A DNA stretch of 64,000 nt from Fimbriimonas ginsengisoli Gsoil 348 (GCF_000724625.1 NZ_CP007139.1:2108001-2172000), one strand, 5' to 3'. Shown: positions 1 to 64,000, counted from the first letter of the stretch. A program made the numbers and translations. The notes: generated by a model not told the origin, from the sequence alone.

Positions 1-32
1 CGGGCATGGGAAGGAGCCAAACAGCTACCCTG

Positions 33-38
33 TAGGTT
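33..38 (+). promoter_or_regulatory. TANNNT -10 element, leaderless-type
   Basis: TAGGTT lies 6 nt (ATCAGC) before the ATG of the DEAD-box helicase at 45. No Shine-Dalgarno sequence fits, so the transcript probably begins at or next to the start codon. Confidence 0.45.
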
Positions 39-44
39 ATCAGC

Positions 45-1871
45 ATGCCCAAGCCAAACAAAGAAACGAAACGTAAGGGAGAGGCGCCGCCTAAGCGAAA
101 GGCCGGAGCGAAGTCCGTCGTCCCTAAAAAAGCGAAGCGCGAAGACTTCCTTCTCGACCCGAAATTCAAGAAAGCGAAGCCCGCCGCCGCCGGTGGCCCG
201 CCTAAGGAAAAGAAGGCGAGGGCCCCTCGCCCGGATGCCGTTCCAGAGTTCACTCCCGTGCCTCCGCTCGTTCGGGTTCCGGCCCCAGTCGAGCCGACGA
301 CGTTCGCGGAACTTGGACTCGACGAGCCGATCGTCCGCGCGGTCGCGGAGATGGGTTTCGAGACGGCAACCCCGATTCAAGCCCAGGCGATCCCGGTTCT
401 TATCGTCGGTGGCGACCTCATCGGTCAGGCCCAAACCGGCACCGGCAAGACGGCGGCGTTCGCCCTGCCCATCATTCAAAAGGTCGACGCAGATCTGAGG
501 AAGACCCAGGCCCTCGTTCTCGCCCCCACGCGCGAGCTCGCGGTTCAGGTTGCGGGCGGCATCCACGACCTTGCCAAGCACACGACGCTTCGGGTCGTCC
601 CGGTTTACGGCGGCCAGCCGATCGACCGCCAGTTCCGCGCCCTTGCCCAGGGGGCTCACATCGTCGTGGGAACTCCCGGACGCGTGCTCGACCACCTTCG
701 CCGTGGCTCGCTTTCGCTCGCCGACGTCAAGATCTGCGTCCTCGACGAAGCTGACGAGATGATGGCGCTCGGATTTGCGGAAGACATGGAAGCGATCCTC
801 AGCCAACTTCCGGACACGCGCCAGCTCGCTTGTTTCTCCGCTACGATGCCTCCGCGAGTAAAGACGCTTACCGAGCGGTTCCTGCGCGACGCCCGACATA
901 TCGCGATCGACTCGCAACACCGCACGGTCGACAACACGAACCAGACTTACTACGAGGTTCCGAAAGGGAAGAAGCTCGAGGCGTTGGCCCGGGTGCTGGA
1001 TATGGAAACGCCGGGGTCGACCATCGTTTTCTGCCGTACACGGCAGGATACGAACGACCTGACTGAAGCGCTACGCCTGCGCGGCTATAACGCAGAGGCG
1101 CTGCACGGCGACATGGGGCAAACCGAGCGTGACCGCGTCATGCGCAGGTTCCGGGACGGGCAAGCCGACCTGTTGATCGCCACCGACGTAGCCGCCCGCG
1201 GCCTCGACGTCGACAGCGTCACCCACGTTATCAATTACGACATCCCGTGGGACGTCGAGCAGTACATCCACCGGATCGGCCGGACCGGCCGGGCGGGGCG
1301 TTCGGGCGACGCGATCACTTTGGTGACCGGCAAGGAACGTCGTCAGCTTCTGTTCATCGAACGGATGACCGGGGCGCCGATCAAGCCGGCGCGGATCCCG
1401 ACCGCCGCCGACATCTCGGCCCGCCGCCGTGAGCTCTTCGCAGGGTCCTTGCGAGATGCCTTGGAGGCACGAAACTTCGACGGCCATTTGGCGACGGTCG
1501 AGGAGTTGGCGGAAGAGTACGATCACTCCGAAATTGCGGCCGCCGCGCTTCAGCTTCTGTGGGAGAGCCGGCATGACGCGGTCGACTCGGTAGCCGAGGA
1601 GTTGGCGATCGATTTCGAGCAGCCGGAGCAGGGAATGAGCCGCCTCTTCATCGGGATGGGCCGCCAGGACGGTCTACGCCCCGGCGATCTGGTGGGAGCG
1701 ATCACGAACGAGGCAGGCTTGATCGGCAAAGCGATCGGCGTCATCGACATCCTGGACCGCACCGCCTTCGTCGAGGTCCCCGCGGGCGACGCGGAACGGG
1801 TGATTCAGGCGTTGGAGAACGCGAAGATCCGGAATCGCCGGGTGAAAGTGCAACTAGCCAGACCACGGTAA
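45..1871 (+). CDS. deaD: DEAD-box ATP-dependent RNA helicase with DbpA-type RNA-binding domain (CsdA/DeaD-like)
   Basis: This is an RNA helicase of the DeaD/CsdA group, expected to unwind structured RNA during ribosome assembly, mRNA decay or cold adaptation in the cytoplasm. Residues 1-65 form a Lys/Pro-rich basic extension. The helicase core follows: Q motif around 106-117, Walker A AQTGTGKT at 129-136, DEAD at 234-237, SAT near 265, and motif VI HRIGRTGRAGR near 408. The last ~75 residues (from RLFIGMGRQDG to VKVQLA) match the DbpA RNA-binding fold. The 608-residue length is normal for DeaD. The ATG at 45 has no ribosome binding site but follows a TANNNT element. The gene appears monocistronic, and a palindromic repeat begins at its stop codon. 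Confidence 0.95.
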   Translation: MPKPNKETKRKGEAPPKRKAGAKSVVPKKAKREDFLLDPKFKKAKPAAAGGPPKEKKARAPRPDAVPEFTPVPPLVRVPAPVEPTTFAELGLDEPIVRAVAEMGFETATPIQAQAIPVLIVGGDLIGQAQTGTGKTAAFALPIIQKVDADLRKTQALVLAPTRELAVQVAGGIHDLAKHTTLRVVPVYGGQPIDRQFRALAQGAHIVVGTPGRVLDHLRRGSLSLADVKICVLDEADEMMALGFAEDMEAILSQLPDTRQLACFSATMPPRVKTLTERFLRDARHIAIDSQHRTVDNTNQTYYEVPKGKKLEALARVLDMETPGSTIVFCRTRQDTNDLTEALRLRGYNAEALHGDMGQTERDRVMRRFRDGQADLLIATDVAARGLDVDSVTHVINYDIPWDVEQYIHRIGRTGRAGRSGDAITLVTGKERRQLLFIERMTGAPIKPARIPTAADISARRRELFAGSLRDALEARNFDGHLATVEELAEEYDHSEIAAAALQLLWESRHDAVDSVAEELAIDFEQPEQGMSRLFIGMGRQDGLRPGDLVGAITNEAGLIGKAIGVIDILDRTAFVEVPAGDAERVIQALENAKIRNRRVKVQLARPR

Positions 1872-1964
1872 TTCCGGAGCCCCCTCCTCGTCGCACGACA
1901 AACTGCCGGTAACTCCGAAACGGCTAATTTGCGATGAGGAGGGGGTTGGGGGTGGAGAATTCCG
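1870..1964 (+). repeat. Family A palindromic repeat, copy A1
   Basis: An imperfect palindrome with arms reading GGAGCCCCCTCCTCGTCG and CGATGAGGAGGGGGTTGGGG. It is bounded by ATTCCGG and GAATTCCGG. It begins at the helicase stop codon and is one of two inverted copies bracketing the DUF559 gene. The loop is more diverged than in the other copies. Confidence 0.85.
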
Positions 1965-1981
1965 GGTATTCAAAGCCACAA

Positions 1982-2395
1982 ATGCGCGCAAATAGCCGCA
2001 ACCGGTCGAGCGAAGCGCTCCTCAGAGCACGAAAACAGCGGAGAGAGATGTCCATCTCAGAGAATGTCCTTTGGACACTCATCCGTAAAGAAGCGCTCGG
2101 CTTCGGCTTCAAGCGGCAAGTGCCGGTGGGAAACTACTGGCTCGACTTCTATTGTCCCGAAGCAAAGCTCTGCATTGAGGTCGATGGAGAGCAACATCTT
2201 TTGCGAGCCGATCGCGACGTCCGGCGAGACCAAGCGCTTCTTGAGATGGGAATAAAGACGATCAGGGTCCCCAGCCTCGATCTCTTTGAAAGGACGAGTG
2301 CAAAGGTCTCGGCTCATCTTGAGTCGATCACTCGCGAGTGCGAGCAGCGCAGCCGTCGGCTGCGTCACGAGAAGAGATTTGGTGGCGAGAGGTAG
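1982..2395 (+). CDS. DUF559 (Vsr/very-short-patch-repair-like endonuclease fold) protein
   Basis: A short PD-(D/E)XK-like protein of the DUF559 family, related to Vsr mismatch endonucleases. Visible family features are the arginine-rich start (RARKQRREMSISENVLW), LGFGFKRQVPVGNYWLDFYCPEAKL, the conserved CIEVDGEQH, and IKTIRVPSLDLF. The frame is open back to an ATG at 1934, but that start lies inside the palindromic repeat. The ATG at 1982 leaves a normal-length 137-residue protein. The gene is enclosed by inverted copies of the same repeat (A1 upstream, A2 downstream), so gene plus repeats look like one unit. Biological role is unknown. Mobilisation or maintenance of the repeat is my inference. 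Confidence 0.85.
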   Translation: MRANSRNRSSEALLRARKQRREMSISENVLWTLIRKEALGFGFKRQVPVGNYWLDFYCPEAKLCIEVDGEQHLLRADRDVRRDQALLEMGIKTIRVPSLDLFERTSAKVSAHLESITRECEQRSRRLRHEKRFGGER

Positions 2396-2402
2396 GCTTT
2401 CT

Positions 2403-2463
2403 TTCTCCACCCCCAACCCCCTCCTCATCGCACAAACATCGACGAGGAGGGGGCTCCGGACTA
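2403..2463 (-). repeat. Family A palindromic repeat, copy A2 (inverted relative to A1)
   Basis: Reads on the minus strand as GGAGCCCCCTCCTCGTCGA, GATGTTTGTGCGATGAGG, then AGGGGGTTGGGGGTGGAG. It overlaps the stop codon of the PhyH gene (2461-2463) and starts 8 bp after the DUF559 stop. Confidence 0.85.
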
Positions 2464-3198
2464 GGCGTTTTCGTAAGTATTTCCGGCCATGTCGATGCCG
2501 CGGGCTAGCCAGATTTTGTGGCCCTGGTTTCGCTCGGGGAAGACTCTGCTGGTGGTGGGGAAGTAGCGCATGGTGTAGCCGGCTCGGCGGTAATCGCTCG
2601 TGTTGGCTTTGGCGCCATGGATGATTCGGCCTTCGTGGAGCGAACACTCGTTAGGTTCGAGGGTGAAGTAGACCGCCTTCGATTCGTCAACTTCCACAAT
2701 CTCCGAGGAGAAGATATTTCCCGCTGAGTCGACCGGTTTGTATTGGCTGAACCCGTTGGAGTGGGTGCCGGGAATTACGGCCATGCTGCCGTTCTCCGGG
2801 TTGGTTCTGTCAACGGCCAGCCACACGGTGCAGATCCCGGCCATGGTGGAAACGCGGCCATTCCAGTAGGAGGAGTCTTCGTGCCAGGGGGTGGCTTTGC
2901 CTACCTTCGGCGGCTTCGAAATGAAGTGGCTGCTCCAGAGGCCGATGTTCGGTCCGACCACCGGCTCTACCAGATCGAGGATGGTGTCGCTCAAGAGAAA
3001 CTCGAGGAGGCGCGGGTCTTTGAAGTGGATCACGTCCAAGCCATCCACTCCATACTTCTCCAAGTCTTCTTCGAAGATCGATTTGAGTCGCGCGAACTCG
3101 GACTCTTCAAAAACGGGACGGTTGTGGAGGACGTATCCGTCCTTTTCGTAGTGCCGGACCTCGTCCGGAGTGAGATGCGGCTTCGTGTAAGTGGTCAT
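2461..3198 (-). CDS. Phytanoyl-CoA dioxygenase (PhyH) family Fe(II)/2-oxoglutarate oxygenase
   Basis: A cytosolic non-haem Fe(II)/2-oxoglutarate-dependent oxygenase of the PhyH family; the substrate cannot be read from sequence. The iron-binding HxD is visible as H106-E-D108 (PWHEDSSYW), with the distal His in RIIHGA (H194) and the 2-oxoglutarate-binding Arg near R205. At 245 residues it is typical for bacterial PhyH proteins. The start is the ATG at 3198. It is transcribed divergently from an AraC-type regulator 93 bp away, so the regulator may control it. The stop codon overlaps palindromic repeat A2. Confidence 0.9.
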   Translation of the reverse strand: MTTYTKPHLTPDEVRHYEKDGYVLHNRPVFEESEFARLKSIFEEDLEKYGVDGLDVIHFKDPRLLEFLLSDTILDLVEPVVGPNIGLWSSHFISKPPKVGKATPWHEDSSYWNGRVSTMAGICTVWLAVDRTNPENGSMAVIPGTHSNGFSQYKPVDSAGNIFSSEIVEVDESKAVYFTLEPNECSLHEGRIIHGAKANTSDYRRAGYTMRYFPTTSRVFPERNQGHKIWLARGIDMAGNTYENA

Positions 3199-3279
3199 CG
3201 TTGAGCTCTCGTTGCAGCGGATTAATCCATTTAGTCACGATTGAGTTCTGGATTCTTCGCCAGGGTTGACCTCTTCTTG

Positions 3280-3285
3280 TACTCT
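3280..3285 (+). promoter_or_regulatory. TANNNT -10 element, leaderless-type
   Basis: TACTCT is followed by GTTGAT and then the ATG of the AraC regulator at 3292 (6-nt gap, no Shine-Dalgarno). Confidence 0.45.
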
Positions 3286-3291
3286 GTTGAT

Positions 3292-4149
3292 ATGAGCTCG
3301 CCGCGCCTCGTTCGCCTCTCGGAAGTGGCGCCTGGGCGCGAGTTTCACGCCGCTCTCGTCGATTCTTCTTCGGCTCGCCAGGGACGCGCGCCCCACACTC
3401 ACGACTTTCACGAGGTGATGGTGGTGCTTCAGGGAAGCGGGCTCCACTTGGTAAACGAGCGAGAGCAGACGTTAGAGGCAGGCGCCGTGGTGTTCGTCCG
3501 CTCGTCGGATGTGCACGGCTTCCGGGTCCCTCGGGCGGGCGAGCTTTTCTTTGTGAATGTCGCCTTCCCGACCTCTCGCTGGGAGCGGCTCGCCGAGAGC
3601 TTTGGCTTGGGCAACGAGTGGCGGGTTTGGCGGTCGTCGGCGACCCCGCCGCTAGCCCGGCTGCCGGCATCGGAGCGGCAGGCGTCGGAAGCGGCGGCGA
3701 TGCGGGCGGTGCGGGACTTTCACGAGGGGGGCGAGGCGCTGGCGTTGGCCCGGTTTCTTACCTCGGTTCTTCCCGCTTTCGCCGCTACCAACAGCCAAGC
3801 AGTGGACATGCCGGCGGGACCTCGTTGGCTGGAACTGGCGCTTGGCTCGATGCAGCGGGAGGAGAACCTGGTCGACGGGCTTCCCCGACTCGTCGAACTG
3901 GCCGGGGTGTCGCTTCCCCACCTTTGCCGGACGATGCGGGCGCAGTTGGGGAAGACTCCCACCGAGTGGATTAACGACGCTAGAATGCGCCGCGCCGCGA
4001 CGCTTTTGGCTACGACGCGCGCAGAGGTTCGAGAGATCGTAGCCGAGTGCGGGATGGAGAACGTGTCGTACTTCTATCGCCAGTTCCGCCGCCGGTATGG
4101 CGCGTCGCCGCTGGAGTATCGCCGTCGAGAGGGAGGCCGGCTTGCCTGA
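3292..4149 (+). CDS. AraC-family transcriptional regulator with cupin sensor domain
   Basis: A transcription factor with an N-terminal cupin-like sensor domain (residues ~1-150, including HTHDFHEVMVVLQGSG and a GAVVFVRSSDVHGF strand) and a C-terminal double helix-turn-helix AraC domain (residues ~180-280). The second helix-turn-helix reads REIVAECGMENVSYFYRQFRRRYGASP when split around its core. A TTG at 3241 is in frame, but the ATG at 3292 is preferred because it begins at the domain boundary and follows a TANNNT element. It is divergent from the PhyH oxygenase, a common arrangement for AraC regulators and sugar- or small-molecule-catabolic oxygenases. The target is inferred only from position. 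Confidence 0.9.
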   Translation: MSSPRLVRLSEVAPGREFHAALVDSSSARQGRAPHTHDFHEVMVVLQGSGLHLVNEREQTLEAGAVVFVRSSDVHGFRVPRAGELFFVNVAFPTSRWERLAESFGLGNEWRVWRSSATPPLARLPASERQASEAAAMRAVRDFHEGGEALALARFLTSVLPAFAATNSQAVDMPAGPRWLELALGSMQREENLVDGLPRLVELAGVSLPHLCRTMRAQLGKTPTEWINDARMRRAATLLATTRAEVREIVAECGMENVSYFYRQFRRRYGASPLEYRRREGGRLA

Positions 4150-4756
4150 TTTCGACGGGCCGGACATTATCGACTTTGAGCTGGATGGCTGGGACGGGGA
4201 CGCGGAGCCCCAAGCCACTGCGTCACCGGCCGACTTTCTCGATAAGGAAACGGGGGTCGTGTGGCTTCGAATGGTTCCGTACCACGTCGAACGGCTTCAC
4301 GGCCCCTTACCGGCCGTCATCCCCCGAGGGGACGCGGCGCGGTTGGCGGGCCTTCCATTCCCCCTGCGTCGAGGGGCGCCTACTTACGACCTTCACTTGC
4401 AAGGGGACATGAAGGAGCCGTTTCGGGATATGCACGCCTATGCGCTGACGCCGTTCGGCTGGGTCGCGTTTCCTCAACTCCATTTTGTTCATGGCCGGCT
4501 GAAGGGCTTGTCGATGCAACCGCACGCTTTGACCGACACTTTGGATACTTACGCGCGGGTTGCGGTCTGGCTCGAGTCGGAGCTGGGACCACCTTCGGTT
4601 CGGAAGGGCCGTCCCCCTCGATGTCATCGCCGGATCTCGCCGGCGCGTTGGCAGTGCTTACCCGCATTCGTCCAGTGGCGGTTTGCCTGGGGAACGGTGT
4701 CGCTCTCGTTTGATATGCGGGACTACGAGACCGAACTCGTCGTCCGCTGGAAATAA
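4142..4756 (+). CDS. Conserved-looking protein of unknown function
   Basis: I do not recognise a family. The protein is ~204 residues, acidic at the N-terminus (PDFDGPDIIDFELDGWDGD) and rich in aromatic residues and prolines, with no signal peptide or membrane segment. The TTG at 4142 overlaps the last 8 bases of the AraC gene and fits translational coupling. An in-frame ATG at 4097 would give a 53-bp overlap and a basic tail that looks like shadow sequence. Codon usage matches the neighbours (GC-rich third positions). It is probably co-transcribed with the AraC regulator. Confidence 0.6.
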   Translation: MPDFDGPDIIDFELDGWDGDAEPQATASPADFLDKETGVVWLRMVPYHVERLHGPLPAVIPRGDAARLAGLPFPLRRGAPTYDLHLQGDMKEPFRDMHAYALTPFGWVAFPQLHFVHGRLKGLSMQPHALTDTLDTYARVAVWLESELGPPSVRKGRPPRCHRRISPARWQCLPAFVQWRFAWGTVSLSFDMRDYETELVVRWK

Positions 4757-4758
4757 TC

Positions 4759-4764
4759 TATCCT
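4759..4764 (+). promoter_or_regulatory. TANNNT -10 element, leaderless-type
   Basis: TATCCT, then TCCGCC, then the ATG of the glycosyltransferase at 4771. No Shine-Dalgarno is present in the gap. Confidence 0.5.
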
Positions 4765-4770
4765 TCCGCC

Positions 4771-5835
4771 ATGCGAGTCCTCTTCGTAAACCGTGCCGAT
4801 GCCGACACGCGTCCGGGGGGTGACACCGTCCAGATGCACGAGACGGCCAAGGGGTTGCGCCGGATGGGGGTAGAGGTCGAAGAACGTCTGGGACCCCAAT
4901 CCGAGGAGGCGTACGGCGGTTACGACGTTGTCCACCTGTTCAACTTGCAGACTCCGGAGTTCACGCTGGTCGAGGCGGAGAAGGCGAAATCGGCAGGGCG
5001 TAAGCTCGCGGTCTCCACCATCTACTGGGACTTCTCGGGCGAGCTTCTGCTCGCGCAGTCCGCAAGATGGGCTCGTATCGCCTCTCTTACGGGTCGTCCC
5101 GCTGCCCTCTGGGCCGCCCGGAAATGGTCGGCAAAGCACGCGGCCGAGCCTCGGCGGCAGGTATCCCGGATCATCGAGCTTGCCGACGTACTGTTGCCCA
5201 ACAGCCAGGAAGAGGCCGTGCATCTGCGGCGGCTTACGCCGTCCCTCCGAACGGTTGCGGTGGTTCCGAACGGAATCGACGCCGACCGGTTCGATCCGAC
5301 GCGCGTTTTGGATCTCCCCAAGTGGGCGAAAGATCGGGGCGTGGAGAGCGGAGCTTATCTCTTAGTGGCTGCCCGCGTCGATCCGCACAAGAATCAGGTT
5401 ACGTTCTGCCGGGCGCTCAGAGGGTTCTCGTCCCCGATCGTGTTGGCAGGCCAAGTCACGGATGCCAATTTGGTCCGGGAATGCGAGGAGTCTGGCGCGA
5501 TTTTCGTCGGCTCGCTTTCCGGCGACGAACTTGTCGCCTCGTATAGCCACGCGAAGGTGCACGCTCTTCCGAGCTTTCGGGAAACTCCGGGCTTGGCTTC
5601 CCTGGAGGCGGCGGCGATGGGTTGCGCCATCGTTAGCACCGACGTTGGCTCCGCGCGAGAATATTTCGGGGACGAAGCTGACTATTGCTCGCCGCACTCC
5701 GCGGATTCGATGCGGATCGCGGTTGCCTCGGCTTGGGGCGCGGGGGCTCCGGTTGGATTGTCCGCCCGAATACGGGAGAAATACACATGGGATGCGGCGG
5801 CGAAAGCAACGTTGGCGGCCTACGAGCGGCTTTAG
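4771..5835 (+). CDS. GT4-type glycosyltransferase (family 1 superfamily, GT-B fold)
   Basis: A retaining nucleotide-sugar glycosyltransferase with the GT-B fold, probably adding a sugar to a lipid, polysaccharide or small acceptor. The N-terminal domain begins MRVLFVNRADADTRPGGD, the loop typical of GT4 enzymes. The C-terminal domain shows the ARVDPHKNQ segment and the donor-binding FRETPGLASLEAAAMG motif (around residue 270), followed by PIVSTDVGSAREYFGD-like sequence. At 354 residues it is full length. No membrane segment is visible, so it is cytosolic or peripheral. No polysaccharide cluster surrounds it, so the acceptor is unknown. Confidence 0.88.
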   Translation: MRVLFVNRADADTRPGGDTVQMHETAKGLRRMGVEVEERLGPQSEEAYGGYDVVHLFNLQTPEFTLVEAEKAKSAGRKLAVSTIYWDFSGELLLAQSARWARIASLTGRPAALWAARKWSAKHAAEPRRQVSRIIELADVLLPNSQEEAVHLRRLTPSLRTVAVVPNGIDADRFDPTRVLDLPKWAKDRGVESGAYLLVAARVDPHKNQVTFCRALRGFSSPIVLAGQVTDANLVRECEESGAIFVGSLSGDELVASYSHAKVHALPSFRETPGLASLEAAAMGCAIVSTDVGSAREYFGDEADYCSPHSADSMRIAVASAWGAGAPVGLSARIREKYTWDAAAKATLAAYERL

Positions 5836-5883
5836 CTACCGCGCGCAGCGTAGGCGGAAGAGGGGTGGGGCGGTGAATGGGAT

Positions 5884-7392
5884 ATGATTCGGCACACTAA
5901 GATGCGAGTTCTCTCCCTTTCGGTACTTGCCGCCCTTGCTACGGCCGGCTATGGGCAGACGACGCCCAAGAACATGACCTTTTCGACCGCGCTGAAGAGC
6001 GTGGCGGTGTTCCGAGACGGGTTCGGATACTACGTGCGGGAAGGGAAAGTTAAGCTGGAAAACGGCTGGGCGACCACCGACTTGGTGCCGCAGGCGATCA
6101 AAGGGACGGTTCGGTTTTACACGCTGGATAAGAACGACAAGATCGACCAGGTCGTGATCGGGAAAGAGAACCGGCTCGACTTCGCCAGCCCGGCGGAGAT
6201 CAAGGCGCGGCTGGCGGACAAGGTCGGCTTGAAGCTGACGGTGATCACGCGAAGCGGGCAGCGTTACGAGGGTCAACTCGCGAAGATTCTGGACGACATG
6301 CTCTTGCTGCGGGTCGGAGATGCGTTCACCGGCGTTCCTTACGACAGCATCCAAACGATTTTGCTGACCGGATTTCCGGTGCGAATCAAGGTGACGACGG
6401 ACAGTCCTAATAAGGTCGTCGGGATCGGAGTGGCGTACCTGCAGGAAGGGATCCGGTGGGAGCCGAGCTATGTATTGGACGTCCACGGCGATACCGGATC
6501 GCTGGCGCTGAGGGCGTCGATGCAGAACACGACGGAGGCTCTAAAGGACTCCGACGTTTTCTTTGTCGTCGGCTCGCCGTTCGTCGCGAACCGCGGGATC
6601 ACCGATATGCTGGCGCCGATGCCAGTTGCGCCACCTGCCGACAAGGATACGAAGCCTGAGAATCCGGTTCGACGCGCCGAGGTCGAGGCGGAGGAGGCGA
6701 AACGGGGGAACGTGGAGAGCGCCGCCGTTACGAGGGAAGAGGCGGGCGAGCTTTACTACTATCACAAGCCAGGTCTGAGCCTGGCGAACAACGACGTCGC
6801 AATGATCTCCGTGTTCGAAGCGGTTGTGCCGGTATCCCCGCGGTTCGAGTGGAACGCCGACGGCGAGGAGGTTTCTTACCTCGTGAGCATTCAAAACAAA
6901 TCGAGCCAGCCGCTAACGACTGGCCCCGTCTTCGTGCTCGAGGATGGCAAAGCGATCGGGCAGGAAAACGTAAAGTACACGCCCGCAAACGGCACCGCCG
7001 AGATCCGGCTGTCGCGGGGAATCGGCCTGAAGGTCGCAAAAACGGAAGCCGAGGTGAGGCGGGGGGCGCCGGCCCATGTCGGTAAGACGGACTACATCCC
7101 GGTCTTCTTGAAAGGGACGCTGACGATCACCAACTACAAGACCACGAAGGCGACGGTGCGAGTAACCAAGACTGCGCGTGGAAAGGTGAACGAGCTTTCC
7201 GACGGCGGGGTGGTGAAGCAGACTCAGATCCTCAACGGCGAACCGAACCCGATCAACGACCTCGAATGGAAGGTGGACGTGGCGCCAGGGGCCACCAAGA
7301 CGATCACCTATACGTTCGAAACCTACATGTCGGCCGAGCGGGCGGGGTCGCCGCCAATCCCTTCGGGCAATGGGGATGTCGATCGGGGCTAG
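5884..7392 (+). CDS. Secreted DUF4139-like protein
   Basis: An exported protein of ~500 residues with a signal peptide (MRVLSLSVLAALATAGYGQ) after either the ATG at 5884 or, less extended, the ATG at 5902. The mature part begins with a strand-rich segment (SVAVFRDGFGYYVREGKV, then FYTLDKNDKIDQVVIG). It continues into the GVAYLQEGIRWEPSYVLDV and LRASMQNTTEALKDSDVFFVVG signature that I associate with DUF4139. The end is a beta-rich region with KATVRVTKTARGKV and a final GATKTITYTFETYM strand. Function is unknown. The next gene starts only 6 bp downstream, so the two probably form an operon of secreted proteins. Confidence 0.7.
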   Translation: MIRHTKMRVLSLSVLAALATAGYGQTTPKNMTFSTALKSVAVFRDGFGYYVREGKVKLENGWATTDLVPQAIKGTVRFYTLDKNDKIDQVVIGKENRLDFASPAEIKARLADKVGLKLTVITRSGQRYEGQLAKILDDMLLLRVGDAFTGVPYDSIQTILLTGFPVRIKVTTDSPNKVVGIGVAYLQEGIRWEPSYVLDVHGDTGSLALRASMQNTTEALKDSDVFFVVGSPFVANRGITDMLAPMPVAPPADKDTKPENPVRRAEVEAEEAKRGNVESAAVTREEAGELYYYHKPGLSLANNDVAMISVFEAVVPVSPRFEWNADGEEVSYLVSIQNKSSQPLTTGPVFVLEDGKAIGQENVKYTPANGTAEIRLSRGIGLKVAKTEAEVRRGAPAHVGKTDYIPVFLKGTLTITNYKTTKATVRVTKTARGKVNELSDGGVVKQTQILNGEPNPINDLEWKVDVAPGATKTITYTFETYMSAERAGSPPIPSGNGDVDRG

Positions 7393-7398
7393 CCGTTG

Positions 7399-9546
7399 AT
7401 GTCGATGCGGCTTTGCCTAATTTCAAGCATTCTCTTGCTTGCCTCCGCAAGCGTACCGGCGCAGGAGGCAGCGGCGCGGGACCAGTTTGAGCAGGGGATT
7501 CTAAAGGACTCGACTATCGCACCGGCGTCGGGCCGGTTGACGGCTTGGTTCGAGGTCCGGAATATGCCGATGTGGCGGAACGCCAACGGCAATGCCCCCC
7601 GGTGGAAAGAGATCGGGCCGACCGTGCTGAAGCACGGCTGGGGCGATATGGACAATGCGGGCCGATCGTGCGCGGTCGCCGTCGACCCCACGGACCCGCG
7701 GATTCTCTGGGTTGGGGCGGCTTCAGGCGGAATATGGCGGTCGGACGACGAGGGAAAGACCTGGCGGCCGATGGGAGACGACGCGGCCTCGCTCTCCATC
7801 GGCGCCATCGCGATCGACCCGTTCGACCACAACATCGTTTACGCCGGCACCGGTGAGGCGCATAACTCGCTCGACAGCTTCCACGGGGCCGGGATGCTTC
7901 GCTCCACGAACGGCGGGCGCACATGGGATCTTCTCTCCAGCGAGGTGTTCCTGGGGACCCAGTTCTCGCGAATCGTACCGAACCCGAAGCGCCCCGGCTT
8001 CCTGTACGCGGCGACCACGCGCGGAACGCTCCGGAGCCTCGACGGCGGCGCGACCTGGGTACAGATATTAAAGGGGCGGGCGACCGACCTTGTCGTCGAT
8101 AGCGGTAACCCAAGCAGCCTCATTTCGCTGGTGAGCGACACCGGCACCGATCGCAACGGTCTGTGGAAATCGACCGACTCCGGCCACACCTGGAGGCGAC
8201 TAACCGAAGACCTCCCGAAGAACCCGCGGACGATGGCTCGGTCGCAAATGTCCGGTTGCGCGGCATATCCGAACGTGATCTATGTCTCCCTATTCGGCAC
8301 CGACGGGCGCTTGACGGGGATGTATAAGACGACCGATTTCGGTGAGAACTGGATTCGGCTGCCGAACGCACCCGACTACGGCGGCGGACAAGCTTGGTAC
8401 GACAACTACGTGTCGGCGAGTCCAGCCAACCCGAACGTCTGCTTCGTGGGCGGTACCTCGACTTGGCGCACGACGGACGGCGGGGAGACTTGGCAGGACA
8501 ACACGCTTAGTTACGGTGGTGGCCCGGTCCACCCGGACCACCACTATCTGGCGTTCAGTCCGCACGATCCTTCGACCGTCTATCTCTGCACTGATGGAGG
8601 CGTCTTCCGATCCCGCAACCTGGGCGGCGTATGGGAGGCGGTGAACGACGGCTTGGCGACGATTCAGTTCCAGAGCCTGGACGTGCACCCGTGGGACGAG
8701 AACATCGCCTATGGCGGTACGCAAGACAACGGGACGAATAAATACACCGGCGGTTTGGCGTGGACCAACGTGTTCCTGGGCGATGGCGGCACCACCCACG
8801 TTAATTGGAAGAACCCGAACATCGTGTACACCGAGTACGTTGGGCTCGTGATCCTCAAATCCACCAATGCGGGACAGGACTGGGCTTGGAATGTGACGAA
8901 CGGAATCGACCCGAAGGAAGGAAAGCTGTTCTACGCTCCTTTCAGCTTGGACCCGAGCGACCCGGACACGCTCGTCGCCGGCGCAGAGCGGGTGTATCGC
9001 TCCACGGATGCAGCCGAACATTGGACAGCCATCAGTCCAAAACTCGGTTACCGAGTATCGGCGGTGACAGTCGCCCCGAACGTGCGCAGCGTGATCTACG
9101 CGGGCACCGTCACCGGAAAGATGTGGGCGACGCCGAATACCGGGAAGGACTGGTACGACATCTCGGCGGGGTTGCCGGGCGCGGCGGTAACGGATATCTG
9201 CGTGGACCCTCGCAATGCGCGAACCGTTTACGTAGCGCTCAACGGGTGGTCGCCGAATCGGATTTGGAAGAGCACGGACGCGGGTGGACATTGGACGAAC
9301 ATCATGGACAACCTGCCGCCGATGCCGGTCCAGGCGGTTCTCCTTCACCCCCTCCATCCGGACCGCGTTATCCTCGCGACCAGCGTCGGCATGTTCATCT
9401 CCGACCAAGGAGGTGGGCGTTGGCAACGTTTTGGCGCGGGCTTGCCGAACGTGCCGGTCTACTCGGCGGTCGCCAATGTCCGCACCGGTTGGATCACTAT
9501 CGGCACCCACGGCCGAGGCGGTTGGCGAATTCCGTTGGCCGATTAA
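7399..9546 (+). CDS. Secreted VPS10/BNR-repeat beta-propeller protein
   Basis: A signal peptide (MRLCLISSILLLASASVPAQ) precedes a ~690-residue repeat protein. Many BNR/sortilin-type Asp boxes are visible: SDDEGKTWRP, STNGGRTWDL, SLDGGATWVQ, STDSGHTWRR, TTDGGETWQD, STNAGQDWAW, STDAAEHWTA, STDAGGHWTN. This predicts a two-propeller, xyloglucanase/VPS10-like architecture acting outside the cytoplasm. No catalytic residues of known GH74 enzymes could be assigned, so binding or a structural role is as likely as hydrolysis. ATGs at 7399 and 7405 are both usable, and the first sits 6 bp after the previous stop. Co-expression with the DUF4139 gene is inferred from that spacing. Confidence 0.85.
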   Translation: MSMRLCLISSILLLASASVPAQEAAARDQFEQGILKDSTIAPASGRLTAWFEVRNMPMWRNANGNAPRWKEIGPTVLKHGWGDMDNAGRSCAVAVDPTDPRILWVGAASGGIWRSDDEGKTWRPMGDDAASLSIGAIAIDPFDHNIVYAGTGEAHNSLDSFHGAGMLRSTNGGRTWDLLSSEVFLGTQFSRIVPNPKRPGFLYAATTRGTLRSLDGGATWVQILKGRATDLVVDSGNPSSLISLVSDTGTDRNGLWKSTDSGHTWRRLTEDLPKNPRTMARSQMSGCAAYPNVIYVSLFGTDGRLTGMYKTTDFGENWIRLPNAPDYGGGQAWYDNYVSASPANPNVCFVGGTSTWRTTDGGETWQDNTLSYGGGPVHPDHHYLAFSPHDPSTVYLCTDGGVFRSRNLGGVWEAVNDGLATIQFQSLDVHPWDENIAYGGTQDNGTNKYTGGLAWTNVFLGDGGTTHVNWKNPNIVYTEYVGLVILKSTNAGQDWAWNVTNGIDPKEGKLFYAPFSLDPSDPDTLVAGAERVYRSTDAAEHWTAISPKLGYRVSAVTVAPNVRSVIYAGTVTGKMWATPNTGKDWYDISAGLPGAAVTDICVDPRNARTVYVALNGWSPNRIWKSTDAGGHWTNIMDNLPPMPVQAVLLHPLHPDRVILATSVGMFISDQGGGRWQRFGAGLPNVPVYSAVANVRTGWITIGTHGRGGWRIPLAD

Positions 9547-9585
9547 CCTAATGGGTTGAAGAAACCTATCCGATTTATCATTCAG

Positions 9586-10005
9586 ATGTTACGCAAGGTC
9601 TTTTTATTGGCACTCCCGCTAATTGCGGTGGGTTGCGCGGGGAGTGGTCCCTTTCGAGGTGAGACCCCATTCATCGGATCGTGGTCCGATAACTGGGTCT
9701 CCTTAGGGTCCTCAGATGCCGGAGATTTCAGTGTTACGATCGGCTCCGACGCCGTAATGATCGGCTCGTTCGAAAACACTACGACCCACGAGGTCGGCAC
9801 GATCAACGGTTCGGTTGCCACCGACGGCGGCTTCCGCGCCGACGTAACCATCACCGGCAGCGCTAAGCGGATCCACCTGGTAGGGAAGATGGAAAGGGTT
9901 GCCGCCCACGGCCAGTTTCCGGCAGGTATCGCAGGCGACGCCACGATGAACGACGGAAGCGGCAACCGTCCCTTCACCTTCGATCCGATTCCTCTGAACG
10001 ACTAA
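9586..10005 (+). CDS. Small secreted lipoprotein, unknown function
   Basis: From the ATG at 9586 the protein begins MLRKVFLLALPLIAVGCAGS, a clear lipoprotein signal with lipobox VGC. A TTG at 9556 is in frame but only adds ten residues before the hydrophobic stretch. The mature ~120 residues are beta-rich and Ser/Thr/Gly-rich (IGSWSDNW, TTTHEVGTINGSVATDGGF) and resemble small lipocalin-like or META-like barrels in character only. The gene ends in a 4-bp convergent overlap with uvrD. No function can be given. Confidence 0.75.
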   Translation: MLRKVFLLALPLIAVGCAGSGPFRGETPFIGSWSDNWVSLGSSDAGDFSVTIGSDAVMIGSFENTTTHEVGTINGSVATDGGFRADVTITGSAKRIHLVGKMERVAAHGQFPAGIAGDATMNDGSGNRPFTFDPIPLND

Positions 10006-12215
10006 ACCGCTTCCAGTTTGGCGAGCTTCTGAACCAGTTTCTTCACACCCACAACCCCCGGGAAGGCGACGGTAACTTCGACGTCGTCCCGGACCGGGTT
10101 GCAGGCGACGACGACGCCGATTCCGAATTTCGGATGGCGAACTCGCTGACCCACGTTGAATGGAGGCTTCCAGGAAGAAGGGGCCGGGCGAGGGGTGGGT
10201 ACGGCGGAGGTCGGCTCCATCGTCCGATGGGTGCCCGGTCCGTGGGCGATCGGCTGCCGCATCGTCGGCTGATAGCCACCCGGGTTGAGGGTGTCGAGCA
10301 GCTCGCTCGGGATGTCGTCCAAGAACCGCGACCGGCGGTTGAAGTTGGGCGTACCGTAGAGGGATCTCCGGTGGGCGTGCATCAAGTGGAGTTCTTCGCG
10401 AGCCCTCGTCATGCCGACGTAAGCGAGGCGTCGCTCCTCCTCTAGCTCGCTATCGGTGCTCAGCGACCGGGAGTGCGGGAAGACCCCTTCCTCCATGCCG
10501 GTCATGAAGACGACCGGAAACTCTAGCCCTTTGGCGGAGTGGAGCGTCATGAGGGTGACCGCTTCTCCGCCCGCGGTGCCGAGAGCATCGACGTCGGCGA
10601 CGAGGGACACGCTTTCGAGGAAGCCTCCGAGCGACGGCTCGTCCGACGACGCGTCGTACTCGGCCGTCACGTTGAGCATTTCTTGAAGGTTCTCGAGCCG
10701 GCCCAGCGCTTCCTGCGAGTGCTCCGCTTTTAGGGCGTCGATGTAGCCCGATCCGCTCATCAAGCTCTTGAGCACCGGTGTGACCGGGCCCTGCTCCGCG
10801 ATCGCCTGGGCTTCCGAGATCACGGCGTAGAAATCGCGAACCGCGGAAGCGGTTTTCTTCGGGAGGCCGGACTGCACTTCCTGATCGGAAACCGCCGCCG
10901 AGAGGGGAAGTCCCCGCTCCGCGGCCCACTCCTCGATCTTCGAAAGTGCGGTAGCGCCGATGCCGCGGGTCGGCGTATTGATGCAGCGCCGGAACGATAC
11001 GTCGTCGCGCGGGTTGAAAGCGAGGCGGAGATAGGAGAGCATGTCCTTGATCTCCTTGCGCTCGTAAAACCGTTGGCCGCCCACCAGGATGTGCGGAATG
11101 CGCATGGTGAGAAAAGCCTCTTCCATGACGCGGCTCTGGGCGTTGGTTCGGTAGAGGATCGCGTAGTCGGAGTACTTTCGGCGGCCGATCCGAGTGTCTT
11201 TCAGGATCGCGTCCGCGACCATCATTCCCTCGTCTTGCTCCGTTCCGGCTTGGGTGAGGGTGATCGGAACGCCGTCCTGGTTCTCCGTCCATAGCTCTTT
11301 CCGAGCTCGGCCCCGGTTCCGCTTGATCACTTCGTTGGCGGCGGCGAGGATCGTCTTGGTGGAGCGGTAATTCCGCTCCAATTTAACGATCTTCGCGTCC
11401 GGATAGTCGCTCCCGAACTTCAGAATGAGCGACACGTCGGCTCCACGCCAAGCGTAGATCGACTGGTCATCGTCGCCAACTACAACGACATTACGATGCT
11501 TCGCGGCGATGGAGTGGACGACGTTGTACTGCGAAAAGTTGACGTCCTGATACTCGTCCACAAGGACGTGGAGGAACCGGTCTTGGTATTTCTCCAATAC
11601 GTCCGCCCGTTGCTCGAACAGGCGGTTGACGAAGTAGAGGATATCGTCGAAATCGAGTGCGTTCGCCTTGCTGAGGAGAGCGTTGTACGACTTGTAAACG
11701 TCGGCGACGATGCGCTCGAAGAAGCCGGTCGCGCCTTTTGCGTATTGCTCGGGCGACTTCAACTTCTCCTTGGCGCTGGAGATCTCGTTGAGGACGCCGC
11801 GGGGCTGGATGCTCTTGTCGTCGATATTCTTGGCTTTGAACACCTCGCGGATCAGCGAAAGCTGGTCGCCGTCGTCGTAGATCACGAAGTTGGGATCGAG
11901 GCCGATCGCCTTCCCATCGATTCGGAGGATGCGGGCGCAGAGGGAGTGGAAGGTGCCGATCCACATGTTCTTGGCGACGTCGCCGACCAGCTCGGTCACC
12001 CGCTCCCGCATCTCGCGCGAGGCTTTGTTGGTGAAAGTGACGGCCAAGATGCGATGCGACGGCACGCCCTCCTGCAGTAAGCGGGCGATCCGGTAGGTGA
12101 TGACGCGCGTCTTGCCCGAGCCGGCGCCGGCGAAAATGAGAAGGGGACCTCCCGGGTGGAGCACAGCCTCGCGCTGCTCCGGATTTAGGGTATCGAGGTC
12201 GAGCGTAGCGGACAT
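10002..12215 (-). CDS. pcrA: UvrD/PcrA-type ATP-dependent DNA helicase
   Basis: A superfamily 1A 3'-5' DNA helicase acting in nucleotide excision repair, replication restart and recombination control. It begins SATLDLDTLNPEQREAVLHPGG and shows Walker A GAGSGKT near residue 30, DEYQDVN, GDDDQSIYAWRGAD, RNYRSTKTIL, the VGGQRFYERKEIKD motif, MTLHSAKGLEFPVVF, and RRLAYVGMTRAREELHL near the end. The C-terminal ~60 residues carry the VGQRVRHPKFGIGVVV Tudor-like domain found in PcrA. This ATG gives ~737 residues. The frame continues to an ATG at 12266, but residues before MSATLD look non-native, and CATAAT sits 9 nt before 12215. Confidence 0.95.
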   Translation of the reverse strand: MSATLDLDTLNPEQREAVLHPGGPLLIFAGAGSGKTRVITYRIARLLQEGVPSHRILAVTFTNKASREMRERVTELVGDVAKNMWIGTFHSLCARILRIDGKAIGLDPNFVIYDDGDQLSLIREVFKAKNIDDKSIQPRGVLNEISSAKEKLKSPEQYAKGATGFFERIVADVYKSYNALLSKANALDFDDILYFVNRLFEQRADVLEKYQDRFLHVLVDEYQDVNFSQYNVVHSIAAKHRNVVVVGDDDQSIYAWRGADVSLILKFGSDYPDAKIVKLERNYRSTKTILAAANEVIKRNRGRARKELWTENQDGVPITLTQAGTEQDEGMMVADAILKDTRIGRRKYSDYAILYRTNAQSRVMEEAFLTMRIPHILVGGQRFYERKEIKDMLSYLRLAFNPRDDVSFRRCINTPTRGIGATALSKIEEWAAERGLPLSAAVSDQEVQSGLPKKTASAVRDFYAVISEAQAIAEQGPVTPVLKSLMSGSGYIDALKAEHSQEALGRLENLQEMLNVTAEYDASSDEPSLGGFLESVSLVADVDALGTAGGEAVTLMTLHSAKGLEFPVVFMTGMEEGVFPHSRSLSTDSELEEERRLAYVGMTRAREELHLMHAHRRSLYGTPNFNRRSRFLDDIPSELLDTLNPGGYQPTMRQPIAHGPGTHRTMEPTSAVPTPRPAPSSWKPPFNVGQRVRHPKFGIGVVVACNPVRDDVEVTVAFPGVVGVKKLVQKLAKLEAV

Positions 12216-12363
12216 CTGTCTAGGATTATGAAGTCTCCCGGCGAGTTCTTCGCTCGGTTGTGACATCTCCTCTTACGCCGACGTCATAATTCGTGAGAAC
12301 TGGCTGAGCCCTTCATGCTTCAGTTGAGGCAGATACCACGGGGGCCGCCGGGAGAAATTTGTA

Positions 12364-13872
12364 ATGAATCGATGGATCGGTAGTCTCGTGCTTTCGGGCT
12401 TGGCCTCTGTGTTGATGGCCCAGGCGCCCTTTACGATCGTGCGGCCGGCCGACGGTTCGCGCGTTCGCGAAAAAGTTCACATCCTAATCCCCAAGGGAAG
12501 CATCCCGACCGGCGGATACGTGGGCGTGTTCCTTAACGGTCATCTGATCGAGGCGGTCGTTCCTCCGCTCGTCGGGAAGTACTACGAGTATGTCTTGGAC
12601 ACAAAGGGCCGGGGCATCGCCGATACGCCGGCCGGCAAGACGGACAAGCTCGAACTCGTTCTCTACGCGGACAGCGACGATAAGTCGCGAATCGTGGATC
12701 GTTCGTCGGTCGACGTCAAGATCGGAAACGAGGCGAACATCGCAGTCCCGAACTCCGGCCTGAAGCTTCGCTACAAGTTCGTGCCGGGCCAGGACATGGT
12801 TTACAACCTGACTCAGTTCGTTCAGGTTCAGCCGATGAGCGAAGAGGATAATGCGAATGGCGGCAAAGCCGCGACCTTCGAGACCGAAGGCGAGCGAATT
12901 CGCCTCCTCTACTCCGTAACCAACGCCTATGGCAACGGCGACGGTCTCCTGCGCATGCAGGCGCTGCCGGAGAAGGGGAAGGACTATGCCGACCTCACGG
13001 CCGCCTCGGAGACCACCCAGAAGCGCTATTACGACACCGACATGGCGCCGCTCTATATGCGGGTGACCACGACCGGGCACGAGGTATTCGGCGCTCTGCC
13101 GGCCTACGTCGCCTTCGAATCTCCAACCGGTTCGGTGAACACGGTCGCCCTCTTTGCGGCGTTCCCGCTGCCGACGCTTCCGACCAAGCCGGTTCGCCCT
13201 GGCGACTCTTGGCAGTCCCGCTTCCAGCGTGGCGCGCTCGACCTGAACAACTGGACGGACATGAAGAGCGTGGTCAAGCAGTTCCCGGCCCGTGGCGAGT
13301 TCGTCAACGTGGAATGGGAAGGTGGCCATCCTTGCGCGAAGATCCGAAACGTGATCCAAGAAGGCACGATGAGCTTGGACGACAAGAAGCTGGCGGCTAA
13401 GGGCGCTCAGTTCGCCGGTGACAAGGTTGGGATCACCGAGACGATTTGGTTCGCGATGGACACCCATCAGATCCTGAAGATCCAGCGCGACATGAAGATC
13501 GATCAGAAGGTCGAGAACGGCGGTGGCGGCTTTGGCGGCTCACCGTTCGGCGGCGGAGGTGGCGGCCCGGCAGGTGTTCCTGGACGACCCGGCGGCTTTG
13601 GCCCCCCCGGCGGCGACCCGACGGCCAACGGTGGCGGGGGCCGGGGCGACTTCCACGCTCCAGTCAGCGACATTCGCCAGCAGGGCATCCCGCGCGGTCC
13701 CAAGGGAGGATTCGGGGGTAAAGGCGGATTCCAGGGCGGCCCTCCAAGTGGCTTCGGCGGCCCCGGTGGTCCCGGCTTTCCCGGAAGCGGCATGGGCCGC
13801 CAAGGCGCTCCGACCAGCCAAGCGACGTTTGTTCGAATTCACATCCTTCAGACGTTTACCCTTGAGAAGTAA
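12364..13872 (+). CDS. Secreted protein with Gly/Pro-rich low-complexity tail, unknown function
   Basis: A signal peptide (MNRWIGSLVLSGLASVLMAQ) is followed by an Ig-like N-terminal region (APFTIVRPADGSRVREKVHI). A ~270-residue strand-rich region follows (LRYKFVPGQDMVYNLTQFVQ onward) that resembles secreted DUF6263-like barrels in character. The last ~110 residues are Gly/Pro-rich with GGFGG, GGPP and GGPGG blocks before a final short strand (ATFVRIHILQTFTLEK). The start has a good ribosome site (GGGAGAAA, 8 nt). It lies 20 bp ahead of tatC, which suggests co-transcription with the export machinery. I cannot assign a function. Confidence 0.75.
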   Translation: MNRWIGSLVLSGLASVLMAQAPFTIVRPADGSRVREKVHILIPKGSIPTGGYVGVFLNGHLIEAVVPPLVGKYYEYVLDTKGRGIADTPAGKTDKLELVLYADSDDKSRIVDRSSVDVKIGNEANIAVPNSGLKLRYKFVPGQDMVYNLTQFVQVQPMSEEDNANGGKAATFETEGERIRLLYSVTNAYGNGDGLLRMQALPEKGKDYADLTAASETTQKRYYDTDMAPLYMRVTTTGHEVFGALPAYVAFESPTGSVNTVALFAAFPLPTLPTKPVRPGDSWQSRFQRGALDLNNWTDMKSVVKQFPARGEFVNVEWEGGHPCAKIRNVIQEGTMSLDDKKLAAKGAQFAGDKVGITETIWFAMDTHQILKIQRDMKIDQKVENGGGGFGGSPFGGGGGGPAGVPGRPGGFGPPGGDPTANGGGGRGDFHAPVSDIRQQGIPRGPKGGFGGKGGFQGGPPSGFGGPGGPGFPGSGMGRQGAPTSQATFVRIHILQTFTLEK

Positions 13873-13892
13873 TCGGCGTAGTTAGGAGGAGG

Positions 13893-14735
13893 ATGGCAGT
13901 CCTCTTCAAAGGTACAGGCAAAGAAAGGCGGCCTCCTCCGGAAGACCCGGAGGAGTACCGACTTACGCTTGTAGAGCACCTGGAGGAGCTGAGGGACCGG
14001 CTCATCCGGTCAATCTTTATCCTTGGGATCGCTTGGTTCATCGGCTGGCAATTCGAGCCGTTTCTTTACTCATTCTTATCCGATCGGATGAATGAAGCGG
14101 TTCGGCCCGTTCTCCCTCCCGGCGTCGAGTTCAAGGAAGTTGTTCACAACGCGGCCGACGCGTTCATGTTGAAGGTGAAACTCTCCTTCTTCATCGGATT
14201 GGTCCCGGCGTTTCCATTTGTGGTGCTTCAGCTCTGGGGGTTCATAGAGCCGGCGCTCAAACCTGCCGAGAGGAAGCCGGTTAGGCGAGTTGCTCCTTAT
14301 AGCCTCGGCCTGTTCGCGATGGGAGCCACCTTTGCATGGTTCATCTTGCCAAGCGCGATGAGGTGGTTCGCCAGCTACCTGGAGGAGTTTAAGGGGGTAA
14401 GTCTCTACCAAGAAGCGGGAACTCTCGCGTTCTTCGTGCTAAAGATGATGCTGGCGTTCGGCATCGCCTTTCAGCTTCCGCTTGTGGTCTTCATCCTGGG
14501 CGCGGTGGGGCTGCTAAAGGCCGATACGCTCATGCAATATTGGCGTCAGGCCGCCACAGCGATCTTCGTGCTCTCCATGATCGTTACGCCGAGCAACGAT
14601 CCGGCGACGATGCTGATGATGGCGATTCCTCTAGTTATCCTCTTTGTGATCAGCGTCTATGCGGTGAAAGTTACGGAGAAGCGGAAGCTTCGCCGCCAGC
14701 TAGCGGACGAACTGTCCGACGATCACTTTGAATGA
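13893..14735 (+). CDS. tatC: Sec-independent protein translocase subunit TatC
   Basis: The core membrane receptor of the twin-arginine pathway, which exports folded proteins. The family signature EHLEELRDRLIRS starts near residue 28. Six hydrophobic segments follow, with the conserved periplasmic stretch around EAFMLKVKLSFFIGLV-like sequence (here DAFMLKVKLSFF) and FPFVVLQLWGFIEPALKPAERK. The length, 280 residues, is normal. AGGAGGAGG lies directly upstream as a strong ribosome site. No tatA or tatB is present in the window. The gene overlaps the following helicase gene by 8 bp. Confidence 0.95.
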   Translation: MAVLFKGTGKERRPPPEDPEEYRLTLVEHLEELRDRLIRSIFILGIAWFIGWQFEPFLYSFLSDRMNEAVRPVLPPGVEFKEVVHNAADAFMLKVKLSFFIGLVPAFPFVVLQLWGFIEPALKPAERKPVRRVAPYSLGLFAMGATFAWFILPSAMRWFASYLEEFKGVSLYQEAGTLAFFVLKMMLAFGIAFQLPLVVFILGAVGLLKADTLMQYWRQAATAIFVLSMIVTPSNDPATMLMMAIPLVILFVISVYAVKVTEKRKLRRQLADELSDDHFE

Positions 14736-16968
14736 GATCCAGCCGATGTTCGGCGATCCGCGCATCTCCGCGCAGATCGCCCACATGGAGGAGCACGCCC
14801 CCCGGAGCGCAGTGTACGGCGAGATTCGCCGGGCGATGCATCCGCTTATCCAAGATAAGCTCAAAGAGTTAGAGTTATCGCGACTCTTTTCGCATCAGGC
14901 AAAGGCGTATGACGCGGCGATGGAAGGCCGCGACGTTGTCGTCGTCACTGGAACGAATTCCGGCAAGACGATGTGCTACAACCTCCCCGCGCTTCAGATG
15001 TGCCTCTCCGAGCCGGCCGTCCGCTGCCTGTACCTCTTTCCTACCAAGGCGCTGGCGCAAGACCAACTCGGCAAATTAGAAGCGCTCATACCGGGACCCC
15101 AGGTAAGAGTTGGCACCTACGATGGCGATACCCCGCAGAATCAGCGATCTTCGATACGAAAACTTAGTCATATCGTGCTCACCAACCCGGACATGCTCCA
15201 CGTTGGCATCATGCCTGGGCACGACTACTGGGCCAAGTTCTTCAAGTCGCTCCGCCTGATCGTGTTGGACGAGATGCACGTCTACCGGGGGGTGTTCGGC
15301 TCGAATGTGGGCAACGTCTTACGCCGCCTGCTGCGCCTTTGCGAGTGGCATAAGAGCCGGCCCCAGATCATCGCCTGCAGCGCGACGATCGGGAATCCTA
15401 CCGACCTATTTGATAAACTTACCGGAAGGAAAGCTACTCTGATCGACGAAGACGGTTCCCCGAGCGGGAAGCGCACCTTTGTCTTTTGGAACCCGCCCGA
15501 GCTCGGTGAAGGGCGTCGGCTGAGCGCCAACGTCGCTACCTCGGAGATTCTAGCTTCGCTTACCGAGAACGGACTCCGTACCCTCGCCTTCAGCCGAGCC
15601 CGCGTCTCCGCCGAACTGGTGCTGCGATATACGAGGAAGCGGGTGCAAGAGGGGGGCCATGTCGCGCCGGGCTCCATCGAGAGCTACCGCGCCGGTTACA
15701 CCGCGAAGGAACGGCGGCAAATCGAGCAGTCGCTGTTTCGAGGCGACCTCCTCGGGCTGAGCGCGACGAACGCGATGGAACTTGGCGTCGACGTGGGTGG
15801 CTTGGACGCGGTGGTGATGAACGGCTATCCCGGCACCGCATCCTCCTTTTGGCAGCAAGCCGGAAGGGCGGGCCGGGGGGCGCGCGACGGGTTGGCCGTC
15901 TTCGTGGCCCACGACGATCCCCTGGAGCAGTTTTTGGTCCGCGAGCCCCAGACGTTGCTGGGAGCTCGGAACGAAAGCGTCGGGGCGAATCCCGGCAATC
16001 CCCAAATCCTCTCTCAGCACCTCCTGTGCGCGGCGCACGAGAGGCCGATCGCGCCAAGCGAGCTCACCCGTTTTGGGACCGAGGCGCTTAATGTCGCCGA
16101 AGGGCTCGACCGAAGCGGCGAGTTGGAGTTCCGGGCCGGACTTTTCTTCTATCCGTCGTTCGAGCCACCCGCGCTTCGGGTCAATATCCGGGGAGCTGGG
16201 GGCGAGCAGGTGCGGCTGATCGTGGACGGCCAGGAGTTGGGAACGATGGAGCGTTCACGCGCGATGACCTCGGCCCACGAAGGCGCGATCTACATGCACC
16301 GGGGAGCCACGTTCCTCGTGACCTCGCTCGATCTAGAGAACGAGCGGGCGGAGGTCGTTCCGTTCGAAGCCGACTACTACACGCAAACCATCGTCCAGTC
16401 CGTGCTCGATCCTCGAGTCGAGGTGCGGAGCGCCCAGCTCCCCCATGCGAACGCCAGCCTTGCAGGGGTGACGGTGACAGACATGGTGGTGGGGTTCCGA
16501 AAGAAATCTTTAGACGGAGACACGGTTTTGGGTGTCGAAGCGCTCGACCTGCCGCCGATGACGTACGACACCGTCTGCGTGCGCATCGACTTGCCGCCTC
16601 TGGACGAGAACCTCGACATGTCCGAGCAACTTGGGGGGATTCACGGTCTGGAGCATGCGCTTATGGCGGTGGCTCCGCTGCTTGCCGGGTGCGACCGAGG
16701 AGATCTCGGGAGCGCTTGGTATTCGATGTTTCCAGATACGATGCGGCCGGCGGTGTTCGTCTTCGACAAAACCCCGGGAGGCGTCGGTCTCTGCGAGCGG
16801 CTTTTCGAGTCGGTAACGGCTTGGCTGCGGGCGGCCCACCAGCTCCTGGCGAGTTGCAAATGCGACGCCGGCTGTCCCGGCTGCCTCTATTCACCCCGTT
16901 GCGAGGTCTCGAACGAGGCGCTTAGCAAGCCAGGGTCGCTCGCCCTATTAGGGAAGCTTTCTCAATAA
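14728..16968 (+). CDS. mrfA: DExH helicase with DUF1998 cysteine domain (MrfA/YprA-like)
   Basis: A superfamily 2 DNA helicase of the DUF1998 group; the Bacillus subtilis homologue MrfA (~749 residues) acts in mitomycin C lesion repair. Visible are Walker A GTNSGKT (residues ~76-83), VLDEMHVYRGVFGS (DExH), CSATIGNP, the C-terminal helicase lobe with GLSATNAMELGVDVGGLDAV and QQAGRAGRGARDG, and the DUF1998 cysteines CKCDAGCPGCLYSPRC near the end. The 746-residue length matches. The start is either the TTG at 14728, overlapping tatC by 8 bp, or the ATG at 14746. The neighbour MrfB-type exonuclease is not present. Gene name is by family resemblance. Confidence 0.85.
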   Translation: MNEIQPMFGDPRISAQIAHMEEHAPRSAVYGEIRRAMHPLIQDKLKELELSRLFSHQAKAYDAAMEGRDVVVVTGTNSGKTMCYNLPALQMCLSEPAVRCLYLFPTKALAQDQLGKLEALIPGPQVRVGTYDGDTPQNQRSSIRKLSHIVLTNPDMLHVGIMPGHDYWAKFFKSLRLIVLDEMHVYRGVFGSNVGNVLRRLLRLCEWHKSRPQIIACSATIGNPTDLFDKLTGRKATLIDEDGSPSGKRTFVFWNPPELGEGRRLSANVATSEILASLTENGLRTLAFSRARVSAELVLRYTRKRVQEGGHVAPGSIESYRAGYTAKERRQIEQSLFRGDLLGLSATNAMELGVDVGGLDAVVMNGYPGTASSFWQQAGRAGRGARDGLAVFVAHDDPLEQFLVREPQTLLGARNESVGANPGNPQILSQHLLCAAHERPIAPSELTRFGTEALNVAEGLDRSGELEFRAGLFFYPSFEPPALRVNIRGAGGEQVRLIVDGQELGTMERSRAMTSAHEGAIYMHRGATFLVTSLDLENERAEVVPFEADYYTQTIVQSVLDPRVEVRSAQLPHANASLAGVTVTDMVVGFRKKSLDGDTVLGVEALDLPPMTYDTVCVRIDLPPLDENLDMSEQLGGIHGLEHALMAVAPLLAGCDRGDLGSAWYSMFPDTMRPAVFVFDKTPGGVGLCERLFESVTAWLRAAHQLLASCKCDAGCPGCLYSPRCEVSNEALSKPGSLALLGKLSQ

Positions 16969-17030
16969 GTCAGTCCCCGCGAAAATGGGGCGTAGAATGA
17001 AATTAGGAGAGCAAGAGGGCGCCAGCAGAA

Positions 17031-17222
17031 ATGGAAAAGAAATCCCCGGTCGCAGAGCTCGTATTACGCAGTGAGGTTCCTCAGGACAATATCTTGAGCC
17101 AACGACAACCTGGCTTGCTTCGAGACTTTGACTCCGAACTTAGCGCGCTGGCTCGTCGAGTTTTGGGCGACGACGTCGATGCCCTCTTCCGAGACATGGA
17201 ACTTCGCAACGACGTAAAGTAG
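17031..17222 (+). CDS. Small acidic/basic protein, candidate antitoxin
   Basis: A 63-residue protein (MEKKSPVAELVLRSEVPQDN, ending DALFRDMELRNDVK) with no recognisable family. It has a Shine-Dalgarno-like AGGAGAG region upstream and a TAGAAT hexamer at 16993. It precedes the 139-residue PIN-like gene by 9 bp on the same strand. Small size, close spacing and order (short gene first) are typical of antitoxin-toxin pairs. No DNA-binding motif can be read with confidence. Confidence 0.5.
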   Translation: MEKKSPVAELVLRSEVPQDNILSQRQPGLLRDFDSELSALARRVLGDDVDALFRDMELRNDVK

Positions 17223-17231
17223 AATCTCGCG

Positions 17232-17651
17232 ATGCCGGAGATGGTGACCAGCGATCTTCCCATCTATCTGTGGGACTTAGAACTGGCCGTGCACTACATT
17301 TATCGAGACGAAACCTACGCTCGGTTTCGCCCCAAAGCCCAAGCTGGATTACCGCATCTTTCCGTTTTCACCTACGCGGAAGCTCTCTGTATCCTCGGCA
17401 GACGGGCGGAGACTCGAAACAAGCTCCAAGAGTTTGCCGCAGAACTGAAGGACCAATTTACCGTCCTCGGCGTAGACGAGCACGACGCCGAGATGTTGGC
17501 CGAGTTAAACAGCCGGGTTCGCGCCGACGGCGTTAACCGAGGAAGACTTCATTTTTGGAATGCTGCCCTCTCGCTAACTCGGGGCTACAAGATCCTTACG
17601 ATCATCAAGGATCCTTACGTTGGTTTACTCGGACCCGCCAACTTCGCATAA
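17232..17651 (+). CDS. PIN-like protein, candidate toxin (degenerate active site)
   Basis: A 139-residue soluble protein whose layout resembles PIN nucleases. An early hydrophobic strand is followed by Asp (IYLWDLELAV, like the usual LLDTNVLV), then a Ser/Thr-x-x-Glu helix (SVFTYAEAL), and an AAL-type helix followed by a strand (RLHFWNAALSLTRGYKILTI). The third catalytic Asp expected before the AAL helix appears to be His or Asn, so activity is uncertain. It follows a 63-residue gene by 9 bp. It could be a type II toxin with an altered site or an unrelated alpha/beta fold. Confidence 0.45.
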   Translation: MPEMVTSDLPIYLWDLELAVHYIYRDETYARFRPKAQAGLPHLSVFTYAEALCILGRRAETRNKLQEFAAELKDQFTVLGVDEHDAEMLAELNSRVRADGVNRGRLHFWNAALSLTRGYKILTIIKDPYVGLLGPANFA

Positions 17652-17672
17652 CAGGCGCACGGGCCTTCTGGC

Positions 17673-17678
17673 TATAGT
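17673..17678 (+). promoter_or_regulatory. TANNNT -10 element, leaderless-type
   Basis: TATAGT is followed by TCAATC and the ATG of the hydrolase at 17685. The 6-nt gap and lack of a ribosome site favour a leaderless message. Confidence 0.5.
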
Positions 17679-17684
17679 TCAATC

Positions 17685-20003
17685 ATGATTCACGCGTTGA
17701 TTGGGTTCACATTCCGGCAAGCCCCCATCGAGATACGGGAGGGGCTCGTAATTGGAGGGGTGGCGGCTCCGGGACGGGTGCCGGTGGTGCAGGATGCGAT
17801 CGTGGCCAAACTCGTCCGAGGCGAACCCGTCTTGCCGACGGCGGGTGACTCCCTGACGACCCCGCGAGGGAGCACGGTGCTTTGGAAGGGAGCCAAGGCG
17901 GGTTCGGGTGGAAGATTCGAGAGTCCGGAACTAGGCGGCAGCGGGTATCTCTTCACCTCCGTCGACATGCCGGACGACCGGACCATGATCCTCGAGGCGA
18001 GTGGTCATAACCTCGTCTACGTGAACGGCGTGCCGCGAGCGGGAGACCCGTATGGCTACGGCTATCTTCGCCTCCCGGTGCGGCTCCATAAGGGGGCCAA
18101 CTCGCTACTGTTCTCGGTTGGACGGGGTTGGATGCGGGCGAGGCTCGTGCCGACGACCGGTCCGTACCGCCTGGAAACCGCCGATCTGACGCTGCCGGAT
18201 GTGATTCCGAGCGACACCGGGAATCTGATGGGCGGGGTGGTTGTGATGAACGCAAGCCCGTCGGACGCGACCGACCTGTCGATTTCGTGCTCCTCCGCGG
18301 GCAAGACGGTGACGACGAAGCTGCCTCGCATTCCCGCTCTCAGCGTCCGAAAGGTCCGCTTCGACTTTCCCGCCTCCGCCAAGGATCTGGACCTGATGCT
18401 CACCAAAAACGGGGTGCCGTTCCATAGCGCGATGGTTGGCATCCGGCGCCGAACCGCGGGGCAGACCTACAAACGCACTTTCATCAGCGCGATCGATGGA
18501 AGCGTTCAGTACTACGCGGTCAACCCGTCTACTAAGCCGGACCCTTCCAATGCTTTGATCCTTTCCCTCCATGGAGCTTCCGTGGAAGCTATTGGGCAGG
18601 CGGATGCTTACTCCCCCAAAGCTTGGGCAACTCTCGTCGCGCCAACGAATCGTAGACCCTATGGCTTCGACTGGGAAGAGTGGGGGCGGATGGACGCGAT
18701 GGAGGTACTCGGGGTCGCCGGAGCTAGGATCCCCCACGACCCGAAACGTGTCGTGGTCACCGGGCACTCGATGGGGGGCCACGGAACGTGGTCGGTCGGT
18801 TCGCTCTACCCCAGCCGGTTCGGGGCGGTGGCCCCGAGTGCGGGATGGGTTTCGTTCTGGTCGTATGGCGGGGGGTGGGAGCCGCGAGAGGCCACTCTTC
18901 CGGAGGCGATGTTACGCCGGGCGATGTCGCCGAGCGACACGTTGGCGCGGATAACGAATCTCGCCGCTCAGAAGGTGTACGTCCTTCACGGCGACGCCGA
19001 CGACAATGTGCCGGTAGGGCAGGCGCGGACGATGAAGCGGGCATTAGCCAATCTCGGCATCGAGTTCGGCTACCACGAAGAGCCGGGGGCGGGACACTGG
19101 TGGGGCTCTCAGTGCGTCGACTATCCGGAGTTAATGGCTACCTTGGAAGCCGCCAGAATCTCCGACTTTGCCACCGTCGACTTCACCACTCCCGATCCCG
19201 CGGTGTCGGCAAACTGCGGATGGATCACCGTGTTGCAGCAAATCTCCCCTCGCATGGTCAGCCGCGTGCGGGGCGACACGGGTGGGCTCACTACCGAGAA
19301 CGTACGCTCGATCCGTTTTGAGCAAGCGCTTCCTTCGCTTACGCTGGACGGACAGAAGTTTTCCAACCTAAGCGCCAAGGCGGTTCTGGTAAAAACCGGC
19401 TCCAACTGGGCAGCCGGGCAAGTCCCTGCGACCGCCCGTCACCTCGGGTTCAGCGGACCGCTGAAGCAGGCGTTCCGCGACCGGTTCGTGTTGGTCTACG
19501 GCACATCTGGATCTGCCGAAGAAAACGAGTGGTCGCGCAATAAGGCAAGGTTTGAAGCGGAGAGCTTCTACTATCGAGGGAACGGCTCTCCCGAGGTGGT
19601 CTCCGACGCCGAGTTCCTAAAGGGAGACTATGCGGGCCGAAACGCGGCGGTTTACGGCAACTCGACGACGAATCTCGCGTGGGCGGCGCTGTTGGGCAAG
19701 TCGCCGATCCGGCTGGGGCGGGGCGCTCTAAACGTTGGAGAGAAAAAGATCTCTGCCGACGGTTCGGCCGTTGCGTTTCTCTATCCGTCCGAGCGGCGGC
19801 TCGTCGCCGCCATCGGAGGCGCGGACCTCGCCGGCATGCGCCTTACCGACCGCTTGCCGGTCTTCGGGAGCGGCACCGCCTTCCCCGATTGGATGGTCTT
19901 AAGCCCAGAAGCCGCCGAGAAAGGCACCAAGGGAATCCTCGCCGCCGGCTTCTTCGGCCCCGACTGGGGTCTAGCCAGCGGAGAAGCTGCCTGGCGCGAA
20001 TAA
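17685..20003 (+). CDS. Alpha/beta hydrolase of the prolyl-oligopeptidase/esterase type
   Basis: A large serine hydrolase. The catalytic domain carries the nucleophile elbow GHSMGGHGTW with Ser near residue 362, the acid in GDADDNVPV (about 435) and the His in GAGHWWG (about 471). The ~260 residues before it form beta-rich domains. The ~280 residues after it include LRGDTGG-like strands and a 'pseudo-hydrolase' region with VYGTSGS. No classic signal peptide is visible at the N-terminus (MIHALIGFTFRQAPIEIREG), although the architecture is usually extracytoplasmic. Substrate is unknown; peptide, ester or acetyl-xylan-like substrates are possible. It is preceded by a leaderless-type promoter and ends 10 bp before a B-family repeat. 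Confidence 0.82.
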   Translation: MIHALIGFTFRQAPIEIREGLVIGGVAAPGRVPVVQDAIVAKLVRGEPVLPTAGDSLTTPRGSTVLWKGAKAGSGGRFESPELGGSGYLFTSVDMPDDRTMILEASGHNLVYVNGVPRAGDPYGYGYLRLPVRLHKGANSLLFSVGRGWMRARLVPTTGPYRLETADLTLPDVIPSDTGNLMGGVVVMNASPSDATDLSISCSSAGKTVTTKLPRIPALSVRKVRFDFPASAKDLDLMLTKNGVPFHSAMVGIRRRTAGQTYKRTFISAIDGSVQYYAVNPSTKPDPSNALILSLHGASVEAIGQADAYSPKAWATLVAPTNRRPYGFDWEEWGRMDAMEVLGVAGARIPHDPKRVVVTGHSMGGHGTWSVGSLYPSRFGAVAPSAGWVSFWSYGGGWEPREATLPEAMLRRAMSPSDTLARITNLAAQKVYVLHGDADDNVPVGQARTMKRALANLGIEFGYHEEPGAGHWWGSQCVDYPELMATLEAARISDFATVDFTTPDPAVSANCGWITVLQQISPRMVSRVRGDTGGLTTENVRSIRFEQALPSLTLDGQKFSNLSAKAVLVKTGSNWAAGQVPATARHLGFSGPLKQAFRDRFVLVYGTSGSAEENEWSRNKARFEAESFYYRGNGSPEVVSDAEFLKGDYAGRNAAVYGNSTTNLAWAALLGKSPIRLGRGALNVGEKKISADGSAVAFLYPSERRLVAAIGGADLAGMRLTDRLPVFGSGTAFPDWMVLSPEAAEKGTKGILAAGFFGPDWGLASGEAAWRE

Positions 20004-20013
20004 ACGCTGCCCC

Positions 20014-20040
20014 CGTAGCATCGCTCCCAGCCGATGAACC
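20014..20040 (+). repeat. Family B repeat, copy B1
   Basis: A copy of the GTAGCATCGGCTCCC/GCCGATG stem (here with one base missing: CATCGCTCCC). It lies 10 bp after the hydrolase stop and directly abuts a family C repeat. Confidence 0.8.
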
Positions 20041-20142
20041 CGTGGCACGGCGCTTCCAGCCCGTGTGTATCACGACCATCCTGGTCGTGTTCCGCCAAGG
20101 GCTGGAAGCCCTTGGGACCCACTGGCAAGATGCCAGTGCCAC
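20041..20142 (+). repeat. Family C composite palindromic repeat, copy C1
   Basis: Three consecutive hairpin modules: a GGCTTCCAGCC-type stem, an ACGACCATCCTGGTCGT stem, and an ACTGGCAAGATGCCAGT stem ending in GCCAC. The interval 20004-20221 between two convergent genes holds only repeat sequence, with a further partial GGGCTTCCAAT copy up to about 20165. Confidence 0.85.
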
Positions 20143-20221
20143 ATGGCGCGGGCTTCCAATCCGTTTGAATCGGTCAGCGGAGTCCTACCCTTGCACCAGG
20201 CCGAGATACCCACCAGCCCCA

Positions 20222-22780
20222 CTACACCTTGATCCTGATCTCGTAAACCTTCTGATCGCCGCCATAGCCCCCGAGCAGGCCAAGGCGGTCGAGGACCGCC
20301 TTCGGATTCGGGTCGGTGGCGTAGACGGCCGGTTTACCGTCTACCAGCAGCCAAAGCTCGCCACCCCGGCGGGTGAGCTGAACTTCGTGGCGGCCCGGCG
20401 TCATCACCAGGTTCGAGTCGCCTCGCTCGTTCCCGAAGATTCGCAGGCGGGTGACCGTGTTGGAGTAGCCGCCGACGAAGCCGATGTACCCTTCGGCGGC
20501 GTTCAGCTTGTTTGCCTTGGTGAATCCGCCCAAGATGACGTCGCTTTTCGCTTCGACGATGGCGGCGAGGTCGAAGTCGGTCACTTTGAGGTTAGCCAGG
20601 TAAAGAGGAGATTCGTCGCCGGTATGGCGCCATGCCCCGTCTTCGACTCGCCACCCGCCTTCCAGCTTCAGGCTTGCGTCGCCCGGCTTAATGACTTGAA
20701 CCCCGGGGCCGACCACCAGTCGAGGGGGCGGGTTGCTGGGCAACTCCTCGCGACCATACGGCTCCAGCATGCGGGCGTAGAAGAGATGGTACGGCTCCCA
20801 GAGCGAATAGCCGCGATTCTCACGATCCCAAACGTTGATTGCGACCCCGATTTCCTGCCCGCCACGCGTCCAATACCATGGCCCCTCGCCTCGGTTGGGA
20901 AGACGAAATTCAATCGTCATCCCGTCGTCGGCGGTGCGCTTCGCCCCGATCTTCAATCCGGGGGCTCCGCCGAAAGAAGGGCGCGTCTCGACCAGCGGTC
21001 CGGCTGGGCTGGCCGCTCCGGGAGCCGTCGCATTGCTAAGGGTTTGGAAACCGAGTACCCCTTTCCCCGAATAGACCCCCTCCCCTTCTCCGTCGAAGGT
21101 TCCGTCAATCCGGCTCCAGGGTCCATGTACCTCGTAGAGCCCGTAGTATCCGAACTCGTCGTGAGCCTGCTTGAACACGAAGCGGATGCCGCCTCTTGAG
21201 AAGCTACCGGCCTCGGGCACGTTCTTCCACTCTTCTGGATCCCCGTCGATTTTTGGCGAGAGAACCGAAATGAACGGGGCGTTGGGAAAAAGCGGATAGG
21301 GATCGTCGACGTCCAGCAATCCATCGCCATCGGCGTCGGGAGTCGCCGGATCGGGACGCACGCTTTGGAACGGCGGCTTGATCCAAGTGCTCTGCAGCGG
21401 GCCGGGAATCCAGTTCGACAGCATTGCCTTGGCGAGGTCGCCGGTGTGGCCGTCGGTCTGTTTCTTGTTCTTGAGCGTCCCAAAGCGCTTTTCGTCGAGG
21501 GGCAAACGCGGGTCGTCGTCTGGGAAGCCGTCCTCATCGGCATCTCGAACCGTCTCGGTGTAGCCGAAGTACATGCGGAGCCACTGGGCGTCGGTGATCA
21601 GCCGATCCCAGTAGGCGATCAGGTCCCAATGCTCTCCGTGCCGGCCGTTGGTCGTCCAGGTGACTTCCTCCACCGATCCATCCGAATGGATCACGCGACG
21701 GCGGGGGGTTGGGTGGTCGAAAACGATCCGGTCGTCTTCGCGATTGCTCAGCGAGAACTCCCCGTGCGACTCGAGATCGTGATGAAACTCGTGGGTGGCC
21801 AGCCAAGCGGTATCGCCTCCGCCTAGAAACTGAGAACGGCCGGGAATTCCTTGGGGGAATCCGTCGACGCCGAAAGTGCCCCCTCCGGAGTTGTAGAAAT
21901 CCCATTTCTTCGTCCGCTGATTCCACTTCCTCGGGAACGCCTGCTCGATCTGGCCCGAGTACGGTCTTTCTTCCACGAACGGAGTGGTGACCACGCGCAT
22001 CGGGTCCTTCATGTCGACGAAAGTCCAGGTTCCTCCGCCCGGCGCTTCGAAATCTTTTCCTGGGTAGGAGCGGCAAACGGGCAGCCCTTTATACGTGTCT
22101 TGGGCCATCGCCGGCTCGGGTCCCCAGCGCTGGAGCCGGTCGTCAACGACGATCTGGTAGTCGATCCAGAGTCGCATTCCGGAGCTCACCCAAAGCTCCC
22201 GCGCGGAAACCGCGTACTCGCTCTTGATCTTGTCGATCTCTTCCTTGGTCAGCTTGGCGGGGGGCGGCGCAGGGACCTCCGGATCGACGTAAGCCGATTC
22301 GACGTTGACGACGTTCGGCATGAGCAGCACCTTGACCGGGATGCGGACGATCGTCTTCCACCCCTTCTGCGCTTGCGTGCTGACGGCGAATTCGCGCCTC
22401 CATCCTTCACCGGCACCCCAGGCTGTCTCCGTTGCCGTCGGAACGGCGCCGGGATCCCAGAGCCGGTAGAAGTACCGCTTCCCCGGCTCCAGGTCGTGAA
22501 GCTCGATCCGGTGCCAGCTTGTCTTGAGGGGGTTCCCCTTCTTGATGGTGGCGGTTCCATCCGGCTTGTGGCCGTACGCGACGCGCGGGAGGTCTCCCCT
22601 TCGAATCTCAACCTGAGTCTCGCAAGGAACCTGGGTCCAGTATTGGAGGGTGAATCCGTCGCGAGAGATACGGCTCACCGGACGCATCTGATCGATGAGG
22701 GGAACCGCATCCGAGGCGTGCCGCGTCGCGGTGGGGTCGTTGGGGAACCCCAAGATCAAAAAGGCGAGGCCCGCGATCAT
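20222..22780 (-). CDS. Large secreted-type multidomain protein with HExxH-like zinc motif
   Basis: An ~852-residue protein with an N-terminal hydrophobic stretch (MIAGLAFLILGF) that may be a short signal anchor. A fibronectin III-like segment follows (FTLQYWTQVPCETQVEI to LEPGKRYFYRLWD). A central region contains WLATHEFHHDLESHGE, which resembles a zinc-metallopeptidase HExxH motif shifted to HEFHH. Two thrombospondin type 3-like calcium loops come next (DADEDGFPDDD and DADGDGLLDVDDPYP). The last ~150 residues form a concanavalin-like beta-sandwich of the DUF1080/LamG kind. TTTACT sits 6 nt before the ATG. The catalytic activity is not proven, and the glutamate of HExxH is displaced if the motif is read strictly. 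Confidence 0.65.
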   Translation of the reverse strand: MIAGLAFLILGFPNDPTATRHASDAVPLIDQMRPVSRISRDGFTLQYWTQVPCETQVEIRRGDLPRVAYGHKPDGTATIKKGNPLKTSWHRIELHDLEPGKRYFYRLWDPGAVPTATETAWGAGEGWRREFAVSTQAQKGWKTIVRIPVKVLLMPNVVNVESAYVDPEVPAPPPAKLTKEEIDKIKSEYAVSARELWVSSGMRLWIDYQIVVDDRLQRWGPEPAMAQDTYKGLPVCRSYPGKDFEAPGGGTWTFVDMKDPMRVVTTPFVEERPYSGQIEQAFPRKWNQRTKKWDFYNSGGGTFGVDGFPQGIPGRSQFLGGGDTAWLATHEFHHDLESHGEFSLSNREDDRIVFDHPTPRRRVIHSDGSVEEVTWTTNGRHGEHWDLIAYWDRLITDAQWLRMYFGYTETVRDADEDGFPDDDPRLPLDEKRFGTLKNKKQTDGHTGDLAKAMLSNWIPGPLQSTWIKPPFQSVRPDPATPDADGDGLLDVDDPYPLFPNAPFISVLSPKIDGDPEEWKNVPEAGSFSRGGIRFVFKQAHDEFGYYGLYEVHGPWSRIDGTFDGEGEGVYSGKGVLGFQTLSNATAPGAASPAGPLVETRPSFGGAPGLKIGAKRTADDGMTIEFRLPNRGEGPWYWTRGGQEIGVAINVWDRENRGYSLWEPYHLFYARMLEPYGREELPSNPPPRLVVGPGVQVIKPGDASLKLEGGWRVEDGAWRHTGDESPLYLANLKVTDFDLAAIVEAKSDVILGGFTKANKLNAAEGYIGFVGGYSNTVTRLRIFGNERGDSNLVMTPGRHEVQLTRRGGELWLLVDGKPAVYATDPNPKAVLDRLGLLGGYGGDQKVYEIRIKV

Positions 22781-22909
22781 GAGTGAAGTAAACCCAATGA
22801 CGGCGACCCCGAAGAAACACCGGGGCGGAATGGGTCGTCAATTACCGCGATGGTCCGAACCACAGAGATGTTGTTAAGGTGCCCTGACATCCACACCCAG
22901 GAAGACGAG

Positions 22910-23068
22910 ATGATCATTGGGCAGACGCTGGCCAACTCGCCCGGCATTGGGTTGGTGGAGGTGGATTATCGCACTGGCGAGGTTCACGCCGTCACCGCAA
23001 ATCAGGACGGCGGGGTCGACCTTATCCAAAGACTTTCGGACGCCGGCTACCCCCCTATAGCGTCGTAG
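22910..23068 (+). CDS. Small protein, possibly heavy-metal-associated-like fold without CxxC
   Basis: From the ATG at 22910 the product is 52 residues (MIIGQTLANSPGIGLVEVDY, ending LSDAGYPPIAS). The pattern of a strand with VEVDYRTGEVHAV, then DLIQRLSDAGYP resembles the second half of heavy-metal-associated (HMA) domains, but no CxxC metal ligand exists. An ATG at 22850 would add 20 residues. The stop codon TAG is part of a family B repeat (CGTAGCATCGG), so the original C-terminus may have been altered. Function is unknown. Confidence 0.45.
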   Translation: MIIGQTLANSPGIGLVEVDYRTGEVHAVTANQDGGVDLIQRLSDAGYPPIAS

Positions 23069-23090
23069 CATCGGCTCCCAACCGATGACC
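23064..23090 (+). repeat. Family B repeat, copy B2
   Basis: CGTAGCATCGGCTCCCAACC with its partner GATG. The TAG inside it serves as the stop codon of the upstream small gene. Confidence 0.8.
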
Positions 23091-23106
23091 GCGTTTTATT
23101 GCACGG

Positions 23107-23112
23107 TACGCT
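23107..23112 (+). promoter_or_regulatory. TANNNT -10 element, leaderless-type
   Basis: TACGCT, then CACCGC, then the ATG of namZ at 23119. Confidence 0.45.
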
Positions 23113-23118
23113 CACCGC

Positions 23119-24366
23119 ATGCCGACCGCGACCGGTCTCGACGTATTAGCCCGAGAGGGTTTCTCTCGCCTAAGGGGTCGGCGTCTTGGGGTCTTGTGCA
23201 ACCAGGCGTCGATCGATCGCGACTACCGGCACCTGATCGACCTGCTCTTGCCGCTCCACCGGGCGGGCGAACTGTCGATTGTCGCCGTCTTTGGGCCGCA
23301 ACACGGGCTCTTCGGGCATACCCAGGACAACATGATCGAGTGGGAGGGGGACACCGATCCCCGGACCGGCTTGACCATCCACAGTCTCTACGGAGAGCGG
23401 CGGAAGCCGACGAAAGAGATGCTCGAAGGGATCGACCTCTTCGTCGTCGATATCCCCGACATCGGTTCGCGCTACTATACGTTCGCCTGGACGATGGCGA
23501 ACTGCATTGAAGCTTCCGCGGCGGTAGGTATTCCGGTGCTGGTGCTCGACCGCCCGAATCCGATCGGCGGACTGCAGGTCGAGGGCCTGATGCTGCGAAG
23601 TGGATTTGAGAGCTTCGTCGGCCTCTATCCGGTGCCGACGCGGCATGGGATGACGGCGGGCGAGGTCGCGACCTTCGTGCAACGCCGGCTTCGCCCCGAA
23701 CCTACGTTGGAAGTCGTAAAGGCAACCGGGTGGACGCGAAGCGACTACCTCGAGGATGCGGATTTACCTTGGGCGATGCCGTCGCCGAATATGCCGACCG
23801 TCGACACCGCCGTTGTCTATCCAGGCGGCTGCCTTCTCGAAGGAACGAACCTAAGCGAGGGTCGAGGAACCACGCGTCCGTTCGAGATAGTGGGCGCCCC
23901 TTTCCTGAAGGGCTGGCCTTTGGCGGAGAGTTTGAACCGCTTGGCGCTGGGTGGAGTGCACTTTCGGCCGGTTCAATTCCAGCCGACTTTCAACAAGCAC
24001 GCCGGACGGGAATGCGAGGGTGTATTTGTCCACGTTACCGACCGGCGTTCGTTTGAACCAGTCATCACCTACATCGCCTTACTTCAAGAGATCGTTCGGC
24101 AAACCGGTATGCACCGGCTCCCCGTCCATACCGAGACCGCCAAGAGCTTCGTTGCCGCTTCGCCGGAGTGCGATTTGCCCGGTTTTGCTTGGAAGTTGCC
24201 TCCCTACGAATATGAGTTCGATCGAATGCCGATCGACATCCTGGCGGGCGATACGTGGGTGCGGGAAGCGATCGAGGGATTGAGCCCGCTCAGCGAGATC
24301 CGGAGCCGGTGCTTGCACGAATGCGCCGAATTTGCGCCCGAGCGAAACTCGTGTCTGCTCTATTGA
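23119..24366 (+). CDS. namZ: DUF1343 protein, exo-beta-N-acetylmuramidase NamZ-like (GH171)
   Basis: A full-length (415-residue) DUF1343 protein. The characterised member, Bacillus subtilis NamZ, removes MurNAc from non-reducing ends of peptidoglycan fragments during wall recycling. Visible family features are RLGVLCNQASIDRDYRH, GPQHGLFGHTQDNMIEWEG, DIPDIGSRYYTF, LDRPNPIGGLQVEG, TRHGMTAGEVA, and PSPNMPTVDTAVVYPGGCLLEGTNLSEGRGTTRPFE when read in pieces. No signal peptide is seen, so it may be cytosolic. It is preceded by a leaderless-type promoter and followed by darA. No other recycling genes adjoin it. Confidence 0.88.
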   Translation: MPTATGLDVLAREGFSRLRGRRLGVLCNQASIDRDYRHLIDLLLPLHRAGELSIVAVFGPQHGLFGHTQDNMIEWEGDTDPRTGLTIHSLYGERRKPTKEMLEGIDLFVVDIPDIGSRYYTFAWTMANCIEASAAVGIPVLVLDRPNPIGGLQVEGLMLRSGFESFVGLYPVPTRHGMTAGEVATFVQRRLRPEPTLEVVKATGWTRSDYLEDADLPWAMPSPNMPTVDTAVVYPGGCLLEGTNLSEGRGTTRPFEIVGAPFLKGWPLAESLNRLALGGVHFRPVQFQPTFNKHAGRECEGVFVHVTDRRSFEPVITYIALLQEIVRQTGMHRLPVHTETAKSFVAASPECDLPGFAWKLPPYEYEFDRMPIDILAGDTWVREAIEGLSPLSEIRSRCLHECAEFAPERNSCLLY

Positions 24367-24368
24367 TC

Positions 24369-24396
24369 TTGCTCTCGGGAATCCCTGCGTTATAAT
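24369..24396 (+). promoter_or_regulatory. Promoter of darA-holB (TTGCTC / 16 nt / TATAAT), leaderless
   Basis: A -35-like TTGCTC at 24369-24374 and a perfect TATAAT at 24391-24396 separated by 16 nt. The darA ATG at 24405 is only 8 nt after the -10, so transcription should start at the start codon. Confidence 0.65.
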
Positions 24397-24404
24397 TGCC
24401 TCGG

Positions 24405-24734
24405 ATGAAGCTCGCTGTCTGTATCGTGCACAACCGCGACAAGGGCCGCGTAACCGACGAACTGGTGAAGGCCGGCTTCAAGTTCACGATCATCGGCTCG
24501 ACCGGCGGCTTCCTCCGCGAGGGGAACACTACCTTCCTGATCGGTGTTGAAGAGCCCGAACTCCCAACTTTACGGAAGGTCGTCTCCGACAACTCTCAGA
24601 GCCGCGAGCAGCTCGTCAACGTGATGCCGTACGAAGCCGCGCCTCCGGGTGCGTTCATCCCCAATCCGGTCAAGGTGCCGGTCGGCGGCGCCGTTATGTT
24701 CGTACTCGATGTCGAGCAGTTTCATCGGTTCTAA
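24405..24734 (+). CDS. darA: Cyclic-di-AMP receptor DarA/PstA (YaaQ, DUF970)
   Basis: A 109-residue PII-like signalling protein that binds cyclic di-AMP. It begins MKLAVCIVHNRDKGRVTDEL, has the conserved T-loop start GFKFTIIGSTGGFLREGNTT, LPTLRKVVSDNSQSREQ, and ends GGAVMFVLDVEQFHRF, all typical of the family. It is directly followed by holB, matching the tmk-yaaQ-yaaR-holB neighbourhood known from Firmicutes (tmk and yaaR are absent here). Its ATG lies 8 nt after a perfect TATAAT, so the message is probably leaderless. Its effector target is not known in most organisms. No cyclic-di-AMP cyclase is present in the window. Confidence 0.93.
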   Translation: MKLAVCIVHNRDKGRVTDELVKAGFKFTIIGSTGGFLREGNTTFLIGVEEPELPTLRKVVSDNSQSREQLVNVMPYEAAPPGAFIPNPVKVPVGGAVMFVLDVEQFHRF

Positions 24735-25692
24735 GTCGTTGACCACCTCTACTCAGCTCGAACCGCTCTTGGGACTTACCTCCGCCAAGCGGGTCGTTCG
24801 AGAGCTAATCACCGGACAATCCGGCGTGCACTCCGTCCTCCTGTACGGCGCGCCCGGCTCGGGCAAGAACGTATTGGCCGAGTTACTGGCTCAGGCCTGG
24901 CTCTGTCAGCAGCCCGGCCCGGAAGGGGCGGACGGCATTTGCCGCGCCTGCGGCGCTTTCGAGCGGAACACGAACGCCGACTTCCTCAGAATCGAGCCGC
25001 AAGGGCCGAGCCGGATCATCCCGGTCAAAGCGATCACGGAGAGCTCCGCCGACGCCGAGGCGAATATCCCGGTCATCTCGTTCTTCCGCACGCTGCCGTT
25101 ACTTTCACGCCACAAGGTGGTGATGATCGAATCGGCCGACCGGATGAACAACGCGGCAAGCAACGCGCTGCTTAAAACGCTGGAAGAGCCTTACCCTCAC
25201 GCGAAGCTGATCCTGACCACGGATACGGTCGGGGCGATCCTGCCGACGATCCTTTCCCGCTGCTTGGCGGTCGCCTGTGAATCTCCCGCCGAGGAGCTTC
25301 TCCGCAACGCCTTCCCGGACGCCACCGAAGAAGAGCTGCGGATGTCCGAAGGGACACCTGGCCGGCTCCGGCACGTCATTGCCCATCGTGCCGCCTACGG
25401 CCGGCTGACCGCTTTCGCGCGAGGCCTCGTGTTCCGTAACCCCGGAGAGGCGCTCGTCGCGGCGGAAGAACTTCGCCTAGCGTCGGACGCGCTGGAAAAG
25501 TCGCTGGGATGCGGCGCGCGCGCCGCCCAGGCGGAATCGTTGGAGATGCTCGCCATCTATCTTGCCCGCGAACCTCAGGCGCCGCCCGAGTGGACGCAGT
25601 ACGTCACCGAGGCCCACCGCCGGATCGTACAAAACGGCTCCGCATCCATCGTCTTCGATGCGCTGATGGCGAAGCTGTTCGCCCGAAATTAA
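24709..25692 (+). CDS. holB: DNA polymerase III delta' subunit
   Basis: Clamp-loader subunit that helps load the sliding clamp. The AAA+ core begins LEPLLGLTSAKRVVRELITG, with Walker A-like GAPGSGKN, a zinc-binding set of cysteines (LCQQPGPEGADGICRACGAF), and NNAASNALLKTLEEPYPHAKLILTT, followed by ILSRC. The P-loop ends in N rather than T/S, common in delta' subunits that do not hydrolyse ATP. The frame is open further upstream. The ATG at 24709 overlaps darA by 26 bp, and a TTG at 24739 just after the darA stop is an alternative. The length near 325 residues is normal. It forms an operon with darA. Confidence 0.92.
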   Translation: MSSSFIGSKSLTTSTQLEPLLGLTSAKRVVRELITGQSGVHSVLLYGAPGSGKNVLAELLAQAWLCQQPGPEGADGICRACGAFERNTNADFLRIEPQGPSRIIPVKAITESSADAEANIPVISFFRTLPLLSRHKVVMIESADRMNNAASNALLKTLEEPYPHAKLILTTDTVGAILPTILSRCLAVACESPAEELLRNAFPDATEEELRMSEGTPGRLRHVIAHRAAYGRLTAFARGLVFRNPGEALVAAEELRLASDALEKSLGCGARAAQAESLEMLAIYLAREPQAPPEWTQYVTEAHRRIVQNGSASIVFDALMAKLFARN

Positions 25693-25704
25693 CGATAATT
25701 GATC

Positions 25705-25710
25705 TACCCT
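25705..25710 (+). promoter_or_regulatory. TANNNT -10 element, leaderless-type
   Basis: TACCCT followed by GTAAGGGG and the ATG of the histidine kinase at 25719. Confidence 0.45.
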
Positions 25711-25718
25711 GTAAGGGG

Positions 25719-27845
25719 ATGGCGGCGCTCGAAACTCACGACGATTTCGCGTTTCGTCCGCTTGTCGCGGGCGATACGGAATCGATGCTGCGCGCCGTCC
25801 TTCGCGCCTCCGAAGAGGGAATGCTCCTGACCGACCTCGAGCACCAGAGCCTTGCCTGCAATCGCCGGTTCGGAGAGATCTTCGGCGTGCCCGCCGAAGA
25901 CGTCGTCAAGTGCGGCGTCGGGGAGCTTCGCCGCCGGGTGCTTCCGATCATCGCCGACCCGGCGGCCTGGCTCGCTTCGCTCGAGGACGTTTACAACGAA
26001 CCGCGGAAGATTCTCCACGACGATCTCGTTTTGAAACGTGAGGAGCGAGTTGTCCTTCGCCGCTACTCCGCTCCGGTGACCGACCCGGGCGGGCAGATCG
26101 TCGGCCGCCTCTGGACGTTCCGCGACATCACCGAAGAACGACGGCAGCTCGATGTCCACCGGGTCCTCGGTGAGATCAGCTCGTTCCAAGACCCGGATCC
26201 GAACGTGGTGTGCCATCGGATTTTGGAAGCGGTGTCGGAGTTCTTCGACGGCACCACCGCCATCCTCTCCATTCGGCAGGGGGACATGATGGTGTTCCGC
26301 GGCGTCGTCGGTCCCAAGTCGGTGCTGACTCGCATTACCGGCAACCGGGTTCGTGATTCTTATTGCCAATACGCGATCCGCGACATGAAACCGTTCCTCG
26401 TCCAAGATGCCAAGGCGAGCGGGGAATTTACGCGCATTCGGCCCGCGCGCGCCGGTTACACCCGCTATCTGGGCGCGCCGGTGCTGGACGAAACGGGGTC
26501 GCCGATCGGCACGATCTGCCTTCTCGACGGGCGAACGAACTGCACGCTCGGCGAAAGCGACGTGCAGCTCATGTCGCTGGTCGCGATGCGAATTTCCTCG
26601 GAGCTGATCCGCGACCGGTTCATTCGAGAGCGGTTGGCCGAGAAAGACGAGGAATTGCGCCGACAACAGGACGACCTTGTCGCCACCCACAGCGTGTTCG
26701 AGGCGATGAACGCCGCGTTCGCCCTGCTCGCGGAGCACCCACAAACGGACGACCTTTTGCGGGAGCAAACCCGGCTCTTGGCCGGTTTGCTTGCCTACGA
26801 CGGCGCGGCGGTCCTCGTCCGTCGGCGAGGCTCCAAACAATTTCAAGGGTATGCGGGAACGTCACGCCCTTCCGCGTTTACCGCGGAGAGCTTTCCGGCC
26901 GGGCGCGATTCGGGGGTGCTCACGGACCCATCGCTGCCTCTGCTGCGGCGTCTTCGCGCCACCCACTTGGCGTATTGCCTTAGGATGGAAGAGGAGGTCG
27001 GCGAGATCCTCATCGCGTTGGGCCGAACCGGGCCGCCTCCGCAAGACGAGCGCCACCGGGTCCACGTAGAGGCGCTCGCCGACCAAGTCTGTCTGCTGCT
27101 CTCGACTCACGTGCTCCAGAACGAGCTGCTTCGGGCCAACGCCGAGCTGGGGGACGCTCACAACGAGCTGTTGCGGAAGGAGAAACTCTCCGTGGCCGGC
27201 ACCCTCGCCGCCAGTACCGCGCACGACATCCGGAACATCACGGCTTCGCTCGCCCTCCTGACCGCGCCCGACGCCTGCGATCCGACCGTCGCCATCGCCT
27301 CGGTGCGCGAACAGCTCGCCCGCTTCAATGTGCTCGCCCTGCGACTTCTTTCCTACACCAAGCCGCGCCTGCTGGAGCCGCGGCCGGTCGAGTTGGAGAG
27401 CGTGATCAGTGGCGTCCTATCCCTCACCTCGGCTCAGCTCCGGGTGGGGCGCGTCCGGGCCGAGACCCGAATTGCGAAGGGGGTCCCCAGCGTTTCCGGC
27501 GATCCGCACCAACTTGAACATCTCTTCGTCAACCTGATCCTCAACGCCGTCCAGGCGATGGATGCGACCGGAGGAGGAACGCTAACGATCAGCGTGGTTC
27601 GAGTGGCGGAAAGCGTAAGAATTCGATTCGCCGACGACGGCCCCGGCATCCCCCGCGACTCGCTCGAAGGTCTATTCGAGCCGTTCCGGTCTACCCGCGC
27701 GAACGGGTTTGGCCTCGGTCTCTATAGCTGCCGCCGGATCGCCGAAGCCCACGGCGGGACGATTTCCGCCGCCCGCAACCCCGTCCGAGGTAGTACCTTT
27801 ACGGTGATGTTGCCGATCGGAGGTTCATGGACGCCCGCCTCTTAG
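25719..27845 (+). CDS. Soluble hybrid-sensor histidine kinase with PAS and two GAF domains
   Basis: A 708-residue cytosolic sensor kinase without membrane segments. Domains in order: PAS-like (about residues 25-130, EEGMLLTDLEHQSLACNRRF), first GAF (about 155-300, including YLGAPVLDETGSPIGTICLL), a coiled linker, second GAF-like region (about 330-460), dimerisation domain with phospho-acceptor H502 in TAHDIRNITASLALL, and the ATPase with N-box NLILNAVQAMD, G1 FADDGPGIP, G2 NGFGLGLYSCRRI. The real start is the ATG at 25719; the frame is open upstream through holB but codes shadow sequence. It overlaps the response regulator by 19 bp. The signal is unknown; intracellular redox, light or small-molecule sensing is possible. 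Confidence 0.92.
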   Translation: MAALETHDDFAFRPLVAGDTESMLRAVLRASEEGMLLTDLEHQSLACNRRFGEIFGVPAEDVVKCGVGELRRRVLPIIADPAAWLASLEDVYNEPRKILHDDLVLKREERVVLRRYSAPVTDPGGQIVGRLWTFRDITEERRQLDVHRVLGEISSFQDPDPNVVCHRILEAVSEFFDGTTAILSIRQGDMMVFRGVVGPKSVLTRITGNRVRDSYCQYAIRDMKPFLVQDAKASGEFTRIRPARAGYTRYLGAPVLDETGSPIGTICLLDGRTNCTLGESDVQLMSLVAMRISSELIRDRFIRERLAEKDEELRRQQDDLVATHSVFEAMNAAFALLAEHPQTDDLLREQTRLLAGLLAYDGAAVLVRRRGSKQFQGYAGTSRPSAFTAESFPAGRDSGVLTDPSLPLLRRLRATHLAYCLRMEEEVGEILIALGRTGPPPQDERHRVHVEALADQVCLLLSTHVLQNELLRANAELGDAHNELLRKEKLSVAGTLAASTAHDIRNITASLALLTAPDACDPTVAIASVREQLARFNVLALRLLSYTKPRLLEPRPVELESVISGVLSLTSAQLRVGRVRAETRIAKGVPSVSGDPHQLEHLFVNLILNAVQAMDATGGGTLTISVVRVAESVRIRFADDGPGIPRDSLEGLFEPFRSTRANGFGLGLYSCRRIAEAHGGTISAARNPVRGSTFTVMLPIGGSWTPAS

Positions 27846-28516
27846 TCGTCGACGACGACCGGTTCCTCTTAGAGAACGTAGCCCGGCTTCTTCAGAGCCA
27901 GGGGTACGAGGTGGCCACCGCTTCTTCGGGCGAGGAGGGGCTGCGGGCCGTCGAGCGGCAAATTCCGGACATGGCGGTGCTAGACGTCTCTCTGCCGGAT
28001 TTCGACGGGATAACGCTATGCCGCCGCCTGAGGGCGATTCATCGCTTTCCGATCCTCATGCTCACGGCTCGCAGCGAAGCGATGGATAAGGTTATCGGCC
28101 TCGAGGTGGGTGCGGACGACTACCTGACCAAACCGTTCGACCCGTCGGAGCTCATCGCCCGCGTGCGGGCTCACCTGCGGCGCGCTCAAGAATACGCGTC
28201 GGCGCCCGCCACCTCTCGCAAGCGGATCGGCGGATTGGAGATCGATCACGACACTCGGGAAGCGCTGATCGACGGGAAGCCGATCGAGCTCACGAAGCGG
28301 GAATTCGAGCTGCTGGCCCACCTCGCCGCCAACGCCGGTCGCGTGCTCACCCGAGAATCGCTCTTCGAGCGCAATTGGGGGTTCGATATCGAATTCAGCA
28401 GCAACAGCCTCGACGTCCACATCTACCGCCTCCGAAAAAAGATCGAACCCGACCCCGACCACCCGACCTACATCCACACCGTCCGCGGCTACGGCTACCG
28501 CCTAGAAGCCGTTTAG
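27827..28516 (+). CDS. OmpR/PhoB-family response regulator
   Basis: A 229-residue two-component response regulator. The receiver shows LLVVDDDRFLLENV with acidic residues near 9-11, the phospho-acceptor D53 in AVLDVSLPDFDG, T80 and K102 in DDYLTKPFDP. A winged-helix DNA-binding domain follows (ELTKREFELLAHLAANAGRV, then VDVHIYRLRKKIE-like sequence ending HTVRGYGYRLEAV). Overlap with the kinase gene marks them as a cognate pair. Targets are unknown. OmpR-type regulators bind direct repeats, and this is the only such regulator in the window, so a link to the 11-bp repeat arrays at 50 and 56 kb is possible but unsupported. Confidence 0.94.
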   Translation: MDARLLVVDDDRFLLENVARLLQSQGYEVATASSGEEGLRAVERQIPDMAVLDVSLPDFDGITLCRRLRAIHRFPILMLTARSEAMDKVIGLEVGADDYLTKPFDPSELIARVRAHLRRAQEYASAPATSRKRIGGLEIDHDTREALIDGKPIELTKREFELLAHLAANAGRVLTRESLFERNWGFDIEFSSNSLDVHIYRLRKKIEPDPDHPTYIHTVRGYGYRLEAV

Positions 28517-28679
28517 CGTGGCACGGGCTTCCAGCCCGTGTGTATCACGACCGTCCTGGTCGTGTGAATTCGGCCAGGGGCAGGATGCCCCTGGGACCCA
28601 CTGGCTAGAAGCCAGTGCCACAACGAGCACAAGGGCAGGATGCCCTTGGGACCCACTGGCAAGATGCCAGTGCTACGTT
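28517..28679 (+). repeat. Family C composite repeat, copy C2 (two units)
   Basis: One full unit (CCAGCCCGTG stem, ACGACCGTCCTGGTCGT stem, GGGGCAGGATGCCCC stem, ACTGGCTAGAAGCCAGT stem, GCCAC) followed by a second partial unit ending GTGCTACGTTA. It begins directly after the response regulator stop and its last bases form the stop codon of the minus-strand amidohydrolase. This interval holds nothing else. Confidence 0.88.
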
Positions 28680-30147
28680 ACTTCCGCCAAGCGCGCCCGG
28701 GGTGGGCGCCGGTCGGATCTCCGTTCTCCAAAACCACCACCCCGCGGACAATCACCGTCGGGATGCCGATTGGCTTCGCCTCGGGCTCCTTCGTGGTGGC
28801 GGTGTCGACCACCGTTTTGGGATCGAACAGCGTGATATCCGCCGTTTTCCCCGACGCGATAACTCCCCGGTCGCGGAAGCCGAACCGCTTCGCTGGGAGC
28901 GAGGTCATCTTGCGAATCGCCTCCGTCATCGAAATCACCTTGCGCTCGCGAGCGTAAACGCCGAGGATCCGCGGGAAGCTGCCCGCGCCGCGAGGATGGG
29001 TGCCGTGCAACCCGCCGTCGCTGCAGAACATGATGTGCGGGTCGCGGATGAAGTTGGTGATGTCCTCCTCCGACATCGCGGTGACCACCACGCTCTCCTC
29101 CCCTTTGTTTCCCTTGCCGTAGCAGCGCTCGATGATCTCTTGGATGAGCGTGATCGGGTCCTTACCGGTCTTGTCGGCGAGCTCCGCAATCGTTTTCCCC
29201 GCCCACGTCGGGTCGGGCGAGTAGCCCGTCAGCAGAACGTGGGAGGGGCCGCCGACATCCTTCAATCCTTGCTCCCAAAGGGCACGGTTGCCGAACTCTT
29301 CGGTGGGGATGATCACCCGAATCGTCGATTGCCAGTAGGTGTACGGATAGACGTCGGCGGTGATATCCAGCCCTTCCTTTCGGGCGGCTTCCATCATTCG
29401 GCCGACTTCCGGTTCGCGCCCCCAGACTCGGGTGGAGCAGAGCTTAATGTGGTTGATCTCGGCCGGAATATGGGCTTGCCGGGCGACCTCGATTAGCTCG
29501 CGGAATGCCTCGAAAGCCTGGTTATCCTCGTTCCGGACGTGGCTGATATAGATGCCGTGATGCCGCGCGGCAACCTTGGTTAGCTCGACGATCTCAGCGG
29601 TGTCGGCGTATCGGTTCGGCTCGTATTCGAGGCCGGTGGAGAGGCCGAGCGCTCCCGCGCGCATATCTTGGTCGACGAGCTCCTTCATCCGCTTCAGCTC
29701 GGCGGCCGTGGGCTTGCGTTGGTCGTTCCCAAGCACCGCCTGCCGTATCGTCCCCTGGCCGGTGAAGCTGGCAAAGTTGATGGAAGCGGGGTGCTGTTCC
29801 AGTTGCGTGAAGAACTTGCTCACCGGCAGCGCGGAGCCGCCGTCCTCACCGACGACGGCGGTGGTGATCCCCTGCCGGATTTGGGTCTCCGCGTTTGGAT
29901 CCTCCAGGATCCCCCCGTCGGCGTGGCTATGGGCGTCGATGAATCCGGGGGCGACGGCGAGGCCGGTCGCGTCGATGATTCGATCCCCTTTTTGGGGGCG
30001 TATCGTCCCGACGCCGACGATCTTGTCGCCTTCGATCCGCACATCGGCCGCGAACGGCGGCCGCCCGGTACCGTCGTACACCGTCCCGCCCCTGATCACG
30101 ATTCCGGACCGAGTGATGGCAAGGGCGAGATAGGCGGCGAGGATCAT
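28678..30147 (-). CDS. D-aminoacylase / N-acyl-D-amino-acid deacylase-like amidohydrolase
   Basis: A zinc-dependent amidohydrolase of the D-aminoacylase branch, about 489 residues. It begins with a possible signal sequence (MILAAYLALAITRSGIVIRG) and reads straight into the composite-domain strand (GGTVYDGTGRPPFAADVRIEG). Metal-site motifs are APGFIDAHSHADGG (HxH), YISHVRNE, HIKLCSTRVWG and MFCSDGGLHGTHPRGAGSFPR, with the late Asp in CSDGG. The C-terminal ASGKTADITLFDPKTVVDTA is typical. The ATG at 30147 is chosen because upstream sequence is a palindromic repeat, and TATTCT lies 6 nt before it. Likely substrates are N-acyl-D-amino acids or related amides. The stop codon comes from a family C repeat. 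Confidence 0.87.
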   Translation of the reverse strand: MILAAYLALAITRSGIVIRGGTVYDGTGRPPFAADVRIEGDKIVGVGTIRPQKGDRIIDATGLAVAPGFIDAHSHADGGILEDPNAETQIRQGITTAVVGEDGGSALPVSKFFTQLEQHPASINFASFTGQGTIRQAVLGNDQRKPTAAELKRMKELVDQDMRAGALGLSTGLEYEPNRYADTAEIVELTKVAARHHGIYISHVRNEDNQAFEAFRELIEVARQAHIPAEINHIKLCSTRVWGREPEVGRMMEAARKEGLDITADVYPYTYWQSTIRVIIPTEEFGNRALWEQGLKDVGGPSHVLLTGYSPDPTWAGKTIAELADKTGKDPITLIQEIIERCYGKGNKGEESVVVTAMSEEDITNFIRDPHIMFCSDGGLHGTHPRGAGSFPRILGVYARERKVISMTEAIRKMTSLPAKRFGFRDRGVIASGKTADITLFDPKTVVDTATTKEPEAKPIGIPTVIVRGVVVLENGDPTGAHPGRAWRK

Positions 30148-30153
30148 ATCTTT

Positions 30154-30159
30154 AGAATA
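30154..30159 (-). promoter_or_regulatory. TANNNT -10 element, leaderless-type
   Basis: On the minus strand TATTCT, then AAAGAT, then the ATG of the amidohydrolase at 30147. The region where a -35 would lie falls in the long D1 inverted repeat. Confidence 0.5.
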
Positions 30160-30163
30160 CGCA

Positions 30164-30233
30164 TTTGGGAGTGCGCGAAGCTCTTCGCGCTCCGCACGGG
30201 TGAAAAGCGCGAAGAGCTTCGCGCACTCCCAAA
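30164..30233. repeat. Family D long perfect inverted repeat, copy D1
   Basis: Two perfect 28-bp arms (30164-30191 and 30206-30233), starting TTTGGGAGTGCGCGAAGCTC, with a 14-bp loop. It touches the clpP stop codon (30234-30236) and probably folds as a terminator-like hairpin, though there is no T-tract. Confidence 0.9.
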
Positions 30234-30833
30234 TTACTTCTTCGGATCGATGATCGAGTCGACGAGGCCGTAGGATTTGGCGTCGTCGGCGGACATCCAG
30301 AAGTCGCGGTCGCAATCTTGCCGGATCTGGTCGGCGGGCTTGCCGGTGCACTGGGCCAGGATTTCGACGTATTTCTCGAACAGCCGCTGCATCTCCTCCA
30401 GGTAGATCCGAGCGTCGCTGAATGTTCCCCGGTAGCCGCCGCTAGTCTGGTGGATCATGATGCGGGTATTCGGCATCGCATAGCGCTTCCCCTTTGTCCC
30501 ACCCGCGAGCAGGAGGGTGGCGATGGAGGCAGCCATCCCGACGCAGGTCGTCGCCACGGGGCACTTTACATGCCGCATCACGTCGAACATCGCGAGTCCG
30601 GCCGACACGCTGCCACCGGGGCTGTTGATGTACACGTCGATGTCCGCGTTGGGGTCTTCCTTCTCCAGAAATAGCATCTGGGCGATGACGAGATTGGCCA
30701 TGCCGTCCGACACTTCGTCGCCGATAAACACGATCCTATCCTTGAGGAGGCGCGAGTAGATATCGTATGCGCGTTCCCCTTGCGGACTTCGCTCGACGAC
30801 CATCGGCACTACAGATCCACCGATCGGCATCAT
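30234..30833 (-). CDS. clpP: ATP-dependent Clp protease proteolytic subunit
   Basis: Serine protease subunit of Clp complexes, 199 residues. The catalytic triad is S103 ([14 protein letters not shown]), H128 ([10 protein letters not shown]) and D177 ([19 protein letters not shown]). The N-terminal [21 protein letters not shown] is typical of ClpP. The usual Met-Gly after the active Ser is replaced by Ile-Ala. The start ATG overlaps the stop of the upstream AHSA1 gene (ATGA), so translation is probably coupled to an ArsR-AHSA1 operon. No clpX or tig gene adjoins it, so this may be a second, specialised ClpP. Confidence 0.93.
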
Positions 30834-31351
30834 CGCGCCACCACCTCGGGCTCCTGCCGAAAACCGGCGCGGCGCCCCGTCTCCGCCTCGGGCTCATCCG
30901 GGCAGTAGACCATTGGTACCGGCGGGCGGAATCGCCCCTCTCGGAGAAGCGTCAACAGGACTGGAAGCGACGCGTACATGGCGTAGCGCCAATTCAAGTT
31001 CGCCTCGATGAGCACGTAGGGTTGGACCTCAATCGTGGAGGCATGCTCCAAACGGACAAGGGTTCCGCCGTCCTGGGGCTGAAGATTCCAGGTGACTACG
31101 CTCGGCGATCCCGCTTCTCCATCGTCCCATGTGTACCGAAGAAGTTTGGCGACTTCGAGCTCGATCACTTCGCCTTTGACCTTCGCTTTGCTTCCCCGAG
31201 TGTGCCCTTCGAGGGAGAAACGAAAGCCGATTCGCGGTTGGAAGTCGGTTGGCATCAGCCAGTGGGCGAGCGCTTTCGCGTCGGTCAGGGCCTCCCACAC
31301 CCGGCTCGGCGGATGTGGATAAAAAGCCTCGAAAGTCAGTTTCTCGTTCAA
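30830..31351 (-). CDS. SRPBCC/AHSA1-family protein
   Basis: A 173-residue START/Bet v1-like ligand-binding protein of the AHSA1 group. It begins with TTG at 31351 ([20 protein letters not shown]), preceded by a good CTGGAGGAG ribosome site, and overlaps the ArsR stop by 4 bp. Characteristic features are [58 protein letters not shown]. The C-terminal ~50 residues after the SRPBCC domain are basic/Pro-rich and may be an appended tail. ArsR-AHSA1 pairs are common in bacteria. The additional coupling to clpP downstream is unusual. The ligand is unknown. Confidence 0.88.
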
Positions 31352-31671
31352 GGGTTCTCCTCCAGGTATTGGCCCAGTTGATGGAGCCGGTCGTTCCAAA
31401 ACGGTTCGTAGAATTCGAGCCACTCCGCGACGGCGCGTAGAGGCTCCGGGTTCAGCCGATACATGCGTTGTCGTCCTTCCTTGCGGAGCGAGACCAGGCC
31501 GGCGTCGCGCAACACTCCAAGGTGCTGGGAAACGGCGGATAGCGTCATATCGAACGACTCGGCCAGCTCCATTACCGGCATTTCGCGGCGCGCCAGCATC
31601 CGTAGCATGTCGCGTCGGCTTGGCGCGGAGATCGCGCCAAACACATCGGATGGGGCGGCCTGTCCGGTCAT
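31348..31671 (-). CDS. ArsR-family winged-helix repressor
   Basis: A 107-residue ArsR/SmtB-type regulator without obvious metal-binding cysteines. The helix-turn-helix reads VMELAESFDMTLSAVSQHLGVLRDAGLVSLRKEGRQRMYRL when read in parts, with N-terminal AISAPSRRDMLRMLARRE. The tail FYEPFWNDRLHQLGQYLEEN is typical of ArsR partners of AHSA1 proteins. It starts at the ATG at 31671, just 5 nt after TATATT. Lack of the CxC motif suggests it senses something other than a metal, perhaps through the AHSA1 partner. It heads a three-gene operon with overlapping stops and starts. Confidence 0.9.
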   Translation of the reverse strand: MTGQAAPSDVFGAISAPSRRDMLRMLARREMPVMELAESFDMTLSAVSQHLGVLRDAGLVSLRKEGRQRMYRLNPEPLRAVAEWLEFYEPFWNDRLHQLGQYLEENP

Positions 31672-31676
31672 AGCTC

Positions 31677-31682
31677 AATATA
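31677..31682 (-). promoter_or_regulatory. TANNNT -10 element of the arsR-AHSA1-clpP operon
   Basis: Minus strand TATATT, then GAGCT, then the ATG at 31671; TAAAGT lies 5 nt further upstream as an alternative hexamer. Confidence 0.5.
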
Positions 31683-31780
31683 CTTTAGAATTTACTTAAG
31701 TGTTCCGAATTTTTGGAATGGGCTTCTCCGTCGGCGTCTCTCAAGCACCGGAGGGTCTAGGAATAGCGACAGCCTTGCAC

Positions 31781-31786
31781 TATAAT
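31781..31786 (+). promoter_or_regulatory. TATAAT -10 element of the lysozyme-like gene
   Basis: A perfect TATAAT 26 nt before the ATG at 31813. A Shine-Dalgarno AGGGAG at 31799-31804 makes this a leadered gene, in contrast to many neighbours. No good -35 is visible. Confidence 0.55.
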
Positions 31787-31812
31787 GAGGGCGAAGTTAG
31801 GGAGATTTAAAT

Positions 31813-32298
31813 ATGGGAAGATCCGCTGAATTAAGTCATGCAAAGCAAACCGGCATATTCGACATCCTGAAGACGTCAGCCGCCGCTCACGACTTGCCAT
31901 TGGCCTACGTTTTGGCCGTGGCTTCGCGCGAATCGGACATCGAAAACGTTCTGGGCGACCATGGATTCGCGGTTGGCGTGATGCAGGTCGACATCCGGTT
32001 TCACGACATCGCTAAAAAGGCGAAAGAGACCGGGAGTTGGAAAACCGATCCCAGTAAGGTGATCGACTACGGCATCAATCTCCTTGCCCACAACTATCAT
32101 TGGGCCAAGACGACCTTCCCCGATTACGGCGGCGCCAACGGACACGGTTGGCTGAAAATCGCGGCCAGTGCCTACAACGCGGGGGAGGGCGGCGCCAAGA
32201 AGGGAACGCTCAAAGGGGACAGCGACCTGTATACGACCGGGCACAACTACGGGAAGGATGTGCTCTCGCGAATGGCGGTCTTCCAAGACCTGATCTAA
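31813..32298 (+). CDS. Goose-type lysozyme / SLT-like muramidase domain protein
   Basis: A 161-residue single-domain lysozyme-superfamily protein. The catalytic Glu is probably E40 in AVASRESDIENVLGDHGFAVGVMQVDI, followed by the GVMQVD strand and HDIAKKAKE helix; SAYNAGEGG near residue 119 is characteristic of transglycosylases. There is no signal peptide, which is unusual for a wall-degrading enzyme. It could be exported by another route, act on lysis, or be a remnant of a phage-like or contact-dependent effector. It has its own promoter and ribosome site and is followed immediately by repeat B3. Confidence 0.8.
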   Translation: MGRSAELSHAKQTGIFDILKTSAAAHDLPLAYVLAVASRESDIENVLGDHGFAVGVMQVDIRFHDIAKKAKETGSWKTDPSKVIDYGINLLAHNYHWAKTTFPDYGGANGHGWLKIAASAYNAGEGGAKKGTLKGDSDLYTTGHNYGKDVLSRMAVFQDLI

Positions 32299-32301
32299 CA
32301 A

Positions 32302-32328
32302 CGTAGCATCGGCTCCCAGCCGATGAGC
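32302..32328 (+). repeat. Family B repeat, copy B3
   Basis: CGTAGCATCGGCTCCCAGCC with partner GATG, starting 4 bp after the lysozyme-like stop codon. B3 and the inverted copy B4 (32453) bracket a 120-bp repeat-rich interval. Confidence 0.85.
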
Positions 32329-32342
32329 GGAATCCTTGCGAT

Positions 32343-32367
32343 CCCTCCAGACGCGACGTCTGGAGGG
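32343..32367. repeat. Perfect hairpin between B3 and B4
   Basis: Arms CCCTCCAGACG and CGTCTGGAGGG with a CGA loop. It lies between two convergent genes and has no T-tract. Confidence 0.7.
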
Positions 32368-32427
32368 TCCCGCGAGAGCGCGGTTGCGTCTCCAAGGTCG
32401 TCCTGGATGAACGAGAGGCTATTACTC

Positions 32428-32449
32428 GGGCGGGCCGCCCGTGCCACGT
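32428..32449 (+). repeat. Family C fragment, copy C6
   Basis: GGGCGGGCCGCCCGTGCCAC, matching the end of copy C5 near 60630. It lies next to B4. Confidence 0.6.
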
Positions 32450-32452
32450 TTG

Positions 32453-32480
32453 CTCATCGGCTGGGAGCCGATGCTACGTT
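32453..32480 (-). repeat. Family B repeat, copy B4
   Basis: Inverted copy (CATCGGCTGGGAGCCGATG then CTACG). The CTA at 32474 is the reverse complement of TAG, the stop codon of glnQ, so the repeat ends the gene. Confidence 0.85.
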
Positions 32481-33205
32481 TTGGACAATACGCGGGCGAG
32501 GAATTCTCGCGTTCTGGGTTCGCGGGGGTTGACGAGGACTTGCTCGGGAGGGCCGTCTTCCAAGATTAGGCCGTTATCCAGGAACAGCACTCGGGTTGCG
32601 ACGTCGCGGGCGAAGGCGATCTCGTGGGTGGCGACGATCATCGTCATGCCGGACTTCGCGAGGTCTCGCATGACCTCGAGCACCTCGCCTACGAGCTCAG
32701 GGTCGAGGGCGGAGGTCGGCTCGTCGAACAGCATAATCGCCGGCTTGAGCGCGAGCGCGCGGGCGATCGCCACTCGTTGTTGCTGACCACCCGAGAGCTC
32801 GCCCGGGTAGGCCTCTTCCTTCGCTTCCAGCTTGACCTGCTTCAAGAGCGCCCGACCTTCCGCCGCCACCTCTTCTTCGGAACGCTTCAACACCTTCCGG
32901 GGGGCAAGCGTGATATTCCCCAAAGCCGTAAGGTGCGGGAAGAGGTTGAAACGCTGGAACACCATCCCGATCTGGCGGCGAATCGCATTCACGTTTTCGG
33001 GAGTCACTGGATCGCCTCGGAAGGTGACGCCACCGCTAGTTGGAGCCTCCAGACGGTTGACGCACCGGAGCAAGGTCGACTTGCCGCTGCCGGAGGCGCC
33101 GATGAGGGCCACGACGTCGCCTTCACCGACCTTGAGGTCGATCCCCTTGAGAACCTCATTGCTGCCGAAGCTCTTGTGCAGATCCTTGATCGTTAGGACG
33201 CTCAT
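32474..33205 (-). CDS. glnQ: Polar amino acid ABC transporter ATP-binding protein
   Basis: A 243-residue ATPase of the GlnQ/HisP type that energises import through the permease encoded just upstream. Walker A is GASGSGKS (about 36-43), Q-loop VFQRFNLFPHLTAL, signature LSGGQQQRVAIARAL, Walker B IMLFDEPTSALDPE, H-loop VATHEI. The ATG at 33205 overlaps the permease stop by 4 bp. The reading frame is open for a further ~450 codons upstream, but that part is antisense shadow of the permease gene. The final codon and stop come from repeat B4. Confidence 0.94.
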   Translation of the reverse strand: MSVLTIKDLHKSFGSNEVLKGIDLKVGEGDVVALIGASGSGKSTLLRCVNRLEAPTSGGVTFRGDPVTPENVNAIRRQIGMVFQRFNLFPHLTALGNITLAPRKVLKRSEEEVAAEGRALLKQVKLEAKEEAYPGELSGGQQQRVAIARALALKPAIMLFDEPTSALDPELVGEVLEVMRDLAKSGMTMIVATHEIAFARDVATRVLFLDNGLILEDGPPEQVLVNPREPRTREFLARVLSKT

Positions 33206-34779
33206 ACCGCCACCTTCTTGGCCCGCGGCCTCGAAATCGGTTGCCATTTCTGCTCGAGCCGGCGTACGAGCCACGTTAACGGGAGGGTCATGACCAAATA
33301 GAAAACCGCGACGGTGAGATAGACCGTGGTGGGAGAACCGGAGTTGGTGGCGATCTCTTTGCCGGCCCGCATCAGCTCGCTGAGCGCGACCACCGAAACC
33401 AGCGAAGAATCTTTGAGGAGGGCGACCGCCTCGTTGGTGAGCGGGGGCAAGACTCGGCGTAGGGTTTGGGGAAGAATCACCCAACGCATGGCGGTCGGAT
33501 AATCCATGCCGAGCGAGCGAGCCGCTTCCATCTGGCCCGAGTCGATGCTCTCGATGCCGGCCCGGAAAATCTCCGAAGTGTAGGCCGCCGCGTTGAGGCT
33601 GAGGGCGAGGACGCCGGCAACGAACGGGCTCAGGCCGATGCCGATGGCGGGCAACACGAAGTAGATCACGTAGATCTGCATGAGAAGCGGGGTGCCCCGC
33701 ACCACTTCTACATAAGCCACTGCGAAGGGGCGGAAGAGCACGAACGGGGATACGCGGGCCAACGCCAACAGGAGCCCGCCGACGACGCCGAAAACCAGGC
33801 TGAGCGCCGTCAGCTCCAAGGTAAGAACCGCTCCCCTCGCGAGGATCGGCAGCGCGTCCTTCAACAAATCCCAGCGGAAAGTAAAGGCACTCCCGCCTAC
33901 CGACTGAACCGTACCGATCGGGTGGGCGGTAGCCGCTTCGAGGGCGGCGGGGACGGGGGAGCCTTGGTCCTTCACCTTGTCGAGCGCGGCCACGAGAGCG
34001 GTGTCGTACGGCTCTTCGAACCATTGCGGATACGAGCGAGCGTAGGCGCCTCCCGCCATCATTCGATCCAGCGACCGGTTTACCTGGGCGATCAACTCGG
34101 GATGGGTTTTCCAGGCGACGATGCCGAGGTTCTCTTTGACGAACACCGGCCCGGCAAGCTCGATCTCGGGATATCCCTTGCTGAGGATCGCCTTGATCGT
34201 CGGCAGGTCTCCCACGCAGGCGTCGGACTTCTTGTTGCGCAGGTCCAAGAGGCCGTCTTGGATCTGGTCGAACTTCAGCATGTGGTCTTTCGGGACGCCG
34301 ATCTTTTGGACGGCGAACTGTCCGGTGGTTTCCTGCTGAACGGAGACAATCTTGTCTTTGAGATCCTCCGGTTTCTGGATTCTTGTATCTCCCTTTCGCC
34401 GGGCGATGACCTGACCGGAGAGAAAGTAGGGGCGAGAGAACAAGTACCCCTTCGTCTTGCGTTCTTCCGTGATGGTGACGCCGGCCATGACGAGGTCGGC
34501 CTTTCCGCTCTCGAGCGCGCCCAGGACGCCGGCCCACTCCGAGTCGATCCAACGGAGCTTCACTCCGAGGTCGCGGGCGAGCTCGGTGGCCACGTCCACG
34601 TCGAAGCCGATAATTTGGCCGTCTTTCTTGTATTCGAAAGGTGGATAAGTGGCGTCGGTGGCGATAACCAACTCGCCTCGCGAGCGAATCGTGTCGATGA
34701 TTCCCTGGGCGTGCAGCACGCCGGAGGCCGTCATTCCAACGACTAGAAGTAGGAACCGGATCCAGGCTCGAACTTGCAT
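33202..34779 (-). CDS. Amino acid ABC transporter: substrate-binding protein fused to permease (GlnH-GlnP type)
   Basis: A 525-residue fusion. A signal peptide/anchor (LLLVVGMTASGVLHAQ) is followed by a solute-binding domain (about residues 25-265: GELVIATDATYPPFEYKKDG, GFDVDVATELAR, LFSRPYFLSGQVI). A permease domain follows from about 300 with five or so membrane segments and the EAA loop EAARSLGMDYPTAMRWVILPQ. Such fusions occur in Firmicutes and Deinococcus-type transporters and tether the binding domain to the membrane. Substrate is probably a polar amino acid. Its ATG follows TATAGT by 8 nt. It forms a two-gene operon with glnQ. Confidence 0.92.
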   Translation of the reverse strand: MQVRAWIRFLLLVVGMTASGVLHAQGIIDTIRSRGELVIATDATYPPFEYKKDGQIIGFDVDVATELARDLGVKLRWIDSEWAGVLGALESGKADLVMAGVTITEERKTKGYLFSRPYFLSGQVIARRKGDTRIQKPEDLKDKIVSVQQETTGQFAVQKIGVPKDHMLKFDQIQDGLLDLRNKKSDACVGDLPTIKAILSKGYPEIELAGPVFVKENLGIVAWKTHPELIAQVNRSLDRMMAGGAYARSYPQWFEEPYDTALVAALDKVKDQGSPVPAALEAATAHPIGTVQSVGGSAFTFRWDLLKDALPILARGAVLTLELTALSLVFGVVGGLLLALARVSPFVLFRPFAVAYVEVVRGTPLLMQIYVIYFVLPAIGIGLSPFVAGVLALSLNAAAYTSEIFRAGIESIDSGQMEAARSLGMDYPTAMRWVILPQTLRRVLPPLTNEAVALLKDSSLVSVVALSELMRAGKEIATNSGSPTTVYLTVAVFYLVMTLPLTWLVRRLEQKWQPISRPRAKKVAV

Positions 34780-34787
34780 CCGAAAAG

Positions 34788-34793
34788 ACTATA
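34788..34793 (-). promoter_or_regulatory. TANNNT -10 element, leaderless-type
   Basis: Minus strand TATAGT, then CTTTTCGG, then the ATG of the GlnH-GlnP fusion at 34779. Confidence 0.5.
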
Positions 34794-34868
34794 GCCGAGG
34801 CGCGCTAGGCCCAACGAACAGAAGATGAGTGCGAGAGGTCAATCAGTCAGGTTTCGGAGAAAAAATAG

Positions 34869-35018
34869 ATGTTGATCTTTCTAGCAGTTTTGTTCTTGGT
34901 GCTATGGGCACTCGGGTTCCTCGCCTTCCACGTGTCGATGTGGTTCATCCACCTCCTCCTGTTGGTCGCGCTGATCTCCCTGATCATGCACTTCCTGCGC
35001 GGCCCGGCCCGCGTCTAG
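34869..35018 (+). CDS. Lmo0937-family small membrane protein
   Basis: A 49-residue protein (MLIFLAVLFLVLWALGFLAF, then HVSMWFIHLL, ending HFLRGPARV) with two hydrophobic segments, matching the layout of the small Lmo0937 family found in many bacteria and linked to stress responses by expression. The coding sequence is too short to be seen by length alone, but the hydrophobic pattern and codon usage support it. It has a GGAGAAAA ribosome site about 9 nt upstream. It is followed 4 bp later by repeat B5. Function is unknown. Confidence 0.8.
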   Translation: MLIFLAVLFLVLWALGFLAFHVSMWFIHLLLLVALISLIMHFLRGPARV

Positions 35019-35021
35019 GAA

Positions 35022-35048
35022 CCGTAGCATCGGCTCCCAGCCGATGAA
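35022..35048 (+). repeat. Family B repeat, copy B5
   Basis: CGTAGCATCGGCTCCCAGCC with GATG, immediately after the Lmo0937-like stop. It is paired with inverted copy B6 25 bp on, so the pair could fold into a large hairpin. Confidence 0.85.
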
Positions 35049-35072
35049 CCCTCCCTCTAGCCGGGGATTGAA

Positions 35073-35098
35073 GTTCATCGGCTGGGAGCCGATGCTAC
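35073..35098 (-). repeat. Family B repeat, copy B6
   Basis: Inverted copy that codes the last seven residues (VASAPSR) and the TGA stop of the minus-strand gene at 35075-35428. Confidence 0.85.
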
Positions 35099-35428
35099 TT
35101 TTGCCTTAAACAGGAAGCGGGTCTTGCCGCGCTCGTTTGAAGCGGTCGTGCCGACGAGCTCGAATCCGTATTGTCCGGCGCGTTCGTCGAGCACTGCCTC
35201 CAGTTGGGCCGGTTTCAGGCGGGAGACATTCAGGTCGATCACCCGGTATCGCCATCGGACCGGGACGCGCTGGGCGCCTGCCATCAGCGCCTTGAGGGCC
35301 TCAAACTTCTGACGGTCCTCAGGGCTTAAAGTGGCAACGCTGGGACCGCCTTTCTCCTGACGGGGTTGCGATCCGGCGAACGGGATCGCGGTCATCGATA
35401 GAACGGCTATGAAAGCAAACCACTTCAT
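35075..35428 (-). CDS. Small secreted protein of unknown function
   Basis: From the ATG at 35428 (MKWFAFIAVLSMTAIPFAGS) a signal peptide precedes ~95 mature residues. A helix-forming acidic segment (SPEDRQKFEALKALMAG) is followed by two strands (VRWRYRVIDLNVS and YGFELVGTTASNERGKTRFLFKAK). The C-terminal VASAPSR and the stop codon are encoded by repeat B6, so the native end of the protein was replaced or extended by the repeat. It is divergent from the ABC binding protein at 35476. No family is recognised. Confidence 0.7.
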   Translation of the reverse strand: MKWFAFIAVLSMTAIPFAGSQPRQEKGGPSVATLSPEDRQKFEALKALMAGAQRVPVRWRYRVIDLNVSRLKPAQLEAVLDERAGQYGFELVGTTASNERGKTRFLFKAKVASAPSR

Positions 35429-35461
35429 GCGTCCTATCTTCGCACACACCGGTATTTACAC

Positions 35462-35467
35462 TATGCT
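35462..35467 (+). promoter_or_regulatory. TANNNT -10 element, leaderless-type
   Basis: TATGCT, then AGGGGGCA, then the ATG at 35476. The G-run is too close to the start to be a standard ribosome site. Confidence 0.45.
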
Positions 35468-35475
35468 AGGGGGCA

Positions 35476-36741
35476 ATGTTCAAGTTGTCCGCGCTTCGGT
35501 GTGTCCTCCTCGGTGTATCTGGCTACGTTTTGATCGGCTGCGGAGGAAGCAGCGGCAACAACCCGGGAACGACACCGGTCCCGACGGCCAACGAGCTGCG
35601 GATCGGCGGGCTTTTTTCTCTAACCGGCAATTGGAACACCCTCGGTAAGGCAAGCAAAGCCGCCGTCGAGCTGGCGAGGGACGACGTCAACGCCTACTTC
35701 GCGAGCCGATCGATCGCGACCCGCGTTACGCTGTTCGTGACGGACACCAAGCTTCTGCCCGAGACGGCGGCGGCGGACTTGAATAGCTTGGTCGACAAGC
35801 AGGTGCGATACGTGGTCGGACCGCAGTCGAGCTCCGAGGTCGCTCGCCTTAAGGCGACCGCCGACTCGTCCGGAACCTTGCTCATTAGCCAGGGGAGCAC
35901 GGCTTCGTCACTGTCGATTGCGGACGACAACGTCTTCCGGATGGTGCCGGACGACGTTCGGGAGGCGAAGGCGCTGGTCGCCCTTGCCCGCGCCGACGGC
36001 ATTCAGGCGCTGATTCCGGTCGCCCGCGACGACGCGGGGAACGGCGGACTTTTCACTTCGGTGAGCGCCCGGTTTAGCGACGTAGGCGGCGAGGTCGCCG
36101 CGGGAATCCGGTACGGCGCCAACGAGACGGATTTCACCGCGACCTTGAACTCCGTGCGGGCGGCGATCGTGGCGCTTAGAGCGACCCACACCGACGCACA
36201 GATCGGCGTCTATCTGGCCGGCTTCGACGAAGACGCGCAGATCTTGGCGCTCGCCCAGGCCGACCCAACCCTATCCGCGGTGAAGTGGTACGGCAGCGAC
36301 GGCGTCGTTTCCAGCGCGGCGCTCAGCTCGAATGCAGGGTCCGCGGCGTTCATGTCGCAGCACGGATTTCCAAATCCGATCTTCGGCCTGGACGATAGCG
36401 CAGTCGGAACATGGTCGCCGGTAGCCCAGCGCATCAAGGCGAAGTCCGGGGTGGATCCCGATGCGTTTGCTCTCTCAGCCTACGATGCGGTCTGGCTCGC
36501 CGCTCTTTCGTACCAAGCGGCTGGCGGCAGCGCGGCCACCGCGACCGATCGAAGAAACTCCCTCTTCGCCACCGCCTCGACTTACACGGGAGTTACCGGG
36601 CCGACGAAATTCGACGCCTCCGGCGACCGCAACGATGGGAACTTCGACTTCTGGTCCGTCGGCGGCTCGGCCGGCAGCTACCGTTGGATGCGCGTGGCTA
36701 GCTATAAAGCCGCCGACGGATCGATCGTCCGTATTCCGTGA
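35476..36741 (+). CDS. ABC transporter substrate-binding lipoprotein (LivJ/type 1 periplasmic-binding fold)
   Basis: A 421-residue lipoprotein (MFKLSALRCVLLGVSGYVLI, lipobox IGC at residue 22) with a Ser/Gly/Asn linker and a periplasmic-binding type 1 fold. Features are IGGLFSLTGNWNTLGKASKAAVELA, the hinge region YVVGPQSSSEVARLK, LLISQGSTASSLSI and the C-terminal DPDAFALSAYDAVWLAALSYQAAG. It would bind branched-chain amino acids, amides or related solutes, but no permease or ATPase gene is adjacent. It may serve a distant transporter or act as a sensor. A good rho-independent terminator follows. Confidence 0.88.
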   Translation: MFKLSALRCVLLGVSGYVLIGCGGSSGNNPGTTPVPTANELRIGGLFSLTGNWNTLGKASKAAVELARDDVNAYFASRSIATRVTLFVTDTKLLPETAAADLNSLVDKQVRYVVGPQSSSEVARLKATADSSGTLLISQGSTASSLSIADDNVFRMVPDDVREAKALVALARADGIQALIPVARDDAGNGGLFTSVSARFSDVGGEVAAGIRYGANETDFTATLNSVRAAIVALRATHTDAQIGVYLAGFDEDAQILALAQADPTLSAVKWYGSDGVVSSAALSSNAGSAAFMSQHGFPNPIFGLDDSAVGTWSPVAQRIKAKSGVDPDAFALSAYDAVWLAALSYQAAGGSAATATDRRNSLFATASTYTGVTGPTKFDASGDRNDGNFDFWSVGGSAGSYRWMRVASYKAADGSIVRIP

Positions 36742-36760
36742 TCGTTCGGATAACGAAAAA

Positions 36761-36787
36761 TGGGTGGCCGAATGCCACCCATTTTTT
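36761..36787 (+). terminator. Rho-independent terminator
   Basis: Stem TGGGTGGC/GCCACCCA with a CGAAT loop, an A-run before and a T6 run after. It terminates the binding-protein gene and, by its A-run on the other side, can also serve the convergent HAF lipoprotein gene. Confidence 0.9.
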
Positions 36788-36799
36788 GCAATTCTGCCT

Positions 36800-38227
36800 C
36801 TATACGTGCGCTTTGGGATTCAAGAGGATGGCGCGTTGCACGCCTCCGTTGACTCCGTACGCGATGATCTGGCCCTGGTTGTTGATGCCGTAGGCGTGGA
36901 GAACCTGCCAGCCGGTGGTGCGTGAAATCAGCGAGTTCAAGTCCTGGCTCACGCCGTTTTGGTAGAGGAAGCCGCGAACTGAAACGAACCCTTGCGAAGA
37001 GGTGCCCACCACCTGGCCAGAGTCGTTCACGCCGTATGGGATCGTGATGTCGTCGCCGGTGAGATTCGGGATTCTCGTAAAGACGCCGCTCTCCCATATG
37101 AACCCCTGGGGATTGGTGTCGCTGGTGGTGGTCGCGGTGCCCACGAGCTTGCCGTTATCGCTGATCGCGGTTCCGGTCGAAGCATCGAAGCCGGGCAGGA
37201 CGCCGACGTCGACGGCCGATCCGTTTCGCCAAATCGCGGCGTCGATAGTGGCAGAGCCGGCGACGTCAGCGGAATTATTGAGGGCTCCGGAGCGGGTCGC
37301 GGGGGCAAAGCCGATGAAATGAGTGACGTTTCCGTTATGAACCACGGTGTTCGACACGATGTAGTCGCCCTGGTCGTTGATCGCCGTCGCCGTCCCTTCG
37401 TCCGAACCTAGCTGGGTGACGGCTCCATTCTCGAATTTCACCGGAAAGGCGTTGCTTGAATCCGGGAAGGATGTTCCCACCGCGACTCCGGAAGCGTTGA
37501 CTCCGTTGCCAACGGCCCAGATGTCGTTGCCACGGTGACCGAGATTGGTCATCGTGCCGTTCGACCAAAGGAAGGCGTGGAGGATGCCGTCGGCCGTCGT
37601 CGAGATGCCCGTCACCTTTCCGTTGGAGCTAATGCCGTTCGGAACGCTGCCGGCATCGCCCGGCAAAACGCCCAGATCGATCACGTCATAAATCGGCCCG
37701 CTCCCCACGAAGGCGGGAGCGACGACGGCATAGACGCTGAAGTGGGCGAGGGGCACAGAAACGGTATGCGGGCCGGTGTCCACGGTTGAACCGGCGACGA
37801 GTTGCCAAGCTCCAGAGGCGAGAGTATAGATCGCCAAGCTGCTCTCGGGTACTCCCGGGGGAAGCGACGCGGGATTGTACTGAATCGTGACCGACGCCGG
37901 GGTGGAGAACGCGAGACTGTTCGGCGTGAGGTCGAAAGCCGTTCCGCCTACGATCACTTTATTCGCCGGAGCCGCCGGCAGGCTTCCCGTGAACGGAGCA
38001 ACCAATACCCTCGTATCTTCCGCGAGCGCGTGGGCCGGGATGACGACGACCGCCTTGTTATTGGCGGATGACACTACTCCCCCGAGCTCTTTCTTGACCA
38101 GGAGACCGCCGGCCGTCCCACCGCCGCTCGTGGACGTGGTTTTCGATCCTCCCCCGCCTCCTCCACACCCGCTGAGCAAGAGAGCCGTCAGGGCGAACAG
38201 AACGAAGAGAATCGAGAAAGGCCTCAT
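36800..38227 (-). CDS. HAF-repeat lipoprotein with ZU5-like domain
   Basis: From the ATG at 38227: lipoprotein signal MRPFSILFVLFALTALLLSG-C, a Gly/Ser linker, then a ZU5-like beta domain of ~120 residues (VVSSANNKAVVVIPAHALAEDT, FSTPASVTIQYNPASLPPG, LAHFSVYAVVAP). About 280 residues of HAF-type repeats follow (YDVIDLGVLPGDAGSVPNGI, GTSFPDSSNAFPVKFENGAV, AAIWRNGSAVDVGVLPG, GFIWESGVFTRIPNL, GFLYQNGVSQDLNSLI). HAF proteins are extracellular beta-propeller-like repeats of unknown role. About 475 residues in total. The longer reading frame upstream is repeat C4 sequence, so the ATG at 38227 is preferred. Confidence 0.85.
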   Translation of the reverse strand: MRPFSILFVLFALTALLLSGCGGGGGGSKTTSTSGGGTAGGLLVKKELGGVVSSANNKAVVVIPAHALAEDTRVLVAPFTGSLPAAPANKVIVGGTAFDLTPNSLAFSTPASVTIQYNPASLPPGVPESSLAIYTLASGAWQLVAGSTVDTGPHTVSVPLAHFSVYAVVAPAFVGSGPIYDVIDLGVLPGDAGSVPNGISSNGKVTGISTTADGILHAFLWSNGTMTNLGHRGNDIWAVGNGVNASGVAVGTSFPDSSNAFPVKFENGAVTQLGSDEGTATAINDQGDYIVSNTVVHNGNVTHFIGFAPATRSGALNNSADVAGSATIDAAIWRNGSAVDVGVLPGFDASTGTAISDNGKLVGTATTTSDTNPQGFIWESGVFTRIPNLTGDDITIPYGVNDSGQVVGTSSQGFVSVRGFLYQNGVSQDLNSLISRTTGWQVLHAYGINNQGQIIAYGVNGGVQRAILLNPKAHV

Positions 38228-38256
38228 TGGAAATCTCTGAATGATTGTACGTCCCC

Positions 38257-38344
38257 GTGGCGCCGGCTTCCAGCCGGTAGCCCAAAGCCCATCGCTCCTA
38301 GGAGAAGATGCTTGGGCTACCGGCTGGAAAGCCGGTGCCACGTT
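38257..38344. repeat. Family C-like inverted repeat, copy C4
   Basis: Long stem formed by GTGGCGCCGGCTTCCAGCCG and CGGCTGGAAAGCCGGTGCCAC with TAGCCCAA/TTGGGCTA. It abuts the stop codon of the ALDH gene (38343-38345). Confidence 0.88.
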
Positions 38345-40616
38345 AGGCTCCGTACGGAATCCAAACGTTCTTCACCTGAACGGCGTGCTGGATCCGAGTG
38401 GCGATCGGTGGAACGTCGGTTCCGGTCCAGACCTGCTTGAGGTTGCCCGCGCTGCGGCGTTCGACGTCGGCGACTCCTTCCGCCGGTCCGAAGTACCAGA
38501 TCGCGTTGACCGCGTCGTGGTCGGCGAGCGTCGGGACAATTTCCTTACGGAGGCCGGACACGATATTGAAGACTCCGGCCGGAACGTCGCTCGCGTCGAG
38601 AACGCGATACAGCCCTGCCGCCGCCGCCGGATTGGACTCGGACGGCACGACGACGACGGCGTTCCCCATCGCGATCGCGGCGCACGCCAACTCCACGAGG
38701 GCCAACAGCGGCCGGTCGTCGGGACAGATGATGGCGATCGTACCGACCGGCTCGTTCTGCGTATAGCAGAGCGCCTTCATCGGCACCGGGTGGGTCTGAC
38801 CGTCGGCCTTGTCGCAACGAGCCGCCGCTTGGAATGCGGCTCGGACCGCTTCCTCGTCTCCCAACGACTGAAGGTTTTCGGCTAGGTAATACAGCACCTG
38901 GGCTCGACCGTGGGCGCTCTGCGCCGCCCACGCCGGTTGCGCCTTGGCGGCGGCCTCGATCGCATTCCGGGCGTCTTTCCTATTCCCCCGCGCCGTCTCC
39001 TCCCCATCTGTCTCCAGCGAGTAGCCGGAGTCGGGACGGGTCTGCTTGCCGCCGATGTAATTTTTGTGAGTCCGATCCACCGTGGCACGGGCTTCCAGCC
39101 CGTGTGTATCACGACCATCCTGGTCGTGCGGTTTCGCCACTGGCAGCATGCCAGTGCGACGGACGTATTCGGCTAACCCCTCTCGCCCACCCTCGCGGCC
39201 GAAACCGCTTTCCCGGTAGCCGCCGAAGCCGCTCGCGGCGTCGAAGAAGTTCGTCGAGTTCACCCAAACCGTTCCGGCTTTGACGCGGCTTGCCATTTCC
39301 AGGGCGAGGCTTACGCTCTCGGTCCAAACGCTCGCGGCAAGGCCGTAAGGGGTGTTGTTGGCCAACTCCGCCGCTTCCTTCGGGGTTCTGAAAGTCATGG
39401 CGACGAGCACCGGGCCGAAGATCTCGACCTGGGCGACGGTCGCCGCCGGGCTGACGTTGGTGAGTAGCGTAGGGGGGAAGAACCAGCCTTCCTCGGGGCA
39501 AGAACAGCCGACCGGCTGGAACATGTCTGCGCCTTCCTCGACTCCGATCCGCACGAGCTCTCCAATCCGATCAAGTTGAACCTGGGCCACGATCGCGCCG
39601 ATATCGACCGACTTGTCGAGCGGGTCGCCGACCCGCAGGTTCTCCATGCGGGCACGGACCTTTGCGTAAAACCGCTCGGCGACGCTCTCTTGAACCAGAA
39701 GGCGCGACCCCGCGCAGCACACCTGCCCTTGGTTGAACCAAATAGCATCGACGAGCCCCTCCACCGCGCCGTCCAGGTCGGCATCCTCGAACACGATGTA
39801 GGGGGACTTCCCTCCGAGCTCGAGCGAAAGTTTCTTTCCGGTTCCAGCGGTGGTACGGCGGATGATCCGTCCGACCTCGGTCGAGCCGGTGAAGGCGATC
39901 TTCTGGATATCCGGGTGCTCGACCAGGTGGCGGCCGGTCTCCCCATCGCCGGTGACGATGTTCACCACCCCGGCGGGTACTCCCGCTCGTCGGCAGATCT
40001 CAGCGAACAACAGGGCGGTCAAAGAGGTGAACTCGGCCGGTTTCAGAACGACCGTGTTCCCCATTGCGATCGCGGGCGCGATCTTCCAAGCGAGCATCAG
40101 GAGCGGGAAGTTCCACGGGATGATCTGTCCGCAAACGCCGATCGGCTCGGCGCCCGGAAGCTCGTCCGCCATCGCCTCCGCCCACCCAGCGTGATGATAG
40201 AAGTGGCGGGCGACGAGCGGAATATCGAGGTCGCGGGTCTCCCGGATCGGTTTGCCGTTGTCGAGCGACTCCAGAACGGCGAAGAGCCGGGCGTGCTTTT
40301 GAACAAGGCGGGCGATGGCGTACATCGCCTTCGCCCGCTCATATCCGCCGATTTGCCACCAGCCAGCCTGGGCCGTCTTGGCCGCGGCTACGGCGAGGTC
40401 GATGTCCGCTTTGGAGCCTTGGGCGATTTGGGCGAGCACCTTACCGTTGGCCGGGTTGTGGGTCTCGAAGCGAGCGCCTTCCACCGGCGCGACGAATTCA
40501 CCGCCGATGAAGTGCCCGAATTGCCGACCATGGCTTTCCAGCCACTCCACCGCCACCTCCGCCCCCTCGGGCGCCGGCCCATAGTCCATATCGCGGTAGA
40601 TCTCCGAGATGCTCAC
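38343..40616 (-). CDS. Two-domain aldehyde dehydrogenase (ALDH16-type)
   Basis: A 757-residue NAD(P)-dependent aldehyde dehydrogenase with a complete first domain and a truncated second one. Domain 1 (about 35-480) has IIPWNFPLLMLAWKIAPAIA, FTGSTEVG, the general-base Glu in LELGGKSPYIVF, and the nucleophile in NQGQVCCAGSR. Domain 2 (about 520-757) keeps the cofactor-domain pattern (PVGTIAIICPDDRPLLALVE) but lacks a catalytic Cys, as in the ALDH16 family. The linker (residues ~485-512: RTGMLPVAKPHDQDGRDTHG then LEARAT) is coded by family C repeat C3 inserted in frame. The start is GTG at 40616, 5 nt after TACAAT. The substrate is not evident. Confidence 0.9.
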   Translation of the reverse strand: MSISEIYRDMDYGPAPEGAEVAVEWLESHGRQFGHFIGGEFVAPVEGARFETHNPANGKVLAQIAQGSKADIDLAVAAAKTAQAGWWQIGGYERAKAMYAIARLVQKHARLFAVLESLDNGKPIRETRDLDIPLVARHFYHHAGWAEAMADELPGAEPIGVCGQIIPWNFPLLMLAWKIAPAIAMGNTVVLKPAEFTSLTALLFAEICRRAGVPAGVVNIVTGDGETGRHLVEHPDIQKIAFTGSTEVGRIIRRTTAGTGKKLSLELGGKSPYIVFEDADLDGAVEGLVDAIWFNQGQVCCAGSRLLVQESVAERFYAKVRARMENLRVGDPLDKSVDIGAIVAQVQLDRIGELVRIGVEEGADMFQPVGCSCPEEGWFFPPTLLTNVSPAATVAQVEIFGPVLVAMTFRTPKEAAELANNTPYGLAASVWTESVSLALEMASRVKAGTVWVNSTNFFDAASGFGGYRESGFGREGGREGLAEYVRRTGMLPVAKPHDQDGRDTHGLEARATVDRTHKNYIGGKQTRPDSGYSLETDGEETARGNRKDARNAIEAAAKAQPAWAAQSAHGRAQVLYYLAENLQSLGDEEAVRAAFQAAARCDKADGQTHPVPMKALCYTQNEPVGTIAIICPDDRPLLALVELACAAIAMGNAVVVVPSESNPAAAAGLYRVLDASDVPAGVFNIVSGLRKEIVPTLADHDAVNAIWYFGPAEGVADVERRSAGNLKQVWTGTDVPPIATRIQHAVQVKNVWIPYGA
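39081..39160. repeat. Family C repeat inside the ALDH coding region, copy C3
   Basis: Contains the CCAGCCCGTGTGTATCACGA module, the ACGACCATCCTGGTCGT stem and the CACTGGCAGCATGCCAGTG stem. It is read in frame through the minus-strand ALDH gene, between the two ALDH domains. Confidence 0.9.
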
Positions 40617-40621
40617 TCCCT

Positions 40622-40627
40622 ATTGTA
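40622..40627 (-). promoter_or_regulatory. TANNNT -10 element, leaderless-type
   Basis: Minus strand TACAAT, then AGGGA, then the GTG start of ALDH at 40616. The following bases (TTGGGAGTGCAC at 40631) resemble the edge of a family D repeat. Confidence 0.45.
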
Positions 40628-40671
40628 GATTGGGAGTGCACAGTGGAAGAATTTCAGAGCACCGACCGGAC

Positions 40672-40887
40672 TCATTCACCTGGATCTCGTTCTTGACGCC
40701 CCTCAGTTCGAACTTCTCGAAGCCACGCATCAAAATCTTCGTTCGTACCTTCTTCCTCCGTCCAGGGTGAGCCTTTAAAGTCCGCAACGCTTCGAAAGGG
40801 CTCGACGCTCTGAAGTCGAGCCAACTGCTCTAAGGAAGGAGACGGCTCAGGGAAAATCCTGCCTTTTTCATGTGGGACGGGATTCAC
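40672..40887 (-). CDS. Small hydrophilic protein, possible antitoxin-like
   Basis: About 71 residues from a GTG at 40887, with GGAG spaced 5 nt upstream; a GTG two codons earlier (40893) is also in frame. The C-terminal part (FKGSPWTEEEGTNEDFDAWL, then REVRTEGRQERDPGE) is highly charged. No family is recognised and no toxin partner lies beside it. Codon bias is less extreme than in neighbours, so it may be recently acquired or a decaying antitoxin. Confidence 0.45.
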   Translation of the reverse strand: MNPVPHEKGRIFPEPSPSLEQLARLQSVEPFRSVADFKGSPWTEEEGTNEDFDAWLREVRTEGRQERDPGE

Positions 40888-40907
40888 ATACACTCCTCTG
40901 TATTGTC

Positions 40908-42143
40908 CTACGCCTTATGCTCGTGATCTCGAAGCTTCCCGTTGAACCGATACCAGCCGGCGACGGCGAAGGCGCCGATGCCGCCGAGGATGAGGGAGGC
41001 TCTGACTCCCGCCACTTGCGCCACGCCCGCCGCCTCGTAGTCTCCTAGCTGCGGCCCCGAAATCTGGAAGATCATCCCAATCGATGAGAGGCGGCCGCGC
41101 ATCTGGTCGGGAATGGCAAGTTGCCGGATCGTCTGTCGAAGCACGGTGCTGATCATGTCGCTCGCCCCGATCCCGGCGTAGCAGAAGGCGGCCAGCCAGA
41201 AGTTGCGCGTGAGGCCAAACACCAACGTGAACGCGCCGAACGAGGCGATCATGCCGATCACCCAAATCCCCTGCCGGCGGATCGGAGGGAGCCAAGTTAA
41301 GGCCGCCGAGGCGAACATTGCGCCCACGCCGCCCGCGGCAGCCATGATTCCGTACCACATCGGACCCAGCCCGAGTTCCGCCCGGACGAACGCCGGCAAC
41401 AAAGCCTGCGCACCGGCGAGGAACGTCCCCCAAAAATCGATCCACATCGCATTGGCGATCACGGGCGACGCTTTTAAGAAAGCAAATCCCTCCGCGATGC
41501 TGGCCACGACCTCCCGCGCTCCCCGCGACCGAACCACCTTGGGTGGCATGGCGGGCAATTTGATGACCGCCGCGATCATGGCGAGGAATGAGAATCCGTT
41601 GAGCACATAACATGCCGTAAGACCGAGATGGGGTCCGAGCCCCCAAATGAGCAATCCGGAAAACGCCGGACCAAGAACCTCGCTCAATCGCCATTGAATT
41701 CCGTTGATGCCCAGGGCATTGGGGAGAAGCTCGGTCGGAACCAGGTTCGCGATCATCGACTGCCGCACCGGCCCGTTGTAGGCGCGGAAGATCGCTTCGA
41801 AAGCGATGAGCGCGTAGACGATCGCGGGCGTGATGTGACCGGTCAACGTCAATGCAGCCATGGCAACGGCGGTACTCGCCATCCCGGTTTGGGTCGTGAG
41901 AAGGATCTTGCGCCGATCGCGCTGGTCGGCGACGACGCCGCCGAAGAGGCCGAGGATGAGCAACGGCACCACCCGGACCAGCCCCACGTAACCTACCGCG
42001 AGCGGCTGGTGCGTCATCGCGTCGAGGTGCCAAAACATCCCCCACGTTTGGAGCTGCCCACCCAAGTTCGAAACGAAGCTACCGAGCGTCCAGTTGCGAA
42101 AATGCCGATGTCCGAGGGCGGGCAAGCGATCGGCGAGGGCCAC
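40908..42143 (-). CDS. MFS transporter, EntS-like exporter
   Basis: A 411-residue major facilitator with about 12 hydrophobic segments, related to the enterobactin-exporter (EntS)/MFS_3 group. The N-terminus (LADRLPALGHRHFRNWTLGS) and the loop GGVVADQRDRRKILLTTQ after the second membrane segment are characteristic. It could export siderophores, drugs or metabolites; no biosynthetic cluster adjoins it. The GTG start at 42143 follows TAAACT by 6 nt. It is divergent from ftsY. Confidence 0.9.
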   Translation of the reverse strand: MALADRLPALGHRHFRNWTLGSFVSNLGGQLQTWGMFWHLDAMTHQPLAVGYVGLVRVVPLLILGLFGGVVADQRDRRKILLTTQTGMASTAVAMAALTLTGHITPAIVYALIAFEAIFRAYNGPVRQSMIANLVPTELLPNALGINGIQWRLSEVLGPAFSGLLIWGLGPHLGLTACYVLNGFSFLAMIAAVIKLPAMPPKVVRSRGAREVVASIAEGFAFLKASPVIANAMWIDFWGTFLAGAQALLPAFVRAELGLGPMWYGIMAAAGGVGAMFASAALTWLPPIRRQGIWVIGMIASFGAFTLVFGLTRNFWLAAFCYAGIGASDMISTVLRQTIRQLAIPDQMRGRLSSIGMIFQISGPQLGDYEAAGVAQVAGVRASLILGGIGAFAVAGWYRFNGKLRDHEHKA

Positions 42144-42149
42144 CCAACC

Positions 42150-42155
42150 AGTTTA
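42150..42155 (-). promoter_or_regulatory. TANNNT -10 element, leaderless-type
   Basis: Minus strand TAAACT, then GGTTGG, then the GTG of the MFS gene at 42143. Confidence 0.45.
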
Positions 42156-42169
42156 GACCGCGCAACCGG

Positions 42170-42175
42170 TACCCT
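42170..42175 (+). promoter_or_regulatory. TANNNT -10 element, leaderless-type
   Basis: TACCCT, then CGTGGATAT, then the ATG of ftsY at 42185. Confidence 0.45.
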
Positions 42176-42184
42176 CGTGGATAT

Positions 42185-43060
42185 ATGTTCAAGCGCCTGA
42201 TGGATCGCGTCGACCGGATGATGGGCCGGGGCGTGATCGACGAGGAGTTTTACGAAGAGCTCGAAGAGGCCATGCTTCAGGCCGATACGAACATCAACGT
42301 GACCACCGAGATCCTCGGCGAGCTGCGCCGCCAGGTGCGCGAAGAGAAGATCACCGACCCGCACGAAATGAAGGCGCGGCTGCAGAAGGCGATCGCCGAC
42401 CGATTCCGACAGCAAGGGCCTCCCGGCTTCGAGATCAATGAGAACGACATCACGGTCTGGCTCTTTGTGGGCGTGAACGGCGTGGGCAAGACGACGACGA
42501 TCGCCAAGTGCGCCAACTGGCTCAAGCGGAAAGGCCTTAAGGTGATGATGGCCGCCGGAGACACCTTTCGGGCCGCCGCTACGGAGCAACTGGAGACCTG
42601 GGCCGAGCGAACCGGCGCCGACCTGGTGAAAAACCTTCCCGGCGCCGACCCCGGCGCGGTCATCTTCGACGCGATCAACGCCGCCAAGGCGCGCGGCGCC
42701 GACATCGTCCTCTGCGACACCGCCGGCCGGCAGCACAGTAAAGAGAACCTGATGCTGGAGCTCGCGAAAGTTCAGCGAGTAACCGAGAAGGCGCTCGGCC
42801 GCAAAGCCGACGAAGTGTTGCTGGTGCTCGACGCGAACACGGGCCAAAACGCGATCCGCCAAGCCGAGGAATTCACCAAAGCCGCCGGCGTCACCGGCCT
42901 CGTCCTCACCAAACTCGACGGCACCGCCCGAGGCGGCGCCCTAATCGGAGTCTACGACCGCTTCAAGATCCCGATCAAGCTCATCGGCACCGGCGAAAAA
43001 GTCGGCGACCTAAAAGACTTCAAACCGGACGAGTTCGCCGCCGCCCTCTTCGAGATGTAG
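42185..43060 (+). CDS. ftsY: Signal recognition particle receptor FtsY
   Basis: The SRP GTPase that docks ribosome-nascent chain complexes at the membrane. It has the N domain (1-85), then the G domain with GVNGVGKT (96-103), [11 protein letters not shown] (126-136), [13 protein letters not shown] (178-190), [10 protein letters not shown] and a final [22 protein letters not shown]. At 291 residues it lacks the long acidic A domain of E. coli FtsY, as in many other bacteria. It stands alone with a leaderless-type promoter and is followed 3 bp later by repeat A3. Confidence 0.97.
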
Positions 43061-43063
43061 CAC

Positions 43064-43142
43064 TCCGGAGCCCCCTCTCCCTCCTTCGGATGTATGTGCC
43101 GAACGAGGGAGAGGGGGTTGGGGGTGAGGGAATCGGTCCGGA
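43064..43142 (+). repeat. Family A palindromic repeat, copy A3
   Basis: TCCGGAGCCCCCTCTCCCTC paired with GAGGGAGAGGGGGTTGGGGG, with GGATGTATGTGCC in the loop and TCCGGA at both ends. It starts 3 bp after the ftsY stop. The rest of 43143-43406 holds no gene that I can see. Confidence 0.9.
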
Positions 43143-43221
43143 ATCGCCAAGGCGCTGTAAAATGCTTAGCTACTGCGCCCTCGCATATTGGATGCTTCAA
43201 ACCCAGAAACTGAGAGTCATT

Positions 43222-43247
43222 CAGCATCCGACGAAGTGTGGATGCTG
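43222..43247. repeat. Small perfect hairpin in the intergenic region
   Basis: Arms CAGCATCC and GGATGCTG with a 10-nt loop, between repeat A3 and the next gene. No T-tract. Confidence 0.5.
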
Positions 43248-43406
43248 ACCTCCATGGCAGTATGTAGCGGTCGGCTCTACGCGACGTTTCTAGCTGGCGA
43301 CCCGTAGCGCCAACTTCACGAGGAATAAGTTGCATGATTCTCCTGCCTCGCAATATCATATGCCTCAAAGAGCTGCCAACTCGCCGAGCCTCCGGACGTT
43401 CAGGCC

Positions 43407-43709
43407 ATGCTAAGACGGATAACTCGAGCATCTTTCTTTACGTTGATGACCGGAGGGATAACTTCGGCCGTCTTTAGCTTGGTCGCACTAAGTAACCCCT
43501 ACGGGTCGGTGCTGGGGCCGGGCAACAGTGAAATTACGTTTGCCATTCTAATATGGGGGCTCGTTACGTGTGGCTGTGCTGCGGCGATATTGTGTATCCC
43601 ACTGTTCACCAAGACGGAGCGAGTCGTCTGCTTCGGTCTTATCGCAAGTTCTTCCTTAGTGCTCCTGGTGTCCTGTCACCAGCTTTCAGAAGTCGCAAAG
43701 TCTACGTGA
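43407..43709 (+). CDS. Small membrane protein, unknown
   Basis: A 100-residue protein with three probable membrane segments (FFTLMTGGITSAVFSLVAL, ITFAILIWGLVTCGCAAAIL, VVCFGLIASSSLVLLVSC). No family is recognised. Base composition is lower in GC than the neighbours. It precedes the broken DUF6714-like gene by 7 bp, which suggests an operon that has decayed. Confidence 0.55.
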   Translation: MLRRITRASFFTLMTGGITSAVFSLVALSNPYGSVLGPGNSEITFAILIWGLVTCGCAAAILCIPLFTKTERVVCFGLIASSSLVLLVSCHQLSEVAKST

Positions 43710-43716
43710 AGTTTAG

Positions 43717-44165
43717 GTGCTTAGCGAATCTGATTCCTCGCCGATCGTTGACAAGATCCGGCATGCCTTTGCCGAGTCCCCACCACCGCCGAGACAGGCT
43801 GCGGCAGAACTTCATGCTTTGCGCGAAGCAGATTTGGAAAACCTCTTGGAATTGCCATGGCAAGTTGCGCTTGAACGAGGCTTGCACGACGGTGACCTAT
43901 TCCTTCTAACTGCAGAAGGGCTGGCCTACTACATTCCGCTTTTCTCATACACATACTAGCAACCTCTGCCGGCAATGGAGAATGGCTTCTCCCCGAGGCA
44001 TTGGTAACAAAGATCGACGAAATTGTTAGTTTGGGCTACTGGACAGTGGAGCAACGTTCGGTCGTCGATTTGGCTCTGAGAAAAATGCGAAGGTCTGTTG
44101 CGGATGATGTGAATCTACGGAAAACATACAAAGAAATTCTTGCCCACCTGAAGTCATGCGATTAG
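43717..44165 (+). pseudogene. DUF6714-like gene interrupted by a single-base frameshift
   Basis: The first part (GTG at 43717, LSESDSSPIVDKIRHAFAES to GLAYYIPLF) is open to a TAG at 43957. The rest continues in the -1 frame from the T4 run at 43940-43943 (FLIHILATSAGNGEWLLPEA to KTYKEILAHLKSCD) and ends at 44163-44165. Restoring one T joins the pieces into a single ~149-residue protein whose IRHAFA, YYIP and EQRSVVDLALRKMR segments resemble the DUF6714 family. It may be a true frameshift, a slippery site or a sequencing error. Confidence 0.65.
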
Positions 44166-44307
44166 TGGGAACTGGCAAGCCAATCTCCAGATCGAAGGGT
44201 CAAAGTAGTGACAGTTGGCCAACTCAACTAAAACTCCCAGGCATGAGGATCGTCAATTGACTGAGCTGTTGTATCAGCCGCTCGGGTTTCGCCCCGAAGT
44301 TGGGAGA

Positions 44308-44319
44308 AGGAGGTGATTG
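44308..44319 (+). promoter_or_regulatory. Near-perfect Shine-Dalgarno that sets the start of the next gene
   Basis: AAGGAGGTGATT matches the full anti-16S tail. The in-frame GTG at 44313 lies inside it, so translation should begin at the next GTG, 44325. Confidence 0.7.
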
Positions 44320-44324
44320 CGAAG

Positions 44325-45257
44325 GTGATTCTGCCCTATACAAATAGCCCTGAACTCTTTTCTCAAACCCACCCGCTTCGCCGGACGATCGTGGAAAAGG
44401 AGGCCGTACGGCTGTGGCGTTCGGCCGAAAGGGGCAAGTTCTATTTGGAATACCATCGCAAGGGTCACCTGCGACTCGACCAATGCGATTCAACGGGTCG
44501 CCGTGTGCTTGCTGCCTCCTTGTCGCCCTCGGCGTACATTGTTGGCATCCGGAAAGACGGAGTCATTCTTTTTCGAGAAGAGCGTGCCGCATTTAAGGGG
44601 AGAGCGGGCGGATTTCCGGCTGGTCCTTGGGCTTTGGATCGAACAAGATTAGAGGATGACGTTGAGATCTCGGGACTTCCTCGCTATGCCTTTATCCATT
44701 CGACGGGGACGGTGTTACGCGCCGACTGGGGTTCCTTCACCATCGACAATGCGCAGAACAGACTGATTGCCTGGTTCGGCGGGCGGCCAGACCGATTGGT
44801 CTGGTATCGGTTGGCGGATGGAACCGTAGCCCGGTCGGTGAAGATTGTAACTAAGACGCCGACTCCCTTCGCCGCCTACTGGCGAGACTGGTCTTTCGCG
44901 GTTTCGCCGCAATCAGGGTTTTTATTTACTAGTGTCGACAATTGGCCCTCTTCCATGGTGGCTCGACTCCCCACACTCATTCGGCGTGTGGATCCATCGA
45001 GAGAACGATACGCCTTGGTGACGGTTGATCTCAGGACCGGACTAGCCACCCCAATCGTAGTAGCGGGCGATGCGCCGCGGAAGTCTCCGTTTTCCGAGGC
45101 AAAGGGAATGGACCAGCACTCCTTGGTCTGGCTGCCTGGCACGAAAAAGATTGCAGTATTGGCATCGGGTCGAGTCCATATCCTTGAGATCGATCCTCCG
45201 ACGAGTCCCCGGGGAATGGATAGCCGCCAAGGCGGAAGCCATGGACTGACTGATTAA
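44325..45257 (+). CDS. Protein of unknown function, WD/propeller-like strands
   Basis: About 310 residues from GTG at 44325 (chosen because the earlier GTG at 44313 is inside a perfect Shine-Dalgarno). No signal peptide is visible. The sequence is strand-rich with repeating units such as GKFYLEYHRKGHLRLDQCDS, RVLAASLSPSAYIVGIRKDG, AFIHSTGTVLRADWGSF, SLVWLPGTKKIAVLASGRVH, consistent with a small beta-propeller. No family is recognised. It lies in the AT-richer patch with three damaged genes, but its own frame is intact. Confidence 0.55.
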   Translation: MILPYTNSPELFSQTHPLRRTIVEKEAVRLWRSAERGKFYLEYHRKGHLRLDQCDSTGRRVLAASLSPSAYIVGIRKDGVILFREERAAFKGRAGGFPAGPWALDRTRLEDDVEISGLPRYAFIHSTGTVLRADWGSFTIDNAQNRLIAWFGGRPDRLVWYRLADGTVARSVKIVTKTPTPFAAYWRDWSFAVSPQSGFLFTSVDNWPSSMVARLPTLIRRVDPSRERYALVTVDLRTGLATPIVVAGDAPRKSPFSEAKGMDQHSLVWLPGTKKIAVLASGRVHILEIDPPTSPRGMDSRQGGSHGLTD

Positions 45258-45266
45258 TCGATTAGG

Positions 45267-45764
45267 TTGAAAACATCTCAAGCTCTCGGCGTTGGCTGCC
45301 TAATCTTCCTGGCGTTTTGCCTGTTCGCAGGATAATGGGTATTGGACGGAGCAGGCGGCGAGCACGTGTCGTTCGACGACTGCCGATTAGTAGACATTGA
45401 CCTTCAGAAGGATGTTGAGATTAGGGGGGCCGAATACAATCCAAGCCGAATGCAGTGGCTTTATCGGGCCCACATCGGCGTCGCTTTCCATACGGTGGAG
45501 ACGGATATCTGGTTGATCGAACCTCTTGCCAATTTGGCTCCCGACGAAGATGCGCCTCTGTTCGTGCTCGATAAGGCTCCGGTCCCGATAACCCGCGGGC
45601 GATTCCTCTCGGTAGGAGGGAGGAGAGCGCAGTCCTACTCGTCTCCCAGTCTCGCCGTTGACATTTCACCTCAGCCTCCACCCGGTCGACTGAGCCTGGA
45701 GCTTGCCGATGGTCACATGCAAGGAAACGCTCAGTTCGCCTTAGGGGACTGCCTCGCTCCCTAG
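45267..45764 (+). pseudogene. Secreted-protein gene with a nonsense codon after the signal peptide
   Basis: A TTG at 45267 starts MKTSQALGVGCLIFLAFCLF-AG, an apparent signal peptide, and an in-frame TAA at 45333-45335 stops it. The same frame then continues (WVLDGAGGEHVSFDDCRLVD to GNAQFALGDCLAP) to 45764. Both parts share a frame, so a single base substitution explains the break. The mature part has no recognised family. Re-initiation at TTG 45342 would give a cytosolic 140-residue product without its export signal. Confidence 0.55.
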
Positions 45765-45934
45765 CTGGTAGCAACTGGAGGTCTTGGAGGCTTGGCCTCT
45801 TCCACCTTCTGCCTGTACACTTGATCTCTGTGCCCAGGTGGTTAACGGAGTTGCAAATTAACCACCTTATCTTCGACAAATCGCCCGCGTCATGCCTGGG
45901 ATTGACGAGGGTGCAGTCTGAGCGGTGACCAGAA

Positions 45935-46382
45935 ATGACAGTCACAAACGCCTCCGCCGGTCTGCATCCTCACTATTGGCCTGCTCTCTGGTTGTAGCCA
46001 GAGGTACGCCAATCCCCAAGCAACATGTCCGCAGCATTTGAAGCAACTGGGAATGGGATTGACTCTCTATGCCCTAGACAACGACCAACTTCTGCCCCAG
46101 CGGAACTGGATGACCGCCGCCGAATACGGCCGTGCACCTAAAGACTCCGAGAGGTGCCCCGCTCTCGCGGCCACGAGTCCGTTTGCCGGATATGAAATGA
46201 TGCTTGCCGTGGCGGGAGGACGAATCGACGATTCGCGAATCGAGGGTGGCGTGTGGCTGCTTGATGCAACGAACGCCAAAGCAAACGAGTTTGGCACTCT
46301 GCTGGATCTGCCTCGTCCGCCGCGGCACGGTGGATTCAACAATATGCTTCTGGGCAACCTATCCGTCAAATCGGTTCGGTAG
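45935..46382 (+). pseudogene. Pilin-derived (DUF1559-like) lipoprotein gene with probable frameshift in the signal peptide
   Basis: The intact downstream frame reads CILTIGLLSGCSQRYANPQA, a lipobox followed by a pseudopilin-like head (CPQHLKQLGMGLTLYALDND) and ends PRHGGFNNMLLGNLSVKSVR, the counterpart of the H-x9-DG tail. That frame has no start codon: an upstream TGA closes it at 45936. The ATG at 45935 (MTVTNASAGL) is in another frame and stops after the hydrophobic stretch. A one-base change near 45958-45965 would join them. Alternatively a TTG at 46038 starts a soluble 114-residue fragment. It is a paralogue of the gene at 57939. Confidence 0.55.
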
Positions 46383-46477
46383 GTTTCCAATCTTTGCCCG
46401 ACGCGCCGTCTGGCAAAGATTTCTCCAAGCGGGACAGTCGCAAGTGTTCTGTCTCACGTAAAGCTGGGATGAACTTA

Positions 46478-46515
46478 GCCTCCCGACGACGCGTTGTTCC
46501 AACGCGACGGGAGGC
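46478..46515. terminator. Possible bidirectional terminator hairpin
   Basis: Arms GCCTCCCG/CGGGAGGC and inner arms CGCGTTG/CAACGCG. It lies between two convergent genes (stops at 46382 and 46550). No T-tract, so intrinsic termination is uncertain. Confidence 0.4.
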
Positions 46516-46549
46516 ATCAACACCGTCCACCTATTTACGAGAGACAACA

Positions 46550-46882
46550 CTAGGCAGGCTTCGCCACCGGCTGCTGGTGGGCGGGGCGCTCGTTGATGGC
46601 TTCCAACTGCTTCCGCTGGATGCCCTTCTCCGACTTCGTGTCGTGGGCTTCCTTGACCTCTTGCGGGATCATCATCATGGCGACCGCGATCACGCCCGGT
46701 AGGACCGCGGCGTCGTCCAGCAGCCCCACGCCCGGTACCCAGTCGGGGACCAGATCGATCGGCGATAGGGAATAGACAAGACCGCCGTAGATCATGTACC
46801 GGACAAACGGAGGGGTGCGCGGATCGTGGGCCATCCGCCAATACCGAATGAGGGTCCGTCCGATGCTGATGAACTTTAACAT
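46550..46882 (-). CDS. YkvA-family (DUF1232) small membrane protein
   Basis: A 110-residue DUF1232 protein. The signature DPRTPPFVRYMIYGGLVYSL, SPIDLVPDWVPGVGLLDDAAVL is clear, with a second hydrophobic stretch (PGVIAVAMMMIPQE) and a charged tail. The ATG at 46882 is preferred over an in-frame start eight codons upstream. It lies 24 bp downstream of ribE on the same strand, so the two may be co-transcribed. Function is unknown across the family. Confidence 0.88.
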   Translation of the reverse strand: MLKFISIGRTLIRYWRMAHDPRTPPFVRYMIYGGLVYSLSPIDLVPDWVPGVGLLDDAAVLPGVIAVAMMMIPQEVKEAHDTKSEKGIQRKQLEAINERPAHQQPVAKPA

Positions 46883-46906
46883 CGCATCCTTTGACCGCGC
46901 CAACAC

Positions 46907-47503
46907 CTAAGATGTTTGGTTGATCGTACGACCGACCAATTTCTCGACGTACTTCGCGATGACGTCGAATTCCAAATTGACGCCGTCGCCCGGGCGGCGG
47001 GCGTGGAGGTTGGTGTTCGATAGAGTATGCGGAACGAGCCAGACGTCGAAGGCGCCCTCCTTTGGCTCAACGACGGTAAGCGAGATGCCGTCGACGGTGA
47101 TGCTTCCTTTATCGATGAGATAGCGATCGTACTCCGCCGGAGCCTGAACCCGGAGAACGGTGAACTCGCCCTGCGCGGAAAGGGAAACGATCCCCCCAGT
47201 CGCGTCGACGTGGCCCTGGACGATGTGTCCTCCGAATCGCCCATCGGCCGACATCGCCCGTTCCAGGTTTACCGGATCGCTCGATCGAAGACAGGCGAGG
47301 GAAGTGCGGCGCCAGGTTTCCGGGCTTACGTCGAACGTCAGCGGACCGTCCGATGCGATCACCGTGAGACAACACCCGTTGACGGCCACGCTCTCGCCAA
47401 GGTCGAACCCGCCGCGGCCGAACGATGGTGGAGCGTCCACTACGAGCGCCGCCGCTTCCACGGCGCGAACTTGGCCAACCGCTTGTACAATTCCGGTGAA
47501 CAT
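46907..47503 (-). CDS. ribE: Riboflavin synthase alpha subunit
   Basis: Dismutates two 6,7-dimethyl-8-ribityllumazine molecules to riboflavin. Two lumazine-binding repeats are visible: MFTGIVQAVGQV with SVAVNGCCLTV, FDVSPETWRRTSL, then GGHIVQGHVDATG, YLIDKGSITVDGISLTVV and the end VWLVPHTLSNTNL. The 198-residue length is normal. The ATG at 47503 follows TAATCT by 5 nt and no FMN riboswitch is visible upstream. No other riboflavin genes are nearby. Confidence 0.96.
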   Translation of the reverse strand: MFTGIVQAVGQVRAVEAAALVVDAPPSFGRGGFDLGESVAVNGCCLTVIASDGPLTFDVSPETWRRTSLACLRSSDPVNLERAMSADGRFGGHIVQGHVDATGGIVSLSAQGEFTVLRVQAPAEYDRYLIDKGSITVDGISLTVVEPKEGAFDVWLVPHTLSNTNLHARRPGDGVNLEFDVIAKYVEKLVGRTINQTS

Positions 47504-47508
47504 ATAGG

Positions 47509-47514
47509 AGATTA
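47509..47514 (-). promoter_or_regulatory. TANNNT -10 element, leaderless-type
   Basis: Minus strand TAATCT, then CCTAT, then the ATG of ribE at 47503. Confidence 0.45.
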
Positions 47515-47618
47515 GACCCCAACGACCATCGTGCGCAATCTATGGCAAGAATATAAACCTAGTATGCCCATTGCTTGACCCTGGGTGGTTTACACGGTCA
47601 AGGTCGGAGGCCGCATCT

Positions 47619-48152
47619 ATGAAAAAGATTCAGCTATCCGTAATCGTCGTCGCATCTCTCGGTCTTTCGGCTCTCGCCGCCGCCGAGACCGGCAAGGGCC
47701 GCCCATTCAAGGTGGAACTTGGCGCCTACTTCCCGAGCTTCTCGGAGGCCGGTATCTCCAAGAAGACCGGCGCCACGTTCGCTTTCGGCTACAACTTCAA
47801 GAACGAGAACTCCGACGCCAAGATGCCGGTCCAGCTCGGCCTTGAGCTTCGTGGCTCCTCCTTCAAGGCGAGCGACGCGACGGATGAGGCGACGATCACC
47901 ATCAGCCAGTTCCTGGCGAACGCCGACCTCTCCAGCCCCGACGGAAAGCTGTTCTACGGCGTGCACCTCGGCTTCGGCAAGGGCTCGGCCAGCAGCGGCA
48001 ACGTCACCGTTTCGGACGATAAGACTCGCTTCGTGTACGGCGCGCACGTCGGCTATAACTTCAGCCCGACCGTTTACGGCATCGCGCACTACACCACCGC
48101 CAGCCAGGAAGTCTATCGCGGCTTCTCGGTCGCCGTCGGCTACCGCTTCTAA
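47619..48152 (+). CDS. Outer-membrane beta-barrel-like protein
   Basis: Signal peptide MKKIQLSVIVVASLGLSALA-AAE, then about 155 residues of alternating strands (FKVELGAYFPSFSEAG, GATFAFGYNFKN, VQLGLELRGSSFK, FYGVHLGFGKGS, RFVYGAHVGYNFS, VYGIAHYTTAS, GFSVAVGYRF). The terminal Phe after a final amphipathic strand matches the outer-membrane insertion signal and suggests an 8-stranded barrel, so the cell is probably diderm. GGAGG lies upstream as ribosome site. The ATG at 47619 is chosen because residues before it do not fit a signal peptide. Repeat D2 follows 3 bp after the stop. Confidence 0.8.
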   Translation: MKKIQLSVIVVASLGLSALAAAETGKGRPFKVELGAYFPSFSEAGISKKTGATFAFGYNFKNENSDAKMPVQLGLELRGSSFKASDATDEATITISQFLANADLSSPDGKLFYGVHLGFGKGSASSGNVTVSDDKTRFVYGAHVGYNFSPTVYGIAHYTTASQEVYRGFSVAVGYRF

Positions 48153-48155
48153 CCC

Positions 48156-48183
48156 TTTGGGAGTGCGCGAAGCTCTTCGCGCT
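48156..48183 (+). repeat. Family D repeat, single arm (D2)
   Basis: The same 28 bases as the left arm of D1 (TTTGGGAGTGCGCGAAGCTC and on), 3 bp after the barrel gene stop. The inverted arm is missing. Confidence 0.85.
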
Positions 48184-48227
48184 TTCCCTCGGCGCGGAGC
48201 GCCTCCACGTCGTCAAATACGCCGACC

Positions 48228-48256
48228 AATAAGAGGCGCGCTCCGCGCCTCTTATT
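48228..48256. repeat. Perfect palindrome at the esterase stop codon (family E)
   Basis: Arms AATAAGAGGCGCG and CGCGCCTCTTATT with a 3-nt loop. The right arm contains the stop codon of the minus-strand erythromycin esterase gene (48255-48257). Confidence 0.85.
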
Positions 48257-49568
48257 AGAGGGCGTAGGGATACGTTTCCGGTGGCTCGACCAAAGACCGC
48301 TCGTTCAGATGCAAAGGATGCAACGCCGAGGTTTGCTCGAACGCGATTAAAGCGTCATACCGATTGATCAGGTCGGTCGGAACGTAGTTTCCCCAACGCT
48401 CGCGGTCGGGGTGGTAGACCACTCCAATCGCACGGTGGCCGCGCCGACGCCGGAATTCCGGCACGTCCCTCAGATCGGAGGTGAGCACGAGCCGGTCCAT
48501 TGGATCGGCAGAGTGGAGCAAATGCTCCCAACTCCCGTCTCGGGCGGCGGGTACCGACATCGCTTCCATGGGTGCACCCCAATAGTCGCCGGCGATTACC
48601 TCGCCGCCGTAACCGGAGAATCCCACGATGAAACAATCGTCGCGGCCTTGTCGGCTCCGGACGAGCTGACCCACGTTGACCATGCCGGCTTCCGCCATAT
48701 CGGTTGCCCGCGCGTCGCCCACATGCGTGTTGTGCTCCCATACGATCGCCTTGGAGGTGGGACCGTAGTGGACCAGAAGGCGGTCGAGCGTATCGGTCAT
48801 GTGGGTGTCGCGGACGTTCCAAGAACTGTCGTCGTTCTGGATCATCGTTCGGTAATAGCGTTCCGCTCCCACGGCGGCAAGCGCGTTCTGCTCCGCGTTG
48901 AAGTGCGACTCGACGTCGTCGGGAAAGTCCGGCCTTGCAAGCTGCAGTTCCCGAAGCACCCTTACCACCTCGTCCTCGCAATCTTCCGATACATAACGAA
49001 GCGACATCGCGTAGTTCTGCGGATCGCGCTCAAAAGGATGGAGGCAGGCCATCGCCTTCATCGCGGCGGGTACCGCCTGCTGGTGATACTGCCGCAAGTG
49101 GATCAGCACCGCATCGAGCGACTCCCAGAGGGAATAGACGTCAAGCCCGTAGAAGCCAACCCGGTGGCCAACCGGCAACCTTTCATTGTGAGCGCGGAGC
49201 CAGGTGGCGAACGCCACCACTTCCCAGTTCGCCCACATCCAGGTCGGCCAGCGGTTAAACCGTTTGAGGACGTCGCGGGCATGGTCTCCACCGTCGGCGT
49301 ACCCTTTGACAAACCGGTTCACCGCGTAGCAATCGGGCCAATCGCCCTCAACGCCGACGAAGGAAAATCCTTTCTCTACGATCAGCCGCTGCGAGAGCCG
49401 GGCCCGCCAGGAGTAGTATTCGCTGGTGCCGTGGGAGGCTTCGCCGATCAACACGAACCGGGCGTCGCCGATCCGGTCGATCAAGTCGTCGAGCGGATCT
49501 TCGAACGCGAGCTCTCGGGACCGGCTCTTTAGCTCGGCCAGAAGCCGAGGGTCTTCATCGTGCAACAT
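48255..49568 (-). CDS. Erythromycin esterase family protein
   Basis: About 437 residues from the ATG at 49568 (49598 is in frame as well). The family core is clear: FVLIGEASHGTSEYYSWRAR, FVGVEGDWPDCYAVNRFV, MWANWEVVAFATWLRAHNER, KAIVWEHNTHVGDARATDMA, and FIVGFSGYGGEVIAGDYWGA when read in parts. Members range from macrolide esterases to enzymes of unknown substrate; resistance cannot be inferred. No signal peptide. The small ORF at 49611 lies 42 bp upstream on the same strand and may share its promoter. The stop codon is contained in a perfect palindrome. Confidence 0.9.
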   Translation of the reverse strand: MLHDEDPRLLAELKSRSRELAFEDPLDDLIDRIGDARFVLIGEASHGTSEYYSWRARLSQRLIVEKGFSFVGVEGDWPDCYAVNRFVKGYADGGDHARDVLKRFNRWPTWMWANWEVVAFATWLRAHNERLPVGHRVGFYGLDVYSLWESLDAVLIHLRQYHQQAVPAAMKAMACLHPFERDPQNYAMSLRYVSEDCEDEVVRVLRELQLARPDFPDDVESHFNAEQNALAAVGAERYYRTMIQNDDSSWNVRDTHMTDTLDRLLVHYGPTSKAIVWEHNTHVGDARATDMAEAGMVNVGQLVRSRQGRDDCFIVGFSGYGGEVIAGDYWGAPMEAMSVPAARDGSWEHLLHSADPMDRLVLTSDLRDVPEFRRRRGHRAIGVVYHPDRERWGNYVPTDLINRYDALIAFEQTSALHPLHLNERSLVEPPETYPYAL

Positions 49569-49610
49569 GTCCTTGAGTGGGGGACCTTGCGAGCCCACCT
49601 CAAGGTTCCG

Positions 49611-49817
49611 TCAGAGGCGTCCTTCGGTGATCCAGTAAACGGTCATTCCGAAGAGAAGCCGGTGCACTTCGTAATCGAAGGGGGAGCGATTGGTGTAGCT
49701 CCAGACCCGCGGGTGCCGTACCGCTCGGTTGACCGGTTTTCGATGCGCGGGAACACTCGGGCGCCACTGGCTGAGGCGCCGGCCGTGCTCTCCTTGAAAT
49801 CTTCGATGGCTATCCAT
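49611..49817 (-). CDS. Small basic protein of unknown function
   Basis: A 68-residue Arg-rich protein (MDSHRRFQGEHGRRLSQWRP, ending EVHRLLFGMTVYWITEGRL). It is supported by a good Shine-Dalgarno (AAGGA, ~10 nt) and normal codon usage. It lies just upstream of the erythromycin esterase gene on the same strand. Four 11-bp direct repeats resembling a PHO box lie about 250 bp upstream, so this gene and the esterase may be the regulated unit. No family is recognised. Confidence 0.45.
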   Translation of the reverse strand: MDSHRRFQGEHGRRLSQWRPSVPAHRKPVNRAVRHPRVWSYTNRSPFDYEVHRLLFGMTVYWITEGRL

Positions 49818-50066
49818 GTCGCTCGCTTCCTTTCTTCATTCCGTTTCCAATAGATTCGGCAGTTCGGTAACGAATAAGTCGAGCCGTAACCTTTGAACGA
49901 TACATCTTTGGGCTCTTTTCGGGACCTGTCAGTTCGGCGGGGCTATTTGTTAGTGGCGAATAGCCAGGCAAATCGTTGGCGCGGCAACCCATGCTCCATC
50001 GCATGGGCGCCGCCCCAGCGGCTCGTTTGGCGGGTCGTCGGTAGTTCACGGTTCCATGATCGGCCC

Positions 50067-50110
50067 CTGGAATGAACCTGAGATGAGGGGCAAGTGAACA
50101 TTGCATGAAC
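50067..50110 (-). promoter_or_regulatory. Array of four 11-bp direct repeats (PHO-box-like)
   Basis: Minus strand units in order: GTTCATGCAAT, GTTCACTTGCC, CCTCATCTCAG (weak), GTTCATTCCAG, head to tail without gaps. The spacing and GTTCA core match the PHO box of actinobacterial PhoP (11-nt direct repeat units). It lies in the 303-bp gap 49818-50120 that contains no gene, upstream of the minus-strand 68-residue ORF and esterase. Confidence 0.65.
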
Positions 50111-50120
50111 GGGCTCCTTG

Positions 50121-50597
50121 CTACTTGCCGGCCGGGACGACCTTGGTGGTTTCGACCTGGGTAACCGTCGACTGCAGCCGCCACTTCCCGGCCTGTCGAA
50201 TCCAGGTGTCGAGGTAGCGATGAATGTGGATCATCTTTAGGTTTTTCCCGGTGATCGGGTCGATGGTCGCCTTGGCCGACGTTTCATCGGAAATCACCTT
50301 GGCGGTGTCCCCTTGCACGGACACGCTCGCGATCTTCGTTTCGTAGGCGGTGGTTGGCTGTTTCGACTCCTTTCGTTTTCGCAGGCTCGCTTCGTAATCT
50401 TTACGGGCGATTACTTTGCCGGTGTAGGTGTGAAGCGTGTAGTCGGGGGCCAGGATGTCGAGGATGGTGTCGACGTCGTTCTGCACCGCGGCTTTCGCCC
50501 ACTTCTTATATTGCGAATCGATGTTCGACCTAACGGAACTCTGGCCGTATCCGACCACAGCCAGACCGAGCAGTACGAAGGCGGTAAGTTGCCTCAT
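50121..50597 (-). CDS. Secreted SnoaL/NTF2-like (DUF4440) protein
   Basis: A signal peptide (MRQLTAFVLLGLAVVGYGQ) precedes a ~139-residue NTF2-like fold (IDSQYKKWAKAAVQNDVDTI, LDILAPDYTLHTYTGKVIAR, IHIHRYLDTWIRQAGKWRLQ). Such domains bind or modify small ligands. It is the last gene of an overlapping operon, sharing 4 bp with cbiO. Its export suggests action outside the cytoplasm, alongside the DUF4331 proteins. Confidence 0.82.
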   Translation of the reverse strand: MRQLTAFVLLGLAVVGYGQSSVRSNIDSQYKKWAKAAVQNDVDTILDILAPDYTLHTYTGKVIARKDYEASLRKRKESKQPTTAYETKIASVSVQGDTAKVISDETSAKATIDPITGKNLKMIHIHRYLDTWIRQAGKWRLQSTVTQVETTKVVPAGK

Positions 50598-51355
50598 CGT
50601 GCCGACGCCTCCGCGAAGGTCGCTTCAACCAGATTGGCTCGTTCCAACAAGACGACGTCCTCGAGAATTTCGGCTACCGGTCCCGAGGCGAGGAGGCGGT
50701 GATCTTCGTCCAAGATCAACGCCCGATCCGCGATCCGGCGGGCGACGTCGAGGGTGTGCGTCGCGACGATCGTCGTCTTCCCCGCCGCCTGGAGCTGCTG
50801 CAGCGTGCGGATCAACCATGTTTGCGACCTCGGGTCGAGGCCCAGGAATGGCTCGTCGAACATGAGAACCTGGGGGTTCATGCTGAGGACCGAGGCGATC
50901 GCGACCTTTCGCTTCTCGCCTCCGCTAAGGCGGAATGGCGGGCGCTCGGCAAGGTGCTCGATTCCCAGGAAGCTGAGCACGTCCAATGTTCTCGCCCGCG
51001 CCTCGGCTTCGGACATGCCAAGTTGGCGTGGGCCGAACGCGACTTCTTCGAAGACGGTGGCATTGAAGAGCTGAGCGTCGGCGTTTTGAAAGACGAAGCC
51101 GATACTCTGCCGAAACTGTTGCCGGAACCCCGGCGACTGGAGCGATCGTTCCGACAACTCGTGTCCGTTGAAGGAAATCGATCCTTCGATATGATGGAGC
51201 AGGCCGGCCAGAAGCCGTAGCAAGGTGGACTTCCCACTCCCATTGGCCCCCATGATCACCAGGCGCTCGCCGTTCGCAATGCTTAACGAGAGATCGTCGA
51301 GGGCGAGAACCCCGTCCGAATAGCGGCAGTCGATGTGCGAAAGCTCAAAGAGCAT
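50594..51355 (-). CDS. cbiO: Cobalt/nickel ECF transporter ATP-binding protein
   Basis: An ECF-type ATPase of 253 residues, CbiO/EcfA group. Walker A GANGSGKS (about 35-42), Q-loop VFQNADAQLFNATVFEEVAFG, signature RLSGGEKRKVAIASVL, Walker B VLMFDEPFLGLDPRS, H-loop VATHTLD. The AQLF-type Q-loop is typical of cobalt/nickel or vitamin ECF ATPases. It overlaps the CbiM-N-Q fusion by 11 bp and the NTF2-like gene by 4 bp. Only one ATPase gene is present, so a homodimer is expected. Confidence 0.92.
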   Translation of the reverse strand: MLFELSHIDCRYSDGVLALDDLSLSIANGERLVIMGANGSGKSTLLRLLAGLLHHIEGSISFNGHELSERSLQSPGFRQQFRQSIGFVFQNADAQLFNATVFEEVAFGPRQLGMSEAEARARTLDVLSFLGIEHLAERPPFRLSGGEKRKVAIASVLSMNPQVLMFDEPFLGLDPRSQTWLIRTLQQLQAAGKTTIVATHTLDVARRIADRALILDEDHRLLASGPVAEILEDVVLLERANLVEATFAEASAR

Positions 51356-53255
51356 GAAGAATTCCTCCCATTAGAACGATGGCGGCGGTCAGGCCGGCCC
51401 CAGTGGCGACCGCGACGAGATCACGGCGCCTCCACGGAGTCGGCCGAGCAGGCCGGCTTGGGCCGTCGAACGAGCGCGCCTGCATAGCGAGATGGGTTTC
51501 CTCCGTAAGCGCGAGGCTCTTGGCGAAAAGGACGGCGGCGCCGGTGCCGGCATAACTTCGAGCTTGTTGCCGGTTCATCGCTCCCGGCTGGCGCGCGGTG
51601 CGCGCTTCGACCATTTCGGCCAGCGTCTCCACCAGTACGAATAGGTACCGGTAGGTGAGGGTTGCCGTCGATAGGACCACCTTCGGAACCCCCAGGCAGG
51701 CGAGCGATCGAAGGAGATCGTGCCAGCGCGTGGTCTGGCTCCAAAGAAGCGAAAGCTGGATCCCGGCAAATAATCGCAGAAGGATCATGGCGGCGGAAAC
51801 AAGCCCCGGACCCGAGAACGAAATTCCCAGAAGCGAAATCGCGGTCGGTCCCGGAGTCACCGCCCGGAGCGAAACCGGTATGGCGAGCACGAGGCCGAAG
51901 AAGGCGACGGCTCCCGCCACCCTTGTCACCAGCTCGCGCAGAGGGACCCGGGAAGCCCAGGCCAGTCCGACAGAAAGCGAGATCACCGCGATGAGCGCAG
52001 TCGGCGTTCTCGCCAGGCTCACGGCGACCATTGCACTGAGAAATCCAATCGTCTTGGCGACCGGATTCAGCAATTGCAAGAATCCCGGCATCCGGGCAAC
52101 GACTTCCGACGCCACCGTCTTCGCGATGGCGCTCCGCATCTTAAGGATCGTCCGCTCCATCCACGGGGATTTCGCCACGGGAGAGAGCGGGAGCGGAGGA
52201 TTGACGTCTCTGAGCCAAGCCGGCATCGAGCTACGCGGCGCTCCGGGCTTCGACGCCGGAGAGGGGGAGGGCCTCGGCTTTCGTAGAATTCCTCTTGCAA
52301 AGAGTGCTACTAATCCGCAGCCTACCAATGCGCTGACCATATACCCAACGATCTGCCAAGGCTTCCCGCTCGCCCCGGCAAAGCCATAGTCGGGAAGCAA
52401 GGGTGTGATCGCTTCGTGGCGGGCCGCCATCCCGGCCGGTGCGTAGCCGACCATCGTCTTGATCTCCGCGAGATCCCACTCCCCCCATGCGCTGCCGCTC
52501 GCAAGGAGTCCGAGAGGGGTTAGAGCCAGCACCCAACCCAGTCGCCGGGCGAGGCGTATCCCCGCTCCGACCTTTGGCGGCATTCCGGCCCGCGCGAGTT
52601 CGGGGAACGTTTGCCACAAGTAAGCGAGTGCCGCCATCGTGACGATCGCTTCCACCGGCCCCGCGATCAGAAGGTGCGGCAGCAGCATCGCGGGGAGCGT
52701 GACGTTCAACCCATACGGGCAGTACATCGCGTGTCCAACCGCATCGTGCGCGAGTATCGGCTGGAGCCCCAGGAGGGTTCCCGCGCAGAGGGAAGCGGCC
52801 ACCGTTCCGGCATAGGCGCCAAGCCCGGCCCCGACCGCCTTCCAAGGAGACCCGTCGCTCGCCCGCCCGGCGAGCATGCGGTAAGAGTAGTAACTGACAA
52901 AGCTGGCAACGAACGCCATATCGAAGCAGTTCGCCCCGATGGAGAGGACCCCCCCGTCGCCGAAGAGGAGCGCTTGAATCGTCAACGCTAGCGTCATCCC
53001 GAGCACGGCCGCCCAGGGCCCTACGAGGATCGCGAGCAGCCCGGCCCCCAGCGCATGCGCGGTGGTGCCGCCGATCGCCGGGATGTTGAACATCTGGATC
53101 GCGAAGCAGAACGCGGCCCCGATCGATAGCAGCGGCGCCTGCTTCGTCGTCAGCTCCCGATTCGTTCGCTTTGCGGCTACGATCCATATCGGGACCATGA
53201 CGGCAAACGTGGCGGCTTGAGTCACCGGGCTCAGGTACGCGTCAGGGATGTGCAA
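51345..53255 (-). CDS. CbiM-CbiN-CbiQ fusion, cobalt/nickel ECF transporter membrane component
   Basis: A 636-residue membrane protein combining the whole membrane part of a Co/Ni ECF transporter. Residues 1-210 are CbiM: MHIPDAYLSPVTQ contains the conserved metal-binding N-terminal Met-His, with about six membrane segments. About 215-320 is a CbiN/PDGLE-like stretch (ITPLLPDYGFAGASGKPWQI then a membrane segment). About 370-636 is CbiQ with the coupling-helix region (TARQPGAMNRQQARSYAGTG). CbiM, N and Q are usually separate genes. It starts 14 bp inside the TPR gene end and overlaps cbiO. Metal specificity (Co or Ni) cannot be decided, and no cobalamin riboswitch is visible upstream. Confidence 0.88.
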   Translation of the reverse strand: MHIPDAYLSPVTQAATFAVMVPIWIVAAKRTNRELTTKQAPLLSIGAAFCFAIQMFNIPAIGGTTAHALGAGLLAILVGPWAAVLGMTLALTIQALLFGDGGVLSIGANCFDMAFVASFVSYYSYRMLAGRASDGSPWKAVGAGLGAYAGTVAASLCAGTLLGLQPILAHDAVGHAMYCPYGLNVTLPAMLLPHLLIAGPVEAIVTMAALAYLWQTFPELARAGMPPKVGAGIRLARRLGWVLALTPLGLLASGSAWGEWDLAEIKTMVGYAPAGMAARHEAITPLLPDYGFAGASGKPWQIVGYMVSALVGCGLVALFARGILRKPRPSPSPASKPGAPRSSMPAWLRDVNPPLPLSPVAKSPWMERTILKMRSAIAKTVASEVVARMPGFLQLLNPVAKTIGFLSAMVAVSLARTPTALIAVISLSVGLAWASRVPLRELVTRVAGAVAFFGLVLAIPVSLRAVTPGPTAISLLGISFSGPGLVSAAMILLRLFAGIQLSLLWSQTTRWHDLLRSLACLGVPKVVLSTATLTYRYLFVLVETLAEMVEARTARQPGAMNRQQARSYAGTGAAVLFAKSLALTEETHLAMQARSFDGPSRPARPTPWRRRDLVAVATGAGLTAAIVLMGGILHAL

Positions 53256-54606
53256 CTTCGCCTCCTAAACTTGCCATCTTCCGAGCCGCGACACCGTCGA
53301 AGTTCGGGTCGATCGCCATCGCGGCCTTCAAGTAGCGATCGGCCTTGGAGTGGTCGTTGGCGGCGGCGTAGATGGTTCCGGCATGGAAGAGGAGCATCGG
53401 ATCGCGGGTTCCGCGGGCCAGCGCTTTGGCGATCGCTCCGACTGCCTCCTTCTTATCTCCCCTCTGCAAGCAAACCCAAGCCAATGTATCGAAAGCGTAG
53501 ATGTCGCGACGCGACTCAAGATCGCGCAACGCCGCCGCGTACGCTCCGCCGAGGTCGCGCCGATGGTCGGCGCAGAAAATGGCGTACTGGCGGTCCAGCC
53601 GGTGCCCGTGGGTTCCGGCAACGGGGGCGACCTCGTGCATACCATCGTTCATCCCGGATGGGCGCCCAACAAGCTCGGCGACCTTGGCGTATTGGGCCTC
53701 GGCCTTGTCTGGCTGTCCGAGTAAAGCGTATGCGTCGCCGACGAGGGCGCGAACGTCGGCCATCTGGGCGATCGCGTCGCTCTTGGTTCCCCAATCGATC
53801 GCCTCCTGCCACCGGCCGTCTTGGAAGGCGACCCGGGCGAGGCCGGCCATCGCCTTGTAGTCTCGCGGATAGAGCGTGAGGGCGGTTTGAAATTCGCGGC
53901 GGCTTTCGTCGTGCCGCCCCATTTTGTCGAGCTGGATGGCGGTTCGAGTGTGGAACCATGCGACGGCGTCGCTCGGCATCCCCGCACTGCCATCGGCTTC
54001 GCGGGCGCAAAATTGAAGGAGGCGGAGAGCGTCCGCCGGCTTGCCGTCGATGTCGAGGAGTCGAGCGACGATCGTTTTGCCCGAGGCGTCGCCGAAGGCT
54101 CGGGAGTTCGCCTTGATCAGGTTCCTTGCCTCGTCATAGCGTCCGACCTCGATCAAGCACTCGACGTGTGAGCGGGTCGTATGGTCGTCGGAAACTTTCG
54201 CCTTTTCGGCCGCCAGGCACTGGGAGAGGGCGTCATGGAATCGATGCTGCTGCAGGAGGCTCTGGACGAGTTTGTTCCAAGCGCCGACGTTGCCCAACTT
54301 GCGGAGGGCGAGGCTCTTTCTCGCGGCGGCTTCCGCTTTCACGGCGGTGGCGGAATCGTCCGACTCCCGGCTTCTCGCGAGGTATTCGGAGCTAAGTCTG
54401 GACCAACCGAGCGCCCCGTTCGGATCACGCCTTACGGTCTCCTCGGCGGTGCGAATCCGAGCGTCGATCCGACTGGAGTCGAACGGAATGTGGATCGGCG
54501 GCTTAGAAACTGTCGCCCAGTAGCCGGGCCGGCTATACCAGGAGGCGTAGCCCATCCAACCACCGAACGCGGCGACACCGAATGCTAAAAACATGGGGGG
54601 TTTCAT
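53242..54606 (-). CDS. Membrane-anchored TPR-repeat protein
   Basis: A 454-residue protein with an N-terminal hydrophobic anchor (MKPPMFLAFGVAAFGGWMGY) and TPR-like helical repeats through the rest. Examples are NGALGWSRLSSEYLARSRES, VGAWNKLVQSLLQQHRFHDA, VGRYDEARNLIKANSRAFGD, MGRHDESRREFQTALTLYPR and ALLGQPDKAEAQYAKVAELV. It probably acts as a scaffold facing the periplasm. It sits between the DUF4331 pair and the ECF transporter. DUF4331 and TPR genes side by side occur in other bacteria in my recollection, there often with a HupE/UreJ metal permease. Confidence 0.85.
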   Translation of the reverse strand: MKPPMFLAFGVAAFGGWMGYASWYSRPGYWATVSKPPIHIPFDSSRIDARIRTAEETVRRDPNGALGWSRLSSEYLARSRESDDSATAVKAEAAARKSLALRKLGNVGAWNKLVQSLLQQHRFHDALSQCLAAEKAKVSDDHTTRSHVECLIEVGRYDEARNLIKANSRAFGDASGKTIVARLLDIDGKPADALRLLQFCAREADGSAGMPSDAVAWFHTRTAIQLDKMGRHDESRREFQTALTLYPRDYKAMAGLARVAFQDGRWQEAIDWGTKSDAIAQMADVRALVGDAYALLGQPDKAEAQYAKVAELVGRPSGMNDGMHEVAPVAGTHGHRLDRQYAIFCADHRRDLGGAYAAALRDLESRRDIYAFDTLAWVCLQRGDKKEAVGAIAKALARGTRDPMLLFHAGTIYAAANDHSKADRYLKAAMAIDPNFDGVAARKMASLGGEVAHP

Positions 54607-54670
54607 TTCAGAGCTGCTCTAGAGGCTGGTTCGGCGCGCCCGGGAGAGGGACCCGGGCGCGCCGGTCGGG

Positions 54671-55285
54671 CTATCTGGGGTCGCCCAGATAGGGGAAGGT
54701 GCCTTTGAAGTGCTTGCCGCTGGCGTCCACGTTGTCGCTGGTGAACGCCGGTACCTCTTTGCCGTCGTCCGGCGCGAGGCCGAGCGTGGAGATGGTGTTG
54801 CCGAACACCACGCCGAGCGAGATGTCTACGACATCGTCGCCGAGCTTGCGACCGCCGAACTTGCCGCCGGTTGCGCCGCCGGTCTCGTAACCGAGGTAGG
54901 CCGCGTTGCCGGACTGGCTGAGGTCGACCTTCATGACATCCGGGACGAGGACGGCCTTGACCACTGCGGTCGTCGCCGCCGACCGCCCGGCCGGGAAGGT
55001 CATGAACGACTGAATGTCGTTCGCGAGGTTGGCGCTGTCTTCCGAAGGGGTTGCCTCGTCGTTGATCTTGTGGCGGTTGTTGGCGACGGTGGCGAACACT
55101 TCGTTCACGACCGGGCGGGCAAGACGATCCACTTGGTGGAAGGTGCCGCCGCTGGCGACGCTGGTGGTCGTCCACATGCCGATGATGTTGTTGGTCGGCC
55201 CGGGCGTATGGTTGGTGGACGAAGATCCGCCGCAGCCGGCGAGGACGACGAAAGGAACGAGGATTAGGGCTTTGTTTCTGATCAC
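54671..55285 (-). CDS. DUF4331 C-terminal half, lipoprotein
   Basis: A 204-residue lipoprotein (ALILVPFVVLAGCGGSSST, lipobox AGC at residue 17). The mature part holds FHQVDRLARPVVNEVFATVA, KVDLSQSGNAAYLGYETGGA and GGRKLGDDVVDISLGVVFGN, all of which correspond to the second half of DUF4331 proteins. Its start overlaps the stop of the first-half gene by 4 bp. A normal DUF4331 protein is one chain, so here the two halves are separate exported polypeptides with different export signals. Function of the family is unknown. Confidence 0.85.
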   Translation of the reverse strand: MIRNKALILVPFVVLAGCGGSSSTNHTPGPTNNIIGMWTTTSVASGGTFHQVDRLARPVVNEVFATVANNRHKINDEATPSEDSANLANDIQSFMTFPAGRSAATTAVVKAVLVPDVMKVDLSQSGNAAYLGYETGGATGGKFGGRKLGDDVVDISLGVVFGNTISTLGLAPDDGKEVPAFTSDNVDASGKHFKGTFPYLGDPR

Positions 55286-55965
55286 TGCAGGCTCCTCTTC
55301 GGAAGCTCCACTACGATGGAGAGGACGTTGTACTTACCGGTCGACAGGAAGTCTTTAGCGACGCCGGGGGCGCGCCAGGAACTCTGCTTCGGAGTATTCG
55401 GATCGGCGACCGGAGTTCCGGTGAGCGGAGTGGCTCGATCCGGAAAGATGTTGAGGAACTGTTCGAGGTCGAAGAAGAACGGATCTTCTCTTCCGCCGGC
55501 GAAGACGGTCATACCGCTCTTGGGGCTGAACGGAGCGTTTAGGGTGCCGTGGACCGCCAGCGGCGTTTCTTGGACACTGTCCTTGCCGGTCATGGACGGC
55601 CGAACCGGGCCAGAGATGGAGACGGTTTGCGCGGCGCCCGCGCCGGTGAACTTGGCCTGAATGACCTTGTCCTCGACTCCGTCGCCATTGTTGTCGATCT
55701 TGAATTGGTACAGGACATTTGGGTCGAATCCGACGGTGGTTCCTTCACCCGATCCGATCAAGGGGTGAACGTTCATGACGAGAACGATGTTGTCCGCGTT
55801 GGTCGGACTCGGAAACATGTAAACGTCCGTGATGTCGGTACCGGGGTTAGCGGCGATATCGGGGGTGTCGGCATGGTCCGATGCTCGGACCTTGCCGATC
55901 AACATGAGCGGCGCGAGGAGCGCTACCATGCCGAGGGCGATGTACTTCTTTGTTCGATGGGTCAC
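55282..55965 (-). CDS. DUF4331 N-terminal half, secreted
   Basis: A 227-residue protein with a signal peptide (KKYIALGMVALLAPLMLIGK-VRA) and the classic DUF4331 opening SDHADTPDIAANPGTDITDV, YMFPSPTNADNIVLVMNVHP, followed by LYQFKIDNNGDGVEDKVIQ and FAGGREDPFFFDLEQFLNIF. The last part (NVLSIVVELPKRSL) ends where the second-half gene begins. The SDHxD and DITDVY segments are rich in acids and His and could bind metal, which is inference. It is the first gene of the operon; a GGGAG ribosome site is 9 nt upstream of the ATG. Confidence 0.88.
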   Translation of the reverse strand: MTHRTKKYIALGMVALLAPLMLIGKVRASDHADTPDIAANPGTDITDVYMFPSPTNADNIVLVMNVHPLIGSGEGTTVGFDPNVLYQFKIDNNGDGVEDKVIQAKFTGAGAAQTVSISGPVRPSMTGKDSVQETPLAVHGTLNAPFSPKSGMTVFAGGREDPFFFDLEQFLNIFPDRATPLTGTPVADPNTPKQSSWRAPGVAKDFLSTGKYNVLSIVVELPKRSLQ

Positions 55966-56004
55966 GATTGTCTCCCGGGAATTGCCAAGGCATTCCTGTG
56001 AGAG

Positions 56005-56024
56005 AAGGTTCGCCCGCGAACCTT
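56005..56024. promoter_or_regulatory. Perfect inverted repeat in the DUF4331 operon leader
   Basis: Arms AAGGTTCGC and GCGAACCTT around a 2-nt centre, about 40 nt upstream of the first gene. It could be an operator or an RNA hairpin. Confidence 0.6.
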
Positions 56025-56027
56025 ACG

Positions 56028-56060
56028 CCCCGGTGATCGGAAGATGAACAGTGGATGAAC
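56028..56060 (-). promoter_or_regulatory. Three 11-bp direct repeats (PHO-box-like) upstream of the DUF4331 operon
   Basis: Minus strand units GTTCATCCACT, GTTCATCTTCC, GATCACCGGGG (weaker), head to tail. The first unit fits the actinobacterial PHO-box unit except at its last base. The same unit occurs in the array at 50067-50110. Confidence 0.65.
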
Positions 56061-56065
56061 TCGCC

Positions 56066-56458
56066 CTAGGCCGGGTGAACGCTTCCCCTTCCCACCCACA
56101 GCGCCCACGCGATCAACACGCCTTGGAGGGGGAGTCGCAGCCAAAGCGCGACCCTTAGCCAGGGCGCGGCATCGGCCGCCGGATGCAACGCCATGTCGAC
56201 GTTGACCGGGAAGACGGCCACGTACAGGGCCACTAAACCGAAGGAGGCGTAGCGTCTCGACGCGGGGATAAGAAGTCCTGCGCCGCCGGCGACTTCGAAC
56301 AGGCCGCTGATAAGGACCAACCCGCGGTGGGCGGGAATATACGCTGGCATCACCCGTTCAAACTGCTCGTTTAGAACGAAGTGCAGAATGCCGATCGCGA
56401 TCATTCCGAGCGCGAGTAGGGCTCGGAAGAACGGCTGAGGCGCAAAAAAGCGGCCCAT
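56066..56458 (-). CDS. DoxX-like small membrane protein
   Basis: About 130 residues with four membrane segments in the DoxX/DUF417-like pattern (LLALGMIAIGILHFVLNEQF, GLVLISGLFEVAGGAGLLIP, FGLVALYVAVFPVNVDMALH, final LPLQGVLIAWALWVG). ATG at 56464 is in frame, but ATG 56458 lies 6 nt after TATGCT and is preferred. Its end is 6 bp from the PHO-box-like array of the DUF4331 operon, which is on the same strand, so some read-through is possible. Function is unknown; DoxX proteins are linked to redox stress in some bacteria. Confidence 0.78.
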   Translation of the reverse strand: MGRFFAPQPFFRALLALGMIAIGILHFVLNEQFERVMPAYIPAHRGLVLISGLFEVAGGAGLLIPASRRYASFGLVALYVAVFPVNVDMALHPAADAAPWLRVALWLRLPLQGVLIAWALWVGRGSVHPA

Positions 56459-56464
56459 ATGCAT

Positions 56465-56470
56465 AGCATA
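56465..56470 (-). promoter_or_regulatory. TANNNT -10 element, leaderless-type
   Basis: Minus strand TATGCT, then ATGCAT, then ATG at 56458. Confidence 0.45.
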
Positions 56471-56490
56471 CGGGCCTCGATTGGGACTAA

Positions 56491-56919
56491 TTAGTCCACG
56501 TGCTTGCCGGTCTTGTCATCGATCCGGTCGCCGGTCAGGGCGTCGGCCGCCTTCTCGGTTATGCCGCGCGTGTCCGGGGATCCGTCCACGTCATGTCCGC
56601 CGGTCTGAATGCCGGGGACTCCGTTACCGGGAGTCGGCACTCGATCGTTGACGTCGCGAGTGGCGCCGTGGCCGATTCCGGTGATGGTGTCATCGTTATC
56701 CACCTTGTCGACGGCGGCGACTGCCGCCTGGCTGCCAAGCCCGCCCGCTACGGCACCGACGATAGCGCCGCCGATCGTGCCAAGGGGACCGGCCGCCGAT
56801 CCGGCGATCGCACCGGTCACTGCGCCACCGACACCGCCGATGTTGCGCGCCTTGACCGAATCGTTGTTGGGATCGTCGTCGATACCGTGTTGAATATTGT
56901 CGTCAATCTTTTCTGCCAT
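56491..56919 (-). CDS. Glycine-zipper protein
   Basis: A 142-residue protein with charged ends and a central glycine-zipper region (NIGGVGGAVTGAIAGSAAGP, LGTIGGAIVGAVAGGLGSQA), a pattern that inserts into or packs against membranes. The C-terminal part is Asp/Gly-rich (GIGHGATRDVNDRVPTPGNG). GGAG lies 8 nt upstream of the ATG. Such proteins are often stress-induced. The gap 56920-57221 beyond it holds a cupin-like remnant and a single GTTCATGAAGC element. Confidence 0.75.
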   Translation of the reverse strand: MAEKIDDNIQHGIDDDPNNDSVKARNIGGVGGAVTGAIAGSAAGPLGTIGGAIVGAVAGGLGSQAAVAAVDKVDNDDTITGIGHGATRDVNDRVPTPGNGVPGIQTGGHDVDGSPDTRGITEKAADALTGDRIDDKTGKHVD

Positions 56920-57048
56920 TTGCTCTCCTGCTCATCGCCGTGGCGAGGAGCCTTTCAATGACTACGGCGAACGCAATCCTGTTCATGAAGCGTGGGACCG
57001 GCTGCTTATCCTTGAATTGGGACCGGTCGTAGCAGCTAGCATGTAGGC

Positions 57049-57150
57049 ATGGTCGCCAAGATCCTTTCCGCCAAAGAGGGTGAGGTTATGTCGGGGGCGG
57101 GCGGCTCCGTTCGGCTCCTTCTCGAAGGAGATCCAGTCGGAACGATGAGG
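57049..57150 (+). pseudogene. Possible cupin gene remnant
   Basis: An ATG at 57049 starts MVAKILSAKEGEVMSGAGGS and VRLLLEGDPVG, which looks like the first ~35 residues of a small cupin protein. After that the reading frame loses resemblance and runs into the antisense of the following gene. It may be a truncated copy or coincidence. Confidence 0.3.
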
Positions 57151-57221
57151 CGATTGAATCGTTGCTCCTTCGCCATCAGCGGCACGTTCTCAAACGACAG
57201 CTTGAGATATATTCGCTTTGT

Positions 57222-57806
57222 TCAGTTACTAGGAGCGGTTACCATTTGCAACTGTAGCAGCCGTTTGCCGTTGGTTCGCTGCTCTTGCTGCACGAGGCCG
57301 GTGCCGGGGGCGTACCAGGATTCGAGTTGGATCGTGCCCGTTGGGAGCCTGAGGGTTAGGGTGGCGAGGATGGCGTCGATCTTGCGGCTGCCGATGTCGA
57401 CCTTGGTCTTCTTGTGGACCAGCTTGGCGCTGGCAGGTTGAACCCGGCCCATTGAGACGAGGCGGCCATGCCAGGAGCGCGGTTTTTCGTCCTCAGCGAG
57501 CATCGGAAGCGACGGGGAAAACCATGCGTTCGCCGCTTGATCGGCGTAAAGCACGCCGCCCTGCCAGGCCAGGCGCGAGACGCCCAGGGGTCCGCTGAGC
57601 TCATAGCCGTCCTCGCCGGCTACGGAGAGGCGGCGGGCGACCCGAATCGGCTCGATACGCGAGTCGAAGCCGAAGCGAGCGATGTAGGTTGTCGCGCGTC
57701 CCACCTCCATAGGCATAAGAGGGTGCGAGCTTCCGCAGCCGGCGACGCTCGTCGCTACCGCCGCCAGCGCGCATCTCTTCAGGCTTCCATGCCAATCGGA
57801 ACGCAT
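57222..57806 (-). CDS. Lipoprotein of unknown function
   Basis: From the ATG at 57806 (RSDWHGSLKRCALAAVATSV-AGC), a lipoprotein signal with lipobox AGC near residue 24 is followed by about 170 residues rich in strands (VGRATTYIARFGFDSRIEPI, RLSVAGEDGYELSGPLGVSR, ILATLTLRLPTGTIQLESWY). The reading frame is open a further 200 codons upstream, but that is antisense shadow. CATACT lies 7 nt before the ATG. No family is recognised. Confidence 0.68.
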   Translation of the reverse strand: MRSDWHGSLKRCALAAVATSVAGCGSSHPLMPMEVGRATTYIARFGFDSRIEPIRVARRLSVAGEDGYELSGPLGVSRLAWQGGVLYADQAANAWFSPSLPMLAEDEKPRSWHGRLVSMGRVQPASAKLVHKKTKVDIGSRKIDAILATLTLRLPTGTIQLESWYAPGTGLVQQEQRTNGKRLLQLQMVTAPSN

Positions 57807-57938
57807 GCGAGTAAGTATGTCTTGCACGGGCGGTTTCGTAGTACATTCAGTCCGAGGCGAGGACCCGAAGCGCGAGGTGAGAGGAACCGGCCGGGTTGGA
57901 CCCAGTACGCGGCGTCGTACAATGAATGAGGAGACGGA

Positions 57939-58448
57939 ATGACGCCGAAGCACGAGCCGAAGGAGAACGTGGTTGGATGGCTTGCGGGGCTGTTCGCGGT
58001 CCTTGTGATTGGAGCGGCCTTGTTTCCCGCGTATGGGAATCAAAAAGGGTACGCCAAGCGCACTCAGTGTTTCTCGAATCTCAAGCAAGTTGGAATCGGA
58101 TTTGCTCTGTACACCTCGGACAACGAGGGCTGGATGCCGCCATCCGCCGCTTGGATCGACGAGCTGAAACCTTACACAAAGAGCGAGGAGCTCTTCGACT
58201 GCTCGGTGGCGGGCCGGTACGGCTATGCGATGAACGAGGCGCTTACCCAGGCGACCGTCGAAAAATGGTCGACGGAGAGGGCGGCTGAGACACCGGTAGC
58301 CTTCGAGTCGGTGACGATCGGGCGTAGCGTGGTCGGTTCGCTTCAATTGCTGCCCCGCGCCCCCCGCCACGGCTCGGTTAACAACATCGCCTACGTGGAC
58401 GGCCATGCCAAGGGTGTGCGCCAGGGTTCGATTTTCAACAGTTTGTAG
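57939..58448 (+). CDS. Pilin-derived H-x9-DG family protein with N-terminal membrane anchor
   Basis: A 169-residue protein: cytosolic start (MTPKHEPKENVV), one membrane segment (GWLAGLFAVLVIGAALFPAY), then the head region AKRTQCFSNLKQVGIGFALY, TSDNEGWMPPSAAW, ELFDCSVAGRYGYAMNEALT and the C-terminal APRHGSVNNIAYVDGHAKGV. The last motif is the H-x9-DG signature of DUF1559/prepilin-like proteins abundant in Planctomycetes and Armatimonadota. The usual prepilin cleavage site (GFTLIE-like) is replaced by an ordinary anchor, so the product is not processed into a pilus. The start has a GGAG site. It is a paralogue of the broken gene at 45935. Confidence 0.78.
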   Translation: MTPKHEPKENVVGWLAGLFAVLVIGAALFPAYGNQKGYAKRTQCFSNLKQVGIGFALYTSDNEGWMPPSAAWIDELKPYTKSEELFDCSVAGRYGYAMNEALTQATVEKWSTERAAETPVAFESVTIGRSVVGSLQLLPRAPRHGSVNNIAYVDGHAKGVRQGSIFNSL

Positions 58449-58463
58449 AGGAGCGCGAAGCGT

Positions 58464-60479
58464 TCAGAACGGACGGACCAATTTTACGGTGATCACGCCG
58501 CGGGTGGTCGGGCTGTTCGGGTCGCCGATGAGCACGAAGATGTCGGTGCCGTGACGGGAGCGGCGGCCGTAAGAGAGATAGACATTCATCTTTCCTCCGG
58601 TCTGCACGAGACGGCCGCCGAGCGACTCTTGGGAGTTCAACCGATATGTCCCGCTTAGCACCGTCTGGTTGTTCTCGAAATCGCCGAGCTGCAGGTGGTT
58701 GAAGTCGAGATGCAGGGAAAATCCCTTGGCGATTAGAGCCCCCTGGCTGATGTCTATGAACCGGTACGCCTTGTTCTCCCTCCGCCCCACCTGCGCATTC
58801 ACCCCGCCGCGTTGAAACAGGGTCTTCTGGTTCCACCCGACGAAACCGCTTACGGTGTTGTCTTTGAAATCCTCACGCTTGCCAGTGTCCGCCCCGAAGG
58901 CGTACTCCCAGCCGTTTCGCATCGATATGTCCGCGTTGCCGGAGATGGAGTCGTGAAAAAAACCGCCGGTCATGTGCCGGTAGCTGCTCGCATTAATGCC
59001 GTAGAAGTCTCGTTCGACGGCGCCCCGGTCATGGGCGTTATTTCGATAGATGTTGAAGCCGCTGCCGCGGACATCGACTTCGCTTACCAAACCAAGCTGG
59101 TTCTCGAAGTGGGGGCCGGTTTCCGTGTAATACGCGGAGCCGTTCAGCTTTCCGCGCCCCGCGTCGGTCGAGAACTGAAAGAAGTCGTTATGGTCCGACC
59201 TCCCGCCAGAGACCCAAGAGCCGGTGCCGTTCGCGTAGATGTCGAACTTCCGCCCCTTTTGCGCCCATCCATAGTCACCGCCGAGCTGGGCGACCCGGTT
59301 ATTCGGCTGGCCGCCAATGTCGTTGCCGAGGACGGCGCCGGCGATTTGACTGTAGCGCCCAAGATCCTGAGCGACTTTCGCCACCACCGCCGTCTGCCCG
59401 TCCCCTTCCCGTGCCGTCGTTCCCAACACCCCGATCGTGGTCGGACCGTTCTTGCCGACGAGCTTCAATCCGAAGTCCACCATCGGGATTCGTTGCGAGT
59501 AGAAGAGAAAGGAGTCTTGCCAAACGCCGTTCCCTTCCGCGAAGAATGGCCGGCGATCAGGAACAAACTTCTCGGTGTATGAGAAGCTAAGGTCCTGAAC
59601 CGCCTGCTCCACGGTTTGGAAGTCGGGGAAGATGGTGGCCACACCCGTCAGCGTCGTTGAGACCGGATATTTCACGTCGAGGCCGGTTCGGAACGAAGTG
59701 GTTTTTCCGGCGGTGCCCAGCACGTAGGGGAGAGCGACCAAACGGGGAGGGTAGTAGGGTGGCTCGATGCCAGTGAAATCGCACAGGTAGGAAACCGGAT
59801 CGTGGTCGCCGGCGGGTGGAATATAAGGCCAGATTTCGGCGTTCGTTTCTCGTGAGATCTGGCGAAGCAGGGCGATCGGAAAAGACTTACTCCCGCGCGG
59901 GTACTTCAGCAGAGAAAACGGTATCGAAATCTCGCACGTCCAGCCGTCGGGGGTGCGCTGGGTCGCCGCCGTCCAGTCCCCCGCCCAAGTCAAGTTGTCG
60001 GCGGTGCCGCCGTCGAGCTGCGTCGTCTGGGTGCCGTTCGCGCTGACGTTGAGCTGGGTAACGTTGCGACGGCTTCCCTGGCTGTCGATCGCCACGAGAA
60101 CGTAGTCGTCATGGTTGATGTCCCCTTCACGCTGCGTCTCGTGGGCTCGAATCAGCTCCGGATGGCTGTCGAGGCAGTGGAACGCCACGTACAGGTGCGT
60201 CTTGTCCGCGCAGATCCAAGCTTCCGTCTGCTCCTTGAGCGGCTCGGTGCTCTGAAATCGATAGAACCCCGAGGCGTGCAACGCTCCTTTCCAGCAAGCG
60301 TCGTCTAGCTTCCCGTCGATCGCCGGCCGCGTCTCGGCCTTTGGAATCTGGTAGGTCGCCTTCTTCCATTCGCCCGTCGGAATCGGCGGGTTCGGTATCG
60401 AGGAAGACATCTGCCCCCACGCCACTGCTCCGGCAATCCAAACCGCGACCGCCGCACTAGCTCGAAATAGTTGGTTCAT
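58464..60479 (-). CDS. Secreted CBM9-like plus DUF5916 protein
   Basis: About 671 residues. A signal peptide (MNQLFRASAAVAVWIAGAVA-WGQ) is followed by a CBM9-like sandwich (RPAIDGKLDDACWKGALHAS, TEAWICADKTHLYVAFHCLD, DDYVLVAIDSQG), then a DUF5916 region (YPPRLVALPYVLGTAGKTTS, FTATIF-like strands, FVPDRRPFFAEGNGVW). The rest is a long series of amphipathic strands ending VITVKLVRPF. The strand-rich C-terminal half and terminal Phe suggest an outer-membrane barrel. Function is unknown. Repeat A4 lies 10 bp upstream of the start, on the promoter side, unlike most other repeats here. Confidence 0.82.
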   Translation of the reverse strand: MNQLFRASAAVAVWIAGAVAWGQMSSSIPNPPIPTGEWKKATYQIPKAETRPAIDGKLDDACWKGALHASGFYRFQSTEPLKEQTEAWICADKTHLYVAFHCLDSHPELIRAHETQREGDINHDDYVLVAIDSQGSRRNVTQLNVSANGTQTTQLDGGTADNLTWAGDWTAATQRTPDGWTCEISIPFSLLKYPRGSKSFPIALLRQISRETNAEIWPYIPPAGDHDPVSYLCDFTGIEPPYYPPRLVALPYVLGTAGKTTSFRTGLDVKYPVSTTLTGVATIFPDFQTVEQAVQDLSFSYTEKFVPDRRPFFAEGNGVWQDSFLFYSQRIPMVDFGLKLVGKNGPTTIGVLGTTAREGDGQTAVVAKVAQDLGRYSQIAGAVLGNDIGGQPNNRVAQLGGDYGWAQKGRKFDIYANGTGSWVSGGRSDHNDFFQFSTDAGRGKLNGSAYYTETGPHFENQLGLVSEVDVRGSGFNIYRNNAHDRGAVERDFYGINASSYRHMTGGFFHDSISGNADISMRNGWEYAFGADTGKREDFKDNTVSGFVGWNQKTLFQRGGVNAQVGRRENKAYRFIDISQGALIAKGFSLHLDFNHLQLGDFENNQTVLSGTYRLNSQESLGGRLVQTGGKMNVYLSYGRRSRHGTDIFVLIGDPNSPTTRGVITVKLVRPF

Positions 60480-60489
60480 GTTCTTTCTT

Positions 60490-60569
60490 TTCCGGAGCCC
60501 CCTCTCCCTCCTCCAGATGTTTGTGCTGGACAAGGGAAAGGGGGTTGGTGGTGAGGGAGTCCGCCGGAC
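60490..60569 (+). repeat. Family A palindromic repeat, copy A4
   Basis: TTCCGGAGCCCCCTCTCCCT with a loop containing CAGATGTTTGTGC, then AAGGGAAAGGGGGTTGGTGG and GAGGGAGTCCGCCGGA. It lies in the 188-bp gap 60480-60667, which holds only repeats. Confidence 0.88.
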
Positions 60570-60597
60570 CGCTGCTCTCCAGAGCGGCCCTTCCAGA

Positions 60598-60666
60598 AGG
60601 CGAACGTACGTTCGCCTGATGGGCGGGCCGCCCATGAAAACCCACGGGCAAGCTGCCCGTGCCACG
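60598..60666. repeat. Family C-related repeat with palindrome, copy C5
   Basis: A perfect 20-bp palindrome (AGGCGAACGTACGTTCGCCT) followed by GGGCGGGCCGCCC and CACGGGCAAGCTGCCCGTG modules and GCCAC. It touches the stop codon of the DUF4097-like gene (60668). Confidence 0.8.
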
Positions 60667-60667
60667 G

Positions 60668-61870
60668 TCAGGGTTTGGATGTGATTCGCTTCAGGGAACG
60701 GCGGACCTCGCGCAGAGCTTGGTCGGAGGCGCCGCGGGCGGTCTTCATCGCGGATCTAACGATCGCTTCAATGTCGGGACCTAGATGCTCGGAGCGGATT
60801 TCGCGGCGGGCTTCCGCCATCGCGCGGTCGACCTCGGCCATTGCGCGCTTGATTTCTCGCTCCGCTTCCGCCATTGCCCGCTCTGACTCCGCAGACGCCT
60901 CTTTGAGCGCTTTCGCGATCTCTCGATCGATCTGTCCCGGTTTTTCGTCGTCTTGATCGGGAGTTACATCGGCGGGCGAGAAGTCGACGGTCGGTTCGGC
61001 TTCCATCGACGCCTGAAGCTCGTCGCCGAACGTCTTGCCGCCACGGGAAATCTGAATGCTCCCAGCGCCGACGTGAATGTCGAGCTTAGGACCTCCCTGG
61101 CCGAAGCGGGTGCGGCGCTTGCCGCCGATCTTGATCTCGCCATCCGAGCGCGATGTCGCCGGAACCCCTTCGATGTCGCCGACGCCGACTTCGGCGGAGA
61201 CGTCGGCATTGGTGTTCTTGGGCAGGTCGATGGTGATCTCCCCGGCTCCGCTCCAAAGCTTGGAATCTCGCCGGAGCGGCGACTCCAGACCCAACGAAAT
61301 TTGGCCCGCCCCAACATGCAAGTCGAGCGCACCGCCGCAGGAAATAGGGTGCAGGTCCACTTCGCCCGCTCCGACGACTCCCTTGAAAGCGCCGAATTGC
61401 CCGCCTCCATCCGCCGATCCGTACTTGAGTTGGAGGTCGACGTCCAGCCCGGCCGGGGCGCTGATCTCTATTTCGAGGTCGATATCGGCCCCTTTTGAGT
61501 TTCCCTTCTCCAAGAATCCTGTGGGCGGCTGGTCTTTTACCGTCAGCACGTTACCGTTTCGAGAAACGGTCAGCACGGACTGGTCCAGCCAGCGGCGCGC
61601 CTCTGCCGAGAGTGGCTTTTTCGCCGAGCGGACCGCGTGCACTTTCAGCTCATTCGAGCGGCTGGTCAACAGGTGAAGGGTGCCAAATGGCACATCGATT
61701 CGGAGAACGCGCGCATCTCCGCCGGTGACCGCCCCGTTGATCGTTCGGCTCTCCCTGGGTTCCTGGCCTCGCTCCTGGCGCAGGTTTCGATGTGAAGTCT
61801 GAAGGGTTGCGGCGACTCCGGTCGCTCCGAGAAGCGCGGTTGTGAGGACGAAATAGGTTGATTTGAGCAT
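60668..61870 (-). CDS. Secreted DUF4097-like protein with charged coiled-coil tail
   Basis: About 400 residues from the ATG at 61870: signal peptide (LKSTYFVLTTALLGATGVAA), then a DUF4097-like beta-helix region (ARVLRIDVPFGTLHLLTSRS, VDLQLKYGSADGGG, IDLPKNTNADVSAEVGVGDI, KLDIHVGAGSIQISRGG). A ~100-residue Ala/Glu/Arg-rich helical tail follows (ESERAMAEAEREIKRAMAEV, DRAMAEARREIRSEH). The tail resembles the C-terminal segment of the adjacent M56 protein. GGAG is 7 nt upstream. It lies 98 bp downstream of the BlaI-M56 pair on the same strand, so it is a likely member of that regulated unit. Confidence 0.72.
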   Translation of the reverse strand: MLKSTYFVLTTALLGATGVAATLQTSHRNLRQERGQEPRESRTINGAVTGGDARVLRIDVPFGTLHLLTSRSNELKVHAVRSAKKPLSAEARRWLDQSVLTVSRNGNVLTVKDQPPTGFLEKGNSKGADIDLEIEISAPAGLDVDLQLKYGSADGGGQFGAFKGVVGAGEVDLHPISCGGALDLHVGAGQISLGLESPLRRDSKLWSGAGEITIDLPKNTNADVSAEVGVGDIEGVPATSRSDGEIKIGGKRRTRFGQGGPKLDIHVGAGSIQISRGGKTFGDELQASMEAEPTVDFSPADVTPDQDDEKPGQIDREIAKALKEASAESERAMAEAEREIKRAMAEVDRAMAEARREIRSEHLGPDIEAIVRSAMKTARGASDQALREVRRSLKRITSKP

Positions 61871-61968
61871 GTTTAGACTCCGAAAAGAAGGCGCGAAAGG
61901 GCCACTGAGGCGCAGGGGGGTGGGCACGGGCGTCGCCCGTGGAATGAAATGGGGGAGGCTAGGTCGAG

Positions 61969-63504
61969 CTAGCCCGAGGGCGGATCTTTGCGATCCTGTT
62001 TAGGAATGCGAAGCGGCTTCACCTTCGGAACCTTTCCGCCAAGAAGTCCCTTTTTCACCGAGTCGAGACTCGCGGATACGCTCTTTTCGACCGCCTTGAT
62101 TGTCGATTCGGCGAACTTGCGAGACGCTGCGTCGGGAGTCTGGGTGGCAACTTCCTTACGGGCCTCTTCGAAGCCGTTCTTCATCTCGCGTCGAGCCTCT
62201 TCCATCCCTTTCGCCGCCTCTTGGTTTCCAGCTTTGGTGGCGATCCCCACGAGGTCGTCGATCTTTACATCGAGGTTCTCGGGTTCCCCCGAAAGGATGA
62301 TCGAATGTTTGCCGTTGGAAACGGCCAAGGTGTTCGCGGCGGGGGTAACCGGCTTTCGTCGGGCTACTTGAACTGGTTTAGGTCGGTGCGAGACTAAGCG
62401 GTTCGGCTTTCGCGTCCGCGGCTCCGGGGCATTTACGATGCTCGATCCAGACGCTGACCTAGAGCCGTTCCCGGCGGAGTGAGTGACAACCGCACTTGGC
62501 GGTTGGACCTCGACGGCGACCGATGGACCGGACCCGTTCGCCACTTGACGAACAATCGTCGGCCCGGCGGCCCCGATCGCCACTACGATTCCGGAGAGGA
62601 CCGAGACCATGCCGAGCGCGGCGGCGCCTCGCACGGGACGGCGGCACCGCCGCTCTTCGAGGATCGCTCGCAAACGGCCGTCGAGCACTCCCGGACGGGC
62701 CATCGCGAGGGCGGCGTCGGCGGCCGGTTGGCTTCTCCGGAGATCGCGCAGGACTTCTAGAAGATGGGAGGCGTACTGGGTCGCGGGCAAGCCACCGCCG
62801 AGAACGCGATCGTCGGCTGCGTTCTCGCTCTCCTTGGCGATTTGCCGCGCCACGACCCAAACTAACGGATTGAACCAGTAGAGCGCGCAGGTAAGTTGCG
62901 CCGTCATGCTGGCCAGCCAGTCACCCCGCTCGACGTGGGCGAGCTCATGGAGTACCACCGAGCAGAGCCGTTCCGTAGGCCAATCCGCCGCATCGCTAGG
63001 AAGTAGGAGAACCGGCCGGAAGTGGCCCCACATCATTGGCGGCTCGCTCGGCTTCCCTTCCAAGAGAAGAACGTGCCGGCCGGAGCGACGGCAATGTTCG
63101 GTCACCGCCGACTGCAGAGCCGGGTGGCCGGCCATGGAGAGCCTGCTCTCCATCCGCCGAAGCCGGGCCAGGCTCAGCATGACCCGCAAGGCCAGGGCGC
63201 CGGCCACTAATCCCCACGCGATGGCGAGAGGGGGCACGTCGGGGGCAGGAGCCTGGGCGACTGACGACCGAACCGCCGAAGAGGACTCCACCGGCGGAGC
63301 CGCGACTTCGATTCGCACGAACGGCACCTGCCAGCGGGGAAGCAGCGCCGAGGCGATCGGTAGGGCGAGCAGACCGGCCAGGGTCAGCACCAGTACGAGG
63401 TGCCGCGCCGCCGCCGAGCCGTTGCGCAGGAACGCCGCCGCCAAAAGGCCGCACAGGGAAACGGCAACCGATTTCACGACGAGGTCGAGGAGGATGGCGT
63501 TCAT
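61969..63504 (-). CDS. M56-family (BlaR1/MecR1-like) membrane metallopeptidase
   Basis: A 511-residue protein with four N-terminal membrane segments and a zinc protease domain: HELAH at 186-190 (CSVVLHELAHVERGDW), downstream Glu 227 in KESENAADDRVL, and LYWFNPLVWVVARQI. In BlaR1 the protein ends in a penicillin-sensing domain. Here the C-terminal ~250 residues are instead low-complexity and Glu/Lys/Arg-rich (GMEEARREMKNGFEEARKEV, ATIKAVEKSVSASLDSVKKG-like). It overlaps the BlaI gene by 4 bp. It should respond to an extracytoplasmic signal and cleave the repressor, but the signal is not beta-lactam by sequence. Confidence 0.88.
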   Translation of the reverse strand: MNAILLDLVVKSVAVSLCGLLAAAFLRNGSAAARHLVLVLTLAGLLALPIASALLPRWQVPFVRIEVAAPPVESSSAVRSSVAQAPAPDVPPLAIAWGLVAGALALRVMLSLARLRRMESRLSMAGHPALQSAVTEHCRRSGRHVLLLEGKPSEPPMMWGHFRPVLLLPSDAADWPTERLCSVVLHELAHVERGDWLASMTAQLTCALYWFNPLVWVVARQIAKESENAADDRVLGGGLPATQYASHLLEVLRDLRRSQPAADAALAMARPGVLDGRLRAILEERRCRRPVRGAAALGMVSVLSGIVVAIGAAGPTIVRQVANGSGPSVAVEVQPPSAVVTHSAGNGSRSASGSSIVNAPEPRTRKPNRLVSHRPKPVQVARRKPVTPAANTLAVSNGKHSIILSGEPENLDVKIDDLVGIATKAGNQEAAKGMEEARREMKNGFEEARKEVATQTPDAASRKFAESTIKAVEKSVSASLDSVKKGLLGGKVPKVKPLRIPKQDRKDPPSG

Positions 63505-63893
63505 GGCTTGTCCTTTGCCTTGGCTTGCTCGATGATCGCAGAAAGCCGATTCAATTCTTCATCGGATACCGTAGTTTCGTCGCCGGAGAGGAAGGTCCGG
63601 ACCATTCCCTCGAGACTGCCGCCGAAAAACGTTTGGACCACTTGGTTCAGCGCCGATTTCGCCGCTGCCTGCCTCGGTTCGGCAGGGAGGTAGACGTACC
63701 GTTTCCCGTCTTCTTCGTGCCGGATATGTCCTTTTTCTTCCAAGATCCGAAGGATCGATCGCACGGCCGAGTAACTCGGCGCATCGGTCATGGCCTCGTG
63801 AACTTCAGCGGCCGTCGATTTGCCGAGTCGATGGAGGATGTCGACGATCTCTCGCTCGCGGCGGCTAAGCCCGCTTCCGATCATCCTAGGCAT
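63501..63893 (-). CDS. BlaI/MecI/CopY-family repressor
   Basis: About 130 residues from the ATG at 63893. Winged-helix features are SRREREIVDILHRLGKSTAA, EVHEAMTDAPSYSAVRSILR, EEKGHIRHEEDGKRYVYLPA, and the dimerisation part is NQVVQTFFGGSLEGMVRTFL. It pairs with the M56 peptidase (4-bp overlap), the standard BlaI-BlaR arrangement. The repressor should bind its own promoter; an imperfect inverted repeat lies just upstream at 63919-63974. No beta-lactamase gene is visible in the window. Confidence 0.9.
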   Translation of the reverse strand: MPRMIGSGLSRREREIVDILHRLGKSTAAEVHEAMTDAPSYSAVRSILRILEEKGHIRHEEDGKRYVYLPAEPRQAAAKSALNQVVQTFFGGSLEGMVRTFLSGDETTVSDEELNRLSAIIEQAKAKDKP

Positions 63894-63918
63894 TCGCGAG
63901 CTCTCCCCTCGTGGACAT

Positions 63919-63974
63919 GCTGAAAGATTAGCACATGTTTTCTTCGATGCCAACACAAATGCAGATTTTTCAGC
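63919..63974. promoter_or_regulatory. Inverted repeat upstream of blaI, possible operator
   Basis: GCTGAAAGATTAGC at 63919-63932 faces GCAGATTTTTCAGC at 63961-63974, with CACATG just inside the first arm. It could be the BlaI operator or a promoter-proximal hairpin. Confidence 0.4.
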
Positions 63975-64000
63975 ACGTCGGGAGCAGTACGTGGATTTCG

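Follow-up and report, generated by a model that had tools for sequence, protein, structure and literature searches.

Split DUF4331, TPR, and CbiMNQO genes of Fimbriimonas ginsengisoli: a candidate system in which an exported metal-binding complex may serve a nickel/cobalt-type transporter

Metal permeases can be paired with exported proteins: in Escherichia coli, the Ni/Co permease RcnA has a periplasmic partner, the small protein RcnB. NikABCDE-type ABC importers combine an exported binder with a permease and an ATPase. ECF importers normally function without a binding protein (PMC7689651), and in CbiM/NikM the first two residues contribute to substrate binding (PMC6828968). Here, we describe a locus of Fimbriimonas ginsengisoli Gsoil 348 in which a CbiMNQO transporter is joined to exported proteins of the DUF4331 family, which spans at least eight phyla and has no assigned function. 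In the window, as we call the 64,000-nucleotide stretch analyzed (NZ_CP007139.1:2108001-2172000), ORF calling places six minus-strand genes at 50121-55965, packed with overlaps of 4, 14, 11, and 4 bp and a single 64-bp gap, exactly as the original prediction, made from the sequence alone, had them (Table 1). The genome of the window, a single 5.23-Mb contig, has no second DUF4331 locus, and the named relatives with a corresponding locus are Fimbriimonas/Fimbriimonadaceae MAGs (Armatimonadota). Downstream of the operon and on the same strand lies an erythromycin-esterase-family gene (48255-49598; PF05139, E 9e-119).

Table 1. Features of the DUF4331-TPR-CbiMNQO operon (window coordinates)
Feature	Position	Strand	Details
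DUF4331 N chain	55282..55965	-	227 aa, GTG start; ORF; PF14224 E 4.1e-35
N chain predicted Sec signal peptide	residues 1-28		PF14224 profile starts at residue 29
Ser-Asp-His codons, predicted mature N chain residues 1-3	55873..55881	-	(-3,-1) rule, V-R-A/S-D-H (slash, cleavage)
DUF4331 C chain	54671..55285	-	204 aa lipoprotein; ORF; PF14224 profile 223-421, E 8e-21
C chain lipobox VVLAGC, Cys18	55234-55232	-	lipobox conserved among split loci
Intercistronic hairpin, DUF4331 C chain/TPR	54632..54664	-	13-bp perfect stem, 7-nt loop
TPR protein	53242..54606	-	454 aa, N-terminal membrane anchor; Pfam TPRs
CbiM-PDGLE(CbiN-like)-CbiQ fusion	51345..53255	-	636 aa, TTG start; PF01891, PF13190, PF02361
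CbiO-type ATPase	50594..51355	-	253 aa; GANGSGKST, LSGGEKRK, VLMFDEP; PF00005
Secreted NTF2-like (DUF4440/SnoaL) protein	50121..50597	-	158 aa; PF14534 E 5.9e-11

Each of the described systems resembles this locus in part. Like CbiMNQO/NikMNQO, the window has a CbiM with His2 and His67, a CbiN/PDGLE-like region, CbiQ, and CbiO; unlike them, it carries the M, N-like, and Q parts on one chain (an arrangement common in Armatimonadota), joins them to exported DUF4331-TPR, and holds neither B12 or Ni-enzyme genes nor a riboswitch. HupE/UreJ and NicO (RcnA/NiCoT) loci of other phyla share the gene order DUF4331, TPR, transporter, but their transporters are single-protein secondary transporters and their DUF4331 is usually one chain. 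RcnA/RcnB offers the combination of a permease with an exported partner; RcnB, however, is unrelated to DUF4331, and RcnA exports whereas CbiMNQO imports. The NikABCDE type provides the working scheme of exported binder, permease, and ATPase, although DUF4331 has no match in the PDB by sequence search. By analogy, the window system would work like a binder-permease pair.

We posit that the exported DUF4331 and TPR proteins form a metal-binding complex that serves or feeds the Ni/Co transporter, a tentative reading in which capture and import are plausible and to which we give somewhat less than an even chance. The N and C chains of DUF4331 would be exported separately and combine into one β-sandwich/helical protein, lipid-anchored through the C chain, whose N chain offers a free S-D-H amino terminus that could chelate Ni(II) (or Co or Cu) in the manner of an ATCUN site. 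The membrane-anchored TPR protein would dock the assembly to the permease, which in this operon is the ECF importer CbiMNQO, and the metal would be handed to CbiM, at its N-terminal Met-His/His67 site, for ATP-driven import.

The transporter itself is readily recognized. Pfam finds CbiM (E 8.2e-53), PDGLE, and CbiQ along a single chain, and NCBIfam agrees on CbiM, CbiQ, and an ECF-type ATPase; CbiQ scores above its cut-off (TIGR02454, 121.7 bits), the ATPase matches TIGR04521 and TIGR01166 below the CbiO equivalog cut-offs, and the evidence for CbiN is the PDGLE domain match alone (residues 242-323). With its M-H-I-P-D amino terminus and His67, CbiM would be the S component, CbiQ the T component, and CbiO the ATPase, the set of parts expected of an ECF importer by sequence. 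The single-chain fusion, to which the original prediction drew attention, is present but does not set the operon apart: Armatimonadota genomes that lack DUF4331 commonly have CbiM-CbiQ or CbiMNQ fusions, and in a CbiMNQ tree DUF4331-linked and unlinked copies mix within one genus clade. The arrangement of DUF4331-TPR followed by CbiMNQO and the NTF2-like gene occurs in three genomes of one genus, in one of which DUF4331 is a single chain and CbiM and CbiQ are encoded by two genes. The NTF2-like gene is kept only in the CbiMNQO-bearing variant, with an equivalent position in loci L027 and L033.

A scan of GTDB genomes yielded 79 loci, which, with Armatimonadota loci added and duplicates removed, made 103 nonredundant loci from a sampling biased toward window-like sequences. 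In nearly all of them, DUF4331 is followed by a TPR gene of one orthologous family. A Ni/Co-type transporter comes next in 58 of the 80 loci, the window included, that could be tested (TPR gene present and enough contig), counts that are not independent because many are from Cyanobacteriota. These transporters belong to unrelated families whose representatives were confirmed with Pfam, namely NicO type (47 loci, two with an extra NiCoT), HupE/UreJ_2 (8), and CbiM of CbiMNQO (3); the match in L069 is a broken or partial gene. DUF4331-TPR beside HupE/UreJ, which the original prediction had suggested, turned up in Armatimonadota, Cyanobacteriota, Verrucomicrobiota, and proteobacterial plasmids. 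On independent, annotated plasmids, DUF4331-(TPR)-HupE occurs in Lichenicola, Pseudoalteromonas, and a comamonad, Rhizobium has DUF4331-HupE, and Miltoncostaea has DUF4331-TPR; HupE/UreJ after DUF4331 spans alpha-, beta-, and gammaproteobacterial plasmids, the plasmid copies of Methylocystis and Streptomyces stand alone, and a thaumarchaeal contig pairs DUF4331 with a NicO-like gene scoring under the Pfam cut-off. On plasmid pNSMS103 of Nostoc sp. MS1, the NicO-type transporter (L216, 7576-9066) is annotated as “sulfite exporter TauE/SafE”, probably a misnomer, since NCBIfam matches it best to a Ni/Co efflux transporter. On the plasmid of Pseudoalteromonas CF6-2, genes for a sigma-70 family factor and an anti-sigma factor (L222, 3006-4222) directly precede DUF4331-Ig-TPR-HupE and could possibly provide metal-responsive control.

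The neighborhood is conserved across phyla. CbiMNQO appears to fill the slot held elsewhere by NicO or HupE, as NicO is absent from all 34 Fimbriimonadaceae genomes searched, and the occupancy of that slot by other Ni/Co permeases supports the proposed replacement. That NicO, HupE, and CbiMNQO replace one another at a single position of the operon points to a shared substrate class, Ni/Co-type metal, and as far as gene linkage can tell the metal theme is well supported. Could DUF4331-TPR nevertheless be a general envelope pair that permease genes adjoin by chance? Most Fimbriimonadaceae would suit this view: DUF4331-TPR lacks an adjoining transporter in 17 of their 21 loci, and CbiM has no match in the tested genomes of such loci. 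Outside this family, however, a transporter adjoins in 54 of 59 loci, drawn from unrelated families that replace one another, against a background of 2 Ni/Co-type transporter ORFs per ~1.0 Mb elsewhere in the loci surveyed; several phyla are involved, though the loci are not phylogenetically independent. We consider the absence of any functional link very improbable.

What the metal would be for is less evident. The original prediction described an ECF transporter without cobalamin or Ni-enzyme genes and without a riboswitch, and the searches agree: B12 genes, Ni-enzyme genes, and Rfam families are all absent from the window, and its whole genome has no cobalamin riboswitch. CbiC was found neither in that genome nor among the 20 genomes searched, which excludes de novo cobalamin synthesis as the transporter's purpose; in the window genome, which has two B12-binding domains, cobalt import for B12 synthesis is unlikely because the de novo route was not found. 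Nor was a known Ni customer found in this genome: there was no [NiFe] hydrogenase, and urease and LarA gave sub-threshold matches only. The uptake reading is weakest here, where a destination for the metal is missing. Also against import are the 17 Fimbriimonadaceae loci without a transporter, the RcnA-like character of NicO, the restriction of the CbiMNQO linkage to three genomes of one genus, and the ability of ECF transporters to function without a binding protein.

An unlikely alternative is that DUF4331-TPR acts as RcnB might, buffering or sensing excess periplasmic Ni/Co and modulating whichever permease is present, exporter or importer, rather than feeding an importer. In its favor, NicO, the commonest partner, has its best score with the RcnA efflux model (yet below the RcnA cut-off), the Pseudoalteromonas plasmid has an ECF sigma/anti-sigma pair in front of the module, and no known Ni enzyme was found in the window genome. 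On the other hand, CbiMNQO belongs to a family of importers, import is also the activity of HupE/UreJ members (PMC7689651), and a metal sensor gene was not found in the operon.

A further feature of the locus is the division of DUF4331. PF14224 scores 122.3 bits on the N chain (profile positions 1 to ~240, in two stretches) and 75.2 bits on the C chain, both above the cut-off of 27, so that the domain, usually uninterrupted in one chain, is divided between two chains in the window. Pfam, signal peptide prediction, and the lipobox all agree with the split first proposed, into an exported N half and a lipoprotein C half. Inspection of chain ends identified the two-ORF form at ~29 loci in Armatimonadota, Eremiobacterota, UBP12, and Gemmatimonadota; a lipoprotein signal, recognized by eye or by pattern, is present on the C chain of every split locus but one, from Nostoc. 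That a single gene had been broken by a sequencing error or had become a pseudogene, a concern raised with the original prediction, is ruled out by this recurrence, by the one-contig genome, and by the lipoprotein signal that the second gene owns. The exception, in Nostoc mirabile CHAB5784 (L145, 10234-10274), has two DUF4331 ORFs but no lipobox and probably reflects a frameshift rather than the conserved split. Both split and fused forms are present among the at least five DUF4331 loci of one 2.6-Mb Eremiobacterota genome (G262, source of L093).

There are two split points, which differ in the placement of a single strand: the strand IGxWxTTS either (i) begins the C chain, as in the window (IGMWTTTS), or (ii) stands at the end of the N chain. 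When L089, a homolog that is naturally fused, is modeled with AlphaFold2 (pLDDT 88.7, pTM 0.85), this is strand 251-262 and the two split points fall in the loops on either side of it, and the window C chain modeled alone forms a hairpin and helices (pLDDT 81.5). The DUF4331 tree contains a supported Armatimonadota clade (99/81; 24 rows, 22 of them split genes) within which the fused L033 and L090 nest; the simplest reading of these sequences is that the two arose by secondary re-fusion and that the split boundary moved between classes. A domain that can be divided before or after a given strand, and that is rejoined in L033 and L090, is best explained, we infer, if the two chains assemble into one fold. 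With its movable strand and two apparent re-fusions, two-chain DUF4331 is well suited as a model of how the gene of an exported protein can be split. Foldseek and VIA-align returned weak β-sandwich matches only (4jpq, E 1.7e-3; CBM9, 1i82; Ig folds, Z <6), searches with the C chain and against BFVD gave nothing useful, negatives to which we attach no weight, and assignment to a known fold was set aside.

Of 79 alignable DUF4331 sequences from several phyla, 78 have a predicted mature N-terminus of X-X-His immediately after the signal-peptidase site, with triplets S-D-H, A-S-H, or A-D-H in fixed register behind an AxA-type cleavage site, as predicted by the (-3,-1) rule and alignment register. 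With a crude automatic predictor of cleavage, His falls at +3 in 53 of 80 DUF4331 proteins vs 3 of 320 other secreted ORFs from the same loci. Proteobacterial and actinobacterial plasmid copies with a signal peptide read A/S-S-H, and homologs without one (L217, L218, L219, and L150, from Methylocystis, Streptomyces, Rhizobium, and the thaumarchaeon) start M-S-N-H, M-S-H-H, or M-A-D-H. In the split pairs L136 and L141, other residues stand in for the N-terminal His (FDIQDS), and these may be paralogs that lack the metal site.

A free X-X-His N-terminus defines the ATCUN motif, and the DUF4331 terminus is thus a candidate ATCUN-type Ni/Cu site; serum albumin (D-A-H) shares the free N-terminus and His at position 3 predicted here but is an unrelated protein. 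The permeases also carry N-terminal His residues (CbiM; NicO, predicted A/HP[LM]GNF in 37 of 37 scorable sequences; HupE, A/HD in several), which suggests that metal could pass from N-terminus to N-terminus, from DUF4331 to the transporter. The proposal that the exported halves capture metal is strengthened by this predicted site, but its other part, a coupling to the adjacent transporter, seems not to be strict in Fimbriimonadaceae. The conserved His could instead serve the DUF4331 fold. Copper is another conceivable ligand: ATCUN sites, known from albumin, bind Cu(II) strongly (PMC7701195), and such a terminus together with N-terminal-His permeases could handle this metal. The associated permeases, however, are all of Ni/Co families, and CbiM retains His2 and His67, making copper improbable.

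DUF4331 might also be exported as a metalloenzyme whose active-site metal lies at the N-terminus (compare Ni-SOD and the His-brace), the two chains building one active site and the transporter tuning metal supply. Many invariant Asp/Arg residues are distributed across both chains, the His register is kept even in homologs without a signal peptide, and DUF4331-TPR persists without a transporter; part of the acidic residues may be structural, since D-N-N-G-D-G-V-E-D looks like a calcium-binding loop. We judge an enzyme quite unlikely, as an importer does not supply metal to a Sec-exported enzyme and, as weak evidence, no enzyme match stood out in fold searches.

Taken together with the preferred reading of DUF4331-TPR as a metal-binding complex serving the transporter, transporter linkage and the predicted N-terminal site give DUF4331 a bench-testable metal-binding hypothesis. 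A broader proposal, possible but doubtful, is that DUF4331 represents a new class of extracytoplasmic Ni/Co binders acting through N-terminal X-X-His, made as two exported chains in several phyla with a boundary repeatedly moved and re-fused, and docked by the TPR protein to interchangeable, unrelated transporters, including an ECF importer otherwise without a binding protein. Our search of a library of 5.39 million papers found DUF4331 named nowhere and no description of the DUF4331-TPR-Ni/Co transporter association.

In the TPR family, H121 and G155 are invariant and F123 and G230 nearly so (83-sequence alignment). The spacer hairpin of the window is predicted at -36 kcal/mol (dinucleotide-shuffle z -5.5), and DUF4331-TPR spacers, structured in most loci, have a median z of -3.6 (n=38), whereas 150 control spacers have -0.8 (p 8e-8), in loci related by descent and with control genes taken from ORF calls in the same loci. 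Such a hairpin could keep the DUF4331 level above that of the permease. In most cyanobacteria, the DUF4331 and TPR genes nearly abut and have no hairpin, and in two Fimbriimonadaceae type-A loci (L034, 10934-11848; L035, 8423-9319) a pilin-like gene with a prepilin-type N-terminus stands between them.
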